Source: Opitutus sp. (GTDB taxonomy: Bacteria; Verrucomicrobiota; Verrucomicrobiia; Opitutales; Opitutaceae). Taken from it: a DNA stretch of 51,711 bases. Below, piece by piece: positions 1 to 51,711 of this stretch. The stretch covers positions 1 to 51,711 of the forward strand of contig PNJQ01000019.1 in NCBI GenBank assembly GCA_013821985.1, in the 5' to 3' direction. Position 1 is the first letter of the stretch; every line of letters begins with the position of its first letter. Position numbers and translations under genes: made by a program. Under the pieces are notes generated by a model. It made no database searches and was not told where the DNA came from. It saw only the letters and a program-made list of their open reading frames with translations.

Positions 1-1409
1 AGGCCGGTGTCCTCGGTGAATTTTTGCACGCGCTTGTGCTTCACGCTGATTCCCTCGTCGGCGCCGAGCGCGAGGTCGAATTTCTCGCCGGCCATGACGG
101 TGCGCAGCTGGCTGGTGGCGACAAACGTGCCGTCGAGGAACACATTCATCGCGCCGGCGAGCAGCGGAAATTCGGAGTTGTTGGCGACCTTCGCGGTGAG
201 AAACGCGGTCTGCTGGCGCTTCGGCACCGTGAGATATTCGGGCGCGGCGCCGAGGCGCGTGCTCATGATCGGAACTTTTTGCGCGGTGCCGTCGCTCGGA
301 ATCGAGGCAGTCGTGGCGATCTTGAACGAGGCGCTGGTCGCGCCGGCTTCGATGGCGGCGCTGGCCATGCCGGCATCGTATTCCGGGGGCGGCGGTGCGC
401 CGGCCGCATCGGTGGTGAACGCCTGCATGTTCACCTCGCGCGGAGCGTTGGCGGCGGTCGGGGCAGCGTAAGCCATCTTCGCGCGAGCGGAGTTGGCGCG
501 GTCCATCTCGGCGCGGCGCGCCTGCTCGAGCGCCACCGGATTGAAAATATCGAGATTCCACGCGGTGAGTTTCGGCGCCGCGCCACCGAGCGACGGCCGG
601 GCGGTCGAGAGCGTGAGCGCGACGTCCTTCCAGTCTTCGCCGGTGTTCTGGCGCACGACGCCGAAGTAGCCGAGTGCGACCGCGCGCTCGGTGCTGAGCA
701 CGCGTGCGTCGTAACTTGGCACCCAGTTGGCGCCGCCGACCGTGTAGGAAAGTGCGAGATCGAGATTGCCGGCCTGCGTCGCCGCGACGCGCACGACGAC
801 CGTCTTGTAACCGCGTCCGCCGGAGCCGCGCAGTTCGTTCATCTGCCGTTCGAGCGCGTTGATTTTTTCCGCGAGCGCCTCGCGCTGCGCGTCGATTTTT
901 TGCACGGCGGCGGCGAGCTCCACGAGCTGTTTCTGCCCGAACTCGAGCGTGGCGCGCACGTCTTCAAGCTTCGGGCGATCAACGTCCTTGCCGCCGGGCG
1001 CGACCGCGCCGTTGATAAATTGCACGATCGCCTCGCGCTGGCTCGCGAGCACGCCGGATTCGTCCTGCAGCTTGCGATCGTCGGCGCGCAGCGCGCGGAG
1101 CTGCTCCTCAAGCTGCTTCACGCGCTCATTCGGCGTGAAATCGACAAACGTGCGCTTCGCGCTCACGTCGAGGATCTGCGCCTGGGCGGTGCCACGCCCG
1201 CTGACTTGCAGCGACTGATCGAGCAGCGACTCCGGCAGGTTGGCGAAGACGAGTTCGATTTGTCCACCGGCCAATTCGACGGTGGCGGTGCGGGTGATGA
1301 CGGCGCGGTCGGTATAGACCGTAACGGCGGAGATTTTTGAATCGACTGGGGCGGCGCAAACAGCGGCGACCAGGGCAAGGAATAGGGCGGAGAGCCGGAG
1401 TAATTTCAT
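1..1409 (-). CDS. Mucoidy inhibitor MuiA family protein (DUF4140/DUF4139), partial at left edge
   Basis: The reading frame runs leftward from ATG at 1409 and leaves the window without a stop, so the C-terminus is missing. The first ~20 residues (MKLLRLSALFLALVAAVCAA) form a signal peptide, so the protein is exported. A DUF4140-like N-terminus follows (SKISAVTVYTDRAVITR, then LPESLLDQSLQVSGRG), then a coiled coil of about 100 residues rich in Glu, Gln and Arg, then the start of DUF4139 (VGGANWVPSYDARV, TGEDWKDVALTLSTARP). This is the normal order in the MuiA family, whose biochemical role is unknown. It lies 90 bases downstream of, and in the same direction as, the small regulator gene. Confidence 0.9.
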   Translation of the reverse strand, partial: MKLLRLSALFLALVAAVCAAPVDSKISAVTVYTDRAVITRTATVELAGGQIELVFANLPESLLDQSLQVSGRGTAQAQILDVSAKRTFVDFTPNERVKQLEEQLRALRADDRKLQDESGVLASQREAIVQFINGAVAPGGKDVDRPKLEDVRATLEFGQKQLVELAAAVQKIDAQREALAEKINALERQMNELRGSGGRGYKTVVVRVAATQAGNLDLALSYTVGGANWVPSYDARVLSTERAVALGYFGVVRQNTGEDWKDVALTLSTARPSLGGAAPKLTAWNLDIFNPVALEQARRAEMDRANSARAKMAYAAPTAANAPREVNMQAFTTDAAGAPPPPEYDAGMASAAIEAGATSASFKIATTASIPSDGTAQKVPIMSTRLGAAPEYLTVPKRQQTAFLTAKVANNSEFPLLAGAMNVFLDGTFVATSQLRTVMAGEKFDLALGADEGISVKHKRVQKFTEDTG

Positions 1410-1499
1410 GGCGGAGGGTGGTGACAGACAACGGACAAGGGCGGAGCTTCTTAGGCGCAACCGGCCAAAAGCGCAACAAACCGCTGTGTCGCGGGAAGT

Positions 1500-1790
1500 T
1501 CAGCGCTCTTCGATCAGTTCGAGCAGCCGGCCGATCTTACAGTGTGCTTCGAGCGGGTGCCGCAGGCGGTAGCTGCGGTTGATCTTGTAGCGGTTGCGCT
1601 GCCCCTCGCGGGAGCGCGTGAGGACCCCCTCTTCCTCGAGCGCGCTGACGATGGCGTGCACCGCGCGCTCGGTGATCCCCACCTGCTGCGCGACCTCGCG
1701 CAGGGTGATGGCCTCGTTCTGGGCGAGACAAACGAGCACGTGCGTGTGATTTGTCAGGAACGTCCAGCCGGAAGGAGCGGGGGTGGCCAT
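1500..1790 (-). CDS. Small winged-helix (MarR/ArsR-like) transcriptional regulator
   Basis: A 96-residue protein that is almost entirely one winged helix: recognition-helix region LREVAQQVGITERAVHAIVSAL, then the wing EEEGVLTRSREGQRNRYKIN. The tail RLRHPLEAHCKIGRLLELI may be a dimerisation helix. Its single Cys gives no obvious metal or thiol switch. It is divergent from the SbtA-like bicarbonate permease with 88 bases between the two starts, and codirectional with the MuiA-family gene. Control of the permease, itself or both is an inference from position. Stand-alone winged-helix proteins of this size next to SbtA-like permeases are a plausible regulatory pairing, but no ligand can be read from the sequence. 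Confidence 0.78.
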   Translation of the reverse strand: MATPAPSGWTFLTNHTHVLVCLAQNEAITLREVAQQVGITERAVHAIVSALEEEGVLTRSREGQRNRYKINRSYRLRHPLEAHCKIGRLLELIEER

Positions 1791-1820
1791 GCCGGGAGAA
1801 TGGGGAGCGGGCCCGCGTTT

Positions 1821-1846
1821 TCAAGAATTCTAAATAATGAATTTGA
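1821..1846. promoter_or_regulatory. AT-rich imperfect inverted repeat in the regulator/permease divergent region
   Basis: TCAAGAATTC (1821-1830) and GAATTTGA (1839-1846) form an imperfect inverted repeat in an unusually AT-rich island between the two divergent starts. It is a reasonable operator candidate for the adjacent winged-helix protein. This is inference from position and symmetry only. Confidence 0.3.
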
Positions 1847-1878
1847 CTTCATGTTCTATTTTTCACTTTCAGCTTGGT

Positions 1879-2904
1879 ATGGAATTACTCGCCACACTCG
1901 CCCAGAGCCTGCTCTCGCCCATGGTGCTGGCCTTTCTGCTCGGGCTCATTGCGGCGCTCGTGCGCAGTGATTTGAAAATTCCGGAGCCGCTCTACGCCGC
2001 GATGACGATTTACCTGCTGTTCGGCATCGGGCTCAAAGGCGGCGCAAAGCTGGATGGCGTTTCTCCCGCCGATTTCGCGGGACCTGCCGTCGCAGCCGTC
2101 GCGCTTTGCCTCGTGATTCCGGCGTGGTCGTTCGCGATTCTCCGCCGCTTCGGGCGCTTGAGCGCGGACGATGCCGGCGCCGTTTCCGCGCACTATGGGT
2201 CGGTCTCGGTGGTCACCTACGGCGCCTGTGTGGCGTTCCTGGAGGCGCGCCAGGTTCCGCAGGAAGGATTTCTGCCCGCGCTGCTCGCGCTGATGGAGGT
2301 GCCCGGCATCGTGGTCGCCTTGCTCTTGGCCCAGCTCGCCCGCCGCGCGCCTGCGCCGGCCTTGGTGCCGGCGCGCAGCCACGCTTTTCTCGCTCCCGGT
2401 TTCGAGGCCGCTCCCTGGGGCAAGCTTCTCCACGAACTCTTCACCAGCAAAGGCATCCTGCTGCTCCTGGGTGGCCTGCTGATCGGGCTCGCTTCCGGTC
2501 AAACGGGTTACCAGCAGGTCGGACCGTTCTTCGATGTTCCGTTCCGCGGGGTGCTCACGATCTTCCTGCTAGAGATGGGGCTCGTCACCGGCCGCCGCCT
2601 TGGCGATTTGCGGTCAGCGGGATTTTTCCTGGGCATTTTTGCGTTGTTGATGCCGCTGCTCCACGGGTTGCTCGGGGTGTGGGTCGCGCGCAACGTCGGT
2701 CTTTCCCTCGGCGGCGCGACCGCCCTCGGCACCCTGGCCGCGAGCGCGTCCTACATCGCCGCACCCGCCGCGGTGCGCGTCGCGCTTCCGCAAGCGAATC
2801 CGGCGCTCTATGTGACCGCCTCGCTCGCGATTACTTTCCCGTTCAATCTCGTCCTCGGGATTCCACTCTATTTCGGCTTCGCATCGTGGCTCTATGCCGC
2901 TTGA
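1879..2904 (+). CDS. Sodium-dependent bicarbonate transport family permease (SbtA-like)
   Basis: A 341-residue polytopic inner-membrane protein with about ten hydrophobic segments. The N-terminus (LLSPMVLAFLLGLIAAL followed by SDLKIPEPLYAAMTIYLLFGIGLKGG) is the signature of the SbtA/DUF897 family. Family members in cyanobacteria take up bicarbonate with sodium; here the substrate is inferred. I start at ATG 1879 because the family begins just before LLSP; the ATG at 1837 would add 14 residues not seen in the family. Residues ~160-190 form the usual central cytoplasmic loop. No cognate PII-like SbtB gene is beside it, so the divergent winged-helix protein is the only visible candidate regulator. 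Confidence 0.85.
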   Translation: MELLATLAQSLLSPMVLAFLLGLIAALVRSDLKIPEPLYAAMTIYLLFGIGLKGGAKLDGVSPADFAGPAVAAVALCLVIPAWSFAILRRFGRLSADDAGAVSAHYGSVSVVTYGACVAFLEARQVPQEGFLPALLALMEVPGIVVALLLAQLARRAPAPALVPARSHAFLAPGFEAAPWGKLLHELFTSKGILLLLGGLLIGLASGQTGYQQVGPFFDVPFRGVLTIFLLEMGLVTGRRLGDLRSAGFFLGIFALLMPLLHGLLGVWVARNVGLSLGGATALGTLAASASYIAAPAAVRVALPQANPALYVTASLAITFPFNLVLGIPLYFGFASWLYAA

Positions 2905-2947
2905 AAATTCCGTCGCGCGCCGCGCTGGCCCGCGCCACGGTGGCGGC

Positions 2948-3790
2948 ATGAGTTCCCTGGCCGGCCAAGTCGTCATCATCACCGGAGCTTCGTCCGGCAT
3001 TGGCGAAGCCACCGCGCGACGCCTCGCGCGGGGTGGTGCGAGGATTGTCATCTCCGCTCGTCGGCAGGACCGGCTCGACGCGCTCGCGCGCGAACTCGAT
3101 CCCACGGGCGCGAACGTCTTCGCCATCGCGGGCGATGTGACAAACGAGACCGATCGACAACGGCTCGTGCGTGCGACGCTGGAGAAATTCAGCCGCATCG
3201 ACGCGCTAGTGAACAACGCCGGCTACGGCACGCGCGGGCCAGTCGAAATCGTCCCGGTCGATGCGATCCGGAAAAATTTCGAGACGAACGTCTTCTCGCT
3301 CATCGCGCTCACGCAGCTCGTCGCGCCGCACCTGCGCGCGCAGCGCAGCGGCACGATCGTGAACATCGGCTCCGTCGCCGGTCGCATCGCGCGTCCGCTC
3401 TCGAGCATCTACGATTCGACCAAGCACGCGCTCGAGGCGCTGACCGACGGCCTGCGCGGCGAACTCAAACCCTTCGGCGTGCGCGTGACGCTGATCCGCC
3501 CCGGCTACATCGTGACCGAGTTCGTCGAAGCCGCGAACGCCGCGTCCGATAAATATCTGGAGAACGCGGGGCCGTATGAGCCGTTCATGGCGGGCTTCCG
3601 CCTCGGCTACCAAAAGCTCCGCCGCGTCGCCGGACATCCCGACGACATCGCGCGCCTCGTCCAACACGCGCTCACGTGCGCCAACCCCGCGCCGCGCTAC
3701 GCCGCGCCCTTCCACGCGAAAGCCTTTCTGTTCCTGAAATGGATTTTGCCCGGCCGCGTGCTTGAGCGAATCACGCGCCTGCGCATGTGA
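2948..3790 (+). CDS. Short-chain dehydrogenase/reductase (SDR) oxidoreductase
   Basis: A 280-residue classical SDR. The Rossmann dinucleotide motif TGASSGIG is near residue 14, NNAGYG is near 93, the catalytic Ser is in IVNIGSVAG, and the YxxxK pair is YDSTK. Arg in ISARRQDR after beta-2 suggests NADP(H) preference. The PG motif (LIRPGYIVTEF) is present, and the C-terminal FLKWILPGRVLERITRLRM may associate with membrane. The substrate cannot be read from sequence. The start is ATG 2948, immediately before the first beta strand; an upstream ATG at 2894 adds only a low-quality extension. It starts 43 bases after the bicarbonate permease and converges with uvrC. Confidence 0.9.
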   Translation: MSSLAGQVVIITGASSGIGEATARRLARGGARIVISARRQDRLDALARELDPTGANVFAIAGDVTNETDRQRLVRATLEKFSRIDALVNNAGYGTRGPVEIVPVDAIRKNFETNVFSLIALTQLVAPHLRAQRSGTIVNIGSVAGRIARPLSSIYDSTKHALEALTDGLRGELKPFGVRVTLIRPGYIVTEFVEAANAASDKYLENAGPYEPFMAGFRLGYQKLRRVAGHPDDIARLVQHALTCANPAPRYAAPFHAKAFLFLKWILPGRVLERITRLRM

Positions 3791-3825
3791 GCCGGAGCGG
3801 TGGCGAGGCCTCGCGGCTTTGTGGC

Positions 3826-3874
3826 GCAGGCCTCTTGCCTGCTCCGGAATACGTGCAGGCTGGAAGCCTGCACT
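3826..3874. repeat. Double palindrome between convergent SDR and uvrC genes
   Basis: Two GCAGGC-type hairpins lie side by side: GCAGGC...GCCTGC (3826-3842) and the near-perfect GTGCAGGCT-gga-AGCCTGCAC (3853-3873). The last base of the second element is the first base of the uvrC stop codon on the minus strand. The hairpins may act as a bidirectional terminator or RNA stabiliser. They belong with the other paired palindromes in this window. Confidence 0.75.
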
Positions 3875-5399
3875 ACTCTGAGGCCGCGGCTTCGCTGGTC
3901 TCGTCCGAGGACGGCGACTCGCGCTGCCCGGTCAGAAAAGCCTGCAACTCCGTCGCGAACTTCCGGCCGAAGCCCGGGACTTCCGCGATCTGCTCCGCCG
4001 TGGCGCTGCGCAGTTTCTCAATCGAGCCGAAGTGCGCGAGCAGCGCGACGCGGCGCACGTCGCCGAGGCCCGGGAAATCGTCGAGCACGCTTTCGCGGAT
4101 TTTGCGCGAGCGGAGGTCGGCGTTGTAGGTGTTGGCAAAGCGATGCGCCTCGTCGCGCAGGCGCTGGAGGATATTCAGGCTGGGGTGCGAGAGCGGCAGG
4201 TTGAGCGGCGCGCGCGCGTCGGGGAAAATGATCGTCTCGTGCTTCTTCGCGAGGCCGATCATGGGCGGCGGGGGCGCCTCAATGGCGAGAAACGCCTTCA
4301 ACGCCGCGGCGATCTGGCCGCGCCCGCCATCGATCACCACGAGATCGGGAAATTGCTTCTGCTCTTCGAGCAATCGCTTGTAGCGGCGGGTGACGACCTC
4401 CTCCATCGCACGAAAATCGTCGTTGCCGATGAAGCTCTTGATGGAAAAGCGCCGATAGTTCGCCTTGTCGGGCACGCCGTCGGTGAAATGCACCATCGAC
4501 GCGACGACAAACGTGCCGCTGATGTGCGAGATGTCGAAACACTCCATGTGCACGGGTGGACCGGGCAGATGCAACGCCTCGCCGAGCGCGCGCAGCGCCT
4601 CCTCGTTCGGTCGCAGGCGCGTGAGGTCGCGGGTGAATTTGCGGGTGCGCGACAGCGTGCGCTCAAGCGCCTGCACGACGTCGCGGAGTTCGGCCGCCTT
4701 TTCGAATTCCTGTTTCGCCGCACGTTCGCGCATCTCGGCTTTCAATTCCGACAGCCACTCGCGGCTCTTGCCGTCGAGAAAATCACAAGCCTGCTCCACC
4801 CGCGCCCGGTAATCAGCGACGGTGACCTCGTTGGGCCAGCCGTAGAGTTCGGCGCGCACGTCCTCGTAGAGTTTGTAGCGGCCGTCGGGCAGCTTCACCG
4901 GGAACGCGTCGCCGAGCAGCACGCCAAACTGCTTGCGCATCGACGCAAGCGTGCGGCGCAGCAGGCCGGAGTGCGCGAACGGCCCGAAATAGCGCGAACG
5001 GTCCTCCTTGCGGAAACGCGTCAGCGCGAAGCGCGGCATCTCGTCCTCGAGATTGATGCGGACAAGCAGGAAGCGTTTGTCGTCGGTGAAGTCCGTGTTG
5101 TATTTCGGCCGCCACTGTTTGATCAGCTTGCCCTCGAGCAGCAGCGCCTCGGGCTCGGACTTCACTTCGATCGTTTCGAAGTCGGCGATCATCTCGATCA
5201 ACGTCCGGATCTTCGGCTGGTGCCGGAGCTGGCGCGTGCGCCCGGGTTGAAAATACGAGGCGACGCGCTTTTTGAGACTCTTCGCCTTGCCCACGTAGAT
5301 GATGCGGCCGAGCCGGTCCTTCATCAGATAGACGCCGGGCCGCTCGGGCAACAGCCGGAGCTTCTCGCGGATCGCGTCGGTGTAACGGGCTTCAGGCAT
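3873..5399 (-). CDS. uvrC: Excinuclease ABC subunit C
   Basis: UvrC makes the 3' and 5' incisions in nucleotide excision repair with UvrA and UvrB. Order of parts: GIY-YIG nuclease (RPGVYLMKDRLGRIIYVGKA, ~residues 20-100), a UVR motif (ERAAKQEFEKAAELRDVVQAL, ~210), the RNase H-like C-terminal nuclease (MECFDISHISGTFVVASMV; VVIDGGRGQ; GLAKKHETI), and a helix-hairpin-helix tail (DDFPGLGDVRRVALLAHFGS; AEQIAEVPGFGRKFA). At 508 residues it is about 100 shorter than the E. coli protein, but all catalytic blocks are present. ATG 5399 was chosen; an upstream ATG adds 11 residues without family support. Nothing adjacent suggests an SOS operon. Confidence 0.97.
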   Translation of the reverse strand: MPEARYTDAIREKLRLLPERPGVYLMKDRLGRIIYVGKAKSLKKRVASYFQPGRTRQLRHQPKIRTLIEMIADFETIEVKSEPEALLLEGKLIKQWRPKYNTDFTDDKRFLLVRINLEDEMPRFALTRFRKEDRSRYFGPFAHSGLLRRTLASMRKQFGVLLGDAFPVKLPDGRYKLYEDVRAELYGWPNEVTVADYRARVEQACDFLDGKSREWLSELKAEMRERAAKQEFEKAAELRDVVQALERTLSRTRKFTRDLTRLRPNEEALRALGEALHLPGPPVHMECFDISHISGTFVVASMVHFTDGVPDKANYRRFSIKSFIGNDDFRAMEEVVTRRYKRLLEEQKQFPDLVVIDGGRGQIAAALKAFLAIEAPPPPMIGLAKKHETIIFPDARAPLNLPLSHPSLNILQRLRDEAHRFANTYNADLRSRKIRESVLDDFPGLGDVRRVALLAHFGSIEKLRSATAEQIAEVPGFGRKFATELQAFLTGQRESPSSDETSEAAASE

Positions 5400-5436
5400 G
5401 GGACGGCCACGAAGAGGCGCGAAAAAGCACAAAAAG

Positions 5437-5820
5437 TCAGGCCTGAGTCATCAGGTATTTCTTCACGTGCAAAACGGGAGCGCCGAAGTTGATGAGCAGG
5501 CCGGTCTCGGTTCGGCTTGAGCGTAGATAGCCGAGCAGTTGTGCGACGTGCTCGTCCACCACGGCACGCACCGCCTTCAACTCCACCACCAACCGATCTT
5601 CGACCAGCAGATCGGCGTGAAAGTCGCCCAGCAGGGTTCCGTCCTCGTCGAAGACGGCAATCGGATGCTGCTGGAGCACCTTTACCCCGGCTTTCCGCAG
5701 TCGATGCGCCAAGGCATTTTCATAAATGCGTTCGAGATGTCCGTGGCGATGGAAGCGATGAATGGCGAAGCTGGTTTCGCGGACGACATCACAGAGTTCG
5801 TTGATCGAGGCTGCGTTCAT
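5437..5820 (-). CDS. GxxExxY family protein (PD-(D/E)XK nuclease-like fold)
   Basis: A 127-residue protein carrying the name-giving motif GHLERIYENAL, followed by FHADLLVEDRLVVELKAVRAV, which holds the D...E-x-K residues of a PD-(D/E)XK nuclease core. The C-terminal block LINFGAPVLHVKKYL is also typical. The family (TIGR04256-type) is widespread in Verrucomicrobia, Planctomycetes and Bacteroidetes, often as scattered single genes, and has no settled function. It lies 37 bases upstream of uvrC in the same orientation, so cotranscription is possible. Whether this reflects a DNA-repair link is unknown. ATG 5820 opens the conserved region directly. Confidence 0.9.
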   Translation of the reverse strand: MNAASINELCDVVRETSFAIHRFHRHGHLERIYENALAHRLRKAGVKVLQQHPIAVFDEDGTLLGDFHADLLVEDRLVVELKAVRAVVDEHVAQLLGYLRSSRTETGLLINFGAPVLHVKKYLMTQA

Positions 5821-5928
5821 TTTCGTGGCTTGTTGTGCCTCTTTGTGGCCCCAAAGACGCGTTGTTAGAAACGTTCGGCGGCTGGCATTTTCTTTTTTTC
5901 GGGCTACGGTCCGGGCTTGGACAGCTCC

Positions 5929-7248
5929 ATGGCCGCACACCCTTCGAACAATTCCCAGCCCCCGCCCGCTGGCAAATCAACTCCGCGCTTCGAGTTGATC
6001 ACCTTGGGTGATGAATTGCTCCTCGGCCTCACGGCCAACTCGCACCTGACGTGGATCGGCTCGCAACTCGGCCGACGCGGCGTGCTCCTTGAGCGCCATG
6101 TTACCATTACCGACGAGGCGCCGGCGATCGCCGCGCAATTCGCCGAAAGTTGGGCGCGGGCGGACGTCGTCATCACCACCGGCGGTCTCGGACCGACCTG
6201 CGACGACCGCTCGCGCGAAGTGGTGGCGGACATCCTCGGTCAGGAACTCGTGTTCGACGCCGGCATCATGCGCGCGATCGAAGAGCGGTTCGCGAAGTTC
6301 AACCGCCCGTGCACGCCGAACAACCGCAAGCAGGCGTTCCGGTTTTCACGCGGCGAAGTGCTGCCGAACCCGAACGGCACCGCCCCCGGACTCTGGGTGC
6401 AACAGGACGGCAAGGTGCTGGTGATGCTGCCCGGCCCGCCGAACGAACTGCAGCCGATCTTCCTCGAGCAAGTCGTGCCGCGTCTCGCGCAGCTCGGTCT
6501 CATCAGCGAACAGGAAAGCTACATTCAGATCCGCACCGCCGGCGTCGGTGAATCGATGCTCGAAACGCGCTTCCAGCCCATCTTCGATCGGCATCCCGGA
6601 CTGGGCATCGCCTATTGCGCCCACCAATGGCAGGTCGATTGCCGCATCAGCTCGGCCAATGGGCGCTACTCGCGCGCGGCATTGCAACAGATCGCGGACG
6701 AGTGCGTCGCGTTGCTCGGCGACGATTTCATCTGCTTCGGCCACGATCCGCTCGCCAAGGTCGCATCGGACCACCTGCGCAACCACGGTCGCACCCTCGC
6801 TGTCGCCGAGTCGTGCACGGGCGGGTTGCTCGCGAACAGTTTCACGGACATCTGCGGCGCTTCGAAATTCTTCATGGGCGGCATCGTCAGCTACAGCAAC
6901 GACGCGAAGATGCTGCTGCTCGATTGCCCCGAGTGCCTGCTCTCGCAACACGGTGCCGTAAGCGCCGAGTGCGCCGTGGCGATGGCCTCGGGCGTGGCGG
7001 AACAATTGAGCGCCGACTACGGGCTCGCGATCACTGGCTACGCCGGGCCGACCGGCTCGCACGAAGACAATCCCACCGGCACGATCTACATCGGCATGCA
7101 TTCGCCGCTCGGGGATTGGTCCAAAAAACTCAGTTATCCGGGCCAGCGACAGACGGTGAAACTCCGCGCCGTCACGGCCGCGATCGACTGGCTCCGGCGC
7201 GAAGTCGTGCGCGAGGCGCGCCGCGCCGAAAGCCCGATGGTGAATTGA
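5929..7248 (+). CDS. cinA: CinA family protein (competence/damage-inducible; NMN deamidase domain)
   Basis: A 439-residue two-domain protein. The N-terminal ~175 residues are a MoCF/COG1058 domain (FELITLGDELLLGLTANSH, TTGGLGPTCDDRSRE, LPGPPNEL), linked in homologues to ADP-ribose pyrophosphatase activity. The C-terminal ~165 residues are the PncC-type nicotinamide-nucleotide amidase (VAESCTGGLLANSFTDICGAS, GGIVSYSNDAKMLLL, GYAGPTGSHEDNPTGTIYIG); Ser of AESCTGG is the catalytic nucleophile. Together they suggest salvage of pyridine nucleotides. ATG 5929 is used; a TTG at 5917 is an alternative. No recA neighbour is present. Confidence 0.93.
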   Translation: MAAHPSNNSQPPPAGKSTPRFELITLGDELLLGLTANSHLTWIGSQLGRRGVLLERHVTITDEAPAIAAQFAESWARADVVITTGGLGPTCDDRSREVVADILGQELVFDAGIMRAIEERFAKFNRPCTPNNRKQAFRFSRGEVLPNPNGTAPGLWVQQDGKVLVMLPGPPNELQPIFLEQVVPRLAQLGLISEQESYIQIRTAGVGESMLETRFQPIFDRHPGLGIAYCAHQWQVDCRISSANGRYSRAALQQIADECVALLGDDFICFGHDPLAKVASDHLRNHGRTLAVAESCTGGLLANSFTDICGASKFFMGGIVSYSNDAKMLLLDCPECLLSQHGAVSAECAVAMASGVAEQLSADYGLAITGYAGPTGSHEDNPTGTIYIGMHSPLGDWSKKLSYPGQRQTVKLRAVTAAIDWLRREVVREARRAESPMVN

Positions 7249-7390
7249 GGCGGGCTCGTGCCCGTTGAGCCGCCCGCAGGACACTCTGCGTTGGTGGGGC
7301 GCTTGCGCGCCACCCCAGATCGATTTCGATGTGAGGCACACGTGAGTTGCACGCCAGCGCGCAACCTACCTCGACCACCGCTCAGCCGCG

Positions 7391-7423
7391 AAAAAGCCGC
7401 GGCGTGTTCAGGCGCCGCGGCTT
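7391..7423 (-). terminator. Rho-independent terminator of the outer-membrane protein gene
   Basis: Read on the minus strand, AAGCCGCGGCG, an 8-base loop and CGCCGCGGCTT form an 11-bp hairpin that runs into TTTTT. It lies about 25 bases after the stop of the leftward barrel gene. Confidence 0.82.
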
Positions 7424-7448
7424 CGCACACACTATCCCAATTTTTCGC

Positions 7449-8096
7449 TCAGTAGCGGTAGTTCACACCGACGCGATAGGTCATGTTCGAGTCGTCGTCG
7501 CGCGAGACGCCGCCCATGACGGAGAACTTTTCGTTCAGCCAGTAGTTCGCCTTTGCCCCGAATTCGAACGCGCCGTTGTCGGAGCCCTCGGTGATGTCCG
7601 TGTAGCGCACGAACGGCGTGACGGTGAACGCCGACGCGAGTTCGAACTCGGCGCCGACGCCCACCCCCCACGCAAACGAGTTGTCGCTCGTGCCGCCGAA
7701 CTTCTGCCACACCCAGCCCACGCCGACCTCGGCGTAGGGCTTGATGCCATTGTAATTCGTGTAGGCGCGTGCCCCGAGCAGCAGGCTGTGCTGCGTGAGG
7801 CGCGAGCCGAAGATGCGATCGCTGCGGGTGTAATCATATTCGAGCATCGAATCGAGGCCGTCGCGCACGGCCTGGTTGAACGCGATCGTGTAGCTGCTCG
7901 CGTCGATGCCGGTGTCATCGAGATCGACGAAGCCATACGACAGCGAAGCGTAGTTCTGGCCGAGCAGGCCGGAGGCGCGCGTGACCGGCGCGAGTTCGGT
8001 CGCGGGCACCGTGGTCTGCGCGAACGCCGACGTGGCGAGGCCGAGCGATGCCGCTGCAGCCAGGAGAAAGGATTTCAGACTGATGTAGTTTTTCAT
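7449..8096 (-). CDS. Outer membrane beta-barrel protein
   Basis: A 215-residue exported protein: the signal peptide MKNYISLKSFLLAAAASLGL...AFA is followed by alternating-polarity strands rich in aromatic residues (YASLSYGFVDLD, YAEVGVGWVWQKFG, FTVTPFVRYTDITEG, FEFGAKANYWLNEKFSVMGG). It ends NYRY, and a C-terminal aromatic residue is the usual signal for the barrel-assembly machinery. The size fits an 8- or 10-strand barrel of the OmpA/OmpX-like superfamily. No ligand can be inferred. It is monocistronic: a strong terminator follows it and about 310 bases separate it from the divergent peroxiredoxin gene. Confidence 0.82.
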   Translation of the reverse strand: MKNYISLKSFLLAAAASLGLATSAFAQTTVPATELAPVTRASGLLGQNYASLSYGFVDLDDTGIDASSYTIAFNQAVRDGLDSMLEYDYTRSDRIFGSRLTQHSLLLGARAYTNYNGIKPYAEVGVGWVWQKFGGTSDNSFAWGVGVGAEFELASAFTVTPFVRYTDITEGSDNGAFEFGAKANYWLNEKFSVMGGVSRDDDSNMTYRVGVNYRY

Positions 8097-8408
8097 ACGG
8101 TGTTTGGTTGGCGCGTGCGCGATGCCGACACGAATGCCAGCGCCCCGCACACGCGGATGAAAACACGGCCCGCGGCGCGAAGTTCCGGCCGAAAAATTTC
8201 CCGTCGCGCGGAACCTGTGCGGCGGCCGCTTGTCGGGCGCGCGGTTTTTTCCCGATGGCGGGACGCGTGGCGTGGTGCGCTGCGGTTTTCTGACAATTTA
8301 TTTTTGTGGGCGCATCTGCGCGAAGCCTCGCAGCGTAATTTCGCTGTCCGCCGCACCGCCGCTTGCAACGCCTCCGCGGGCGACTAGGCTCCAAACACCG
8401 CTTCACCC
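8097..8408. other. 312-base divergent intergenic region
   Basis: No convincing gene. Most of it is GC-rich; an AT-rich patch at about 8287-8309 (TGACAATTTATTTTTGTG) sits 100 bases before the peroxiredoxin start and is the likeliest promoter area for that gene. No clear operator symmetry was seen. Confidence 0.4.
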
Positions 8409-8933
8409 ATGAAATCCACCCGCCTCATTCTGCTCCTCCTCCCCGCCATGTTTTTCCTCGCAAAAGCCTCCGCTGAACCGCTCAAGGTTGGCGATCCCGC
8501 TCCGGTCGTTACCGGCGTCACCGACACCGGCGACAAACTGAACCTCGGCGACGTCTACCAAAAGCAGCCTTACACGCTCGTCTATTTCTACCCGAAGGCC
8601 GACACGCCCGGCTGCACGAAGCAGGGTTGCTCGCTGCGCGACAGCTACGAGACACTCACGAAGAAAGGTGTCGCCGTCATCGGCGTCAGCCACGACGACG
8701 TGGCGGCGCAAAAAGCGTTCAAGGAAAAATATAATCTGCCGTTCACGCTCATCGCCGACACCGACAAGTCCGTGATCAACGCCTTCGGCGTGCCGACGCG
8801 CTCCGTGCCACTCGTGGGAGAATTCGCCTCACGCTCCGCCTATCTCATCAAGGACGGCAAGATCGTCTATGCCGACTACAAGGGCACGACCGACAAACAG
8901 GCCGAAGCGATCCTCGCGGTCGTCGGCGAGTAA
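8409..8933 (+). CDS. Exported thiol peroxidase of the BCP/Prx-Q type
   Basis: A 174-residue AhpC-TSA-family peroxiredoxin. After the signal peptide (MKSTRLILLLLPAMFFLAKASA) come VGDPAP, the active-site run YFYPKADTPGCTKQGCSLRD, and SHDDVAAQKAFKEKYNLPF. The C-x4-C pair within PGCTKQGC is the peroxidatic/resolving pair of Prx-Q proteins, which reduce hydroperoxides using thioredoxin-like donors. Unlike the cytosolic Bcp, this one is exported, so it should protect the periplasm; its reductant there is unknown. The gene stands alone, with a hairpin terminator 35 bases downstream. Confidence 0.92.
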   Translation: MKSTRLILLLLPAMFFLAKASAEPLKVGDPAPVVTGVTDTGDKLNLGDVYQKQPYTLVYFYPKADTPGCTKQGCSLRDSYETLTKKGVAVIGVSHDDVAAQKAFKEKYNLPFTLIADTDKSVINAFGVPTRSVPLVGEFASRSAYLIKDGKIVYADYKGTTDKQAEAILAVVGE

Positions 8934-8967
8934 GCGAGCGGTCGCGAAACCCACGGTCTTTATGTCG

Positions 8968-8995
8968 GGCGAGGTCTCCTGACCTCGCCTTTTTT
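8968..8995 (+). terminator. Rho-independent terminator of the peroxiredoxin gene
   Basis: GGCGAGGTC (8968-8976), loop TCCT, GACCTCGCC (8981-8989), then six T. The perfect 9-bp stem also resembles the palindromic intergenic elements elsewhere in the window, so a repeat may serve as terminator. Confidence 0.85.
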
Positions 8996-9039
8996 GGGAC
9001 CGCTGCCCTGTTCCCCGCGGGACGGGCGACCGCCCTCGA

Positions 9040-10017
9040 TCAATCAGCGGCCCGGCCCCAACGGTTCGCGAGCACGCCGTTCACGAGCAGCTGCACCGGA
9101 TGGTAGAACATGATCGGGAGCAGAATCAGCGACAGGTCCCCGCGCGCGCCGAAGATCAACACCGCCAGCGGCACGCCCATCGCGAGCGTCTTCTTCACGG
9201 CGCAAAAATAGCCGGCGATGAAATCCTCGCGGTTCAACCGCAGTGCGCGGCACGACGCGGCGATGAGCAGCGACATGAACGCGAACAGTCCCACCGCAAG
9301 TGCGAGCGTCTTCGCCGTCACGTCCGCCCCGTGGCGTTGCCAGACCCGATCGACGACCGAATCGCAAAACGCCGCATAAACCATGAAGAGAATCGCGCCG
9401 TTGCTCACCCGCGCAACCCACGCCTTCCGCGCATCGATCCACACCGCCGCGCGCGGACGCAGCACCGCGCCCAGCGCGAACGGAGCGAGCGTGAGCGCGG
9501 TGATTTTCAAGAGCAGCGGTCCGACCGGCGCGGACTCGCCGGTGGTGCGCATCAACAGATGCACGAGCACCGGCGTGAGCAGCACGCCGAGCACGTTGGA
9601 GAATGCGGCGTTGAACAACGCGCCGGCGGTGTTGCCGCGTGCGACCGCCGTGAATACGACCGAACTCGAGACGGTCGAGGGCAGCACGCAGAGGTAGAGG
9701 AATCCGTCACGAACCGCGTCCGGCTGCGTCGGCCACAGCGCGGGCATCAATGCGTTGAGTGCGAGCCCGACCACCGGAAAAACGCCGAACGTGAACACCT
9801 GCACAATGAGATGCAGCCGCCAGTTTGCGGCGCCCTCGCGGACCTTTTCGAACGGGAGCGAGAGGCCTTGCAGAAACAGGATCAATGCGATGCCGACGTT
9901 CGTCAGGATTTCCGGCTGCAGCCAACCGCCGCGCGCGCCCGGCGCGGGAAACACGAACGCCAGAGCCGTCGCAGCGACGAGGCCGAGCAGGAAGGCATTC
10001 GCGCGGAGCCGTTTCAT
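9040..10017 (-). CDS. Bile acid:sodium symporter-like (SBF-like) transporter
   Basis: A 325-residue inner-membrane protein with about ten hydrophobic helices. It matches the SBF-like group (YfeH/PF13593 type): NVGIALILFLQGLSLPFEKV near residue 40, VLPSTVSSSVVFTAVARGNTAGALFNAAFSNVLG in the discontinuous-helix region around residues 110-145, and CAVKKTLAMGVPLAVLIFG near 265. Bacterial members move organic anions with sodium, and many substrates are unknown. The start ATG 10017 precedes a short basic N-terminus and the first helix. It is leftward, 120 bases after the kinase-like gene with a palindrome pair between them, so the two need not be cotranscribed. Confidence 0.9.
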   Translation of the reverse strand: MKRLRANAFLLGLVAATALAFVFPAPGARGGWLQPEILTNVGIALILFLQGLSLPFEKVREGAANWRLHLIVQVFTFGVFPVVGLALNALMPALWPTQPDAVRDGFLYLCVLPSTVSSSVVFTAVARGNTAGALFNAAFSNVLGVLLTPVLVHLLMRTTGESAPVGPLLLKITALTLAPFALGAVLRPRAAVWIDARKAWVARVSNGAILFMVYAAFCDSVVDRVWQRHGADVTAKTLALAVGLFAFMSLLIAASCRALRLNREDFIAGYFCAVKKTLAMGVPLAVLIFGARGDLSLILLPIMFYHPVQLLVNGVLANRWGRAAD

Positions 10018-10041
10018 GGCGTCATCCTCACAATTTTATTG

Positions 10042-10111
10042 GGCGGCGCTCCGTCGCCGCCGAGCGCAGGGTGCACGCCTCGAACATTCTCGGCGCCGAC
10101 GGAGCGGCGCC
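10042..10111. repeat. Inverted pair of 23-base GC-rich elements
   Basis: The left copy (10042-10064, GGCGGCGCTCCGTCGCC...) and right copy (10089-10111, CTCGGCGCCGACGGAGC...) are inverted relative to each other and 24 bases apart. Each copy is itself nearly palindromic. The two copies differ at positions that keep each arm self-complementary, which points to selected structure rather than chance. Confidence 0.75.
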
Positions 10112-10137
10112 CTCCACCAAGAGATCGAAAATTGTGC

Positions 10138-11067
10138 TCACAGTTCATCGTCGTTCACCGGTGCCAGAATTTCGGCGCGCGGATCGTTTCTCGCCCGCGC
10201 GATCCATTCGCGGAAGAGCGGGAGTCGCTCAAGCAAGAGCGCGTCGAGCGGCGCGGCTACGAGATCGATGACGCGCAACGTGCCGTCCTCGGCGCGCACG
10301 ACATTGCGATCATGTGTGTCGGCGACGAGCCACGGTTCGCCGTCGAGGAACGCAAGGCGCGGATGATCGCGGTCGGCGCGCAGAAAGCGCGACGGGATTG
10401 GGATCAGGCGGTTCGGGTCGAGTCCGGAAACGTCGGCTTTTTCCGGCAACGGACGACCGTAGGTTTGTTTGGCGACGAGCACGCCTTCGTGGGTGATGCC
10501 GATCAACTCGGTCGGCATGCCGAGAATGTGCGTCAGGCGGAGTTTTTCGAATAGGCGCCGATAGCTGCCGGGCACGGCCGTGGCGTTGAGCCGGCCGTCT
10601 TCGCTGCGCTCGAATCGAAACGTTGCGCCGAGGTCGCCGCCCTCGCGGAAGAGAAAAAATTTATAGACCGAGTGCTGGAGGTCGGCGAAGGCCAGCGCCT
10701 CCACGCCGCCGCCGATGCGATGCAGGCGGGCCGTGTTGGACTCGAACGGGTCGTCCGATTCCGAATCGAAGCCGAAATCCTCCAGGCGCAGCAGCGGCAG
10801 CGTGCGCCGGAACGCGCGGATGGCGTCGCCGAACTCCGCCCAGCGCGGCTCGGCGAGTTCGAGCAGGCCTACTTCGTCGCCTTGGGCGAGGACGAGCGGG
10901 CGGTCTTTATCTGTTCCGATAGCGCATTGGGCTGCTTTTTCGCCCACTTGATCGAGCGCCCGAAGTCGTTGCCCGTGACGGTCCAAAACAGCGGACCATC
11001 CTTCCGCGCCGGGGAGGCGGGGGCCTTCGAGGAATGTTTCTCCTCCGGTGAAGGGGTCTTTTTGCAT
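10138..11067 (-). CDS. Putative kinase-fold protein, resembling polyvalent-protein kinase-like domains
   Basis: A 309-residue soluble protein with no signal peptide. The C-terminal third reads LVADTHDRNVVR followed by LRVIDLVAAPLD. This resembles the catalytic-loop D/H-D-x4-N and metal-binding D of degenerate kinase/phosphotransferase folds. Upstream, YKFFLFREGG, then LGMPTELIGITHEGVLVAKQTYGRPLP, looks like a hinge-containing N-lobe. The closest family I can name is the Kinase-PolyVal type found in polyvalent proteins; this is by eye only. No phage genes are nearby. The start is ATG 11067, with a perfect 12-base palindrome just upstream. Confidence 0.7.
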   Translation of the reverse strand: MQKDPFTGGETFLEGPRLPGAEGWSAVLDRHGQRLRALDQVGEKAAQCAIGTDKDRPLVLAQGDEVGLLELAEPRWAEFGDAIRAFRRTLPLLRLEDFGFDSESDDPFESNTARLHRIGGGVEALAFADLQHSVYKFFLFREGGDLGATFRFERSEDGRLNATAVPGSYRRLFEKLRLTHILGMPTELIGITHEGVLVAKQTYGRPLPEKADVSGLDPNRLIPIPSRFLRADRDHPRLAFLDGEPWLVADTHDRNVVRAEDGTLRVIDLVAAPLDALLLERLPLFREWIARARNDPRAEILAPVNDDEL

Positions 11068-11440
11068 GCGTCGGACACGTGTCCCACCGTGCGTCGCGCG
11101 CGGTCGGAGGCAAAGGGAATTTGCGCGCAACGTGTTCACAAAGCCCGCGCGAGGCCAGCACTTTGCCGAGGTGGCTCCGACCTCGCCGACCTTTCGCCTG
11201 CGCAGGCCATTCTCGTTCTCGTCCGCCTGCTCTTGATCGTTCTCTCGGCCCAGCGCGGTGGCCGCCGGCGGACGGAAGCCGGAGAAAGAGAGCGATCCGG
11301 GCCGGAATCCCCACCGCGACGCGGAATCTTGGGGGCGGGCTGTAAAGACGCGGGGCTTGCAGGCGCCTGGAAGGCGCGAATCCTGACGCTTGACACCCCC
11401 CGGGTGCTCCACTGACTTTGACCCTCTTTTTTTAACAACC
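11068..11440. promoter_or_regulatory. 373-base divergent region upstream of rpmH and the kinase-like gene
   Basis: No convincing gene. GGACACGTGTCC (11073-11084) is a perfect 12-base palindrome lying 6 to 17 bases before the kinase-like start. GCGCCT-gga-AGGCGC (about 11364-11378) is another hairpin. TTGACA at 11390-11395, with a poor -10 (TGACTT, 11413-11418) 17 bases later, is a weak candidate for the rpmH promoter. Confidence 0.4.
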
Positions 11441-11578
11441 ATGCAACCTACATTCCGCCCGCACCGTAAGAAGCGCGCCCGCAAGATCGGCTACCGTGCC
11501 CGCAAGGCCACCCGTGGCGGCCGCAAAGTCCTCACCAGCCGCCGTCGCAAGGGCCGCAAGCGCCTGACGGTCGTCTGA
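11441..11578 (+). CDS. rpmH: 50S ribosomal protein L34
   Basis: A 45-residue, extremely basic protein matching L34 throughout: [19 protein letters not shown], then [23 protein letters not shown]34 is a late-assembling protein of the large subunit. It heads the classic block rpmH-rnpA-yidD-yidC, here without jag and mnmE immediately downstream. The ATG at 11441 sits directly before the conserved MQPTFRP start, so longer upstream readings are excluded. Confidence 0.98.
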
Positions 11579-11590
11579 TTTCTCCCCGCC

Positions 11591-11992
11591 GTGCCCGGCG
11601 CTGATAGACCGACTCCGTCGCAGCGCCTCCGCGCCACGCAGCGCGTGAAGCGCCAGCGCGATTTCCGCGCCGCCCGCGAGCACGGCCGCCGCGCCGATTG
11701 CGGCGCGTTTCTGTTGGTCTGGCGTGCCCGGCCTGCACCGGAAGACGCGACTCCGGCCCGGGTGGGGGTGGTCGCTTCCAAGGCTGCCATGAGCAACGCC
11801 GCCGTCGTGCGCAACCGCGCCAAGCGCCGCCTGCGCGAGATCTATCGCAAGCACCAGGCCGCCGTGCCGGCCGGCTTCGACCTGATCCTCACCGCCCGCC
11901 CCGCGCTGCTGCGCCTGCCGCTCGCGGAGGTGGAGCAAAGATTCCTCACTGCCTGTCGGAAACTCGTTCCCACCCCCCGCCCGAATGTCTGA
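11591..11992 (+). CDS. rnpA: Ribonuclease P protein component
   Basis: A 133-residue basic protein that binds the RNase P RNA to mature tRNA 5' ends. Family landmarks: LRATQRVKRQRDFRAAREHGRR near the N-terminus, VGVVASKAAMSNAAVVRNRAKRRLREIYRKH (the RNR box that contacts RNA), and FDLILTARPALLRLPLAEVEQRF. GTG 11591 is taken as the start, 12 bases after the rpmH stop. The 3' end overlaps yidD by 8 bases, so the two are probably translationally coupled. Confidence 0.94.
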   Translation: MPGADRPTPSQRLRATQRVKRQRDFRAAREHGRRADCGAFLLVWRARPAPEDATPARVGVVASKAAMSNAAVVRNRAKRRLREIYRKHQAAVPAGFDLILTARPALLRLPLAEVEQRFLTACRKLVPTPRPNV

Positions 11993-12368
11993 CGTTCGTC
12001 CCAGTCACCCCGCCGTCCGCGTCTTCGCCGCTCTGCCGCGAGCGACGGTGGCCGTGCTTCGGGGCCTGATCTGGGTTTACCAGAAAACCGTTTCACCGGC
12101 CCTGAGCGTCGCGGCGCCGATGTGCGGCTGCCGCTTCGCGCCGACGTGCTCGCATTATGCGCAGGAAGCGCTGCGCGAACACGGCCTCCTCATTGGCCTG
12201 ACGCTGTCGCTGCGCCGGCTCGTCAAATGCGGGCCGTGGCACGAGGGCGGGATTGATCCCGTTCCCGCCCGCAAATTTTCCTGTGAGCAAGTGCATCCTC
12301 GCGCGCGCTCGCTCCGCTCACCGCTCACGGCTCACTGCCCACCTCCGCCCGCTCGCTCCCTCTCCTAA
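11985..12368 (+). CDS. yidD: Membrane protein insertion efficiency factor YidD
   Basis: A 127-residue protein. The first ~90 residues are a complete YidD: LRGLIWVYQKTVSPAL, CRFAPTCSHYAQEALREHG, LRRLVKCGPWHEGGIDPVP. YidD is a small membrane-associated factor that assists YidC. The last ~25 residues (HPRARSLRSPLTAHCPPPP...) are not part of the family. They are encoded by a tandem-like run of GCTCAC units (12316-12343) that also occurs in the gap before the DsrE-like gene. The stop overlaps the yidC start by one base (TAATG). Confidence 0.94.
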   Translation: MSDVRPSHPAVRVFAALPRATVAVLRGLIWVYQKTVSPALSVAAPMCGCRFAPTCSHYAQEALREHGLLIGLTLSLRRLVKCGPWHEGGIDPVPARKFSCEQVHPRARSLRSPLTAHCPPPPARSLS

Positions 12369-14158
12369 TGGACAAGAAAAACACGGTTATCGGCGTGATC
12401 CTCATCATTGCCGCGATGGTCAGCTTCTACTTCAGCGCCAAGCTTGCGCCGCCGCCTCCGCGCCCGGCGATCGAGACCGCACCGCTGAGCAATCCGCTCG
12501 CGCAAAACCAGGCGCCGGCCCAGGGCCCCGCCTCCTCGCCTTACGACGCGACGCTCACCGCGTCCCCCAAGGCTGCGGGCACACCCGCGGAGTTCGTGAC
12601 GCTGAAAAACGACTTCGTCGCCGTCCGCTTCACCACGGCAGGCGGAGCGATTGACCACATCGAGCTGCGCAAGCACGCCGCCGTTCTCGGCGAAGAGGAG
12701 CGCTACAAGCTCAACGCCCTGCAGGCCGCGCCGGCGTTGTCGTTCATTGACTTTCCGGGCGCCGACAAGGACGCGCACTACCAACTCGTGGCGCAGACCG
12801 GCTCGGAGATCGTTTACCGGGCCACCGTCGGAAACCAACTCGAGATCACGCGCCGCTACACGCTCGCGAGCGCGACGGGCGGCGACCCCTATCAGATCCG
12901 CCACGAGACGACCTTCCGCAATTTGAGTGCCGAATCGGTCACGCTCCCCCGCGGCCACGTCAATGTCGGCACCGCCGCGCCGATCAACGCCGACGACATG
13001 GGCCTCTACCTCAACGTCGGTTATTACAACGGCGAGGACTTCGAGCACGTTGAGCGCAGCAAGCTTGAGGGCGGCGGTTTCCTCAGCGGCTTTGGCATCG
13101 GTTCAAAAACCGACCTGCCGTTCATCGAATCTCCCGCCGCCGTCCACTGGGCGTCGGTGAAGAACCAGTTCTTCGCCTCCATCCTCACGCCCGACGAGCC
13201 CGGCTCCGGCGTGCGCATCGAACGCGTGAAGATTTATCCGAATGCGCCGGTCGAGGACCGCCGCGCCTATGGCGTGACCGGCATCGCGCACTTCGATTTC
13301 AAACCGGTGCCGGCCAACGCGACGAGCACGTGGGGCGCGACGTATTACGCCGGACCGAAGGAATACCGCCGGCTCGCGAACACCGATCACTTCAAGCACA
13401 ACGAGGACCTCGCGATGCAGTTCGGCTTCTTCGGGTTTTTCTCGAAGCTGCTGCTCACGATCATGACCTGGGTCCACGGCTGGATGGGCGACATCTCACC
13501 GATATGGGGCTGGGGCTGGGCGATCGTCATCACGACGCTGTTCCTCAAGATCGTCTTCGTGCCGTTCACGATCGCGGCTTCCCGCTCGTCAAAACGCATG
13601 GCGAAGCTCGCGCCGATGATGACGGAGCTGCGCGAGAAATACAAAGACCAGCCGCAGAAGGCGCAGGAGGCGATGATGCGCCTCTACAAGGAATACAAGG
13701 TGAACCCCCTCGGCGGCTGCATCCCGATTCTCATCACGATTCCGTTCTTCATCGGATTCTTCTCGATGCTGCAAAGCGCGTCGGAGCTGCGTTACGCGGC
13801 GTTCCTCTGGGCACCGGACCTCTCCGCGCCCGACACGGTCGCGCGCATCTTCGGCTTTCCGCTCAACATCATGCCCATCCTGATGGGCGCCACGATGATC
13901 ATTCAGATGCGCCTTACGCCGACGCCGACGACCGACAACGCGCAGGCGATGATGTTCAAGATCATGCCATGGATCTTCACGATCTTCTGCTACAACTTCT
14001 CCTGCGCCCTCGCGCTCTACTCGACCGTCAACGGCGTGTTCACGATCGGCCAGCAAATGGTCATCAATCGCATGCCCGACGTCGAACTCGAGAAGCGCCC
14101 GGTCAAACCCGCCGCCGCCGCCGGACTGAAGAACGTGACGCCGAAGAAGAAGAAGTGA
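12368..14158 (+). CDS. yidC: Membrane protein insertase YidC
   Basis: A 596-residue inner-membrane insertase of the Gram-negative type. TM1 is at residues ~5-24 (TVIGVILIIAAMVSFYFSA), then a Pro/Ala linker, then the large periplasmic domain (~70-330; VTLKNDFVAVRFTTAGGAIDHIEL, FIDFPGADKDAHY). The core insertase domain follows (~360-570) with RSSKRMAKLAPMMTELREKYK, the amphipathic coiled C1 region, and NPLGGCIPILITIPFFIGFF. The C-terminus is a short basic tail (VTPKKKK) that may contact the ribosome. It is coupled to yidD by a one-base overlap. Confidence 0.98.
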   Translation: MDKKNTVIGVILIIAAMVSFYFSAKLAPPPPRPAIETAPLSNPLAQNQAPAQGPASSPYDATLTASPKAAGTPAEFVTLKNDFVAVRFTTAGGAIDHIELRKHAAVLGEEERYKLNALQAAPALSFIDFPGADKDAHYQLVAQTGSEIVYRATVGNQLEITRRYTLASATGGDPYQIRHETTFRNLSAESVTLPRGHVNVGTAAPINADDMGLYLNVGYYNGEDFEHVERSKLEGGGFLSGFGIGSKTDLPFIESPAAVHWASVKNQFFASILTPDEPGSGVRIERVKIYPNAPVEDRRAYGVTGIAHFDFKPVPANATSTWGATYYAGPKEYRRLANTDHFKHNEDLAMQFGFFGFFSKLLLTIMTWVHGWMGDISPIWGWGWAIVITTLFLKIVFVPFTIAASRSSKRMAKLAPMMTELREKYKDQPQKAQEAMMRLYKEYKVNPLGGCIPILITIPFFIGFFSMLQSASELRYAAFLWAPDLSAPDTVARIFGFPLNIMPILMGATMIIQMRLTPTPTTDNAQAMMFKIMPWIFTIFCYNFSCALALYSTVNGVFTIGQQMVINRMPDVELEKRPVKPAAAAGLKNVTPKKKK

Positions 14159-14162
14159 GGTC

Positions 14163-14224
14163 GGGGCGGCTGCCCTCAACCGCCCGCACTGAATCCCACG
14201 CAGGCCGTTGAGGGCAACGGCCCC
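14163..14224. repeat. Inverted pair of 22-base palindromes after yidC
   Basis: GGGGCGGCTGCCCTCAACC... (14163-14184) and its inverted partner GGCCGTTGAGGGCAACGG... (14203-14224) are 18 bases apart. They share a GCCCTCAAC core while the flanking arm bases vary in a compensated way (GGCGG/CCGCC against GGCCG/CGGCC). They fill most of the yidC-yebC gap. Confidence 0.75.
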
Positions 14225-14241
14225 CCACTCTTCGCCAGCCC

Positions 14242-14997
14242 ATGGCCGGCCACAATAAATGGTCCAAGGTGAAGCGCCTCAAGGCGGTCACCGATTCGCG
14301 CAAGGGCAAGGTCTTCTCACGTCTCGCGCGTGACATCACGCTCGCCGCCAAGGCCGGCGGCGGTTCGCCCGACGCCAACGCGCGCCTGCGCACGCTGCTG
14401 CTCAAAGCCCGGGAGGCCAACATGCCGGCCGACAACGTCGAGCGCGCGATCAAGAAAGGCACGGGCGAGTTGCCGGGTGTCGTGTTTGAAGAACTGACCT
14501 ACGAAGGCTATGGCCCCGGCGGCGTCGCCTTCATCGTGAAGGTCACGACCGACAACAAGACGCGCGCCGCGAAGGACATTCGTTCCATCTTTAGTCACGC
14601 GGGCGGCAACTTGGCGCAGAGCGGCGCCGTGGCGTTTCAATTTGTCCACGCCGGACAATTCCTCATCGCCGCGGGCAAGACGAACGAAGATCGCTTGATG
14701 GAAGTCGCGCTCGACGCCGGCGCCGACGACGTCATCGCGACGGAACAGGGTTTCGAGGTGCGTTGCCCGGTGTCCGCGTTCGACAAGGTCGCGCTCGCAT
14801 TGGAACAGGCAGGCATCAAGCCCGACGCCGCCGAACTGGCCTACATTCCCACGACCACCGTATCCGTCGCTGATGCCGCGTGGGCAACGAACCTTGGACA
14901 TCTGCACGACGCACTGGACGAGAACGAGGACGTCCAAGCTGTCTTCTCCAACGAGGAATTCGCCGACGACGGCAACGAAGCGGAAGGCTCGGACTGA
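14242..14997 (+). CDS. yebC: YebC/PmpR family protein
   Basis: A 251-residue cytosolic protein with the family opening MAGHNKWSKVKRLKAVTDSRKGKVFSRLARDI, then GGSPDANARLRTLLLKAREANMPADNVERAIKKGTG and YEGYGPGGVAFIVKVTTDNKTRAA. YebC proteins were first described as transcription regulators; work on related proteins also ties them to translation of proline-rich stretches. The acidic C-terminal tail (NEEFADDGNEAEGSD) is normal for the family. It starts 83 bases after yidC with palindromes between them. No ruvC follows. Confidence 0.96.
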   Translation: MAGHNKWSKVKRLKAVTDSRKGKVFSRLARDITLAAKAGGGSPDANARLRTLLLKAREANMPADNVERAIKKGTGELPGVVFEELTYEGYGPGGVAFIVKVTTDNKTRAAKDIRSIFSHAGGNLAQSGAVAFQFVHAGQFLIAAGKTNEDRLMEVALDAGADDVIATEQGFEVRCPVSAFDKVALALEQAGIKPDAAELAYIPTTTVSVADAAWATNLGHLHDALDENEDVQAVFSNEEFADDGNEAEGSD

Positions 14998-15096
14998 GCG
15001 AGATCGAACACTGAAACGGGACGCGTCTCGCAGAGCTCGATCGCTCGTCGCGACAGATGAACCGCCGCGGGCAAGGCCGAACGGATGCCCTTAAGG

Positions 15097-15171
15097 CCGA
15101 ATGCATTCGGTGCGGTCGTGCCTTTCGGCACGAATATCCCACGAATTTCAAAAAGTTCTGAATTTGAAATT
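15097..15171. repeat. Three different hairpins clustered upstream of the HYR protein
   Basis: CCGAATGCATTCGG (15097-15110) is a perfect palindrome. TCGTGCC-tttc-GGCACGA (15116-15133) and AATTTCAAA...TTTGAAATT (15144-15152 with 15163-15171) follow. The third is AT-rich, unlike the surrounding DNA. They occupy a 286-base gap with no other gene, 110 bases before the start codon, so a structured 5' UTR or a promoter with operators is possible. Confidence 0.6.
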
Positions 15172-15283
15172 GTTCCTGGGTGGTTTTCTGGCACCAACCG
15201 CAGCCACGCCCCACTGAACCGCACGGCTTTCCCCATGCCCCAACCAGGGAAAGATTCCCGGCATATTTATCGTTGAGTCACCC

Positions 15284-18088
15284 ATGAAAGAGCACACCTA
15301 CCCCAGACCGGTCGCAACGCGTTTCCGCGCGCTCCGACTTCTTGCCGGCTACACGTTGGCCGTTCTTACCACAATCACCGCCAGCGCTGACGTGGTTTTC
15401 AGCCGCAATACCACCACCGGCGAGCCGTGGGCCCAATACAGCGCCACCTTCACCGCCACCTTCACCGGGCCGCACACCTTGGCGTTCACGCAGACAGCGG
15501 GTGGCCCCTCGGGCGACAATTCGATTCTGATCGACAAGGTCATGGTGAAGGTCGTCAGCACCGGCGCGGAAGTGTTCGCCGACGGCTTCGAGACGCCCGC
15601 GATCGCCACCAACGCCGGCATTTCCTCCAATACTGGCACCGCCACCATCGGCAACTGGATCTGCACCTACTCCGCCGGCATCCTCGATGGCTCCCCGCCC
15701 AACTGGGGCCTCTCCGGCCAGGGCCTCGGCACCGCCGATGGCACCACGCAATACGGGTTTCTCCAAGCCTACGGCGGCGGACTGAGCAGCATCAAAACGG
15801 CGACCTCCCTCTCCCTCGTCGCCGGGCAAACCTACTCCGTCTCATTCTATCAGGCATCGCGCCGGGATTTCGGCGGCACGACGACCTACAACGTCTCGTT
15901 CGATTTCGTTCCGCCGACCGTCTACGCGAGCGGTCTCTCCGATGTGATCGCGTGGGACCCGATCTTCCCCTCCGGCCCGGTCAGCCCCGACTCCCTCGAA
16001 TCCACCCCGACCCCGTCTGTCGGCTACAACGATCCGCGCTGGGCCAATCCGCACGCCGCCTCGGTTTTCGCCCGCAACTCCCACCCGTGGGAATATGAAG
16101 GCTGGGTGCCGTCGACCTTCAAGTTCGACGCCAGCTGGATCAACGCCTGGGGCAACCTCTCCTCCAACGGCCACGGCAAGGGCGTTTATTGGACCAATTG
16201 GGTCTACAACTATTGGTGGGGTTGGTATCAAAGCTCCACTCCTGCTTACCAAAGCTGGACCAAATACAGCACGATTGTGCACGGCTCCGGCAGCTTTGTG
16301 CTGCAGTTCTTCGCCGACAACGCTTCCTGGATCTACCTCAATGGCGAGCTGGTCGGCTACCAAGACTATAACTGGCCCACGAACGGCACGGGCCGCTACA
16401 CCATCCAGCTCGACGGCAACGGCCCGCACGAGCTGAGCTGGATCATCTGGGACGGCGGCGGCGCGGCGGGCGGCAAGTTCCGCCTCGAGACCACGCAGTC
16501 GTTTACCAACAACAACCCCGGCGTCCCGCTGCCGCCACCGCCACCCGCGTCAGACACGACTGCGCCGGTCATTGTCGCTCCCAGCGACATCGTCGCGGAA
16601 GCGACCGGTCCCGACGGTGCCGCCGTGACTTTCTCCGCGACGGCGACGGATAACAAAGACGGCTCCGTCCCCGTCGTCGCCGCCCCGGCCTCGGGCAGCA
16701 CATTCCCGCTCGGCACCACCGCCGTCGGCCTCGCCGCGAGCGACACCGCGGGCAACACCGCCAGCGCCGAGTTCGACATCACCGTGCGCGACACCACGCC
16801 CCCCGCGATCGATATCGCCACCAACGTCGGCCCCGTCGAAGCCACCGGGCCCAGCGGCGCCGTGGTGACCTTCGCGAGCCCCAGCGCCACCGACCTCGTT
16901 GACGGCAGCGTGGCGGTCAACGCCAGCCCGACGTCCGGCAGCATGTTCGCGATTGGCTCGTCCACTGTCACTCTGGCGGCGTCCGACTCCCGCGGCAACG
17001 CCTCGTCGCGCACGTTCAACGTGACCGTGGCGGACACCACCGCGCCGAGCATCTCCGCCCCGGCCGACATTGTCGCCGAGGCCACGAGCGGCGCCGGCGC
17101 TGCTGTTTCCTACAGCGCCAGTGCCACGGACCTCGTCGATGGCAGCGTCGCCGCGTCCGGCTCGCCCGCCTCCGGCTCCACGTTCCCGCTCGGCACCACT
17201 TCGGTCGCCCTGAGCTCGGCCGACAGCCGCGGCAACACGTCATCCGCCTCGTTCGCGGTGACGGTCCGCGACACCATCGCTCCGACGCTGAATGTGCCCG
17301 CGAGCCAAACTCTGGAAGCGACCAGCCCGGCCGGCGCGTCCGCGTCCTTCGCGGCCTCCGCCACCGACGCCGTCGGCGTTGCCTCGCTGACTTACAGCCA
17401 AGGCTCCGGGTCCACGTTCTCCCTCGGCACCACGCCCGTCACCGTCACGGCGCGCGACGCCGCCGGCAACACCAGTTCGGGCACGTTCTCGATCAACGTC
17501 GTGGACACCACGGCCCCGCTGCTCACGGTGCCGGCCAATCAGGTGCTCGAAGCGACCAGTGCCGCGGGCGCCGTCGCGAATTTCGCGGCCAGCGCCACGG
17601 ACATCGTCGGCGTGACCTCGCTGACTTCCAGCGCGGCCAGTGGGGCAACATTCCCGATTGGCACCACCACGGTCACCGTCACTGCCCAGGACGCCGCCGG
17701 TAACACCACCTCCGGTTCCTTCACGATCCTCGTCCGCGACACGACCGCTCCAGTGATCTCGAGCCTGAGCAACAGCGCCCCGACGCTGTGGCCGCCCAAC
17801 CACAAGATGGTCAACGTGACCGTCAGTCCGATCGTCACCGACATCGTCGGCGTGACCTCGCTCAAAATCGTCCGCGTGACGAGCAGCGAACCCGACAACG
17901 GCCTGGGCGATGGCGACACCGCGAATGACATCGCGATCACCGGCAACCTGACCGTTCAGCTCCGCGCCGAGCGCTCCGGCTCCGGCAACGGCCGCACCTA
18001 CACGATTACGGTGGAGGCGCGCGATGCCGCCGGCAACGCCTCGACCCGCACCACGACTGCGTTCGTGCCGAAGAGCCAGGGCAAGTAA
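15284..18088 (+). CDS. Large secreted protein with five HYR-type Ig-like repeats
   Basis: A 934-residue exported protein. A signal peptide ends near residue 36 (TTITASA-DVVFS). A DUF642/lectin-like beta-sandwich follows (~37-210; AEVFADGFETPAIATNAG, VAGQTYSVSFYQASRRDF), then an aromatic-rich region (~215-415) with FVLQFFADNASWIYLNGELVGYQ. After a proline linker (LPPPPPAS) come five ~80-residue HYR repeats (~424-825), each with D-T-x-A-P, EAT.P.GA, ATD and SG(S/A)TFPLGTT motifs. The last ~110 residues open with APTLWPPNHKMVNVTVSP. HYR domains are Ig-like and adhesive in other proteins; a cell-surface role is inferred. No PEP-CTERM or LPXTG sorting signal was seen. A strong terminator follows. 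Confidence 0.85.
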   Translation: MKEHTYPRPVATRFRALRLLAGYTLAVLTTITASADVVFSRNTTTGEPWAQYSATFTATFTGPHTLAFTQTAGGPSGDNSILIDKVMVKVVSTGAEVFADGFETPAIATNAGISSNTGTATIGNWICTYSAGILDGSPPNWGLSGQGLGTADGTTQYGFLQAYGGGLSSIKTATSLSLVAGQTYSVSFYQASRRDFGGTTTYNVSFDFVPPTVYASGLSDVIAWDPIFPSGPVSPDSLESTPTPSVGYNDPRWANPHAASVFARNSHPWEYEGWVPSTFKFDASWINAWGNLSSNGHGKGVYWTNWVYNYWWGWYQSSTPAYQSWTKYSTIVHGSGSFVLQFFADNASWIYLNGELVGYQDYNWPTNGTGRYTIQLDGNGPHELSWIIWDGGGAAGGKFRLETTQSFTNNNPGVPLPPPPPASDTTAPVIVAPSDIVAEATGPDGAAVTFSATATDNKDGSVPVVAAPASGSTFPLGTTAVGLAASDTAGNTASAEFDITVRDTTPPAIDIATNVGPVEATGPSGAVVTFASPSATDLVDGSVAVNASPTSGSMFAIGSSTVTLAASDSRGNASSRTFNVTVADTTAPSISAPADIVAEATSGAGAAVSYSASATDLVDGSVAASGSPASGSTFPLGTTSVALSSADSRGNTSSASFAVTVRDTIAPTLNVPASQTLEATSPAGASASFAASATDAVGVASLTYSQGSGSTFSLGTTPVTVTARDAAGNTSSGTFSINVVDTTAPLLTVPANQVLEATSAAGAVANFAASATDIVGVTSLTSSAASGATFPIGTTTVTVTAQDAAGNTTSGSFTILVRDTTAPVISSLSNSAPTLWPPNHKMVNVTVSPIVTDIVGVTSLKIVRVTSSEPDNGLGDGDTANDIAITGNLTVQLRAERSGSGNGRTYTITVEARDAAGNASTRTTTAFVPKSQGK

Positions 18089-18117
18089 AGCGCTCGTTTA
18101 CCCTTGGTCCCCTCGAG

Positions 18118-18148
18118 TCCGCTCCCGTTTTGGGAGCGGATTTTTTTT
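18118..18148 (+). terminator. Rho-independent terminator of the HYR protein gene
   Basis: TCCGCTCCC (18118-18126), loop GTTTT, GGGAGCGGA (18132-18140), then eight T. This perfect 9-bp stem with a long T tract is the clearest intrinsic terminator in the window. Confidence 0.93.
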
Positions 18149-18169
18149 GGTGCTTCTCGCCGCAGCTCG

Positions 18170-19015
18170 TCACACCACCGACGCGCGCATCCGCTTGAAT
18201 GTCTCCTCCGCGCGCTCAAGCGCAGAGCGAAACTGGCCTTCCGAAAGCTGCGCCGCCGCCAGCGTCGCGTCGTCGTATTTCGGATGTTCGCCGGGCAAAC
18301 CGTAGCCGTCGCGTGCGGCGACCGCCGCGGCGATCGTCAACAGATGCACGACTGGCTCCGGGCGCTCGGCCGCATTCTCGTGATGCTCGATCGCAAGCAC
18401 GATGTCCGCCGGTAATTGCCAATGGTGCAACACGCTCGCCGTCACATGCCAGCTGTCGGTGCCCCAATTTTTTCGCTCCCAAGCGGCGACATCGGTTTCG
18501 CCGCTCGCCGCGAAGGACGGGATGGGCGCCTCCTCGCGCTTGGCCGCGCGCTCGAGCACCAGCTTGCCGAGCGAGCGCAGAAGGCCGACGGTGTAGCACG
18601 CGTGTGCGTCGAGATTCGCGCGCGCACCGAGCTCTTCCATGAGGGTGGCGGTGAAGAGCGCGTTGCTGCGATATGCAATGCCGCTCACGCCATGCAAGTG
18701 CAGCGGCTCATCGGACAATTGCACCGAGGCCAGCGCGCCGACGAGCCGGTGAACTTCGCCGAAGCCGATCGCAACCACGGCATCTTCGATCGCGCCGATC
18801 GGCTCTGCGCGCGCATAGGCGGCACTGTTGGCCATCCGCAGCACGCGCGAAACGAGCGCGGAGTCGCGGCGCAAAAGCGCGACGACCTCGCGCGCATCGG
18901 TGGAAGGCTCGCGCACGAGCCGGCCGAGCTCCGCGAGCAATCGCGGAGCTGCGGGGAGTTGCTGCGCCAAATCGCGAAACAGCACCTCGGAAAAGGCACA
19001 GGAAGCCGTCGTCAC
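18170..19015 (-). CDS. HDOD domain protein
   Basis: A 281-residue cytosolic protein. LAQQLPAAPRLLAELGRLVREPSTDAREVVALLRRDSALVSRVLRMANSAAY is the standard HDOD opening, followed by AIEDAVVAIGFGEVHRLVGAL and CYTVGLLRSLGKLVLERA. HDOD domains are HD-superfamily relatives that have usually lost phosphohydrolase metal ligands and act as signalling modules near chemotaxis, flagellar or second-messenger proteins. No partner domain (EAL, GGDEF or receiver) is fused here. It is codirectional with the ArsR-type gene but only 42 bases beyond its stop, so readthrough cotranscription is possible. Confidence 0.92.
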   Translation of the reverse strand: MTTASCAFSEVLFRDLAQQLPAAPRLLAELGRLVREPSTDAREVVALLRRDSALVSRVLRMANSAAYARAEPIGAIEDAVVAIGFGEVHRLVGALASVQLSDEPLHLHGVSGIAYRSNALFTATLMEELGARANLDAHACYTVGLLRSLGKLVLERAAKREEAPIPSFAASGETDVAAWERKNWGTDSWHVTASVLHHWQLPADIVLAIEHHENAAERPEPVVHLLTIAAAVAARDGYGLPGEHPKYDDATLAAAQLSEGQFRSALERAEETFKRMRASVV

Positions 19016-19057
19016 AACCTCCTTATCGGCTCAATCGCCCCCGCCTAAAGCCCCGCG

Positions 19058-19393
19058 TCACTCCGGCGCGAGATGGCCGATCTGGCGCGTCAGCGATTTT
19101 TCCAAGCTGCCGCAGACCAGTTCGCACAATTTCGGAATCGTCGGATCGCTGATGCGATAGAAGACCTGCAGCCCTTCCTTGCGACGCGCCAGAATGTGCG
19201 CCGCAGTCAGCGTCTGGAGGTGCCGCGACACGTTCGCCTGCGTGCCCTCCGTCACTCCCACGAGCTCCGTCACGTTCTTCTCGCCGTCGAACAGCGCCTG
19301 GATCAGGCGCAGGCGCATCGGCTCGGCCAGAACGGCGAAGCGCGCGGCGACGAGTTGGAGGGCATCCTCGCTGAGGGGACGGTGCTTGGGCAT
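19058..19393 (-). CDS. ArsR/SmtB-family repressor with a C-x3-C pair, probable sulfur-island regulator
   Basis: A 111-residue winged-helix protein: LAEPMRLRLIQALFDGEKNVTELVG, recognition helix TQANVSRHLQTLTAAHILARRKEGLQVFYRI, then a C-terminal helix with PKLCELVCGSLEKSL. The two Cys in that helix (C-x3-C) could sense metal, sulfane sulfur or a thiol-reactive ligand. BigR, SqrR and YgaV are known persulfide-sensing ArsR relatives, though their Cys sit at other positions. It is divergent from the sulfur island, with a TATATGC inverted repeat in the shared promoter region. ATG 19393 was chosen because the upstream reading crosses that operator and promoter. Confidence 0.9.
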   Translation of the reverse strand: MPKHRPLSEDALQLVAARFAVLAEPMRLRLIQALFDGEKNVTELVGVTEGTQANVSRHLQTLTAAHILARRKEGLQVFYRISDPTIPKLCELVCGSLEKSLTRQIGHLAPE

Positions 19394-19413
19394 GCGACGG
19401 AGGAAACACCCGC

Positions 19414-19466
19414 TTGACATCGTGGCAAGTATATGCATCTCTGCGCATATAAAGTCAACACGCATT
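19414..19466. promoter_or_regulatory. Divergent promoter/operator between ArsR gene and sulfur island
   Basis: TATATGC-N8-GCATATA (19430-19451) is a 22-base inverted repeat and a typical ArsR-family operator. A minus-strand promoter for the regulator (TTGACT, 19 bases, TATACT) overlaps it. On the plus strand TTGACA at 19414-19419 has no good -10 at standard spacing. The layout suggests autorepression plus repression of the rightward island. Confidence 0.72.
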
Positions 19467-19703
19467 ATGACCACCCACGATCTTGTCCGCCTGCTGGCCG
19501 GTTCCGTGACCCTTCTCGGGGTCGCCCTCGCCTACTTCGTCCATCCGGGATGGCTGCTGCTGCCGGCGTTCGCCGGCCTCAATCTCATCCAGTCCGTCTT
19601 CACCGGTTTCTGCCCGCCGACGCTGCTCCTCCGCAAGCTGGGTTGGGTGGACGAGCAGGACGTCATTCACTGGGGCGGCCGGCCGCAACGCAGCATCGAT
19701 TGA
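19467..19703 (+). CDS. Small membrane protein, DUF2892/YgaP-tail-like
   Basis: A 78-residue protein with two hydrophobic helices (LLAGSVTLLGVALAYFV and PGWLLLPAFAGLNLIQSVFTGF) followed by FCPPTLLLRKLGWVDEQD. This helix-helix-FCP layout matches the membrane domain that is fused to rhodanese in E. coli YgaP, here without the rhodanese. The Cys lies at the membrane edge and could take part in sulfur handling. It is the first gene of the rightward island, right behind the operator, and its stop is 5 bases before the next start. Confidence 0.82.
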   Translation: MTTHDLVRLLAGSVTLLGVALAYFVHPGWLLLPAFAGLNLIQSVFTGFCPPTLLLRKLGWVDEQDVIHWGGRPQRSID

Positions 19704-19708
19704 GCGCC

Positions 19709-19891
19709 ATGCCCGCCTGGACACGATTCCTAATACCCGTGCTGGCCGGTGCAGCCGTCGGCGCGATCATCGGCTATTTTGGCGAATGCTCCTCCGGCAC
19801 CTGTCCGCTCACCTCGACGTGGTGGCGCGGGGCGCTTTACGGCGCCGTGCTCGGTCTGCTCGTCGCCGCAGGTCAACGCAGTTCGTCCTGA
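19709..19891 (+). CDS. Small membrane protein, DUF6132-like
   Basis: A 60-residue protein with two predicted helices (FLIPVLAGAAVGAIIGYFG and GALYGAVLGLLVAAG) joined by a loop with two Cys (GECSSGTCPLTSTWW). The C-x4-C loop should face the periplasm and is reminiscent of DUF6132 proteins, which recur in sulfur and redox clusters. No function is known. Its stop lies one base before the TolC start, so it is certainly part of the same transcript. Confidence 0.78.
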   Translation: MPAWTRFLIPVLAGAAVGAIIGYFGECSSGTCPLTSTWWRGALYGAVLGLLVAAGQRSSS

Positions 19892-19892
19892 C

Positions 19893-21227
19893 ATGAATGT
19901 CTCCCGGAATATCCCAGCGGCCCGGTGGGCCGCGCTCATCGGCCTGTTGCCTGTCCTGGGCTTGGCGGCTCAACCGTGGACGGCCGGGGAGGCGGTCGCG
20001 ACGGCGTTGCGGAACCATCCCGATGCCGCCCTGGCGCAGGCGCGCGTGGCGGCCGCTGACGCGATGATCGAGCAGGCCAACGCGGCCTGGCTCCCGCAAC
20101 TGTCCGTTTCGGGCCGCTACACCCAGACGAACAGCCCGATGATGGCGTTCGGTTCCATTCTCAATCAGCGCGCTTTCAACTTCAGCCTGGATTTCAATCA
20201 CCCGGGCCGCATCGACAATCTGAACGCCACCGGCACCGTCGGCTACAATCTCTACAGCGGCGGGCGCGCCACCGCGGGAAAAAAGGCCGCCCAAGCGGGC
20301 GCCCGCGCGGCGGCGGAGGATTTGCGCGCGGCGCAGCACCAGCTCGCGACCGAGGCGATCAAGGCCCTCCTTAATCTCCGCAAGGCGCGCGAAGCCGTCG
20401 CCACCCTCGAAGCAGGCGTGCAGGCGTTCGCGGCCGCGGCCGAGAATGCGCGCCTGCGTTTCGACGCCGGCCAGGTGCTCAAGGCCGATCTGCTCAGCCT
20501 GGAAGTGCAACTCGCGCAAACCCGCGAGCAACTCACGCTCGCGCGCCACGGCGCCGCGCTGGCCGAGCGCGCGTTCCTCTTTGTCCTCGGGCAACCGCCC
20601 ACGGCAGGCGAAGCCGTGGAACTCGCATCGCACGATCCCTCGCTCGCCGCGATGCAACTCGCACCCACGGCCGATTCCGCCGTCCGCCCCGAATTGGCCA
20701 GCCTCCGCGATCGCGTCGCGGCCGCCGAAAAAATGGTCGCCGTCGCCCGCAGCGCGCGCCGGCCCACCGTCAACGCGTTCGCCTCCTACCAATATGACCA
20801 AGGCTGGAAGCTCAACCGCCATGCCGACAGCTGGCTGGCCGGCGTCGCGATCGATCTGAACGTGTTCGATGGCGGTCAGACTTCCGGCAAGATCCGCCAA
20901 GCCGAGGCCGAACTCGAGCAAGTGCAGGAAATGTTGCGCAAGGCGGAACTCGGTTTCGCCCTCGAGGCCGAACAGGCGCGACTCGCGCACCTTTCCGCGC
21001 GCGAGCGGCTCGAAGTCTCCGCGCAGACCGTGGCGCAAGCCGAGGAAAGCGCCGCGCTCAGCCGCGCGCGCTTCGAAGCGGGAGCGCTGCTTGCCGCCGA
21101 CCTGATCGGCGTCGAAAGCCGGCTGCTCGAAGCGCGGATGCGCCGCACCTTTGCCGAAGCCGACGAGCGGATCGCGCTCGCTGAACTTCACCGCGCGCTT
21201 GGCCGCGCGCCGCTCGCCCAACCCTGA
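19893..21227 (+). CDS. TolC family outer-membrane efflux protein
   Basis: A 444-residue exported protein. After a signal peptide ending near GLAA come the two homologous halves typical of TolC: alternating helical-coil segments rich in Ala, Glu and Arg (HPDAALAQARVAAADAMIEQANAAWLPQLSVSGRYTQTNSP; then RSARRPTVNAFASYQYDQGWK, with beta strand YQYDQ). TolC trimers form the outer-membrane exit duct of RND pumps. It precedes the adaptor gene by 14 bases, giving the complete three-part pump order TolC-adaptor-permease. ATG 19893 is used; an upstream reading lies inside the preceding gene. Confidence 0.93.
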   Translation: MNVSRNIPAARWAALIGLLPVLGLAAQPWTAGEAVATALRNHPDAALAQARVAAADAMIEQANAAWLPQLSVSGRYTQTNSPMMAFGSILNQRAFNFSLDFNHPGRIDNLNATGTVGYNLYSGGRATAGKKAAQAGARAAAEDLRAAQHQLATEAIKALLNLRKAREAVATLEAGVQAFAAAAENARLRFDAGQVLKADLLSLEVQLAQTREQLTLARHGAALAERAFLFVLGQPPTAGEAVELASHDPSLAAMQLAPTADSAVRPELASLRDRVAAAEKMVAVARSARRPTVNAFASYQYDQGWKLNRHADSWLAGVAIDLNVFDGGQTSGKIRQAEAELEQVQEMLRKAELGFALEAEQARLAHLSARERLEVSAQTVAQAEESAALSRARFEAGALLAADLIGVESRLLEARMRRTFAEADERIALAELHRALGRAPLAQP

Positions 21228-21241
21228 AGCTTTAACGACCC

Positions 21242-22261
21242 ATGAAATCGACTTCCGTGCTTCTCGTGCTGCTCGCCTCGCTCGCGGGTTGCGCGAAGCA
21301 GTCCTCCGATGCCTCCGTGGCCGCCGTCCTCCCCGCGGTGCGCGTGCCGATTGCCCGCGTCGTCGCGACCGACGCGCCCATTCTGACCGAAGTGACCGGC
21401 ACCGTGCGCCCAGCCCAGCGCGCAACACTTGCCGCCAAAGTCATGGGCACGGTCGAGGAGCTTCCCGTGATGCTCGGTCAGCGTGTCGCGGCGGGCGATC
21501 TGCTCCTCAAAATTTCCGCGCGCGAAATCGGCGCCCGCGTCGCCCAGGCGCAGGCGCAGCTCAGTGTCGCGCGGCGCGACCTCGAGCGGGAGCGCGCGTT
21601 GCTGAGCAAAGGCGCGAGCACCGCGGACATGGTCCGCGGTCTCGAGGATCGCTTCGCCATGAGCGAGGCGGCCACGCGCGAGGCCGAAACCATGCTCGGC
21701 TACGCGGAACTGCGCGCGCCCTTCGCGGGCGTCGTCACGCGCAAACTGGTCCACGCCGGCGACCTCGCTGCGCCCGGCCAACCACTGCTGGAGATCGAAG
21801 GCGCCGGTGATTTTGAAATCGAGTTCGGCATTCCCGACTCGCTGGCGGCCGATTTGCAGACCGGGACGGAGCTGCTCGTGCAGCCCCCGGGTTCCGAGAC
21901 CACATTTCGCGCACGGTTGATCGAGCTTTCCCCTGCGGCCGACGCGCAGGCGCGGACCGTCGCGGCAAAACTCGCGGTGCCGGCCGACGCGCCGGTGCGT
22001 TCGGGGCAGTTCGTGCGCGTGCACGTGCCGGCCGGCCAGGTGACGGCGCTCCTCGTGCCCGCCAGCGCCGTGTCGGCTTCCGGCCAGATGGAACGCGTGT
22101 TTGTCGTCGAACAAGGACGCGCCGTGCTGCGCCTGGTGAAGACCGGCGCAACGCACGATGGGTCGATTGAGATTCTTTCCGGTCTCTCCGCCGGAGAGAC
22201 GGTCGTCGCCGTGCCGCCCGCAGGATTGCGCGAAGGCCAGCCGCTCGAGGTGCAGTCATGA
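21242..22261 (+). CDS. RND efflux periplasmic adaptor (membrane-fusion) lipoprotein
   Basis: A 339-residue lipoprotein: signal [17 protein letters not shown] with lipobox LAGC. The beta-barrel/lipoyl opening [59 protein letters not shown] and its partner half [32 protein letters not shown] flank a short helical hairpin (~residues 95-150). The membrane-proximal end closes with [26 protein letters not shown]. Adaptors bridge the inner-membrane permease and TolC. The stop overlaps the permease start by 4 bases (ATGA), showing translational coupling. Confidence 0.95.
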
Positions 22262-25200
22262 GTTCACCCGGGCTGGTTCCAGCAACGGCGCGGCGCTTCG
22301 GTCTGGCGGGCCGGATGGCCGCGATGTTCATCGATTCGAAACTGACGCCGATCATGGTCGCCGCGTCACTCCTGCTCGGTGGCTTCGCTGTCCTCATGCT
22401 CCCGCGCGAAGAGGAGCCGCAGATCAAAGTGCCGATGATCGACGTGATGGTCGGCATGCCCGGTGCGACCGCGCAGGAAGTCGAGAATCGCGTCACGCGA
22501 CCGATGGAGAAGCTCCTGTGGGAAATCGCGGACGTGGAATATCTCTACTCCACCGCGAGTCCCGGCGGCAACCTGACCATCGTGCGTTTCAAGGTCGGCA
22601 CCGATCTGGAGACCGCGCTGGTGCGGCTGAATCAGAAACTGCAGACCAATTCCGACAAGATTCCGCCCGGCGTTTCGCCGCCTTTGATCAAGCCGCGAAC
22701 GATCGACGATGTGCCCGTGGTCGCGCTCACCTTCCACAGCACGCGCTACGACCACTTCATGCTGCGGCGCATCGCCGCGCAGGTGGAGGAATCGGTCAAG
22801 GCGATCCCCATGGTGGCCGAGACCACGATCATCGGTGGGACGCGCCGCCAGGTGCGCGTGCAACTCGATCCAAACGCGCTGACCGCCCGCAACCTTTCGG
22901 CGAGCTACCTCGTGCCGATGTTGCAGCAGGCCAATTCGCAGACGCACACCGGTGCGCAGGCGTTCGGCAACGCCGAAATGCTCCTGCAAACCGGCACGTT
23001 TCTCCGCGACGCGAACGAAGTGGGCGGCATCGTCGTGGGCGTGCATGCGGATCGCCCGGTCTATTTGCGCGACGTGGCAAAGATCGTCGATGGGGCGGAA
23101 GAGCCGGCGAATTACGTTCTGTTTGGCCGCGGCGCGTCATCCCCGGTAGCCGGCGTCGGCGACCCCAGCCCGGCTGCAGCGAGGCCGGCCACACCGGAGA
23201 TGGCCGAGCAGGCGGCGGTGACGCTCAGCCTCGCCAAACGTCCCGGAGCGAATGCGGTGGAAGTCGTCTCCGCTGTGAATGAAAAAATCGCCGCGCTGCG
23301 CGGCACGCTGATCCCGGCCGACGTCGAGGTGACACTGACCCGTGACTACGGCGCGACCGCGGCGGAGAAATCCAACGAGCTGCTCCTGCACATGGGCATT
23401 GCGGTGTTTGGCGTCGCGATCCTCATCATGCTGTTTCTCGGCTGGCGTGAGTCGCTCGTCGTTTTGCTGGCCATCCCGGTGACGCTTGGACTCACGCTGC
23501 TCGTTTTTTATCTCTACGGCTACACGCTCAACCGCATCACGCTGTTCGCGCTGATCTTCTCCATCGGCATTCTCGTGGATGACGCGATCGTCGTCGTCGA
23601 AAACATTGTCCGGCACATGAACCTGCCGGGGGGGCGCCAGCGCCCGCTGATCGAGGTCGCGATTGAAGCGGTCGATGAAGTCGGCAATCCGACGATTCTC
23701 GCCACGTGGGCGGTGATTGCGGCCGTGCTGCCGATGGCCTTCGTCAGCGGCATGATGGGCCCCTACATGCGGCCGATCCCCATCGGCTCGAGTGCGGCGA
23801 TGCTTTTCTCGCTGCTCGTCGCGTTTGCGGTCACGCCGTGGGCGGCGCTGAAGGTCCTCCGCGGACATCACAACCGCGACGGGCACACGGCTGAATTCGT
23901 GCCAGCGGTGCAGGACGAGGACGCGATGCCGGACACGGCATTCACCCGGCTCTACCAGCGGTTCATGCAGCCGTTGCTCGATCATCGCGGGTGGCGCTGG
24001 GGCTTTCTGGCCGTGGTCGCCGGTTTGACGGTGGGTTCTCTGGCGCTCGTCGGAGTCGGCGCGGTGAAGGTCAAGATGCTGCCCTTCGACAACAAGTCCG
24101 AGTTCCAGGTCATCATCAATCTGCCCGAGGGGACAACGCTGGAGCAGACCGCGCGCGCCGCCCGCGAGATGGCGGCGGCCTTGCGGATCGAACCTGAGGT
24201 GCGCGACTATCAGGTTTACGCGGGCACGGCTTCGCCGTTCAATTTCAACGGCCTCGTGCGCCATTACTTCATGCGGCGTGGCAGCAATGTCGCCGACATC
24301 CAGGTCAATCTCCTGCCGAAACACGACCGCGCCGCGCAGAGTCACGACATCGCCAAACGCATCCGGCCGCGCCTCGAGCAGATCGCCGCGCGCTACGACG
24401 CCGCCGTCGCGGTGGCGGAAGTGCCGCCCGGTCCGCCCGTGCTGCAGACGCTCGTCGCCGAAATTTACGGTCCGAGCGAGGAGGCGCGTCTCGCACTAGC
24501 GGAAAAAGTCCGTGCGATTTTCCTGCGCACGCCCGGCGTGGTGGACACCGATTGGTATGTCGAGTCCGCGCAGCCGAAGACCATCCTGCGCGTGGACAAG
24601 GCCAAAGCCGCGCACCACGGCATCACGGAAGCGGCGATCGCGCGCACCGTGCAACTGGGTGTGCAGGGCTTTCCCGTGACGCTGTTGCACGCCCCCGCCG
24701 AGCGCGAAGACGTGCCGATCGTGCTCGAGTTGCCGCGCGACGCCCGCGCCCGCCCGGAGGATCTGCTCGCGCTCACGGTGCGTTCCGAGATGAACCCTGC
24801 CGCACCGCTCGTGCCGCTGCGCGAGTTGGTCACCGTCGAGCGCACGCTCGGCGAGCGGAACATCTACCACAAAAACCTCCTGAACGTGACCTACGTCACC
24901 GCGGATGTCGCGGGCGTGGTGGAGAGTCCAGTCTATGCGATTCTCGATTTGAATCGGCAGCTCGCGCAGCTCGACGGACGCGAGTTCGGCGGCACGCAGC
25001 CGGGCGTGAAAATCCACAACGCCACCATGCCCTTCGATGACCGCGAACCGGCGATGAAATGGGACGGCGAGTGGCAGGTGACGCTCGAGGTGTTCCGCGA
25101 TCTCGGCCTGGCGTTCGGCGCCGTGCTCATCCTGATCTATATGCTCATGGTCGGCTGGTTCAAAAACTACTCCACGCCGCTGATCGTGATGACCGTCATT

Positions 25201-25617
25201 CCATTTTCGCTGGTCGGCATCATGCCGGCGCACGCGGTGATGGGCGCGTTCTTCACCGCGACCTCGATGATTGGATTCATGGCCGGCGCGGGAATCGTGG
25301 TGCGCAATTCGATCATCCTCGTCGATTTCATCGAACTCCGCTTGAGCCACGGCCGCTCGCTGGCGCAGGCGTGCATCGAATCGGGTGCCGTGCGCTTTCG
25401 TCCGATGATGCTGACGGCGCTCGCGGTGGTGGTCGGTGGCCTCGTGATTCTCGCCGATCCGATTTTCCAAGGGCTCGCGATTTCGCTGCTCTTCGGCGCC
25501 ATCGCCTCGCTGCTCATCAGCCCGCTCGCGGTGCCCCTGATTTACTACATGACCCATGCCGGACGGACGGACCATTCGGTCGCGCCGGTTGAACTGCCCG
25601 CCGCTTCCTCCCGATGA
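22258..25617 (+). CDS. RND efflux permease (AcrB/HAE1-type), with an atypical insertion
   Basis: A 1119-residue proton-driven inner-membrane pump with twelve helices. TM4 carries the proton-relay pair in [69 protein letters not shown] and [14 protein letters not shown] are further RND signatures. It is about 70 residues longer than AcrB. One insertion near residues 295-315 ([20 protein letters not shown]) is encoded by GC-rich palindromic DNA matching an intergenic repeat; another is at ~535-560. The substrate is not readable; the neighbours suggest sulfur compounds. The stop overlaps the rhodanese start by 4 bases. Confidence 0.95.
23145..23195. repeat. Palindromic element embedded in the RND permease coding sequence
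   Basis: AGCCGGCGTCGGCGACCCC (23148-23166) matches 17 of 19 bases of the intergenic element at 36186-36204, and continues as a GGC-rich inverted arm (GCCCGGCTGCAGC...GCCGGCC). In frame it encodes the [15 protein letters not shown] loop, which RND proteins normally lack. Confidence 0.55.
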
Positions 25618-26015
25618 CTACGTTCCTTCTCTTCCTCGTCGCGGCGATGGCCGCGCTGGCGATTTATCAACTCATCCTCGCCCGGCCCGGTATGCCGCTG
25701 GACGAAGCGAAGGCTGCGCTCCAAGGCGGCAGTGCCGTGCTGATCGATATCCGCGAACCGGCGGAATGGACCGCCGGCGTGGCGAAGCAGGCGGCACTCC
25801 TGCCGTTCAGCGATCTTCGCGCCGAACGCGCGAAGTGGGGCGCGTTTCTCGAGCAACAAAAGGGCAAGCGTCTCCTGCTCTACTGCGCGTCCGGCACGCG
25901 CTCTGGCCTTGCCGCCAGGCGTCTGCGCGCGGAGGGCTTCAACGCCGTCAATGCCGGCTCGCTGCGCGATTGGGATCGGGCGGGCTGGCCGATCTGTGCG
26001 CCGAAACGGCGGTAA
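25614..26015 (+). CDS. Membrane-anchored rhodanese-like sulfurtransferase
   Basis: A 133-residue protein. An N-terminal helix ([21 protein letters not shown]) anchors one rhodanese domain: [27 protein letters not shown], then the active-site loop [17 protein letters not shown] with catalytic Cys in CASGTRS, ending [13 protein letters not shown]. Single-domain rhodaneses move sulfane sulfur as a Cys persulfide. The anchor topology leaves open which face of the membrane it serves. ATGA overlap with the RND permease and a 2-base gap to the heme protein tie sulfur transfer directly to the pump. Confidence 0.93.
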
Positions 26016-26017
26016 TC

Positions 26018-26665
26018 ATGCGCGTCTCGCTCTGCCTCCTTTTCCTTCCACTCGCCGCCGGTGCCGCGGACACGCCGCCCGTGCGCGCGGAGTTCGTGGC
26101 GCCGGACCGGCCGGAATTGGCCGCTCTCGTGCGCGCGGGCGAAGCCGCTACCGCCGAGGTCGCCACCAAGTTGCTGGCGGAACTCACGGTCGCGATGAGC
26201 GACGGTCGGCCCGAGGCCGCGGTGGAGGTGTGTCACCTGAAGGCGTTGCCCGTCACGGCGGAAAAAAACGCTCTCTTGCCCGAAGTGCTGGCAGTGAAAA
26301 GGACGAGCGATCGTGTGCGCAATCCCGTGAACGCGCCTGACGCCGCGGAACAGCGCGCGCTCGCCCATGCCGCCACCCTGCTCGCCGCCGGCAAAACACT
26401 GCCGCCGCTGCTCGTCCAGCGCATCGAATCCGGCGCCTCCGGCTCTCTCGAATGGCGCGTGTATCGCCCCGTTTTTGTGCAACCCGCCTGCCTCGCCTGC
26501 CACGGCGAGCCGGCCGCCCAAAGCGCGGAGCTGCGCGCCGCCTTGCAACAGCGCTACCCCGCGGACGCCGCCCTGCATTACCGCGCCGGGGATTGGCGCG
26601 GCTTCATTCGTGCCACCGTCGCGTTTTCACCTGGTCAATCGAACCGCCCGCAACGCCGGCCGTGA
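26018..26665 (+). CDS. Exported DUF3365 (Tll0287-like) c-type heme protein
   Basis: A 215-residue protein with a signal peptide (MRVSLCLLFLPLAAGAA) and one CxxCH heme site near residue 160 (QPACLACHGEPAA). VCHLKALPVTAEKNALLPEVLAVKRTSDRVRNPVNAPDAAEQ and EWRVYRPVFVQPACLACHG, DWRGFIRATVAF are the DUF3365 landmarks. Tll0287-type domains have a PAS-like fold with heme c and are suspected redox sensors or carriers. A divergent copy lies at 32786-33418, so the island encodes two. Confidence 0.9.
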   Translation: MRVSLCLLFLPLAAGAADTPPVRAEFVAPDRPELAALVRAGEAATAEVATKLLAELTVAMSDGRPEAAVEVCHLKALPVTAEKNALLPEVLAVKRTSDRVRNPVNAPDAAEQRALAHAATLLAAGKTLPPLLVQRIESGASGSLEWRVYRPVFVQPACLACHGEPAAQSAELRAALQQRYPADAALHYRAGDWRGFIRATVAFSPGQSNRPQRRP

Positions 26666-26709
26666 AGGCGCTGCAACTCGCCGCACTTCTCCCCTCCTTT
26701 CGCTTTCCT

Positions 26710-26901
26710 ATGAAACCCAACGTTGGCTTCACTGACCGCATGATTCGCATCGTGCTCGGCGCCGCTGTGCTCGGCGCAGGCTATTATTTCAAGAGCTGGT
26801 GGGGACTCGTCGGCCTCGTGCCGATCCTCACCGGGATTTTTCGCTTCTGCCCCGCCTACCTGCCGTTCGGGATGAATACGTGCGAGAAGGACGGGAAATG
26901 A
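26710..26901 (+). CDS. Small DUF2892 (YgaP-like) membrane protein
   Basis: A 63-residue protein: MKPNVGFTDRMIRIVLGAAVLGAGYYF, helix 2 GLVGLVPILTGIFRFCPAYLPFG, then MNTCEKDGK. The FCP and TC cysteines on the exit side of helix 2 match the E. coli YgaP membrane domain. It differs clearly from the DUF2892-like protein at 19467 and is the second of the type in the island. ATG 26710 begins exactly at the family start; a reading from 26662 adds 16 unlike residues. Confidence 0.88.
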   Translation: MKPNVGFTDRMIRIVLGAAVLGAGYYFKSWWGLVGLVPILTGIFRFCPAYLPFGMNTCEKDGK

Positions 26902-26960
26902 ACGTCCGCCGGACCCGCGTGACCGTTGCCAGGCGCGCGATGCCGTCCTGAGCTGTCGCC

Positions 26961-27917
26961 ATGTGGACATGGGCCGAGTGGATCGCCGATCATGCCGTGC
27001 GGCTGGTCGGTCTGGACGCCGCGCGGGGTGCGGGTGCGGCGCTGCATTTTTTTGTCTATGATCTGCTGAAGATTTCCGTGCTGATTCTGACCGTGGCGTT
27101 CGTCATGGCCTTGGTGCGCGGTGCGCTGCCGCACGACAAGCTGCGCGCCAAACTCGAGGGCCGCGGCGGCCGCCTGCTCGGCTATCCGGCGGCGGCGTTA
27201 TTCGGGGCGTTGACGCCGTTTTGCTCCTGCTCGTCCGTGCCGATCTTCGTCGGATTCGTGCAGGCGCGATTTCCCATCGGCGTGGCGTTCGCGTTCCTGA
27301 TCACTTCGCCGCTCGTCAATGAAATCGCGGTGGCTCTGATGGCCGCAACGTTCGGCTGGAAACTCGCGCTCGGTTACGCCGGCGCCGGCGTCGCGCTCGG
27401 CATCACGGGCGGGCTCGTGCTCACGGCCTTGCGCGCGGAACGCTGGCTCGTGCCCAACTTCGCGGCCGCGCCGGCGGACGATGATGATGCGCCGCCGGAC
27501 GGCTGGCAGGCGCGCCTGCGGGACGCCGCGGACACGAGCGCCTTCATTCTGCGCAAGGTTTTCCCTTGGCTGCTCGCCGCGCTCGCGCTTGGCGCGGGCT
27601 TGCACGGCTTCGTTCCAGAGGGATTCTTTGAACAATTGTTCGCCGGTCGAGGGGCCTGGACTGTGCCGCTCGCCGCCCTCGCCGGTCTGCCGCTCTACGT
27701 CAGCGCGAACGCCACCATTCCGCTGCTCGAGGCGTTCGTGGCCAAGGGCGTGCCGCTCGGCACCGCGCTGGCTTTTCTGCTTTCCGCGGTCGGCGTCTCG
27801 CTGCCGGAGCTGATCATGCTGCGCAGCGTGATGACCGTGCGGCTGTTGATCTTGTTTTCCGCCGTCGTGCTTGTCGGCACGACGATTGTGGGTTGGCTGT
27901 TCAACGCATGGCCCTGA
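26961..27917 (+). CDS. DUF318/ArsP_1-type permease with Cys motif
   Basis: A 318-residue inner-membrane protein with about eight helices. The signature ALTPFCSCSSVPIFVGFVQARFPIGVAFAFLITSPLVNEIA near residues 90-130 is that of UPF0718/DUF318 permeases (PF03773). Members include ArsP, which exports trivalent organoarsenicals through this Cys-rich helix, and others of unknown substrate. A charged cytosolic loop (APADDDDAPPDGWQARLRD) divides the two halves. Given the neighbours, thiolated or methylated sulfur or chalcogen compounds are possible cargo. Its end overlaps the methyltransferase start by 10 bases. Confidence 0.92.
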   Translation: MWTWAEWIADHAVRLVGLDAARGAGAALHFFVYDLLKISVLILTVAFVMALVRGALPHDKLRAKLEGRGGRLLGYPAAALFGALTPFCSCSSVPIFVGFVQARFPIGVAFAFLITSPLVNEIAVALMAATFGWKLALGYAGAGVALGITGGLVLTALRAERWLVPNFAAAPADDDDAPPDGWQARLRDAADTSAFILRKVFPWLLAALALGAGLHGFVPEGFFEQLFAGRGAWTVPLAALAGLPLYVSANATIPLLEAFVAKGVPLGTALAFLLSAVGVSLPELIMLRSVMTVRLLILFSAVVLVGTTIVGWLFNAWP

Positions 27918-28549
27918 ACCCCGCCTACGGCTCCGAATTCTGGGACCACCGCTACGCCACGCCGGATTTCGTCTTCGGCACGGAACCGAATGACTTTCTT
28001 CGGTCAGTGGCCGATCGCATTCCCGCCGGCCCGGTGCTCTGTCTCGCCGAGGGCGAAGGACGCAACGCGGTCTTCCTCGCCCAGCGCGGCCATGTCGTGA
28101 CGGCGACCGACCTGTCCGCCACCGGACTCGCCAAGGCCCGCGCGCTCGCGGCCCAACGCGGCGTGTCTCTCGCGACCACCGTGGCTGATCTCTCGACCTT
28201 CGTCATCACGCCAGGCACGTGGAGCGGCATTGTGGCGATCTTCATGCACCTGCCGCCTGTGTTGCGCCGCGACGTGCTCACGCGCGCCGCCGCTGGACTT
28301 CGTCCGGGCGGCGTGTTCGTGCTCGAGTGCTACATGCCCGCACAACTCGCCTTCGGCACGGGCGGACCGAAGGATGTCGAGTTACTGCCCACGCTGGCCG
28401 AGCTGCGCGCCGAGCTGGCCGGACTCGAGTTCATCGTCGGCCGCGAACTTGAGCGCGACGTCCACGAAGGCGGCGGCCACACCGGTCGCAGTGCCGTGGT
28501 GCAGGTGTTGGCCCGCCGACCGGAGGCGGGGCGATCCGTTCGCGACTGA
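27908..28549 (+). CDS. SAM-dependent class I methyltransferase (TehB/TPMT-like)
   Basis: A 213-residue cytosolic protein: FWDHRYATPDFVFGTEPNDFL, SAM-binding motif I VLCLAEGEGRNAVFLAQRGHVVTATDLSATGLAKA, motif near IVAIFMHLPP, LRPGGVFVLECY. The W-D-x-R-Y and EGxGRNA features are typical of the small methyltransferases related to TehB and thiopurine methyltransferase, which act on thiols and on selenium or tellurium oxyanions. It overlaps the permease gene by 10 bases, so methylation of a toxic sulfur or chalcogen species followed by export is a reasonable guess. It ends the first half of the island. Confidence 0.9.
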   Translation: MALNPAYGSEFWDHRYATPDFVFGTEPNDFLRSVADRIPAGPVLCLAEGEGRNAVFLAQRGHVVTATDLSATGLAKARALAAQRGVSLATTVADLSTFVITPGTWSGIVAIFMHLPPVLRRDVLTRAAAGLRPGGVFVLECYMPAQLAFGTGGPKDVELLPTLAELRAELAGLEFIVGRELERDVHEGGGHTGRSAVVQVLARRPEAGRSVRD

Positions 28550-28902
28550 GCTCGGGGATCCGGACGCGCATTCCTCACTCCGTGTCCGGCCTGCTGGATC
28601 GTCCACCGCGAGCACGCCCCAGGCCGCGCTCGCCGGAAAAGGCCGCATCCAATCCGTCTCGTCCGCGGACGCGGCGGGAGGGCGCGGGATAACGGGCGGG
28701 GCGGAGGCCATGCTCACCGGTTCAACCCCGCAGAGCGGGAATCATTACCGGCGGCCGGCCCAACCGGTAAGGCAGCCTTATGTGCATGAGCATTTGCGTA
28801 TATAACTAGTGATGCGCAGTGAAACCGCAAGCGGCGCGCAGCGTCGAAGGAACGTTTCTGCGATGCTCGAGGTGCAACACCAACGCCCTCCCCGGCACCC
28901 TC
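28550..28902. promoter_or_regulatory. 353-base gap with second ArsR-like site before the FadL-like gene
   Basis: No convincing gene was seen; translated frames are low quality. TATGTGC-N10-GCGTATA (28779-28802) resembles the TATATGC operator of the ArsR promoter, with arms two bases farther apart, and abuts an AT-rich TATATAAC (28799-28806) that could be a -10. This suggests a second promoter of the island under the same repressor. Confidence 0.5.
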
Positions 28903-30306
28903 ATGAAAGCCTTGCGCTCAATTCTTCCGGCCGTCGCGACATTCGCCGCGGTCAGTCTCACGAGCCCGCTGGTTGCGACCAACGGCATGAACATGGAAGG
29001 CTACGGCCCCATCGCCACGGCAATGGGCGGCGCCTCGATGGCGTTCGACAACGGCACCGCCTCCGTGATCAACAACCCGGCGACGCTCGGTCTGATGAAG
29101 GAGCGCGCCCGCCTTGATCTCGCGCTGGGCGTGCTCGGGCCCGACATCACCGCGACCGCACCGAACGGCGCCTTCGCCGACTCGGAATCGACGGCGTTCT
29201 TCATGCCGGCGTTCGGCTACGCACGGCGCAGCGGCGATTTCACCTATGGTCTTGGCGTTTTCGGCCAGGGCGGCATGGGCTGCCAGTATGCGGGCAATAC
29301 GTGGCGCGGCCTCGGCTTTGGCCTCGAAAACCGCACCGAGGTCTCCGTCGGCCGCGCAATCGTGCCGCTCGCGTGGCAGGTCAGCGAGCGCCTCACCATC
29401 GCCGCGACGGCGGACTTCATGTGGGCGGGCATGGATCTCAAGATGGCGATGAGCGGCGCCCAATTCTTCGACCTCGTGATGCCGAACAGCCAGCAGTTCG
29501 GCCGCGCCTCGGGCACGATTATCCAGAGTTTCAACGGCATGATGGGCCAGCTGCCCGCGGGCACGAATGTCGATTACGCCTACTTCAACTTCTCCAACGG
29601 CAGCGATTTCACCGGCGCCGCGCGCGGCTACGGTTACGCCGGCAAGATCGGTCTCGTCTATCAGGCGAACGACCAGCTCACGCTCGGTCTCACGTATCAT
29701 AGCGAATCTGCACTGGGCGACCTGAAGGCCTCGGGGGCCGCGATGAGTTTCCAGCTCAATGTCCCCGGCATGGGCGCCATGGCGCAGACGCTGACCGGCG
29801 AAATGAAGGTGAACAATTTCGAGTGGCCCGCGATGTTCGGCGCCGGCCTCGCCTACCGCCCGAATGAGCGCTGGCTGATCGTCGCGGACGTGCGCGCGAT
29901 TTTCTGGGAAAACGTCATGCAACAATTCGCGATGACATTCACCGCCTCCGGCGCCGCGAGCAACGGGTCGTTCGCCGGCCAGTCGCTCAACGCCGTGCTC
30001 TTCCAGAATTGGGAAGACGAATACGTCTTCCAGATCGGCGCCGCTTATCAGGCGACGGACCGGCTGACGCTGCGTTTCGGCGGCAACTTTTCGAGTGACC
30101 CGATTCCGGATCGTTACCTGAACTGCCTTTTCCCCGCCACCATCGAACAGCACCTCACCGCGGGCTTCGGCTGGAAGTTCGACGAGCGCTCCAGCGTCGA
30201 TTTCTCCGCCACCTACGGCTTCGAGGTCGGCAAGACCAACGGCTACGGCATCCACATCACCCACGGACAGACGAACGCGCAGCTCATGTATAGCTACCGC
30301 TTCTGA
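28903..30306 (+). CDS. FadL/OmpP1-type outer-membrane transport protein
   Basis: A 467-residue exported barrel: signal peptide MKALRSILPAVATFAAVSL..., then the plug-like N-terminus TNGMNMEGYGPIATAMGGASMAFDNGTASVINNPATLGLMK, whose MGGA...NPA block is the FadL hallmark. Strands follow (YTFGLGVFG type, RADVRAIFWENVMQQFAM), ending QLMYSYRF with the aromatic C-terminus. FadL proteins pass hydrophobic compounds across the outer membrane. In this context uptake of elemental-sulfur-like or other hydrophobic sulfur species is possible but unproved. ATG 28903 directly precedes the signal peptide. It opens the second half of the island, 37 bases before the flavoprotein. Confidence 0.88.
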   Translation: MKALRSILPAVATFAAVSLTSPLVATNGMNMEGYGPIATAMGGASMAFDNGTASVINNPATLGLMKERARLDLALGVLGPDITATAPNGAFADSESTAFFMPAFGYARRSGDFTYGLGVFGQGGMGCQYAGNTWRGLGFGLENRTEVSVGRAIVPLAWQVSERLTIAATADFMWAGMDLKMAMSGAQFFDLVMPNSQQFGRASGTIIQSFNGMMGQLPAGTNVDYAYFNFSNGSDFTGAARGYGYAGKIGLVYQANDQLTLGLTYHSESALGDLKASGAAMSFQLNVPGMGAMAQTLTGEMKVNNFEWPAMFGAGLAYRPNERWLIVADVRAIFWENVMQQFAMTFTASGAASNGSFAGQSLNAVLFQNWEDEYVFQIGAAYQATDRLTLRFGGNFSSDPIPDRYLNCLFPATIEQHLTAGFGWKFDERSSVDFSATYGFEVGKTNGYGIHITHGQTNAQLMYSYRF

Positions 30307-30343
30307 CCGATTATTCCCTCCCGCGCTTCTCGGCCCTCTCGCC

Positions 30344-31576
30344 ATGAAAAACTTCGTCATCCTCGGCGCCGGCACTGCCGGCACCATCATGGCCAATAAA
30401 CTGGCCCGCGCCCTGCCCGCCTCCCAGTGGCGCATCACGGTGGTCGACCGCGACAACGACCATCCCTACCAGCCCGGCTTCCTCTTTGTGCCGTTCCACG
30501 GTTACGAGCCGCAGGACATCGTGAAGTCGCGCCGCAAGACGCTCAACCCGCGGGTCAACTTCCTCGAGGCGCTGATCGAGCGCATCGAGCCGGATCACAA
30601 CCGCGTCCACCTGAAGAACGGCACCGTGCTCGCTTACGATTTCCTTATCATTGCCACGGGCACGCAGCCGGTGCCGGCACAGAACGAGGGCATGCTCGGA
30701 CCCGAATGGCACAAGTCCGTGGGCGAATTCTACACGCTCGAGGGCTGCACCAAACTCCAGCGTCAGCTGGACCGCTTCGAGGGCGGGCGCCTCGTCGTGC
30801 ACATCGCCGAAATGCCGATCAAGTGCCCCGTCGCGCCGCTGGAGTTCGCATTCCTGGCCGACGCCTATTTTCGCGCCAAGGGCCTGCGAGACAAGGTCGA
30901 GATCGACTACGTCACGCCGCTGTCCTCTGCGTTCACCAAGCCGAAAACGTCCGAGGTGCTCGGCGACTTTCTCGACCGCCGGCGCATCCACCTGCAACCC
31001 GACTTCGCCCTCGCGCGCGTCGATCAGGAGGCGAAAAAAATCGTGTCGTGGGACGAGCGCGAGGTCCCCTACGACCTGCTCGTCACGGTGCCGACGAACA
31101 TGGGCGACCCCGTCATCGCGGCCTCGGGCATCGGCGACGAACTCAACTACGTCCCGACCGACAAGCACACGCTGCTCTCGAAGGTCGCGCCGAACATTTT
31201 CGCGATCGGCGATGCGACCGATCTGCCCGCCTCGAAGGCCGGCTCGGTGGCGCATTTCCAAGCCGATGTGCTCTTCGCCAATATCCAGAGCATCCTCGCC
31301 GGCCGCGCGCCCGAGGAGAAGTTCGACGGCCACGCCAACTGCTTCATCGAGACAGGCGGCGGCAAGGCGCTGCTCGTGGATTTCAGTTACGACGTCGAGC
31401 CATTGCGCGGCCACTACCCGATGCCCCTGGTTGGGCCGCTTTCGTTACTGAAGGAGACGCGCCTGAATCATTTCGGGAAGCTCATGTTCCGCTGGGTGTA
31501 TTGGAACATGCTGCTGCCCGCGCGCCCGCTGCCCGTGGGACACCAATTCAGCATGAGCGGCAAGAACGCCGCCTGA
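30344..31576 (+). CDS. Sulfide:quinone oxidoreductase-like FAD flavoprotein
   Basis: A 410-residue member of the SQR/FCSD/NDH-2 family: FAD site FVILGAGTAGTIMANKLAR, second dinucleotide block FLIIATGTQPVP, and NIFAIGDATDLPASKAGSVAHFQADV near the C-terminus. Cys are at about 133 (EGC), 160 (KCPVAP) and 331 (NCFIE), the three-Cys layout used by SQR to build a polysulfide on the FAD. The C-terminal PLVGPLSLLKETRLNHFGKLMFRWVYWNML is amphipathic and should dock it on the membrane. SQR oxidises sulfide to sulfane sulfur and reduces quinone. It is 45 bases ahead of the DsrC-like gene. The exact SQR subtype is uncertain. Confidence 0.9.
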   Translation: MKNFVILGAGTAGTIMANKLARALPASQWRITVVDRDNDHPYQPGFLFVPFHGYEPQDIVKSRRKTLNPRVNFLEALIERIEPDHNRVHLKNGTVLAYDFLIIATGTQPVPAQNEGMLGPEWHKSVGEFYTLEGCTKLQRQLDRFEGGRLVVHIAEMPIKCPVAPLEFAFLADAYFRAKGLRDKVEIDYVTPLSSAFTKPKTSEVLGDFLDRRRIHLQPDFALARVDQEAKKIVSWDEREVPYDLLVTVPTNMGDPVIAASGIGDELNYVPTDKHTLLSKVAPNIFAIGDATDLPASKAGSVAHFQADVLFANIQSILAGRAPEEKFDGHANCFIETGGGKALLVDFSYDVEPLRGHYPMPLVGPLSLLKETRLNHFGKLMFRWVYWNMLLPARPLPVGHQFSMSGKNAA

Positions 31577-31621
31577 ACGCCTCACGGCACGCTTCGATTT
31601 TCACCTCAACCTCGCTCCATC

Positions 31622-31939
31622 ATGGCCATCCGCAACCTCAACAACCGCTCCATCGACTTCGACGCCGAGGGCTTCATGACCAATCACAAGGATTGGGACC
31701 TCGAGCTCGCCAAACTCCTCGCCATCGAGGAAGGCATCCCCCAACTGACCGACCGCCACGTCGTCGTCCTCAATTTCATGCGCAAGGAATTCGAAGCCAA
31801 GGGCGATGGCCCGAGCATGCGCAAGCTCACGAAGGAAAGCGGCGTGCCGACGAAGGAACTCTACGAACTCTTCCCCGGCGGCCCGGCCAAAAAAGCCGCG
31901 CGCATTGCTGGTATCAAAAAGCCCCACGGCTGCATCTGA
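31622..31939 (+). CDS. TusE/DsrC-family sulfur-carrier protein (single conserved Cys)
   Basis: A 105-residue cytosolic protein: FDAEGFMTNHKDWDLELAKLLAIEEGI, then SMRKLTKESGVPTKELYELFPGGPAKKAARIAGIKKPHGCI. The penultimate Cys of the GCI tail is the universal persulfide carrier of the family. The second Cys, ten residues before in true DsrC of Dsr pathways, is replaced here by Ala/Arg (KKAARIAG), as in E. coli TusE. So it should shuttle sulfur by persulfide transfer rather than form the trisulfide used by DsrAB. No DsrAB, Hdr or tus genes are visible nearby. Confidence 0.95.
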   Translation: MAIRNLNNRSIDFDAEGFMTNHKDWDLELAKLLAIEEGIPQLTDRHVVVLNFMRKEFEAKGDGPSMRKLTKESGVPTKELYELFPGGPAKKAARIAGIKKPHGCI

Positions 31940-32024
31940 GCCGGGACCGTTCCTGTCCCTCGTAATCCGAATCGTTTTCGCGGCCTTTTGCTCGCGCACC
32001 GTCCGCGCCGCGAATCCGACCCGA

Positions 32025-32100
32025 AACGAGAACGATTAAGAGAACGATCCAGTCGGCCTCACTCCCCACTGTTTTCTTCGCTCACTGCTCACTGCTCACC
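32025..32100. repeat. Simple repeats before the DsrE-like gene
   Basis: Two unit types occupy the gap: ATCGTTCTC/GAGAACGAT-like units (32025-32048, with partner CGAATCGTTTTCG just upstream) and three tandem CTCACTG units (32081-32100). The first type recurs inside the 3' end of hisD and the second in the 3' end of yidD. Confidence 0.6.
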
Positions 32101-32115
32101 GATCCCACCCCCCCC

Positions 32116-32613
32116 ATGTCCTCCCCCGAAAAAATCAAAAAAGTCTCGATCATCGTCTCGCGCGGCTCGCTCGACGGTGTGTATCCCGGACTCATCATGG
32201 CCAACGGCGCCCGCATGGAGGGCATCGAAGCCAACCTGTTCTTCACCTTTTTCGGCCTCTACGCCGTCCTGCAAAAATATCAGGACACGCTGAAGATCGC
32301 CACCGTCGGCAACCCCGCCATGCGCGTGCCCGACGCAAAAGGCTTCGCGCTGCCCACGCTGCTCGGCGCCGTCCCGGGCATGTCCGCCTTTGCCACGAGG
32401 ATGATGCAAAAGGAAATGGAGAAACTCGATATTCCGCCGGTCAGCGAATTCACCCAGATGATCGCCGACGCGGGCGGCCACCTCTATGCCTGCAAGGCCA
32501 CGGTGGATATGTTTCACCTCACGAACGCCGACTTCGTGCCTCACATGGAAAAAGTTCTCACCGTGGGCGATTTCTACGAACTCGCGGCGGGCGGGCAGAT
32601 CATTTTCACCTGA
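32116..32613 (+). CDS. DsrE2-like (DsrE/DsrF/DrsH-like) sulfur-relay protein
   Basis: A 165-residue protein of the larger DsrE type: KKVSIIVSRGSLDGVYPGLIMANGARMEGIEANLFFTFFGLYAVL, GVGNPAMRVPDAKGFALP, and the conserved Cys in GGHLYACKATVDMFHL. DsrE2 proteins carry a persulfide on this Cys and often sit next to rhodanese and TusA in sulfur oxidisers. The hydrophobic stretch around FALPTLLGAVPGMSAF may give membrane contact. With SQR, rhodanese and the TusE-like protein it completes a plausible persulfide relay. It begins 176 bases after the DsrC-like gene. Confidence 0.92.
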   Translation: MSSPEKIKKVSIIVSRGSLDGVYPGLIMANGARMEGIEANLFFTFFGLYAVLQKYQDTLKIATVGNPAMRVPDAKGFALPTLLGAVPGMSAFATRMMQKEMEKLDIPPVSEFTQMIADAGGHLYACKATVDMFHLTNADFVPHMEKVLTVGDFYELAAGGQIIFT

Positions 32614-32785
32614 GCGCAAGCGGTTGTCCGGCGCTGTGCTGTCCGGCTTTCCGCGATATTCCCCAGCGGAGGAACCGTTGTTTCACCAGGCTGGGCGCTC
32701 AATCTTCGCTCCGCCGGACGACTGCGCATCTCTTGCGGTTGATCGCCGCGTAGCCAAACCGCCCGAAGGGGCGTATAGTTATCCT

Positions 32786-33418
32786 ATGAAAACCATGCTG
32801 TGCCTGGTCATGGCGTGCGGCGTTGGAACCGCACTGTTGGCGCAAGACCCGCAACCGGCCGAGCTGAAATTTTCCTGGGCCGACGAATCCGAACCGACGA
32901 CGACCGAACTCGCCCGTTCCGGCGAGCGGCTGATCGACCGCATCGGCGGCTCTCTCATGATGGAGGTGGAGCGCATGCTCGGCACCAAGGGCCTCGAGGC
33001 GGCGGTGCCGGAGTTGCACCTGAAATACCTCAACCCCCCGCGGCCGGTCGAAGGCCGCCCGCGCGTCACCGAGATCCGACGGACGAGCTTCCGCGTGCGC
33101 GAGCGGCGCAATGCGCCCGACGCGGCCGACCTCGCCGCACTCGAGTTGATCCGTGCGTCGCTCAACTCCGGCGAACAGCCGCCCAAAGTGCTCGTGCAAA
33201 AAGTCGAACGTCCGCGTGCCGCGACCGAGTGGCGCGTCTATCGCCCGATCTCCGTGGGGCCGAATTGCCTCCTCTGCCATGGGCCCGTCGAATCGCTGCA
33301 GCCCGCCGTGCGCAACGCCCTCGAGCGCTACTACCCGGAGGACAAGGCGACCGAATATTCCGCCTACGACTGGCGCGGCGTCATCCGTGTCTCCTACGAG
33401 TTGCCGGAGAAACCGTGA
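32786..33418 (+). CDS. Second exported DUF3365 c-type heme protein
   Basis: A 210-residue paralogue of the protein at 26018. Signal peptide MKTMLCLVMACGVGTALLA, then EIRRTSFRVRERRNAPDAADLAALELIRASLNSGEQPPKVLVQ and EWRVYRPISVGPNCLLCHGPVESL with one CxxCH. The closing block YPEDKATEYSAYDWRGVIRVSYELPEKP matches the paralogue's end. The two share the layout but diverge in sequence, suggesting different redox partners. A 172-base gap precedes it, so an internal promoter is possible, though the rhodanese behind it continues the same theme. Confidence 0.9.
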   Translation: MKTMLCLVMACGVGTALLAQDPQPAELKFSWADESEPTTTELARSGERLIDRIGGSLMMEVERMLGTKGLEAAVPELHLKYLNPPRPVEGRPRVTEIRRTSFRVRERRNAPDAADLAALELIRASLNSGEQPPKVLVQKVERPRAATEWRVYRPISVGPNCLLCHGPVESLQPAVRNALERYYPEDKATEYSAYDWRGVIRVSYELPEKP

Positions 33419-33576
33419 ATTTTGCGCCCCCCGCGCCGGCGCAGGCCTTTCGGCGCAGTGCGGGCAGTTTCGCCGCGTCCGCGGCGCTCCATCGGGAATT
33501 TCCCAGCGCGCCGAGACCGTTCGCGCCACCAGGCGCCTGCGCTTGCGACCGCCGCCGGGACAGGCATTTTTCCCGC

Positions 33577-33984
33577 ATGCTGAAAAAACTCCTGCTCCTT
33601 TCGTCCGTCTTCGTGGCGACGGCGCTCTCATTCGCCGCCGATATCACCCAACTCTCAGCGGCCGACGCCGCGGCGCTCGTGCGCAAGGGCCAGGCCGTCC
33701 TCGTCGATGTCCGCGAACCGGCCGAGTGGAAGGAAACCGGCGTCGCCCAACCCGCGGTGCTGCTCGAGAAAAGCGACTTTGACGGCGCCAAGGCCGCATG
33801 GGCTCCCTTCCTCGCGAAGACACCGAAAGACAAGACGGTCATTCTCTATTGCCGCTCCGGAAAACGCGCGGGCGTGCTCGCCGAAGCGCTCGCCGCCCAA
33901 GGCTATCGCGTCGCGAACGCTGGCGGGATGAAGGATTGGACCGACGCGGGCCTGCCCGTGCGCCAGTTCGACGGCCACCCATGA
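33577..33984 (+). CDS. Exported rhodanese-like sulfurtransferase
   Basis: A 135-residue protein with a cleavable signal peptide (MLKKLLLLSSVFVATALSFAADI), placing it in the periplasm. Its rhodanese domain has SAADAAALVRKGQAVLVDVREPAEWKETG, active-site loop VILYCRSGKRAGVLAEAL (Cys in CRSGKR), and GGMKDWTDAGLPV. Its partner at 25614 is instead helix-anchored with loop CASGTRS. A secreted rhodanese implies sulfane-sulfur transfer outside the cytoplasm. Its stop overlaps the next start (ATGA). Confidence 0.93.
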   Translation: MLKKLLLLSSVFVATALSFAADITQLSAADAAALVRKGQAVLVDVREPAEWKETGVAQPAVLLEKSDFDGAKAAWAPFLAKTPKDKTVILYCRSGKRAGVLAEALAAQGYRVANAGGMKDWTDAGLPVRQFDGHP

Positions 33985-34205
33985 CGGACCCAGCGCCGCG
34001 CGTCCGGGAGCTCAGCGGCTCGTCTGCGCAACCGTGCGACGCGGCATGCGCGTTCGCGGCGCTTTTACGTGCCGAAGCATCCGCCGACGACTGGCTGTGG
34101 TGTTCCCACCCGGCCAGCGACACGCGGCTGGTCCGTCGCAGCAGCGAGTGCCCGCGCTTCCAGCCACGCGACGCCGCGGCGGGGCTGGCCCCCCGCGCCG
34201 GTTAG
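33981..34205 (+). CDS. Four-cysteine mini-protein (possible Zn or Fe-S site)
   Basis: A 74-residue protein whose start overlaps the rhodanese stop by 4 bases (ATGA), strong evidence of coupled translation. It has Cys in CDAACAFAALLRAE, then DDWLWCSHPASD and RSSECPRFQPRD. The layout C-x3-C, W-x-C-S-H-P, C-P-R-F looks like a small metal-binding or Fe-S module and is not a random reading frame. I recognise no named family. Its last 4 bases overlap the end of the convergent prmB. It is the last gene of the sulfur island. Confidence 0.68.
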   Translation: MTDPAPRVRELSGSSAQPCDAACAFAALLRAEASADDWLWCSHPASDTRLVRRSSECPRFQPRDAAAGLAPRAG

Positions 34206-35131
34206 CCGTTCCAGGATTTCAATCGCGCTGCCGGGATCAGGCAGACGCAATCTTCGCCATCCTGCGTGTGCAGCCAGTGCGGCTCGAGTTCGGGAAAGGA
34301 TTTTTCCAACGCGGGCCGGGCCTGCCCCACCTCCAAGGCCACGATGCCGCGGGGCTGCAACCGTTCGCGCGCCTGCCGCAGCAGCTTGCGGACGATGTCG
34401 AGTCCGTCGCGTCCGCCGTCGAGTGCCATCGCCGGCTCGCGCCGGAACTCGTCCGGCAGATCGCGCATCTCACGCGTTGGCACGTAAGGCGGGTTGGAAA
34501 GAATGAGATCGTAGCGCGCGGGTTTCACCGCATCGAACACGTCCGAGCGGTGCAGCGTGACGCGATCGCCCAGGCCATGCTGCGCCAGGTTGAAGCGCGC
34601 CACGGCCGCGGCGGCCGGTGAGAGTTCGATCGCATCGACTTTCGCCGTGGGAAACTGGTGCGCCAGCAGCACCGCGAGACAGCCGGAGCCCGTGCATACA
34701 TCGACGACGCGCTTCACCCCGCGTGCCGGTGCCGAGCGCGAGGCGCAGCCGGGCGACCGCACCGTGTCTTCCAGCAATTCCGCAATCTCCGGGAGCAGCT
34801 CCACGAAATACGACCGCGGGATAATGACGCGTTCATCGACGTAGAATTTGTGTCCGCCCAAGAATGCCTCGCGCGTCAGGTAGGCGGCGGGCACGCGCTC
34901 GTCCAGGCGGCGGCGGAAAATCTCGGCGACGCGTGCCGCCTGCTCGGACGTCACTTTGCGCCGCAGCACACTGCGCGGACTTTCGAGCGGAAGCTCCAAG
35001 GTGCGCAGCAGCAAATACAGCGCCTCGTCGTGCGCGTTGTCCGCCACCTGGCCGAGCGAAACCTTTTTTCGCGCGTAAGCGCGCACGGCCCAGTCCAGCC
35101 ACCCCGCGATCGTCTGCGGCCGCGCGGGCAT
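34202..35131 (-). CDS. prmB: L3 glutamine methyltransferase (PrmB-type)
   Basis: A 309-residue SAM methyltransferase of the HemK family. The N-terminal region AAYLTREAFLGGHKFYVDERVIIPRSYFVELLPEIAELL is distinctive of PrmB rather than PrmC; motif I is VVDVCTGSGCLAVLLAHQFP and the catalytic NPPY is in LILSNPPYVPTREM. PrmB methylates a Gln of ribosomal protein L3. The length equals that of the E. coli enzyme. The ATG overlaps the stop of the upstream rhomboid-like gene (TGATG), so the two are coupled. ATG 35131 was chosen; a longer reading runs through the neighbour's coding sequence. Confidence 0.93.
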   Translation of the reverse strand: MPARPQTIAGWLDWAVRAYARKKVSLGQVADNAHDEALYLLLRTLELPLESPRSVLRRKVTSEQAARVAEIFRRRLDERVPAAYLTREAFLGGHKFYVDERVIIPRSYFVELLPEIAELLEDTVRSPGCASRSAPARGVKRVVDVCTGSGCLAVLLAHQFPTAKVDAIELSPAAAAVARFNLAQHGLGDRVTLHRSDVFDAVKPARYDLILSNPPYVPTREMRDLPDEFRREPAMALDGGRDGLDIVRKLLRQARERLQPRGIVALEVGQARPALEKSFPELEPHWLHTQDGEDCVCLIPAARLKSWNG

Positions 35132-35937
35132 CACTCGGATTTTTTCGCGCCGCCCCGGTGCTCCGAGCAGTAGCACTTGTCGTCGTCGGCGTAGCGGAAG
35201 TCCTCCAGCGGATGCGAGATCTCGGTCTTGCCGCAGACGACGCAACGGTGCAGCGGCTCGCGCTCGGCCGAGCGCGCAGCGGTGGTGCGCGCCTTGTGTT
35301 CCATGCGCCGGCGCCCACTGCGGATGCTCTGGATGATGTCACCGCCGAAAAAGAGCAGGAAGTTCCCGACCGAAGCCAGGACGGCGAGCTTCGTCGGCCA
35401 GCCCCCGGCAAAGAAACGATACGCATAGCCGAGCCAGGCGAGCAGGGCCAGCCACTTGATCTTCAGCGGCAGAATGAAAAAAATCAGCAGCTCGAAATCC
35501 GGATTCAGGAACGCGAAGGCGAGGAACACCGTGCCGGCGAGATAGGCGTTCGAGGCGACACTCAGCGGGAAAAGAAACGCCACCGCCACCGTCAGCAGCC
35601 AGCCGACGAACAAAAACAGGTTGTAGCGAAATGCGCCCCAGTGGCTCTCGAGCGCGCTGCCCATCATCCAAAACATATACCAGCCGAACGCGAGGAACAC
35701 GGCGCCGGTCATCGACAGCTGGCCGGGATTCACCGGCGGCACGAACAGGAAGGTGACCACGCGCCAGATCTGACCCCTGATCACGTCCGCGGGCAGCAGG
35801 TCGATCAGGGTGAGGATCTCCGGCCGGCCGAACAGCGCCAGGGCGAGCACCATCACCTGACCGGCAACGAAGTAGAGCGACAGGTTGGGAATGGCGAACC
35901 GACCGAAACGGCGTTCGAGCCCGTTGAGAAAATCCAT
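35131..35937 (-). CDS. Rhomboid-like polytopic membrane protein with C-terminal zinc-ribbon-like tail
   Basis: A 268-residue protein. Six or so helices resemble the rhomboid fold (LIDLLPADVIRGQIWRVVTFLFVPP, FWMMGSALESHWGAFRYNLFLFVGWL, ASNAYLAGTVFLAFAFLNPDFEL). The family's catalytic GxSG is not visible: the region reads LAGTVFLAF. After ~215 residues the cytosolic tail has HRCVVCGKTEISHPLEDFRYADDDKCYCSEHRG, a C-x2-C...C-x-C-x2-H layout that should bind zinc. It is likely an inactive rhomboid of unknown role, translationally coupled to prmB. Confidence 0.78.
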   Translation of the reverse strand: MDFLNGLERRFGRFAIPNLSLYFVAGQVMVLALALFGRPEILTLIDLLPADVIRGQIWRVVTFLFVPPVNPGQLSMTGAVFLAFGWYMFWMMGSALESHWGAFRYNLFLFVGWLLTVAVAFLFPLSVASNAYLAGTVFLAFAFLNPDFELLIFFILPLKIKWLALLAWLGYAYRFFAGGWPTKLAVLASVGNFLLFFGGDIIQSIRSGRRRMEHKARTTAARSAEREPLHRCVVCGKTEISHPLEDFRYADDDKCYCSEHRGGAKKSE

Positions 35938-36277
35938 GCGAAGGACTTGGCAGCCCGTCCGCCAGCCTGCAAGCGCCGAGGCAATTCATGGAAACGCGCC
36001 GCATGCCTCCACTCCGCGTCCGCGTCAGACGCCGCCTGGGTGTAACTGGCGCGGTGGCGCGCAACTCTTGTGGGCGCCGCGGGTTTCCTGATCGAAGCCC
36101 CGCATGGCGCGCGAGCGCGCCACCGACCGGCGGGAGCGGAGATCCCGCGCGCAGCCTTCTCCTACCGCGTTTTCATCCATGGTTGAGCCGGGGTCGGTGA
36201 CCCCGGGAGGACCCGCGCCAAGCGAAGAGACGCCGACCGGGCTCAGCGAGCCAGGCCACAGAAAAACGGCCTGCGCT
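35938..36277. other. 340-base gap with several palindromes
   Basis: No gene was supported. TGGCGCGC-ga-GCGCGCCA is at about 36103-36120, CCGGGGTC-ggt-GACCCCGG at 36188-36206, and a GCTCAGCGAGC motif near 36241. The 36186-36204 segment matches DNA embedded in the RND permease gene. Confidence 0.55.
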
Positions 36278-37156
36278 CTAGCGCTTCGCCGCCGCCTCTT
36301 TTCCCGCCTCCTTCGCGGTGATCGAGTCGAGCACCTGCTGCTTTTCGGCGGTGAGCTGAAGATCCGTGACCTGATCGAGCACGGCGCGCGCGTCCACCAC
36401 GCGGCCGAGTTGCACGAGGACGTTCGCCTGATGCAGCTTTACGAGCTGCCGCGTCGCCGCGGTGCCGGCGCGCTGCTCGAGCGTCTGCCACACCCCAAGC
36501 GCGTCCTGCCAGCGTGGCGGATCGAGTTCGTAGTAGGCCTTCGCGTGTTGATAGGCATAGGAAAAATCGCCCGCGGCCAGATCGGCGGCCCGCTGGAACG
36601 CATCGAGCATCGCCTTCTCCAGTGCCACGCGGTTCCACTCGCCGCTGCGGATAAATTCTTCGCGGCCTTCCAGCAGCAGCTTCGCGAAGTGCAAATGATA
36701 CAACGGCTCCTTCGGCTCGAGATCGATGGCGGAAATCAGATACGGCAGCGCGTCGAGCGGCTTGCCGTCCTCGGCGAGGTGCTTCGCGAGCTGGTTTTTC
36801 ACGAGCGCAAGGTTCGGATCGAGTTTGTTCGCCTTCAGCAGCATCGCGACCGCCTCCTTGTTCATGTCGATCTTCCCGAGAAACACGCCGTAGGCGGCAT
36901 AGGCCGCCGCAAAATCCGGGTTTTTCTGGATGAAGATATCGTAGCTGGCCGCGATGTTCTTCGCGTCGGCCGCGAAGCGCGCGTCGTCGAGCTGTTCGCC
37001 CTCCGCCTCGGCGCGCGCGAAGAGCTGTTTCTGGCGCTCGACGATTTCGCGAAGGGATTTTTCCGCGAGCGTCTCGGCGCCGAACGCGCTCAGCGCCAGC
37101 ACCGGCAGGAAGGTAAGGAGGAACAGGATACGAAGGGCCACGCGGCAGTTGGACAC
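36278..37156 (-). CDS. Exported TPR-repeat protein
   Basis: About 292 residues. A signal peptide (VALRILFLLTFLPVLALSAFG) precedes an all-helical protein with TPR-like pairs: YDIFIQKNPDFAAAYAAYGVFLGKIDMNKEAVAMLLKANKLDPNLALVKNQLAKHLAEDGKPLDALPYLISAIDLEPKEPLYHLHFAKLLLEG, then further repeats to the end. TPRs mediate protein contacts; the partner is unknown. No ATG precedes the signal peptide at a sensible distance; GTG at 37156 or 37141 is the likeliest start and is uncertain. It is divergent from the radical SAM gene. Confidence 0.75.
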   Translation of the reverse strand: MSNCRVALRILFLLTFLPVLALSAFGAETLAEKSLREIVERQKQLFARAEAEGEQLDDARFAADAKNIAASYDIFIQKNPDFAAAYAAYGVFLGKIDMNKEAVAMLLKANKLDPNLALVKNQLAKHLAEDGKPLDALPYLISAIDLEPKEPLYHLHFAKLLLEGREEFIRSGEWNRVALEKAMLDAFQRAADLAAGDFSYAYQHAKAYYELDPPRWQDALGVWQTLEQRAGTAATRQLVKLHQANVLVQLGRVVDARAVLDQVTDLQLTAEKQQVLDSITAKEAGKEAAAKR

Positions 37157-37360
37157 GATTGGGAGCGTTTCGTTCAATGCTGCGTCCCCTCCGCGCACGA
37201 GGGCGAACTCAAATAAGCCACGCCTCGCCGCCCGTAAAGTCACCCCTTGGGCGGACTTTGCCGGGAGTGGCGTTCCCTCGGACGACGGCGTGCTTCCTTT
37301 TTCGCGCGTCCGCGGACGAGTTCGCACTGGCGCCGCGCTCGTTCTGCATAACGTCATCGC

Positions 37361-38452
37361 ATGTCCGCCGCGCCGCACGATCCGACCGCTCCGCTACACG
37401 GTCGCGGCGCGCGCACGAATCCCGCGAACCGCTTCGAACGCATCGCTGTCGAGCCGGATGCGGACTTCGCGGAATTCGACGAGCACGGGGTGCCGATGGA
37501 GCGCGCGCAACCGCGCACGCAATTTTTCGACGATGCCTCGGAGTCGTTGCTCGCGCCGAATGATTCCCCGGACGTCGGCGCCCGCTGGGGCCTCAATCCC
37601 TACCGCGGCTGCGAACACGGCTGCGCCTATTGCTTCGCCCGACCATTCCACGATTACCTCGGCTTTAGCAGCGGACTCGATTTCGAAACCAAAATCATGG
37701 TGAAGCGCCGCGCGCCGGAACTGCTGCGTCACGAACTTTCCCGCCGCCGCTGGCAGCCCGAGACCGTGATGATCAGCGGCGTGACCGACTGCTACCAGCC
37801 GGCCGAGCGACGCTTCAAGCTTACGCGCGCGTGCCTCGAGGTGTTCGCGGAGTTCCGCAATCCCGTCGGCGTGATCACGAAAAATTTCCTCATCACGCGC
37901 GACCTCGATCTGTTCGCCGAGCTGGCGCGCTGGAATTGCGCGATGGTCACGCTGAGCATCACGACGCTCGACGCGGCGGTGGCCGGAAAACTCGAGCCGC
38001 GCGCCTCGCGGCCAGAGCACCGGTTGCGGGCAATCAAGCTTCTCGCCGACGCCGGCGTGCCGGTCGCGGTGAACGTCGCGCCCGTCATCCCGGGTCTGAC
38101 GGATCACGAGTTGCCATCGATCCTCGAAGCCGCGCGCGACGCCGGGGCGAAACGCGCCACCTACATCGCGCTGCGCCTGCCGCACACGGTGAAGGATGTG
38201 TTCATCGAGTGGCTCGAGGCGCATGAACCGGGCAAAAAGGAACGTGTGCTCAGCCGGGTGCGCGAGATGCGCGGCGGTCAGCTCTACGACGCGCGCTTCG
38301 GCGTGCGAGGCCGCGGCGAAGGCATTTTTGCCGACCACCTGCATCAGCTCTTCGAAGTCACGGCGCGCCGCCTCGGCCTTAACCGCGAGGAATTCCCTCT
38401 CTCCACCACGCACTTCCGCCCGCCGGGCGGCGTGCAGCTGGAGCTGCTCTGA
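37361..38452 (+). CDS. PA0069-family radical SAM protein
   Basis: A 363-residue protein with a radical-SAM cluster site C-x3-C-x2-C in YRGCEHGCAYCFARPFHDYLG near residue 85. QFFDDASESLLAPNDSPDVGARWGLNPYRGC upstream, VMISGVTDCYQPAERRFKLTRACLEVF and GVITKNFLITRDLDLF downstream are family landmarks. The group is related to spore photoproduct lyase by sequence but its substrate is unknown. The C-terminal QLFEVTARRLGLNREEFPLSTTHFRPPGG is also conserved in the group. It is divergent from the TPR gene and followed 71 bases later by the YqeY gene. Confidence 0.92.
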   Translation: MSAAPHDPTAPLHGRGARTNPANRFERIAVEPDADFAEFDEHGVPMERAQPRTQFFDDASESLLAPNDSPDVGARWGLNPYRGCEHGCAYCFARPFHDYLGFSSGLDFETKIMVKRRAPELLRHELSRRRWQPETVMISGVTDCYQPAERRFKLTRACLEVFAEFRNPVGVITKNFLITRDLDLFAELARWNCAMVTLSITTLDAAVAGKLEPRASRPEHRLRAIKLLADAGVPVAVNVAPVIPGLTDHELPSILEAARDAGAKRATYIALRLPHTVKDVFIEWLEAHEPGKKERVLSRVREMRGGQLYDARFGVRGRGEGIFADHLHQLFEVTARRLGLNREEFPLSTTHFRPPGGVQLELL

Positions 38453-38523
38453 GCCACGCGGCCGGTGCGCCAGCCCTGTTACTCCGTTCTTTCGCTTTCC
38501 GCCGGGTTCGCCATGTTGCACGC

Positions 38524-38973
38524 ATGGCCAACGTTTACGAAACCCTCCGCGCCGATATCATCACTTCGATGAAAGCCCGCGATTCCGCCCGCGCGCTCGC
38601 GCTCCGCACCATGGACGCCGCCATCCAGCGCGCCGCGATGGACGCCAACAAGCCGATCGACGACGCCCTCGCCCTCGCGACGGTCCGCAAGGCAGTGAAA
38701 AACCTCTCCGACGCGCGCGCTGAATTCGAAAAGGGCGGCCGTGCCGATCTCGTCGCCGCGAACACGGCGGAAATCGCCATTCTTGAAAAATATCTGCCGG
38801 CCGGACTCGACCCCGCGAAACTCGACGCGCTGATCACCGAGGTGATCGCAGCTACGGGCGCCACTGCGAAGAAAGAAATGGGCAAGGTCATCGGCGCGCT
38901 CAAGCAGCGCCCCGAGGCCGCGCTGATCGACTTCGGCGCCGCGAGCAAGTTGATCCAAGCCAAGCTGCCGTAA
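38524..38973 (+). CDS. GatB/YqeY domain protein
   Basis: A 149-residue stand-alone YqeY protein: ADIITSMKARDSARALALRTMDAAIQRAA, then VRKAVKNLSDARAEFEKGGRADLVAANTAEIAILEKYLPAGLDPAKLDALI and ATAKKEMGKVIGALKQRPEAALIDFGAASKLIQAKL. The domain is the tRNA-binding tail of GatB and GatE; free forms probably assist amidotransferase or tRNA handling, but this is not established. ATG 38524 gives the usual family length. Confidence 0.94.
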   Translation: MANVYETLRADIITSMKARDSARALALRTMDAAIQRAAMDANKPIDDALALATVRKAVKNLSDARAEFEKGGRADLVAANTAEIAILEKYLPAGLDPAKLDALITEVIAATGATAKKEMGKVIGALKQRPEAALIDFGAASKLIQAKLP

Positions 38974-39001
38974 CGCGGTCCACCGACCGAATTTGCAGGT
39001 G

Positions 39002-39025
39002 GTCAGGCAGGTACTTCTGCCTGAC
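39002..39025. repeat. Perfect hairpin downstream of yqeY
   Basis: GTCAGGCAG (39002-39010), loop GTACTT, CTGCCTGAC (39017-39025). The 9-bp stem lacks a T tract, so it looks more like one of the window's palindromic elements than a terminator. The rest of the 220-base gap (38974-39193) shows no gene. Confidence 0.75.
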
Positions 39026-39193
39026 ACGAACGCGGCGCCGCATCTGTCCGCGGCCGCGCGCTGCGGAAATCTGATTTCGCACGAAGCATCTCGTCTGCAG
39101 GGCGCGGGGCACGCGACGCGAGCAGAAATGTCTTCCGCGTTCCGATTGACTCCGTCTGCGCGAACCCGTTGCGGGCGGCGGTGTCTCCTGGCC

Positions 39194-39847
39194 ATGCGGC
39201 GCGCGTTCCTGCTTTCTCCCGCCCACGTCGGCGGCGTGCGCGCGAAACTGTTAATGAATCCCCGCGCGCCATTCGCGCTGGCGCGCGACTTTCAGCGCGA
39301 CGGCCTGCCTCTCGCCGATGTGTTCACTTTCGCGAGCGGGCTGTATTTTCGCGGCAAGATCGCCTACGCCCGCCGCTTCGCGGACGTGGCAAATGGCGAC
39401 ATCGTGCGCGTCATCACGTCCAACGCCGGACTCGCATCACCGGAACTGCACTTATGGCCCGCCGACCTGCGGGCGTTCGGCGCAACCGACATCGATCCGG
39501 CAGATGAAAAGTTTCGCGGGCCACTTGAGCGCGATGCGCGTGCGCTGGCGGCGGCAGTCCCAACCGACGGCCAAGCGATCCTGCTCGGCAGCATCGCGAC
39601 GGCGAAGTATCGCGACGTGTTGCTGGCTGCGTTCGGGACGCGGCTGTGGTTTCCCGCGGAATTCGTCGGCCGCGGCGACATGAGCCGCGGCGCACTGTTG
39701 CTCCGGGCGGCGGAGGCCGGTCGGGAACTCACGTATCTCCCGGTCGCCGGTGCCGTTTGGAGTGGCCGGCGCGCTCGCGGCTGGCGCGAGACGCTCGGTG
39801 CCACGCCGCTCAGGGCTTCGCCGACGGGGCGTCGGAAGGGGTCTTGA
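39194..39847 (+). CDS. Uncharacterised protein, DUF-like, conserved-looking
   Basis: A 217-residue soluble protein with no signal peptide or membrane helix: MRRAFLLSPAHVGGVRAKLLMNPRAPFALARDFQRDGLPLADVFTFASGLYFRGKIAYARRFA, then AILLGSIATAKYRDVLLAAFGTRLWFPAEFVGRGDMSRGALLLRAA. The order and lack of low complexity indicate a real gene; I cannot name the family with certainty. ATG 39194 precedes this block; an upstream reading from 38993 looks non-coding. The last 38 bases overlap the 3' end of the convergent response-regulator gene, which is unusual for two real genes. Confidence 0.72.
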   Translation: MRRAFLLSPAHVGGVRAKLLMNPRAPFALARDFQRDGLPLADVFTFASGLYFRGKIAYARRFADVANGDIVRVITSNAGLASPELHLWPADLRAFGATDIDPADEKFRGPLERDARALAAAVPTDGQAILLGSIATAKYRDVLLAAFGTRLWFPAEFVGRGDMSRGALLLRAAEAGRELTYLPVAGAVWSGRRARGWRETLGATPLRASPTGRRKGS

Positions 39848-40286
39848 CCGGCGGCGGCAGGTTGGACTGCAACCAGTAGCGAACGATGAGCGCGGCGACT
39901 TCCTTCTGCTCTTCGAGCCGGCTTGGCTTTACGAGAAACGAGTTCGCGCCGATTTCGTAGGCCTGGATGACATCGGAATCGAGCGACGAGGACGTGAAGA
40001 CGACCACGATGAGTTTGCGCAGCTTCGCGTCCGCGCGGATCTGGCGCAGCACGTCGAGTCCGGAGACGTAGGGCACCTTGAGATCGAGGAGGATGAGCGC
40101 CGGCAACGGATGTTGCGCGCGATCCTCGAAGCCGTTGCGGCCATGCAGGTAGTCGAGCGCCTGCCGGCCGTCGGCGGCAATGTGCAGCTGGACGTTCGCG
40201 CCGGCGCTCTGGAGCGCGCGACGCAGGAAGAAAACGTCATTCTCGTCGTCCTCAACCAACAGCAGGTGCGGGGGCGTTGAAGTCAT
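39810..40286 (-). CDS. Stand-alone CheY-like response regulator (Rcp1-type)
   Basis: A 158-residue receiver-only protein: acidic pocket LLLVEDDENDVFFLRRAL, phosphoacceptor Asp in ALILLDLKVPYVSGLDVL (near residue 69), Thr/Ser in VVVFTSSSLDSDV, and Lys in SFLVKPSRLEE. The D-E-N-D start and long alpha2-beta3 insertion (YLHGRNGFEDRAQHPLP) are typical of Rcp1/phytochrome-type receivers. No histidine kinase is nearby, so its partner is elsewhere. The C-terminal ~12 residues are Pro-rich and overlap the convergent gene. Confidence 0.92.
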   Translation of the reverse strand: MTSTPPHLLLVEDDENDVFFLRRALQSAGANVQLHIAADGRQALDYLHGRNGFEDRAQHPLPALILLDLKVPYVSGLDVLRQIRADAKLRKLIVVVFTSSSLDSDVIQAYEIGANSFLVKPSRLEEQKEVAALIVRYWLQSNLPPPVKTPSDAPSAKP

Positions 40287-40652
40287 GCTGGGGGCGGACC
40301 GGAAAGATTCATGTTTTGCCCCCGGATTCCCAGCCTAGAATGCACGCCGCTCGTCGCTCTAGCGCACAATTTACGCATCGGCTGGGCGGTCGCTGACGGG
40401 AGATTGGCCATGGCGATTGCGCCCGGCACTCGCTGTGGCCGCATGCGCGAACCAGTGCCCGGCCGGGGGCTCCGCCAATTCATCTTCCTTGCGCCGAACG
40501 TCAAGCACCGCACCGCACCGAACTCCCCCGAAAATGCATCCGGCCCTCTCCGGGCAAGCCTGCCCCCAATGACCAACTCGCGCGTTCCGTGTCATGCGGG
40601 AAAATTGGCTTGCGACTGCGGCGGCCGCGGCGGACTTTCCCGCCGTTCGCCT
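40287..40652. other. Region between response regulator and his leader
   Basis: No gene supported in 366 bases. GCGGGAAA (40596-40603) and TTTCCCGC (40636-40643) form an 8-bp stem with a 32-base GC-rich loop just before the leader peptide and may be part of the his leader RNA. The promoter of the his operon must lie here but no clear -35/-10 pair was seen. Confidence 0.45.
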
Positions 40653-40688
40653 GTGAATCGCAACCACCACCATCACCACCTCCTCTAG
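40653..40688 (+). CDS. Histidine-operon leader peptide (HisL-like)
   Basis: GTG AAT CGC AAC, then CAC CAC CAT CAC CAC, CTC CTC TAG gives MNRNHHHHHLL. Five consecutive His codons 136 bases before hisG, followed by a hairpin and T-rich terminator, match the arrangement of E. coli hisL, whose leader has seven His codons. No good Shine-Dalgarno precedes the GTG; an in-frame ATG at 40569 would give a longer peptide with the same His run. Function rests on position and codon run rather than on homology. Confidence 0.72.
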   Translation: MNRNHHHHHLL

Positions 40689-40777
40689 CCTTCCCGCCCG
40701 GGAAGGCAGTGCCTTCTCGCGGTGATGAATCCAATTTTCTGAACCCCGGCTGGCACGTCCCGCCGGGGTTTTTCTTT
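40688..40777 (+). promoter_or_regulatory. Attenuator RNA of the his operon with alternative hairpins and terminator
   Basis: GCCTTCCC-gccc-GGGAAGGC (40688-40707) begins at the last base of the leader stop. GAAGG-cagtg-CCTTC (40702-40716) shares bases with it, so the two are mutually exclusive. GGTGATG (40721-40727) is complementary to CATCACC (40671-40677) inside the His codons. The terminator is AACCCCGGC (40742-40750) with GCCGGGGTT (40762-40770), then TTTCTTT. Ribosome stalling at His codons would block the codon-run pairing; how this feeds into the terminator is not worked out. Confidence 0.7.
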
Positions 40778-40823
40778 GTCCGATTTCGCCGTCTTCATTC
40801 CCAAGTTCCCTCTCTTCGCCACC

Positions 40824-41735
40824 ATGCCTCCCGCCACTCCGCCCAAGGACCGCCTCCGCCTCGCCCTGCAAAAAAGCGGCCGACTTTCCGCCGACTCGCT
40901 CGACCTGCTCGCGCGATGCGGCATCAAAGTGAAAACCCCCAAGGAAAAACTCCTGCTGCACGCGGAAAATTTCCCGATCGATCTGCTTTTCGTGCGCGAT
41001 GACGACATCCCGCAGCTGGTGATGGATGGCGTTTGCGACCTCGGCATCGTCGGCACGAACGTGCTCGAAGAAACCGCCCTTGAGCGCCACACCAACGGCG
41101 CCGGAGCCGGCTACGAACTACAGCGAACACTCGATTTCGGCGGCTGCCGACTCGCCATCGCGTTGCCCGAGGAACGCGCCTACGCCACACCGGCGGACCT
41201 CGCCGGCGTGCGCATCGCGACTTCCTACCCGCAATTGACGAAACGTTACCTCGCCGCGCAAGGCGTCGCCGCGGAGGTCGTGGTGCTGACCGGCTCGGTC
41301 GAGATCGCGCCGCGTCTCGGCCTCGCCGAAGCCATCTGCGATCTCGTCGCCACCGGCTCGACGCTCGAGGCCAACCAACTCCGCGCCGTGGAAACGATTT
41401 TTAAGAGCACCGCCGTCCTCATCCGCGGCGCGCGCGAACTCGACGCCGTGAAGGCGCACGCGCTCGAACTGCTCCTCCGTCGCATCGACGGCGTGCAGAT
41501 GGCCGCGGAGGCAAAATACATCATGCTCCACGCCCCGAAGTCCGCGCTGCCGCAAATCAAGCAGCTCCTCCCTGGCGCGGAAAATCCGACCATCCTCCCG
41601 CTGGCCGGAGACGACACGAAAGTCGCGCTGCATGCCGTCTGCCAGGAAGCCGTTTTCTGGGAAACGATGGAGTCGCTCAAACGCGTCGGTGCGAGCAGCA
41701 TCCTCGTGCTCCCGATCGAGAAGATGATGCTGTGA
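40824..41735 (+). CDS. hisG: ATP phosphoribosyltransferase, long form
   Basis: A 303-residue enzyme for the first step of histidine synthesis. [57 protein letters not shown] and [27 protein letters not shown] form the catalytic part. The C-terminal ~80 residues ([30 protein letters not shown]... [14 protein letters not shown]) are the ACT-like histidine-sensing domain, so this is the self-sufficient long form that needs no HisZ. It closely follows the E. coli pattern to the last residues. ATG 40824 matches the family start. Confidence 0.97.
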
Positions 41736-41740
41736 GAACA

Positions 41741-41902
41741 AAGGCTGAAGGACTGAAAAACTAAAGGGCTGAACCATGAACCTCGCCACCATCCCGCCGT
41801 GTGGAGCCACTCGTCGTCAGGCCGCTGCGCACCGCAACGAGATTCACGCACGATGAACTCCACGCGATTCAGCCCTTCCGCTCTTCAGCCCTTCAGTCTT
41901 TC
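41741..41902. repeat. Inverted GGGCTGAA-type repeats between hisG and hisD
   Basis: Left: a GGCTGAAGGACTGAA...AAAGGGCTGAA run (41741-41773). Right: its inverse, TTCAGCCCTTCC, then CTTCAGCCCTTCAGTC (41868-41902). The runs can pair at AAGGGCTGAA/TTCAGCCCTT and ACTGAAGG-type units and would form a large hairpin with a ~95-base loop in the 171-base gap. Confidence 0.65.
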
Positions 41903-41906
41903 TTCC

Positions 41907-43280
41907 ATGCAGCCCCTCCTCTGGAAAAACCTTTCCTCCCGCGCGCGCACCGCGGCGCTCCAGCGCCCGGCGCTGGCCGCCCGGCCGCAGATTGCCCGCA
42001 CGGTCGCGCGCGTCATCGCCGCCGTGCAGCGCGAAGGCGACGTCGCGCTCCGCCGCTTCACACGCGCCTTCGACGGCGTGACGCTGCGCGCGTTGCGGGT
42101 GACGCCGGACGAGTTTGCCGCCGCGGAGCAATCGCTGGCGCGCGCGGACCGCGCCGCGCTGCGCACCGCTTATCGCAACCTCCGGCGCTTCCACGCCGCC
42201 CAGCGCAGCACGCCGCTCCGCGTCGAAACCACACCGGGCATCCTCTGCGAAAAAATTTCGCGTCCGATCGAGCGCGTGGGCCTCTACGTCCCGGGCGGCA
42301 GCGCGCCGCTGTTTTCCACCGCGCTCATGCTCGGCGTGCCGTCGCAGCTCGCCGGTTGCCCCCGGCGCGTTCTCTGCACGCCGCCGGGCCGCGATGGACG
42401 GGTCAGCCCGTGGATCCTCTACGCCGCGCAGCTCTGCGGCGTCACGGAAGTGTTCAAAGTTGGGGGCGCGCAGGCGATCGCCGCCTTGGCTTTCGGCACC
42501 GCGACGATTCCAAAGTGCGACAAGCTTTTCGGCCCGGGCAACGCCTTCGTCACCGAGGCAAAACAACAAGTCGCGCGCGCGCCCGCCGGCGCGGCGATCG
42601 ATTTGCCGGCCGGGCCCTCCGAAGTGATGGTGATGGCCGATGCATCCGCCGACCCCGAGTTCGTCGCCGCCGACTTGCTTTCCCAAGCCGAGCACGGTCC
42701 CGACTCGCAGGTGATGCTCGTGGCGTTCAGTCGAGCATGCGTGGCCCGCGTTAGCCTCGCGCTGTCGCGCCAACTGGCGGAGCTCCCGCGCCGCGCCGTC
42801 GCGTCGCGCGCGCTCGAGCAAAGTCGCGCGCTCCTCGTGTCGTCGATCACGGAAGCCGCCGAAATCGCGAATCGCTACGCTCCCGAGCATCTCATTCTCC
42901 AAGTTGCCGAACCTCGCGCGCTCCTGCCGAAAATCGCCACGGCCGGCTCCGTCTTCCTCGGCGCGTGGACCCCTGAGTCGCTCGGCGATTACGCCAGCGG
43001 CACCAATCACGTGCTGCCCACCTACGGCTGGGCACGTTCTTGCAGCGGACTCGGGCTCGCCGATTTTTCGCGCACGATGACCGTTCAAGCCGCCACGCCG
43101 CGTGGACTGCGGCGGCTCGGGCCCGTTGTCGAACGCCTCGCCCTCGCCGAAAATCTCACGGCCCACCAACGCGCCGTCTCCGTGCGGCTGGCCAAACTCC
43201 CGTCCACCGATCGCTCTCGTTCTCTTTCTCCCAATCGTTCCCTCGAACCCGAGATAATGAGAACGAAGCCGAAGCGCTGA
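41907..43280 (+). CDS. hisD: Histidinol dehydrogenase
   Basis: A 457-residue enzyme making histidine from histidinol in two NAD-dependent steps. VGLYVPGGSAPLFSTALMLGVPSQLAG, KVGGAQAIAALAFGT, KLFGPGNAFVTEAKQQV, DLPAGPSEVMVMAD, DLLSQAEHGPDSQVMLV (Zn and catalytic Gln/His) and APEHLIL are all present; HVLPTYGWARSCSGLGLADF is the C-terminal block. The family ends around ALAENLTAHQRAVSVRL. The last ~27 residues (DRSRSLSPNRSLEPEIMRTKPKR) are extra and encoded by GTTCTC-type repeats. ATG 41907 precedes the core; the stop is 2 bases before hisC. Confidence 0.97.
   Translation: MQPLLWKNLSSRARTAALQRPALAARPQIARTVARVIAAVQREGDVALRRFTRAFDGVTLRALRVTPDEFAAAEQSLARADRAALRTAYRNLRRFHAAQRSTPLRVETTPGILCEKISRPIERVGLYVPGGSAPLFSTALMLGVPSQLAGCPRRVLCTPPGRDGRVSPWILYAAQLCGVTEVFKVGGAQAIAALAFGTATIPKCDKLFGPGNAFVTEAKQQVARAPAGAAIDLPAGPSEVMVMADASADPEFVAADLLSQAEHGPDSQVMLVAFSRACVARVSLALSRQLAELPRRAVASRALEQSRALLVSSITEAAEIANRYAPEHLILQVAEPRALLPKIATAGSVFLGAWTPESLGDYASGTNHVLPTYGWARSCSGLGLADFSRTMTVQAATPRGLRRLGPVVERLALAENLTAHQRAVSVRLAKLPSTDRSRSLSPNRSLEPEIMRTKPKR
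43213..43266. repeat. GTTCTC-type repeats forming the hisD 3' end
   Basis: GCTCTCGTTCTCTTTCTCCC, then AATCGTTCC and, after AACCCGAGATAAT, GAGAACGAAG form short inverted units like those at 32025-32048. They encode the non-conserved HisD tail. Confidence 0.5.
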
Positions 43281-43282
43281 CT

Positions 43283-44389
43283 ATGAGCACCGATTCTCTC
43301 CTCTCCCTCGTCCGCCCCGAAATCCTCGCGCTCACGCCCTACTCGTCTGCCCGCAAGGAGTCCTCCGGAGGCCACGTCTGGCTCGACGCGAACGAAAATC
43401 CAACGACGCCATCGGCGTCGTTGCCCTCCGAAGCCTTGGCGAAGGAGGGCGCGCTCAACCGTTACCCGGAGCCGCAGCCGGCCGAGCTCGTCGCGCGTCT
43501 CGCCTCGCTCTACGGCGTCACGCCCGACCGTGTGCTCGTCACGCGCGGCTCCGACGAAGGCATCGATCTGCTGCTGCGCGCGTTTTGCCGGGCCGGTCAG
43601 GATGCGATCCTCACCACGCCGCCGACCTATGGCATGTATGCAGTCGCCGCCGGCATCCAAGGCGCGCGCACGCTCACCGCGCCGCTCGTGCGCGAACGGA
43701 ATTTCGCGGTCGATTCCGACCGCGTGATTGCGGCCGCGCTCGCCGCGCCGAAGCCGGGCGCAGGCGGGGTGAAACTCGTCTTCCTCTGCTCCCCCAACAA
43801 TCCCACCGGCCAGTCGCTCGATCGCGACGCCGTGTTGCGTGTTGTCGAAGCGCTCTCGGGCCGCGCCGTTATCGTGGTCGATGAAGCCTACGCGGAGTTT
43901 TCGTCCGCCCCGAGCTTGGTCGCGGAACTCGGCGCGCAGGCGAATCTCGTCGTGCTGCGCACGTTGTCGAAAGCCTTCGGTCTCGCGGGCGCGCGCGTGG
44001 GCGTGACTCTCGCCGCGCCCGAATTGATCGGCGTGCTGCAAAAAATCATCGCCCCCTACCCGGTGCCCACGCCGGTCGCCCACGCCGCGCTCGAAGCCCT
44101 GACGCCCGACGCCATCGCGGCCGCCCGACGCTCTGCGCATGAAATCGTCGGGGAACGCCAGCGCGTCGCGACCGCGCTCGCCGGCCTGCCCGTCGTGCGC
44201 CACGTTTGGCCGAGCGATGCAAATTTCCTGCTCATTGAGGTCGCCGACTCGGCGCGCCTCATGGCTGCCGCGCGGGGAGCCGGCCTGGTGCTGCGCGACC
44301 GCAGCAAGGACGTGCCGAACACGGTGCGCATCACGATTGGCACCCGCGCCGAAAACGATTTCGTTTTGGAGGTGCTTGCCCGTGAATGA
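43283..44389 (+). CDS. hisC: Histidinol-phosphate aminotransferase with repeat-encoded linker
   Basis: A 368-residue PLP enzyme (aminotransferase class I/II). WLDANENPTTP opens it, GSDEGIDLLLRAFC and SPNNPTGQ follow, then VIVVDEAYAEF, and the PLP Lys in VLRTLSKAFGLAGARVG, with ANFLLIEV and VRITIGT later. The linker between NENP and LNRYPEPQP is TTPSASLPSEALAKEGA, ~6 residues longer than in E. coli HisC and entirely encoded by two palindromes. ATG 43283 starts 2 bases after hisD. Confidence 0.97.
   Translation: MSTDSLLSLVRPEILALTPYSSARKESSGGHVWLDANENPTTPSASLPSEALAKEGALNRYPEPQPAELVARLASLYGVTPDRVLVTRGSDEGIDLLLRAFCRAGQDAILTTPPTYGMYAVAAGIQGARTLTAPLVRERNFAVDSDRVIAAALAAPKPGAGGVKLVFLCSPNNPTGQSLDRDAVLRVVEALSGRAVIVVDEAYAEFSSAPSLVAELGAQANLVVLRTLSKAFGLAGARVGVTLAAPELIGVLQKIIAPYPVPTPVAHAALEALTPDAIAAARRSAHEIVGERQRVATALAGLPVVRHVWPSDANFLLIEVADSARLMAAARGAGLVLRDRSKDVPNTVRITIGTRAENDFVLEVLARE
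43401..43450. repeat. Two adjacent palindromic elements inside hisC
   Basis: CAACGACGCC-atc-GGCGTCGTTG (43401-43423) is a perfect 10-bp inverted repeat. It is joined directly to GCCCTCC...GGAGGGC (43423-43450) with inner sequence GAAGCCTTGGCGAA. The AGCCTTGGCGA core recurs at 51682-51692 between inverted CGCC/GGCG arms in the right-edge intergenic region. Confidence 0.8.
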
Positions 44390-44411
44390 CTCTCGGCGCA
44401 CCTCCGTATTT

Positions 44412-44463
44412 GTAGGGGCGCGGCTTGTCCGCGTCCGCGGGCGCACACGAGGCGCGCCCCTAC
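44412..44463. repeat. Nested palindrome between hisC and hisB
   Basis: Outer arms GTAGGGGCGCG (44412-44422) and CGCGCCCCTAC (44453-44463) pair perfectly over 11 bp; an inner GCGG-cttgt-CCGC hairpin lies in between. It fills the centre of the 90-base gap. Confidence 0.82.
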
Positions 44464-44479
44464 CACCCCCGTCCACTCC

Positions 44480-45544
44480 ATGAAAAAAATCCTTTTTCTC
44501 GACCGCGATGGCACGCTCATCAGCGAACCCGTCGATCAGCAGATCGACCGTCTCGACAAGTTCGCGCTCGAGCCCGACGTCGTGCCGGCCCTGCGCCGGC
44601 TGATCGAGGCCGGCTACACGTTGGTGATGGTGACGAACCAGGACGGGCTCGGCACGCCGAGCTTCCGCGAAAGCGAATTCCGGCCGCTGCAGGACCTCCT
44701 GCTGCGCGTGCTGGGTTCGCAAGGCATCGGCTTCGAAGCCGTGCGCGTGTGTCCGCACACCGCGGCGGATCGCTGTGATTGCCGCAAACCCAAGCCCGGA
44801 CTGCTGTTGGATTACCTCCGCGACACGGCTTGGGATCGCACGGCCTCTGCGGTCATCGGCGATCGCGAGACCGACGTGCAGCTCGCCGCCGCCCTTGGTG
44901 TGCGGGGCCTGCGTTACGATCGTCGCTCCAACAACTGGCTCGCGCTCACGGCTCAGTTGCTCGATGCGCCCCGCCGCGCCGCCGTGCGCCGCAAGACGAA
45001 CGAGACCGAGATCACTGTCTCCGTCGATCTCGACACCCCGGGCACCGCCAAAATCAAAACCGGTCTCGGCTTCTTCGACCACATGCTCGAACAGATCGCG
45101 AAGAACGCCGCGATCGGCCTGGTGATCGATTGCACCGGCGACCTCGAAATCGACGAGCACCACACCGTCGAAGATGTCGGCATCGCGCTCGGACAGGCAT
45201 TGAAACAGGCGCTCGGCGACAAGCGCGGCGTCGGTCGTTATGGTTTCGTGCTGCCGATGGACGAAGCCCGCGCGCAAGTCGCGCTCGATCTGAGCGGGCG
45301 CGCGTATTTCGTTTTCGAGGGGAAATTCAGCCGCGACAACGTTGGCGAACTGCCAACCGAGCTCGTGCCGCATTTCTTCCGGTCATTGAGCGACGCGCTC
45401 GCCGCGACGCTGCACATGACGGTGCAGGGCGAGAACAACCACCACCTCGTCGAGGCGCTGTTCAAGGGCTTCGGCCGCGCGCTGCGGCCCGCGATCGCGC
45501 GCGACGGCAGCAACGCCGTGCCGAGCACAAAGGGGACGCTGTGA
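44480..45544 (+). CDS. hisB: Bifunctional histidinol-phosphatase / imidazoleglycerol-phosphate dehydratase
   Basis: A 354-residue fusion. Residues ~1-165 are the HAD-type phosphatase: LFLDRDGTLISEP with the two catalytic Asp, VMVTNQDGLGTPSF, and the zinc loop CPHTAADRCDCRKPKPGLLLDY. Residues ~167-354 are the dehydratase: RKTNETEITVSVDLD, GLGFFDHMLEQIA, and metal sites EIDEHHTVEDVGIALGQAL and GENNHHLVEALFKGFGRAL. The fused form is the E. coli type (355 residues); many bacteria encode these as separate genes. The order N-terminal phosphatase then dehydratase is identical. Confidence 0.97.
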   Translation: MKKILFLDRDGTLISEPVDQQIDRLDKFALEPDVVPALRRLIEAGYTLVMVTNQDGLGTPSFRESEFRPLQDLLLRVLGSQGIGFEAVRVCPHTAADRCDCRKPKPGLLLDYLRDTAWDRTASAVIGDRETDVQLAAALGVRGLRYDRRSNNWLALTAQLLDAPRRAAVRRKTNETEITVSVDLDTPGTAKIKTGLGFFDHMLEQIAKNAAIGLVIDCTGDLEIDEHHTVEDVGIALGQALKQALGDKRGVGRYGFVLPMDEARAQVALDLSGRAYFVFEGKFSRDNVGELPTELVPHFFRSLSDALAATLHMTVQGENNHHLVEALFKGFGRALRPAIARDGSNAVPSTKGTL

Positions 45545-45585
45545 GGATCGATCGGTTCACGCGGGCGTTCAGGTGCGGCAACGCC

Positions 45586-45610
45586 GGTAGGGACGCTTGT
45601 CCCGAAGCGC
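45586..45610. repeat. Hairpin between hisB and hisH
   Basis: GGGAC-gctt-GTCCC (45590-45603) follows GGTA and is followed by the partial echo GAAGCGCCCTGCC. The element is of the same 'GTAGGG...' type as the one at 44412. The rest of the 127-base gap has no gene. Confidence 0.6.
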
Positions 45611-45671
45611 CCTGCCGTGCGTCCGCCACCCCTTGGGCTGCTGAGGGCCGCGGCTCCGACCTTCCCTTTCC

Positions 45672-46265
45672 ATGCTAGCGATCGTCGATAGCGGCGGAGC
45701 CAACATTGCCTCGGTGCGCTTCGCGCTCGAGCGCCTGGGCGTGCGCAGCGCGCTCACCGCCGATCCGGCGGTCATTCGGGCGGCCGAACGCGTGATTCTT
45801 CCCGGCGTCGGCTCCGCCCAGGAAGGCATGAAACGCCTGCGCGCGAAGCTGCTGGTCGAGTGCGTGCGCTCGCTCACGCAGCCCGTGCTCGGCGTTTGCC
45901 TCGGGATGCAGTTGCTCTTCGAAAATTCCGCGGAAGGCGACGTGACGTCGCTCGGCCTGCTGCGCGGACGCGTCGCGCGGCTGCCGGAGGCCCCGGGGGT
46001 CACGGTGCCGCACATGGGTTGGAACACACTCGAAGTCATCCGCGCCACGCCCCTCCTGCGCGGCATCGACGCAAGCAGTCGCTTCTATTTCGTCCACAGC
46101 TACGCCGCGCCGGTGACGAATGACACGCTGGCCGCGGCGACGCACGGCACGCGCTTCGCCGCCGTGGTGCAGCGCGGCAATTTCTCCGGCGTGCAATTCC
46201 ACCCGGAACGCTCCGGATCCGCCGGCGCGCAATTGCTGAAAAATTTTCTGGAGATGTCCGCGTGA
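45672..46265 (+). CDS. hisH: Imidazole glycerol phosphate synthase, glutamine amidotransferase subunit
   Basis: A 197-residue class I amidotransferase that hydrolyses Gln and feeds ammonia to HisF. AIVDSGGANIASVRFALERLG, ILPGVGSAQEGMKRLR, the nucleophile elbow VLGVCLGMQLLFENS, and the His/Glu pair in GVQFHPERSGSAGAQLLKNFL complete the catalytic triad. The HisA and HisF genes follow in the same direction, so the heterodimer is encoded nearby. The start is ATG 45672. Confidence 0.97.
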   Translation: MLAIVDSGGANIASVRFALERLGVRSALTADPAVIRAAERVILPGVGSAQEGMKRLRAKLLVECVRSLTQPVLGVCLGMQLLFENSAEGDVTSLGLLRGRVARLPEAPGVTVPHMGWNTLEVIRATPLLRGIDASSRFYFVHSYAAPVTNDTLAAATHGTRFAAVVQRGNFSGVQFHPERSGSAGAQLLKNFLEMSA

Positions 46266-46289
46266 AGTTCGAGTCGCTGTTTCGTCGAA

Positions 46290-46358
46290 GGTGGGAGGGG
46301 CTTTACGCCCCGACACTCTGCGCGCGTCCCTCGCCGGGGCATAAAGCCCCTCTCCCCT
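46290..46358. repeat. Inverted element pair between hisH and hisA
   Basis: GTGGGAGGGGCTTTACGCCC... (46291-46314) and its inverse GCCGGGGCATAAAGCCCC... (46333-46356). Inverted, they align at nearly every base, with GGGGCTTTACGCCCC against GGGGCTTTATGCCCC at the core; each is itself a hairpin. Confidence 0.8.
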
Positions 46359-46377
46359 CCCGAACCGCTATCTTTTC

Positions 46378-47109
46378 ATGATTATCTATCCCGCCATCGA
46401 TCTTCGCCGCGGCCGCGTCGTGCGCCTCACCGAAGGGAGCTTCGAAGCCGAAACGGCTTACGACGACGATCCGCCGCGCGTCGCACGGGAATTCGCCACC
46501 GCCGGTTCGGTCTGGTTGCACCTGGTCGATCTCGACGGCGCCAAGGATCCGACCCAGCGGCAAACCGCGCTTGTGGCCGCCGTCGTGCAGGCGAGTGGGC
46601 TCCGTGTGCAGGCGGGCGGTGGCATCCGGGAGGAAGCCCAAGTGCGCGCGCTGCTCGACGCCGGCGTGTCGCGCGTGATCGTCGGCAGTCTGGCAGTGAA
46701 ACAACCGGAGCTCGTCGGCGCGTGGCTGGAAAATTTCGGCCCGGAAAAAATCGTGCTCGCGCTCGACGTGCGGCTGAACCCCGAAACCGGCGTGCCCCAA
46801 GTCGCGATCGCCGGTTGGCGCGCGGACAGCGGCCTTGCACTCGACGAGGTGCTGGGCGGCTATCTGCCGCGCGGGCTGAAGCACGTGCTTTGCACGGACA
46901 TCAGCCGCGACGGCAAGCTCACGGGACCAAACTTCGGGCTCTACTCGGATTTGCGACGCGATTTTCCGACCCTCGAGTTGCAGGCGTCCGGCGGCGTCTC
47001 GTCGCTCGACGATTTACGACGCTTGAAACGCGAAGGCGCCTCCGGCGCGATCGTCGGCCGTGCGCTTTACGAGAAGAAGTTCACCCTGCCGGAGGCGCTG
47101 GCCCTGTAG
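46378..47109 (+). CDS. hisA: 1-(5-phosphoribosyl)-5-[(5-phosphoribosylamino)methylideneamino] imidazole-4-carboxamide isomerase
   Basis: A 243-residue (beta/alpha)8 barrel, fourth enzyme of the pathway. IIYPAIDLRRGRVVRLTEGSF holds the first catalytic Asp; LHLVDLDGAKDPTQRQ and VQAGGGIREEAQVRALLDAGVSRVIVGSLAV are phosphate-site landmarks; HVLCTDISRDGKLTGPNFGLY supplies the second catalytic Asp. The closing SGGVSSLDDLRRLKREGASGAIVGRALYEKKFTLPEAL is standard. Its TAG stop is formed by the first bases of the GTAGG repeat element that follows. Confidence 0.97.
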   Translation: MIIYPAIDLRRGRVVRLTEGSFEAETAYDDDPPRVAREFATAGSVWLHLVDLDGAKDPTQRQTALVAAVVQASGLRVQAGGGIREEAQVRALLDAGVSRVIVGSLAVKQPELVGAWLENFGPEKIVLALDVRLNPETGVPQVAIAGWRADSGLALDEVLGGYLPRGLKHVLCTDISRDGKLTGPNFGLYSDLRRDFPTLELQASGGVSSLDDLRRLKREGASGAIVGRALYEKKFTLPEALAL

Positions 47110-47181
47110 GAGCTTGTTTACAAGCGACCCGAGAACCATGAATGCCACGCCTCTTTTTTTCGCCTGCAAGCAGGCTCCCAC
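47106..47181. repeat. Inverted element pair between hisA and hisF, overlapping the hisA stop
   Basis: GTAGGAGCTTGTTTACAAGC (47106-47125) with its inner hairpin GCTTGTTTACAAGC, and the inverse TCGCCTGCAAGCAGGC... (47160-47181) ending GCTCCCAC. TAG at 47107-47109 is the hisA stop codon. The same GGGAGCCTGCTTGCAGGCGA form reappears at the right edge of the window (51605). Confidence 0.82.
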
Positions 47182-47196
47182 ATTCGGAAACGCCGC

Positions 47197-47967
47197 ATGT
47201 TAGCCCGCCGTATCATTCCCTGTCTCGACGTGCGCGACGGTCGCGTCGTGAAAGGCGTGCAGTTCCGCCAGCACGAGGACGTGGGCGATGTGCTCGAACT
47301 CGCGCAGCGCTACCGCGACGCGGGCGCGGACGAGATCGTCTTCTACGACATCACGGCGAGTAGCGACGGGCGCACGCTTTCCGCGGCCTGGGTTGGCCGC
47401 GTGGCACGCGTGCTCGATGTGCCGTTTTGCGTCGCGGGCGGCATCCGCTCGCTCGAGCAGGCGAGGGAACTCCTGCACGCCGGCGCCGACAAGGTCTCGC
47501 TCAACTCGCCGGCGCTCGAGAATCCCGCGCTCGTCACGCAGCTCGCACAGGAATTCGGTTCGCAGGCGGTGGTGGTGGGCATCGATTCGCGCACCGAGGA
47601 CGGCGATTACTTCGTGAAGCAATACACCGGCGATCCCGACAAGACGCGCGCGACACGCTGGCGAACGATGGATTGGGCGCGCGAAGCGCAGCGGCTCGGC
47701 GCGGGCGAAGTTGTGCTGAATTGCATGAACCAGGACGGCATGCGACGCGGCTACGATTTGGCGCAGCTCAAACTCGTGCGCACTGTGCTCACGATTCCGC
47801 TCGTCGCGTCGGGCGGCGCGGGCACACCGGAGCATTTTCGCGACGTGTTCCAACAAGCTGGGGTCGATGCGGCACTCGCCGCATCGGTTTTCCACAAAGG
47901 CACGATTCAAATCCCCGATTTAAAATCCTACCTCGCCCGCGAGGGCGTCTGCGTGCGCACTGACTAA
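47197..47967 (+). CDS. hisF: Imidazole glycerol phosphate synthase, cyclase subunit
   Basis: A 256-residue barrel that closes the imidazole ring using ammonia from HisH. The catalytic Asp residues are in [16 protein letters not shown] and [43 protein letters not shown] and [18 protein letters not shown] are phosphate sites. The segment [24 protein letters not shown] is of the E. coli type, different from the shorter HisF of many phyla. The closing [20 protein letters not shown] is also E. coli-like. Confidence 0.97.
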
Positions 47968-48054
47968 CCTGAATTTCAACGCGGAGATCGCGAAAGACGC
48001 GAAGCGATCTCTCTCCTGCTCTGCACACTCCGCATTTCAATTCTTCTGTTCCCA

Positions 48055-48669
48055 ATGAATTCTCTTCCCTCTCTTGACTGGCAAAAATCCGGCGGGCTGG
48101 TGCCGGCGATCGTGCAGGACGCCGACACCCAACAAGTGCTGATGCTCGGCTACATGAACGCTGCCGCGCTCGAGCAGACGCTGGCGACGAAACGTGTAAC
48201 GTTTTTCTCCCGTTCGAAGAACCGCCTCTGGGTGAAGGGCGAGACGTCGGGACATTTCCTGGATTTCTTGAGCGCCTCCGTCGATTGTGACGCCGACGCG
48301 TTGCTCGTGCTGGCGCGGCCCAACGGCCCGACGTGTCACCGCGGCACGTGCAGTTGCTTCAGCGAAGGCGGCGCGAGCGGGGTAGGTTTTCTCGCGGAGC
48401 TCGAGCGCACGGTCGTGCAGCGCATCGCGGACGGCGGAGAGAAGAGCTACACCGCGCGACTCGTCGCCGAAGGCGTGAAACGCGTCGCGCAAAAAGTTGG
48501 TGAGGAAGGTGTCGAGACCGCGCTCGCCGCGACCGCGGGCACGAACGAGGAACTCGCGGGCGAAGTGGCGGACTTGTTGTTCCACCTCATCGTATTGCTG
48601 CGTGCGAAAGGGCTGTCGCTGGCGGATGCGACGCGCGTGTTGGAAGCGCGGCACGCCGCGAAGAGGTAG
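48055..48669 (+). CDS. hisI: Bifunctional phosphoribosyl-AMP cyclohydrolase / phosphoribosyl-ATP pyrophosphohydrolase
   Basis: A 204-residue fusion (HisIE). Residues 1-~110 are the cyclohydrolase: GLVPAIVQDADTQQVLMLGYMN, VTFFSRSKNRLWVKGETSGH, SVDCDADALLVLARPNGPTCHRGTCSCF (the metal-binding Cys). Residues ~115-204 are the pyrophosphohydrolase: EKSYTARLVAEGVKRVAQKVGEEGVETALAAT, DLLFHLIVLLRAKGL. Fused order matches E. coli. It is the last gene of the operon, 87 bases after hisF. No terminator was seen after it. Confidence 0.97.
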   Translation: MNSLPSLDWQKSGGLVPAIVQDADTQQVLMLGYMNAAALEQTLATKRVTFFSRSKNRLWVKGETSGHFLDFLSASVDCDADALLVLARPNGPTCHRGTCSCFSEGGASGVGFLAELERTVVQRIADGGEKSYTARLVAEGVKRVAQKVGEEGVETALAATAGTNEELAGEVADLLFHLIVLLRAKGLSLADATRVLEARHAAKR

Positions 48670-48749
48670 GACCCGTCTCTGACCGGCAGCTCGGGTGTCG
48701 TGCGCGCATGGAGTCCGTCGCGATGCCGGAAACACCGGCACCACTCTGC

Positions 48750-49340
48750 TTACTCCTCCGGCGATGGCGGCAGGTCGCCGACGAATTGGAAACGCACCGT
48801 TACTTCCGGATCGACCTTTGCCACGCCAAACTTGCGGAAAATTTTCAGGCCCCAATTGCGGTAGTCGATCGTCGCCTGGCCGGTGATGGTGTAGGTGCCG
48901 TCCTGCGCGCGGACATTGACGGGGAGTTCCACGAGATGCGTCTGGCCATTGAACATCAATTTGCCGCTCGCCTGGCCCTGCCCATCCGGCGTGAGCGCGA
49001 GCAGGCCGAGATCGAACGAGCCTTCGGGCGTGCCGCCGCCAAGCCAGTGCAACATCGCTTCGTCGCGCTCGCCGTTGCCCGTTTTCAGGTCGGTGAATTT
49101 GAATTTCAGCAGCGCATCCTTGATCTTGCCGGACGCGTCCACGGGGATCGTGAGTTCGTAGCGCTCGAGGCGGCCGGTGAACTTGTGCAGCGTCGCCTCG
49201 ACATCGATATCGACGTAGGATTTCGAGCGATCGATTTTCAACGTGCGATCGGGCGCGACTGGGCTGGTTGTGGCGGTCGCAGTCGAGAGAGCGCCGAGAG
49301 AAAATCCGGCGACGAGAGCGAGAAGGCGGAGCGCTTTCAT
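48750..49340 (-). CDS. Exported YceI family protein
   Basis: A 196-residue protein: signal peptide MKALRLLALVAGFSLGALSTATA, then the lipocalin-like YceI fold LKIDRSKSYVDIDVEATLHKFTGRLERYELTIPVDASG, KIKDALLKFKFTDLKTGNGERDEAMLHWL, LMFNGQTHLVELPVNV and TYTITGQATIDYRNWGLKIFRKFGVAKVDPEVTVRFQF. YceI proteins bind isoprenoid or fatty-acid-like ligands in the periplasm. It is convergent with the end of the his operon and divergent, by 93 bases, from the DUF962 gene. Confidence 0.93.
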   Translation of the reverse strand: MKALRLLALVAGFSLGALSTATATTSPVAPDRTLKIDRSKSYVDIDVEATLHKFTGRLERYELTIPVDASGKIKDALLKFKFTDLKTGNGERDEAMLHWLGGGTPEGSFDLGLLALTPDGQGQASGKLMFNGQTHLVELPVNVRAQDGTYTITGQATIDYRNWGLKIFRKFGVAKVDPEVTVRFQFVGDLPPSPEE

Positions 49341-49433
49341 GCGGCGCAGCATGTGGTCCGGCGCGGCGAGCGCAAATCCGCAGTCGCCACCCGGGCGAAG
49401 TTGCGTATGCCAATGCCGAACCCCACCCCACCC

Positions 49434-49916
49434 ATGAGCGACCGCAAAACCGCCGACGAGTGGTTCGCCGCCTACGGCGAGAGCCACCAGGATCACACGA
49501 ACGAACTCATCCACTGGATCTGCGTGCCGACGATCTTCTACTGCGCGCTCGGCCTGATCTGGTCGATCCCGGTCGGCGGCGCGCTCGGCACGGCGCTGCC
49601 CTGGTTCAATTGGACGCAACCGGTCGCGTTGGCGGTGCTGTTCTTCTACCTGCGGTTGTCGGTGCCGTTGGCGGTCGGGATGTTTCTGTTCATGAGTTTT
49701 TGCTACACGCTGATCGAGTGGCAGCACGCCTCGGTGTGTCCGGTGGCGATTTGGAAGAGCAGTTTGATTCTCTTCGTCATTGCGTGGATCGGGCAGTTCA
49801 TCGGCCATAAGATCGAGGGAAAAAAGCCGTCCTTCCTCAACGACATCGTTTTCCTGCTCATCGGGCCGGCGTGGCTGATGCACTTCATCTACAAGCGAGT
49901 CGGGATTCGCTATTGA
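49434..49916 (+). CDS. DUF962 / Mpo1-like membrane protein
   Basis: A 160-residue protein with four hydrophobic segments: KTADEWFAAYGESHQDHTNELIHWICVPTIFYCALGLIWS, VALAVLFFYLRLSVPLAVGMFLFMSFCY, SSLILFVIAWIGQFIGHKIEGKKPSF and FLLIGPAWLMHFIYKRV. The paired His motifs (ESHQDHTNELIH and FIGHKIEGKKP) are the metal ligands of Mpo1-type Fe dioxygenases, which act on 2-hydroxy fatty acids in yeast. A bacterial lipid-modifying role is an inference. The start ATG 49434 opens the family core. Confidence 0.88.
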   Translation: MSDRKTADEWFAAYGESHQDHTNELIHWICVPTIFYCALGLIWSIPVGGALGTALPWFNWTQPVALAVLFFYLRLSVPLAVGMFLFMSFCYTLIEWQHASVCPVAIWKSSLILFVIAWIGQFIGHKIEGKKPSFLNDIVFLLIGPAWLMHFIYKRVGIRY

Positions 49917-50022
49917 GCAGGACGGAGGCGGCGCGACCGTGGCGGCGCGGCGAGCGTCAGCGAGCCGACGTCTCCACGCGCTGGCGCTCGCGGCAACAAT
50001 TCTCCCAACCCCTTCCGCGCAA

Positions 50023-51504
50023 CTACGCGTTCCGTTTCTCCGGCATCGGCAGCGGACCGGTGCGATCCGGCATCGGTGCGTAGGCGGGGCGACCGAGACC
50101 GCGCACGAGCGACTGCACCTGCACCGGCTGCCCGTGTTTGAAACAAAGGTTGGCCGCAGCGCCGATGAGGATCGACTGCGCGCCGGCGCGCTCGTCGGCA
50201 GCGCGGAGATATTTGTCGGGCGCCGGACGCGGGAGAAACAAGTCGTCCAGCATGAGTTTGTCGCCGCCGCCGTGCCCACCGGTGCCAACCCACGGCTCGA
50301 TCTCACGCGCGGCGCCACGCAGCGGAATCACCCGCGTGCGCACGCCGCCCTCGGCGATGCCGCCCTGCTCCGTGTCGGTGCCGTTGACGTAAATTTTTTC
50401 CACGATGCTGTGTTCGATCCGGCCCTTCGTGCCGTTGAATGCGATCTGGTAGCCCTCCCACGCGTTGAAGGCGTTGAGCGAATAAGTGAGCGTCACGCCG
50501 TCGTCGTAACCGACGAGCACATTCATCGTGTCCTCGATGTCGATGCGCGGATGAAACACGCATTGGTCGCGGAAGTAGCCGTCGTGCGATTCCTGTTCGA
50601 GGTAGAGTTCCTTGAGCTTTGGATTCTGCGCGAGGCTGAAGAAGAACCCACACTTCTCCTGTTCGGGACATGTGTGGCAGCGCTCATGGTGCGACTGCAG
50701 CCCGTAACGCCGCGCCATTTCCGGAGTGTAGAACTCGCGCTTGCCGGTCGCGTGCACGGTGACCGGCACCGCGCCGAGCCACCAGTTCACGAGGTCGAAG
50801 TGATGAGTGGACTTGTGGATCATCAGTCCACCGGAGTTTTTCTTTTCGCCATGCCAGCGACGGAAATAATCCGCGCCGTGGTGCGTGTTGAGCAGCCAGT
50901 GGAAATCCACCGAGCGCACCTCGCCGATCGCGCCGGACATCAACAGGTCCTTCACCTGCGTGCGCGGCGGCGTGTAGCGGTAATTGAACAGCACGCGCAC
51001 GTGGCGACCGGTGCGCGCGCACGCATCGAGGATGCGCTGACACTTCTCCGGGTCGGTCGTCATCGGCTTTTCCGTCACGACGTCCACCCCGGCATCGAGC
51101 GCGCGCACGATGTAGTCGTCGTGCGTCGCATCCACCGTCGTGACGACGAGCATGTCCGGCTTCGCCTCGCGCAGCATCGCGTCGAAGTCCGTGTGCAAAT
51201 ACCCGCGCGGCACCGGCGCGCCATTCGCGCCGGAGCGCCGTTGCGCGACCTTGATGCGGCCCGGATTGAGATCGCAGAGCGCGACGAGTTCCGCGTGTTC
51301 GCGGTAGTCGCGCTCGATCGCGTCGTGATACATCTGCGCGCGCGAGCCGAGCCCGATGATCGCGTAGCGCTTGCGCGCCGCCGGCGCAGTCGCCGCGCGT
51401 AACGGGCCCGCGCCCAGCGCCACCCCAAGACCAGCGGCCGACATCGTCTTGAGAAACGCGCGGCGATCCACCGCGCCCGTCAGACCACCCGGGAGGTTAT
51501 TCAT
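50023..51504 (-). CDS. Tat-exported Gfo/Idh/MocA family oxidoreductase
   Basis: A 493-residue protein. The twin-Arg signal is DRRAFLKTMSAAGLGVALGAGP (RR-x-FLK), then an NAD(P) Rossmann domain KRYAIIGLGSRAQMYHDAI, with VVTEKPMTTDPEKCQRILDACARTGRHVRV. The catalytic GGLMIHKSTHHFDLVNWWLGAVP block is the family's C-terminal domain. ERCHTCPEQEKCGFF is an added Cys cluster (C-x2-C-x5-C) that might bind metal. Such secreted GFO/IDH proteins are abundant in Verrucomicrobia and Planctomycetes and are assumed to act on sugars. The substrate is unknown. Confidence 0.93.
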   Translation of the reverse strand: MNNLPGGLTGAVDRRAFLKTMSAAGLGVALGAGPLRAATAPAARKRYAIIGLGSRAQMYHDAIERDYREHAELVALCDLNPGRIKVAQRRSGANGAPVPRGYLHTDFDAMLREAKPDMLVVTTVDATHDDYIVRALDAGVDVVTEKPMTTDPEKCQRILDACARTGRHVRVLFNYRYTPPRTQVKDLLMSGAIGEVRSVDFHWLLNTHHGADYFRRWHGEKKNSGGLMIHKSTHHFDLVNWWLGAVPVTVHATGKREFYTPEMARRYGLQSHHERCHTCPEQEKCGFFFSLAQNPKLKELYLEQESHDGYFRDQCVFHPRIDIEDTMNVLVGYDDGVTLTYSLNAFNAWEGYQIAFNGTKGRIEHSIVEKIYVNGTDTEQGGIAEGGVRTRVIPLRGAAREIEPWVGTGGHGGGDKLMLDDLFLPRPAPDKYLRAADERAGAQSILIGAAANLCFKHGQPVQVQSLVRGLGRPAYAPMPDRTGPLPMPEKRNA

Positions 51505-51604
51505 CGCCTCTCTCGCTAGCGGAAGCCCGCGAACCCGGCAATACCGCTAATGAACGCCGAGTTCGCTAATGAACTACGGCTTCCGGGCTCCCAGTCTGCC
51601 GGCC

Positions 51605-51705
51605 GGGAGCCTGCTTGCAGGCGAAACGAACGCCCGTTGCGCAACGATCGTCCTCATCGCCTGCACTTGTCCGCCATAGCCTTGGCGACGGCGGAAGCAG
51701 GCTCC
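51605..51705. repeat. Palindromic elements at the right edge
   Basis: GGGAGCCTGCTTGCAGGCGA (51605-51624) is an arm-and-loop element; the inverse AGCAGGCTCC (about 51696-51705) closes the region. Between them, CGCCATAGCCTTGGCGACGGCGG (written here as CGCC and GGCG arms around ATAGCCTTGG) shares its core with the element inside hisC. No gene lies in 51505-51711. Confidence 0.7.
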
Positions 51706-51711
51706 GAAAAA

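Follow-up and report, generated by a model that had tools for sequence, protein, structure and literature searches.

The DNA just upstream of hisG in an Opitutus sp. genome (GenBank assembly GCA_013821985.1) raises the question of whether a member of the Verrucomicrobiota regulates histidine synthesis by transcription attenuation and, if so, how it came by such a device. The window is the whole stretch analyzed here, 51,711 nt of contig PNJQ01000019.1, and a sequence-only reading had proposed that the logic of Escherichia coli hisL operates in it, ahead of the his operon. Two papers (PMC2965389, PMC9413887), in their available text, place most described leader-peptide attenuators in Proteobacteria, Actinobacteria, and some Firmicutes; in the available part of PMC2965389 the authors, their own Firmicutes cases aside, knew such systems at that time only from Proteobacteria and Actinobacteria. 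Among the matches listed from the open-licence literature, there was no earlier description of his attenuation in Verrucomicrobia or Verrucomicrobiota. We consider it highly probable that the leader acts on hisGDC[NB]HAF[IE] as a ribosome-mediated transcription attenuator. The operon itself was probably imported from a proteobacteria-like donor, and the attenuator most likely came with it. The proposed hisL-like logic is a prediction, supported by the sequence, by its conservation, by alternative folds, and by changes on both sides of base pairs.

The leader and its alternative folds

The peptide frame, its five histidine codons, and its stop codon lie exactly where the sequence-only reading had placed them (Table 1). 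The frame remains open further upstream, giving a 125-aa ORF from 40311 to 40688. We regard a gene of that length as unlikely, as an in-frame stop occurs no more than 60 nt upstream in 6 of 30 related leaders, an argument that is weak alone because the remaining 24 are open across the same short 60-nt stretch. Downstream, the gene order and the hisNB and hisIE fusions match hisGDC[NB]HAF[IE], the order printed for the E. coli operon in the available text of PMC1963479.

Table 1. Coordinates of the leader elements and his genes in the window
Feature	Position	Strand	Remarks
-35-like TTGCGA	40610..40615	+	TTGC conserved 40-50 nt upstream of leader start; putative promoter role
Weak -10-like GACTTT	40633..40638	+	By position only, 17 nt 3' of the -35-like box; poor consensus match
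Leader peptide ORF VNRNHHHHHLL	40653..40688	+	GTG start, 11 codons, stop TAG 40686-40688; His-rich ORF in 30/30 leaders
Five His codons, region 1/A	40665..40679	+	40671-40677 able to pair with 40721-40727
Segment B, CCUUCCC	40689..40695	+	Directly 3' of stop codon; partner C
Segment C, GGGAAGGCA	40700..40708	+	Alternative partners B or D
Segment D, GUGCCUUCUC	40709..40718	+	Partner C, or its GUGCC with GGCAC of E (antiterminator)
GGUGAUG, complement of His codons	40721..40727	+	MFE and centroid of whole leader
Segment E	40741..40756	+	Terminator 5' arm 40741-40750 plus GGCAC 40752-40756; both-side changes in alignment
Segment F	40762..40777	+	Terminator 3' arm 40762-40771 plus U-rich tail to 40777 (MFE)
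hisG, long form with C-terminal regulatory domain	40824..41735	+	ATG 40824; TIGR00070 and TIGR03455 above cut-off
hisD ORF	41799..43280	+	Start codon uncertain; TIGR00069 above cut-off (41859-43280 scanned)
hisC ORF	43040..44389	+	Start codon uncertain; TIGR01141 above cut-off (43274-44389 scanned)
hisB (hisNB), bifunctional histidinol-phosphatase/IGP dehydratase	44480..45544	+	NCBIfam NF003937, 525.3 bits, cut-off 443
hisH	45672..46265	+	TIGR01855 above cut-off
hisA	46378..47109	+	TIGR00007 above cut-off
hisF	47197..47967	+	TIGR00735 above cut-off
hisIE, bifunctional, fused	48055..48669	+	NF002747 above cut-off

The predicted folding energy of the 125-nt leader is -47.5 kcal/mol (z -4.11), a value equalled by 0 of 200 dinucleotide shuffles. 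In both the MFE and centroid structures of the full, untranslated leader, the segment that had been singled out earlier as complementary to the His codons is present and paired with them, and the terminator is left standing. The intrinsic terminator described earlier is likewise there, with its U-rich tail, and is separated from hisG by a short spacer; its stem has 10 bp plus 2 bp instead of the 9 reported, and the spacer measures 46 bases instead of 47. What the sequence-only reading had sought in vain was a full antiterminator pairing, and this gap is now filled by the outer stem of D with E, GUGCC at 40709-40713 with GGCAC at 40752-40756. In the window's MFE fold, D:E adds inner pairs that take in part of the terminator 5' arm, and because of them the antiterminator and the terminator would exclude one another.

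Segments were also folded separately (MFE) to imitate exposed RNA: B through E as it would be before F exists, and C through F without everything before C. With B free and F absent, B:C and D:E both form; in the C..F fold, C:D and the terminator form. These folds, together with the alignment, bear out the mutually exclusive hairpins, B:C versus C:D, of the earlier proposal.

Conservation among Opitutaceae leaders

Removing duplicates from 95 loci (L001-L052 and L111-L153) left 30 distinct Opitutaceae leaders of the window's type. All 30 have, ahead of the his operon, a His-rich ORF of 9-11 codons (3-6 His) in which three or more His codons stand in a row, and all keep the terminator by sequence and by fold; among the loci of the window's type, none was without such a run. 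The run is not invariant: it reaches at least five uninterrupted His codons in 23 leaders and is shorter in seven, with just 3-4 His in L004, L005, L034, L040, L045, and L124. The ORF ends in TAG in 26 leaders, TGA in three, and TAA in one, and B adjoins the stop codon directly in 26, whereas in the other four it starts 2-3 nt further on. The 142 leader His codons comprise 89 CAC and 53 CAT, a third-base variation that resembles what is seen in coding sequence.

The alternative folds recur across these leaders. B..E folds contain at least 6 of the 7 B:C pairs in 29 leaders (0 in L045) and D:E in all 30, with 5/5 pairs in 25 and 3-4 pairs in five (L046-L048, L125, and L129, where one or two pairs are broken). 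The C..F folds show 6/6 tested terminator pairs in 29 leaders and 4/6 in L007. Mean z values against shuffles were -2.25 for B..E, -2.02 for D..E, and -3.09 for C..F; B..E was unremarkable in seven leaders (L040, L045-L048, L125, and L129), for which 12-27 of 100 shuffles fold as well.

RNAalifold recovered C:D and E:F from the 30 leaders; of their 17 pairs, 6 have changed on both sides. Changes of this kind are seen in C:D, E:F, and D:E. The D:E stem occurs as GUGCC/GGCAC, GCGCC/GGUGC, and GUGCC/GGCGC; 142 of 150 cells are paired, a count reached by 0 of 2000 shuffles, which take no account of relatedness among the leaders. B:C showed no covariation (206/210 paired, reached by 322 of 2000 shuffles), and this nearly invariant stem was dropped as covariation evidence. 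An alignment of the regions upstream of hisG in relatives, suggested as a check by the sequence-only reading, thus found both the conserved His run with its terminator and compensated stem changes.

A three-His run in the 420 nt upstream of hisG was found in 0 of 28 same-order loci with the other HisG type, 0 of 8 loci from other Verrucomicrobiota, and 0 of 50 Brevundimonas-type loci (L061-L110), whose long HisG is 55-59% identical to the window's. In two of the Brevundimonas-type genomes (G485 and G486), only the dehydratase half of HisB gives a strong match, which fits an unfused hisB. A His run is likewise missing upstream at four loci of genus g77 (L141-L144; HisG 46-50% identical to the window's). 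One further locus, L145 of genome G269, comes from another family of the same class (f23, genus g77) and was left out of the 30-leader counts; it has an ORF, MIWQVTIHHLHHHHVR, about 144 nt upstream of hisG that starts 13 nt past a promoter-like pair, TTGACA-16-TATAAT.

Origin of the operon and its leader

HisG had a match in 186 of 200 sampled Opitutaceae genomes and was absent in 14. It was 76-100% identical to the window's in 20 genomes (genera g1, g58, and g10); the other 166 matched at E no better than 1e-35, with at most 35% identity among the matches listed, and the window's HisG is about 30% identical to that of other Opitutaceae. Long HisG proteins 49-60% identical to the window's were found in 9 of 143 gammaproteobacterial genomes (class sample), and a plasmid collection held gammaproteobacterial HisG at 53-62% and Bacteroidota HisG at 44-45%. 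Among the matches listed for a 288-genome phylum sample, the others above 40% were five g77 genomes (42-52%). In a 41-row tree of HisG, the sole his protein treed, the Opitutaceae xenologues form one clade (100/99), apart from native Opitutaceae HisG and nested in a moderately supported clade (93/87) with gammaproteobacterial, alphaproteobacterial, and Deinococcus-plasmid rows; no sister group was resolved, and Campylobacterota were not included. The matches of a structure search included another long-type HisG, 4yb5, which we take to be from Campylobacter.

Each of 20 genomes tested has one gene for IGPD (hisB). In all 11 carriers it sits on the strand of hisG and no more than about 5 kb from it, whereas in all 9 non-carriers, where it is the one native his gene mapped relative to hisG, it lies elsewhere. 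Because HisG falls into these two types and IGPD adjoins it in carriers only, a compact operon probably replaced separate native his genes in part of the Opitutaceae, and a cross-phylum replacement from a proteobacteria-like donor is likely. A 2007 paper (PMC1963479), in the available text of which the stem 'attenuat' has 0 occurrences, reported that Campylobacter and CFB bacteria had received a whole gammaproteobacterial his operon by transfer. The available text of PMC8305728, on his genes in Bacteroidota, has 0 occurrences of 'leader peptide', and that of PMC9413887 raises the possibility that Lutispora acquired a his operon together with its attenuator.

Whether the leader came with the genes was approached through models of the RNA. 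The Rfam family His_leader (RF00514) has a gathering score of 49 bits, and membership by score is rejected for the window at 33.8 bits; the best leader among 22 carrier genomes scored 45.7 bits, with none above the cut-off. Below the cut-off, RF00514 matches the hisG leader in 19 of the 22 carriers (E 5e-6 to 0.115; missed in G003, G009, and G123) and at hisG in 0 of 10 non-carriers, and in the source genome this is the sole match at E up to 1. Away from hisG, six of these 10 non-carriers gave a match at E up to 1, of which the strongest (G014, 33.0 bits, E 0.0023) came near the window's score, and the model also matched in 7 of 14 control genomes, one over the cut-off. At gathering level it found 1 of 20 loci, that of E. 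coli alone.

A model for the reverse comparison, built from Opitutaceae leaders only (R1), matches E. coli hisL at 53.1 bits (E 2.6e-12). It finds 12 of 13 other gammaproteobacterial loci with a His leader ORF (L197 missed), a set in which L161 repeats L053 and in which L164 and L058 reach only E 0.003 and 0.04. Searched order-wide, R1 matched 12 of 132 genomes weakly (E 1.6e-4 to 0.0093), apart from G000 and G069; across nine whole genomes, it recovered the leader of hisG in G482, G484, and G625 and missed G483 and G551, both with His leader ORFs. A core model running from the stop codon to GGUGAUG (R2) gave no match at gammaproteobacterial leaders in leader orientation and so lends no support to homology of the core with those leaders.

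We think it likely, on these sequence comparisons, that the attenuator was co-transferred with the operon. Alternatively, the operon may have arrived without a working leader and the attenuator may have arisen anew in Opitutaceae, converging on the gammaproteobacterial layout, a course of events that we consider unlikely, if worth weighing. Such an origin would fit the failure of R2 and the lack of a three-His run at all 50 Brevundimonas-type loci despite their similar HisG, and convergence has been proposed for Firmicutes His leaders, which are described as dissimilar to proteobacterial ones in the available text of PMC2965389. Since the matches of RF00514 and R1 share His codons, hairpins, and a terminator, convergence could explain them too. 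Against it, the two models align to each other's leaders over their full length and at the right place, and by eye the gammaproteobacterial and Opitutaceae leaders have in common a stop codon abutting B, the succession B-C-D, and a segment that reads GUGGUGCAUGAA in E. coli, GUGGUGAUGAA in several relatives, and GCGGUGAUGAA in the window. His leader ORFs also precede related operons in Bacteroides, Parabacteroides, and two Deinococcus plasmids, so the leader may be the common state.

These hisNB-type operons, from Bacteroides finegoldii, Parabacteroides distasonis, Deinococcus radiophilus, and D. proteolyticus, resemble the window's in their short His ORF and hairpin-like segments; R1 misses the Deinococcus and B. 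finegoldii leaders and finds that of P. distasonis only at E 0.14. In B. finegoldii (L194) and P. distasonis (L195), leader ORFs MKYTAIHHHHFPNE and MKITTTLHHHHHYSGR lie upstream of hisG and are followed by a terminator-like hairpin. D. radiophilus pRadio1 (L191) and D. proteolyticus pDEIPR01 (L193) have the His ORFs MFVDVHHHCR and MYVFSHHHVS upstream of hisG, with hairpin-like segments after them. The HisG of both plasmids groups with Idiomarinaceae (99/96), the gene table, which is incomplete, shows hisC between those two genes' neighbours hisD and hisB for neither plasmid, and pRadio1 has an IS630 transposase between hisD and hisB. Firmicutes His attenuators (Bacillus cereus group, Eubacteriales, and Erysipelotrichales), by their description in the available text of PMC9413887, are alike in having a short peptide with three to five His codons and a terminator/antiterminator before his operons, in another phylum.

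We also looked before trpE at 21 loci (L216-L236, five from non-carriers) and found no Trp-rich short ORF (up to 30 codons, with WW or three Trp, within 300 nt). At most 16 of these loci are informative, L226, L233, and L236 having the wrong ORF or being cut upstream and L223 and L228 having their start set about 290 nt early; higher-scoring family matches were covered. On at most 16 of 21 loci, there is thus no sign before trpE of a wider habit of leader-peptide attenuation in these Opitutaceae.

Start signals and the proposed switch

The closest known system is hisL of E. coli and Salmonella (RF00514), which the window resembles in its His-run peptide, the stop codon abutting B, the alternation of B:C plus D:E with C:D plus E:F, and the same operon behind. 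It differs in a peptide of 11 codons versus 16, a shorter B-C loop, a score below the Rfam cut-off, a core sequence that is not significantly similar, the lack of a Shine-Dalgarno (SD)-like tetramer, and a very short predicted 5'UTR. In 29 of 30 leaders, TTGC precedes the start codon by 40-50 nt, mostly with an A-rich stretch ahead of it (L034 has TTTAC instead), and a 17-nt spacing across the leaders leads to a poor -10 ending 12-22 nt upstream of the start codon, which implies a predicted 5'UTR of roughly 5-15 nt.

Such features could mean that the leader is no more than a terminator with a His-rich ORF, without histidine sensing, for instance for want of a ribosome-binding site and of an ATG start here. 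The weak -10 would fit this, as would the start codon, GTG in this genome alone and ATG in the other 29 leaders, and none of four SD-like tetramers occurs in the 20 nt upstream of the window's leader start (2 of the 30 leaders, L004 and L044, have one). GTG, however, is an ordinary start codon, and by eye the window's hisG, hisB, hisH, hisA, hisF, and hisIE, the six operon genes with a settled start, have no evident SD either; SD-less initiation may be normal in this organism, on the basis of six starts rather than a genome count. With the parts kept across 30 leaders as well, we judge a non-sensing leader quite improbable. That a chance His run met chance hairpins is next to inconceivable, short as the ORF is, given the conservation and given that five-His-codon runs number two on both strands of the 3.74-Mb assembly, one of them this leader, where the reversed control pattern has 0 occurrences.

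Through its five-His peptide, the leader appears to sense histidine; the ribosome positions, termination, and histidine response that follow are ones we infer from the hisL model. With ample His-tRNA, the ribosome would reach the TAG at 40686 abutting B and cover B, so that C:D pairs and the E:F terminator ends transcription at about 40777. With scarce His-tRNA, it would stall in the His run; even a ribosome stalled at the first His codons would leave B uncovered, an argument about coverage that draws on the size of the ribosome footprint. B:C would then pair, and D (GUGCC) would be free to pair with GGCAC and, through the inner pairs, with part of the terminator 5' arm, giving readthrough into hisG. 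If the leader went untranslated, the His codons would pair with GGUGAUG and the terminator would form by default.

As for its history, the native his genes of one section of the Opitutaceae would have given way to an operon from a proteobacteria-like donor. A fuller account, to which we give roughly even odds of being right, is that the complete operon crossed with its attenuator, that the leader was refitted to an SD-less start on an almost leaderless transcript, and that the switch spreads as a self-contained cassette, as suggested by the His leader ORFs ahead of the related Bacteroidota and Deinococcus-plasmid operons. The attenuation mechanism is already known; it is the host phylum and the imported operon that exceed the routine. 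The comparison suggests that the Rfam His_leader cut-off misses true members, and 30 aligned natural variants of a his attenuator, compensated antiterminator changes included, are now at hand. A conserved attenuator in Opitutaceae, tied to an imported operon, would show that such switches can pass from one phylum to another along with their genes and persist under other transcription and translation signals.
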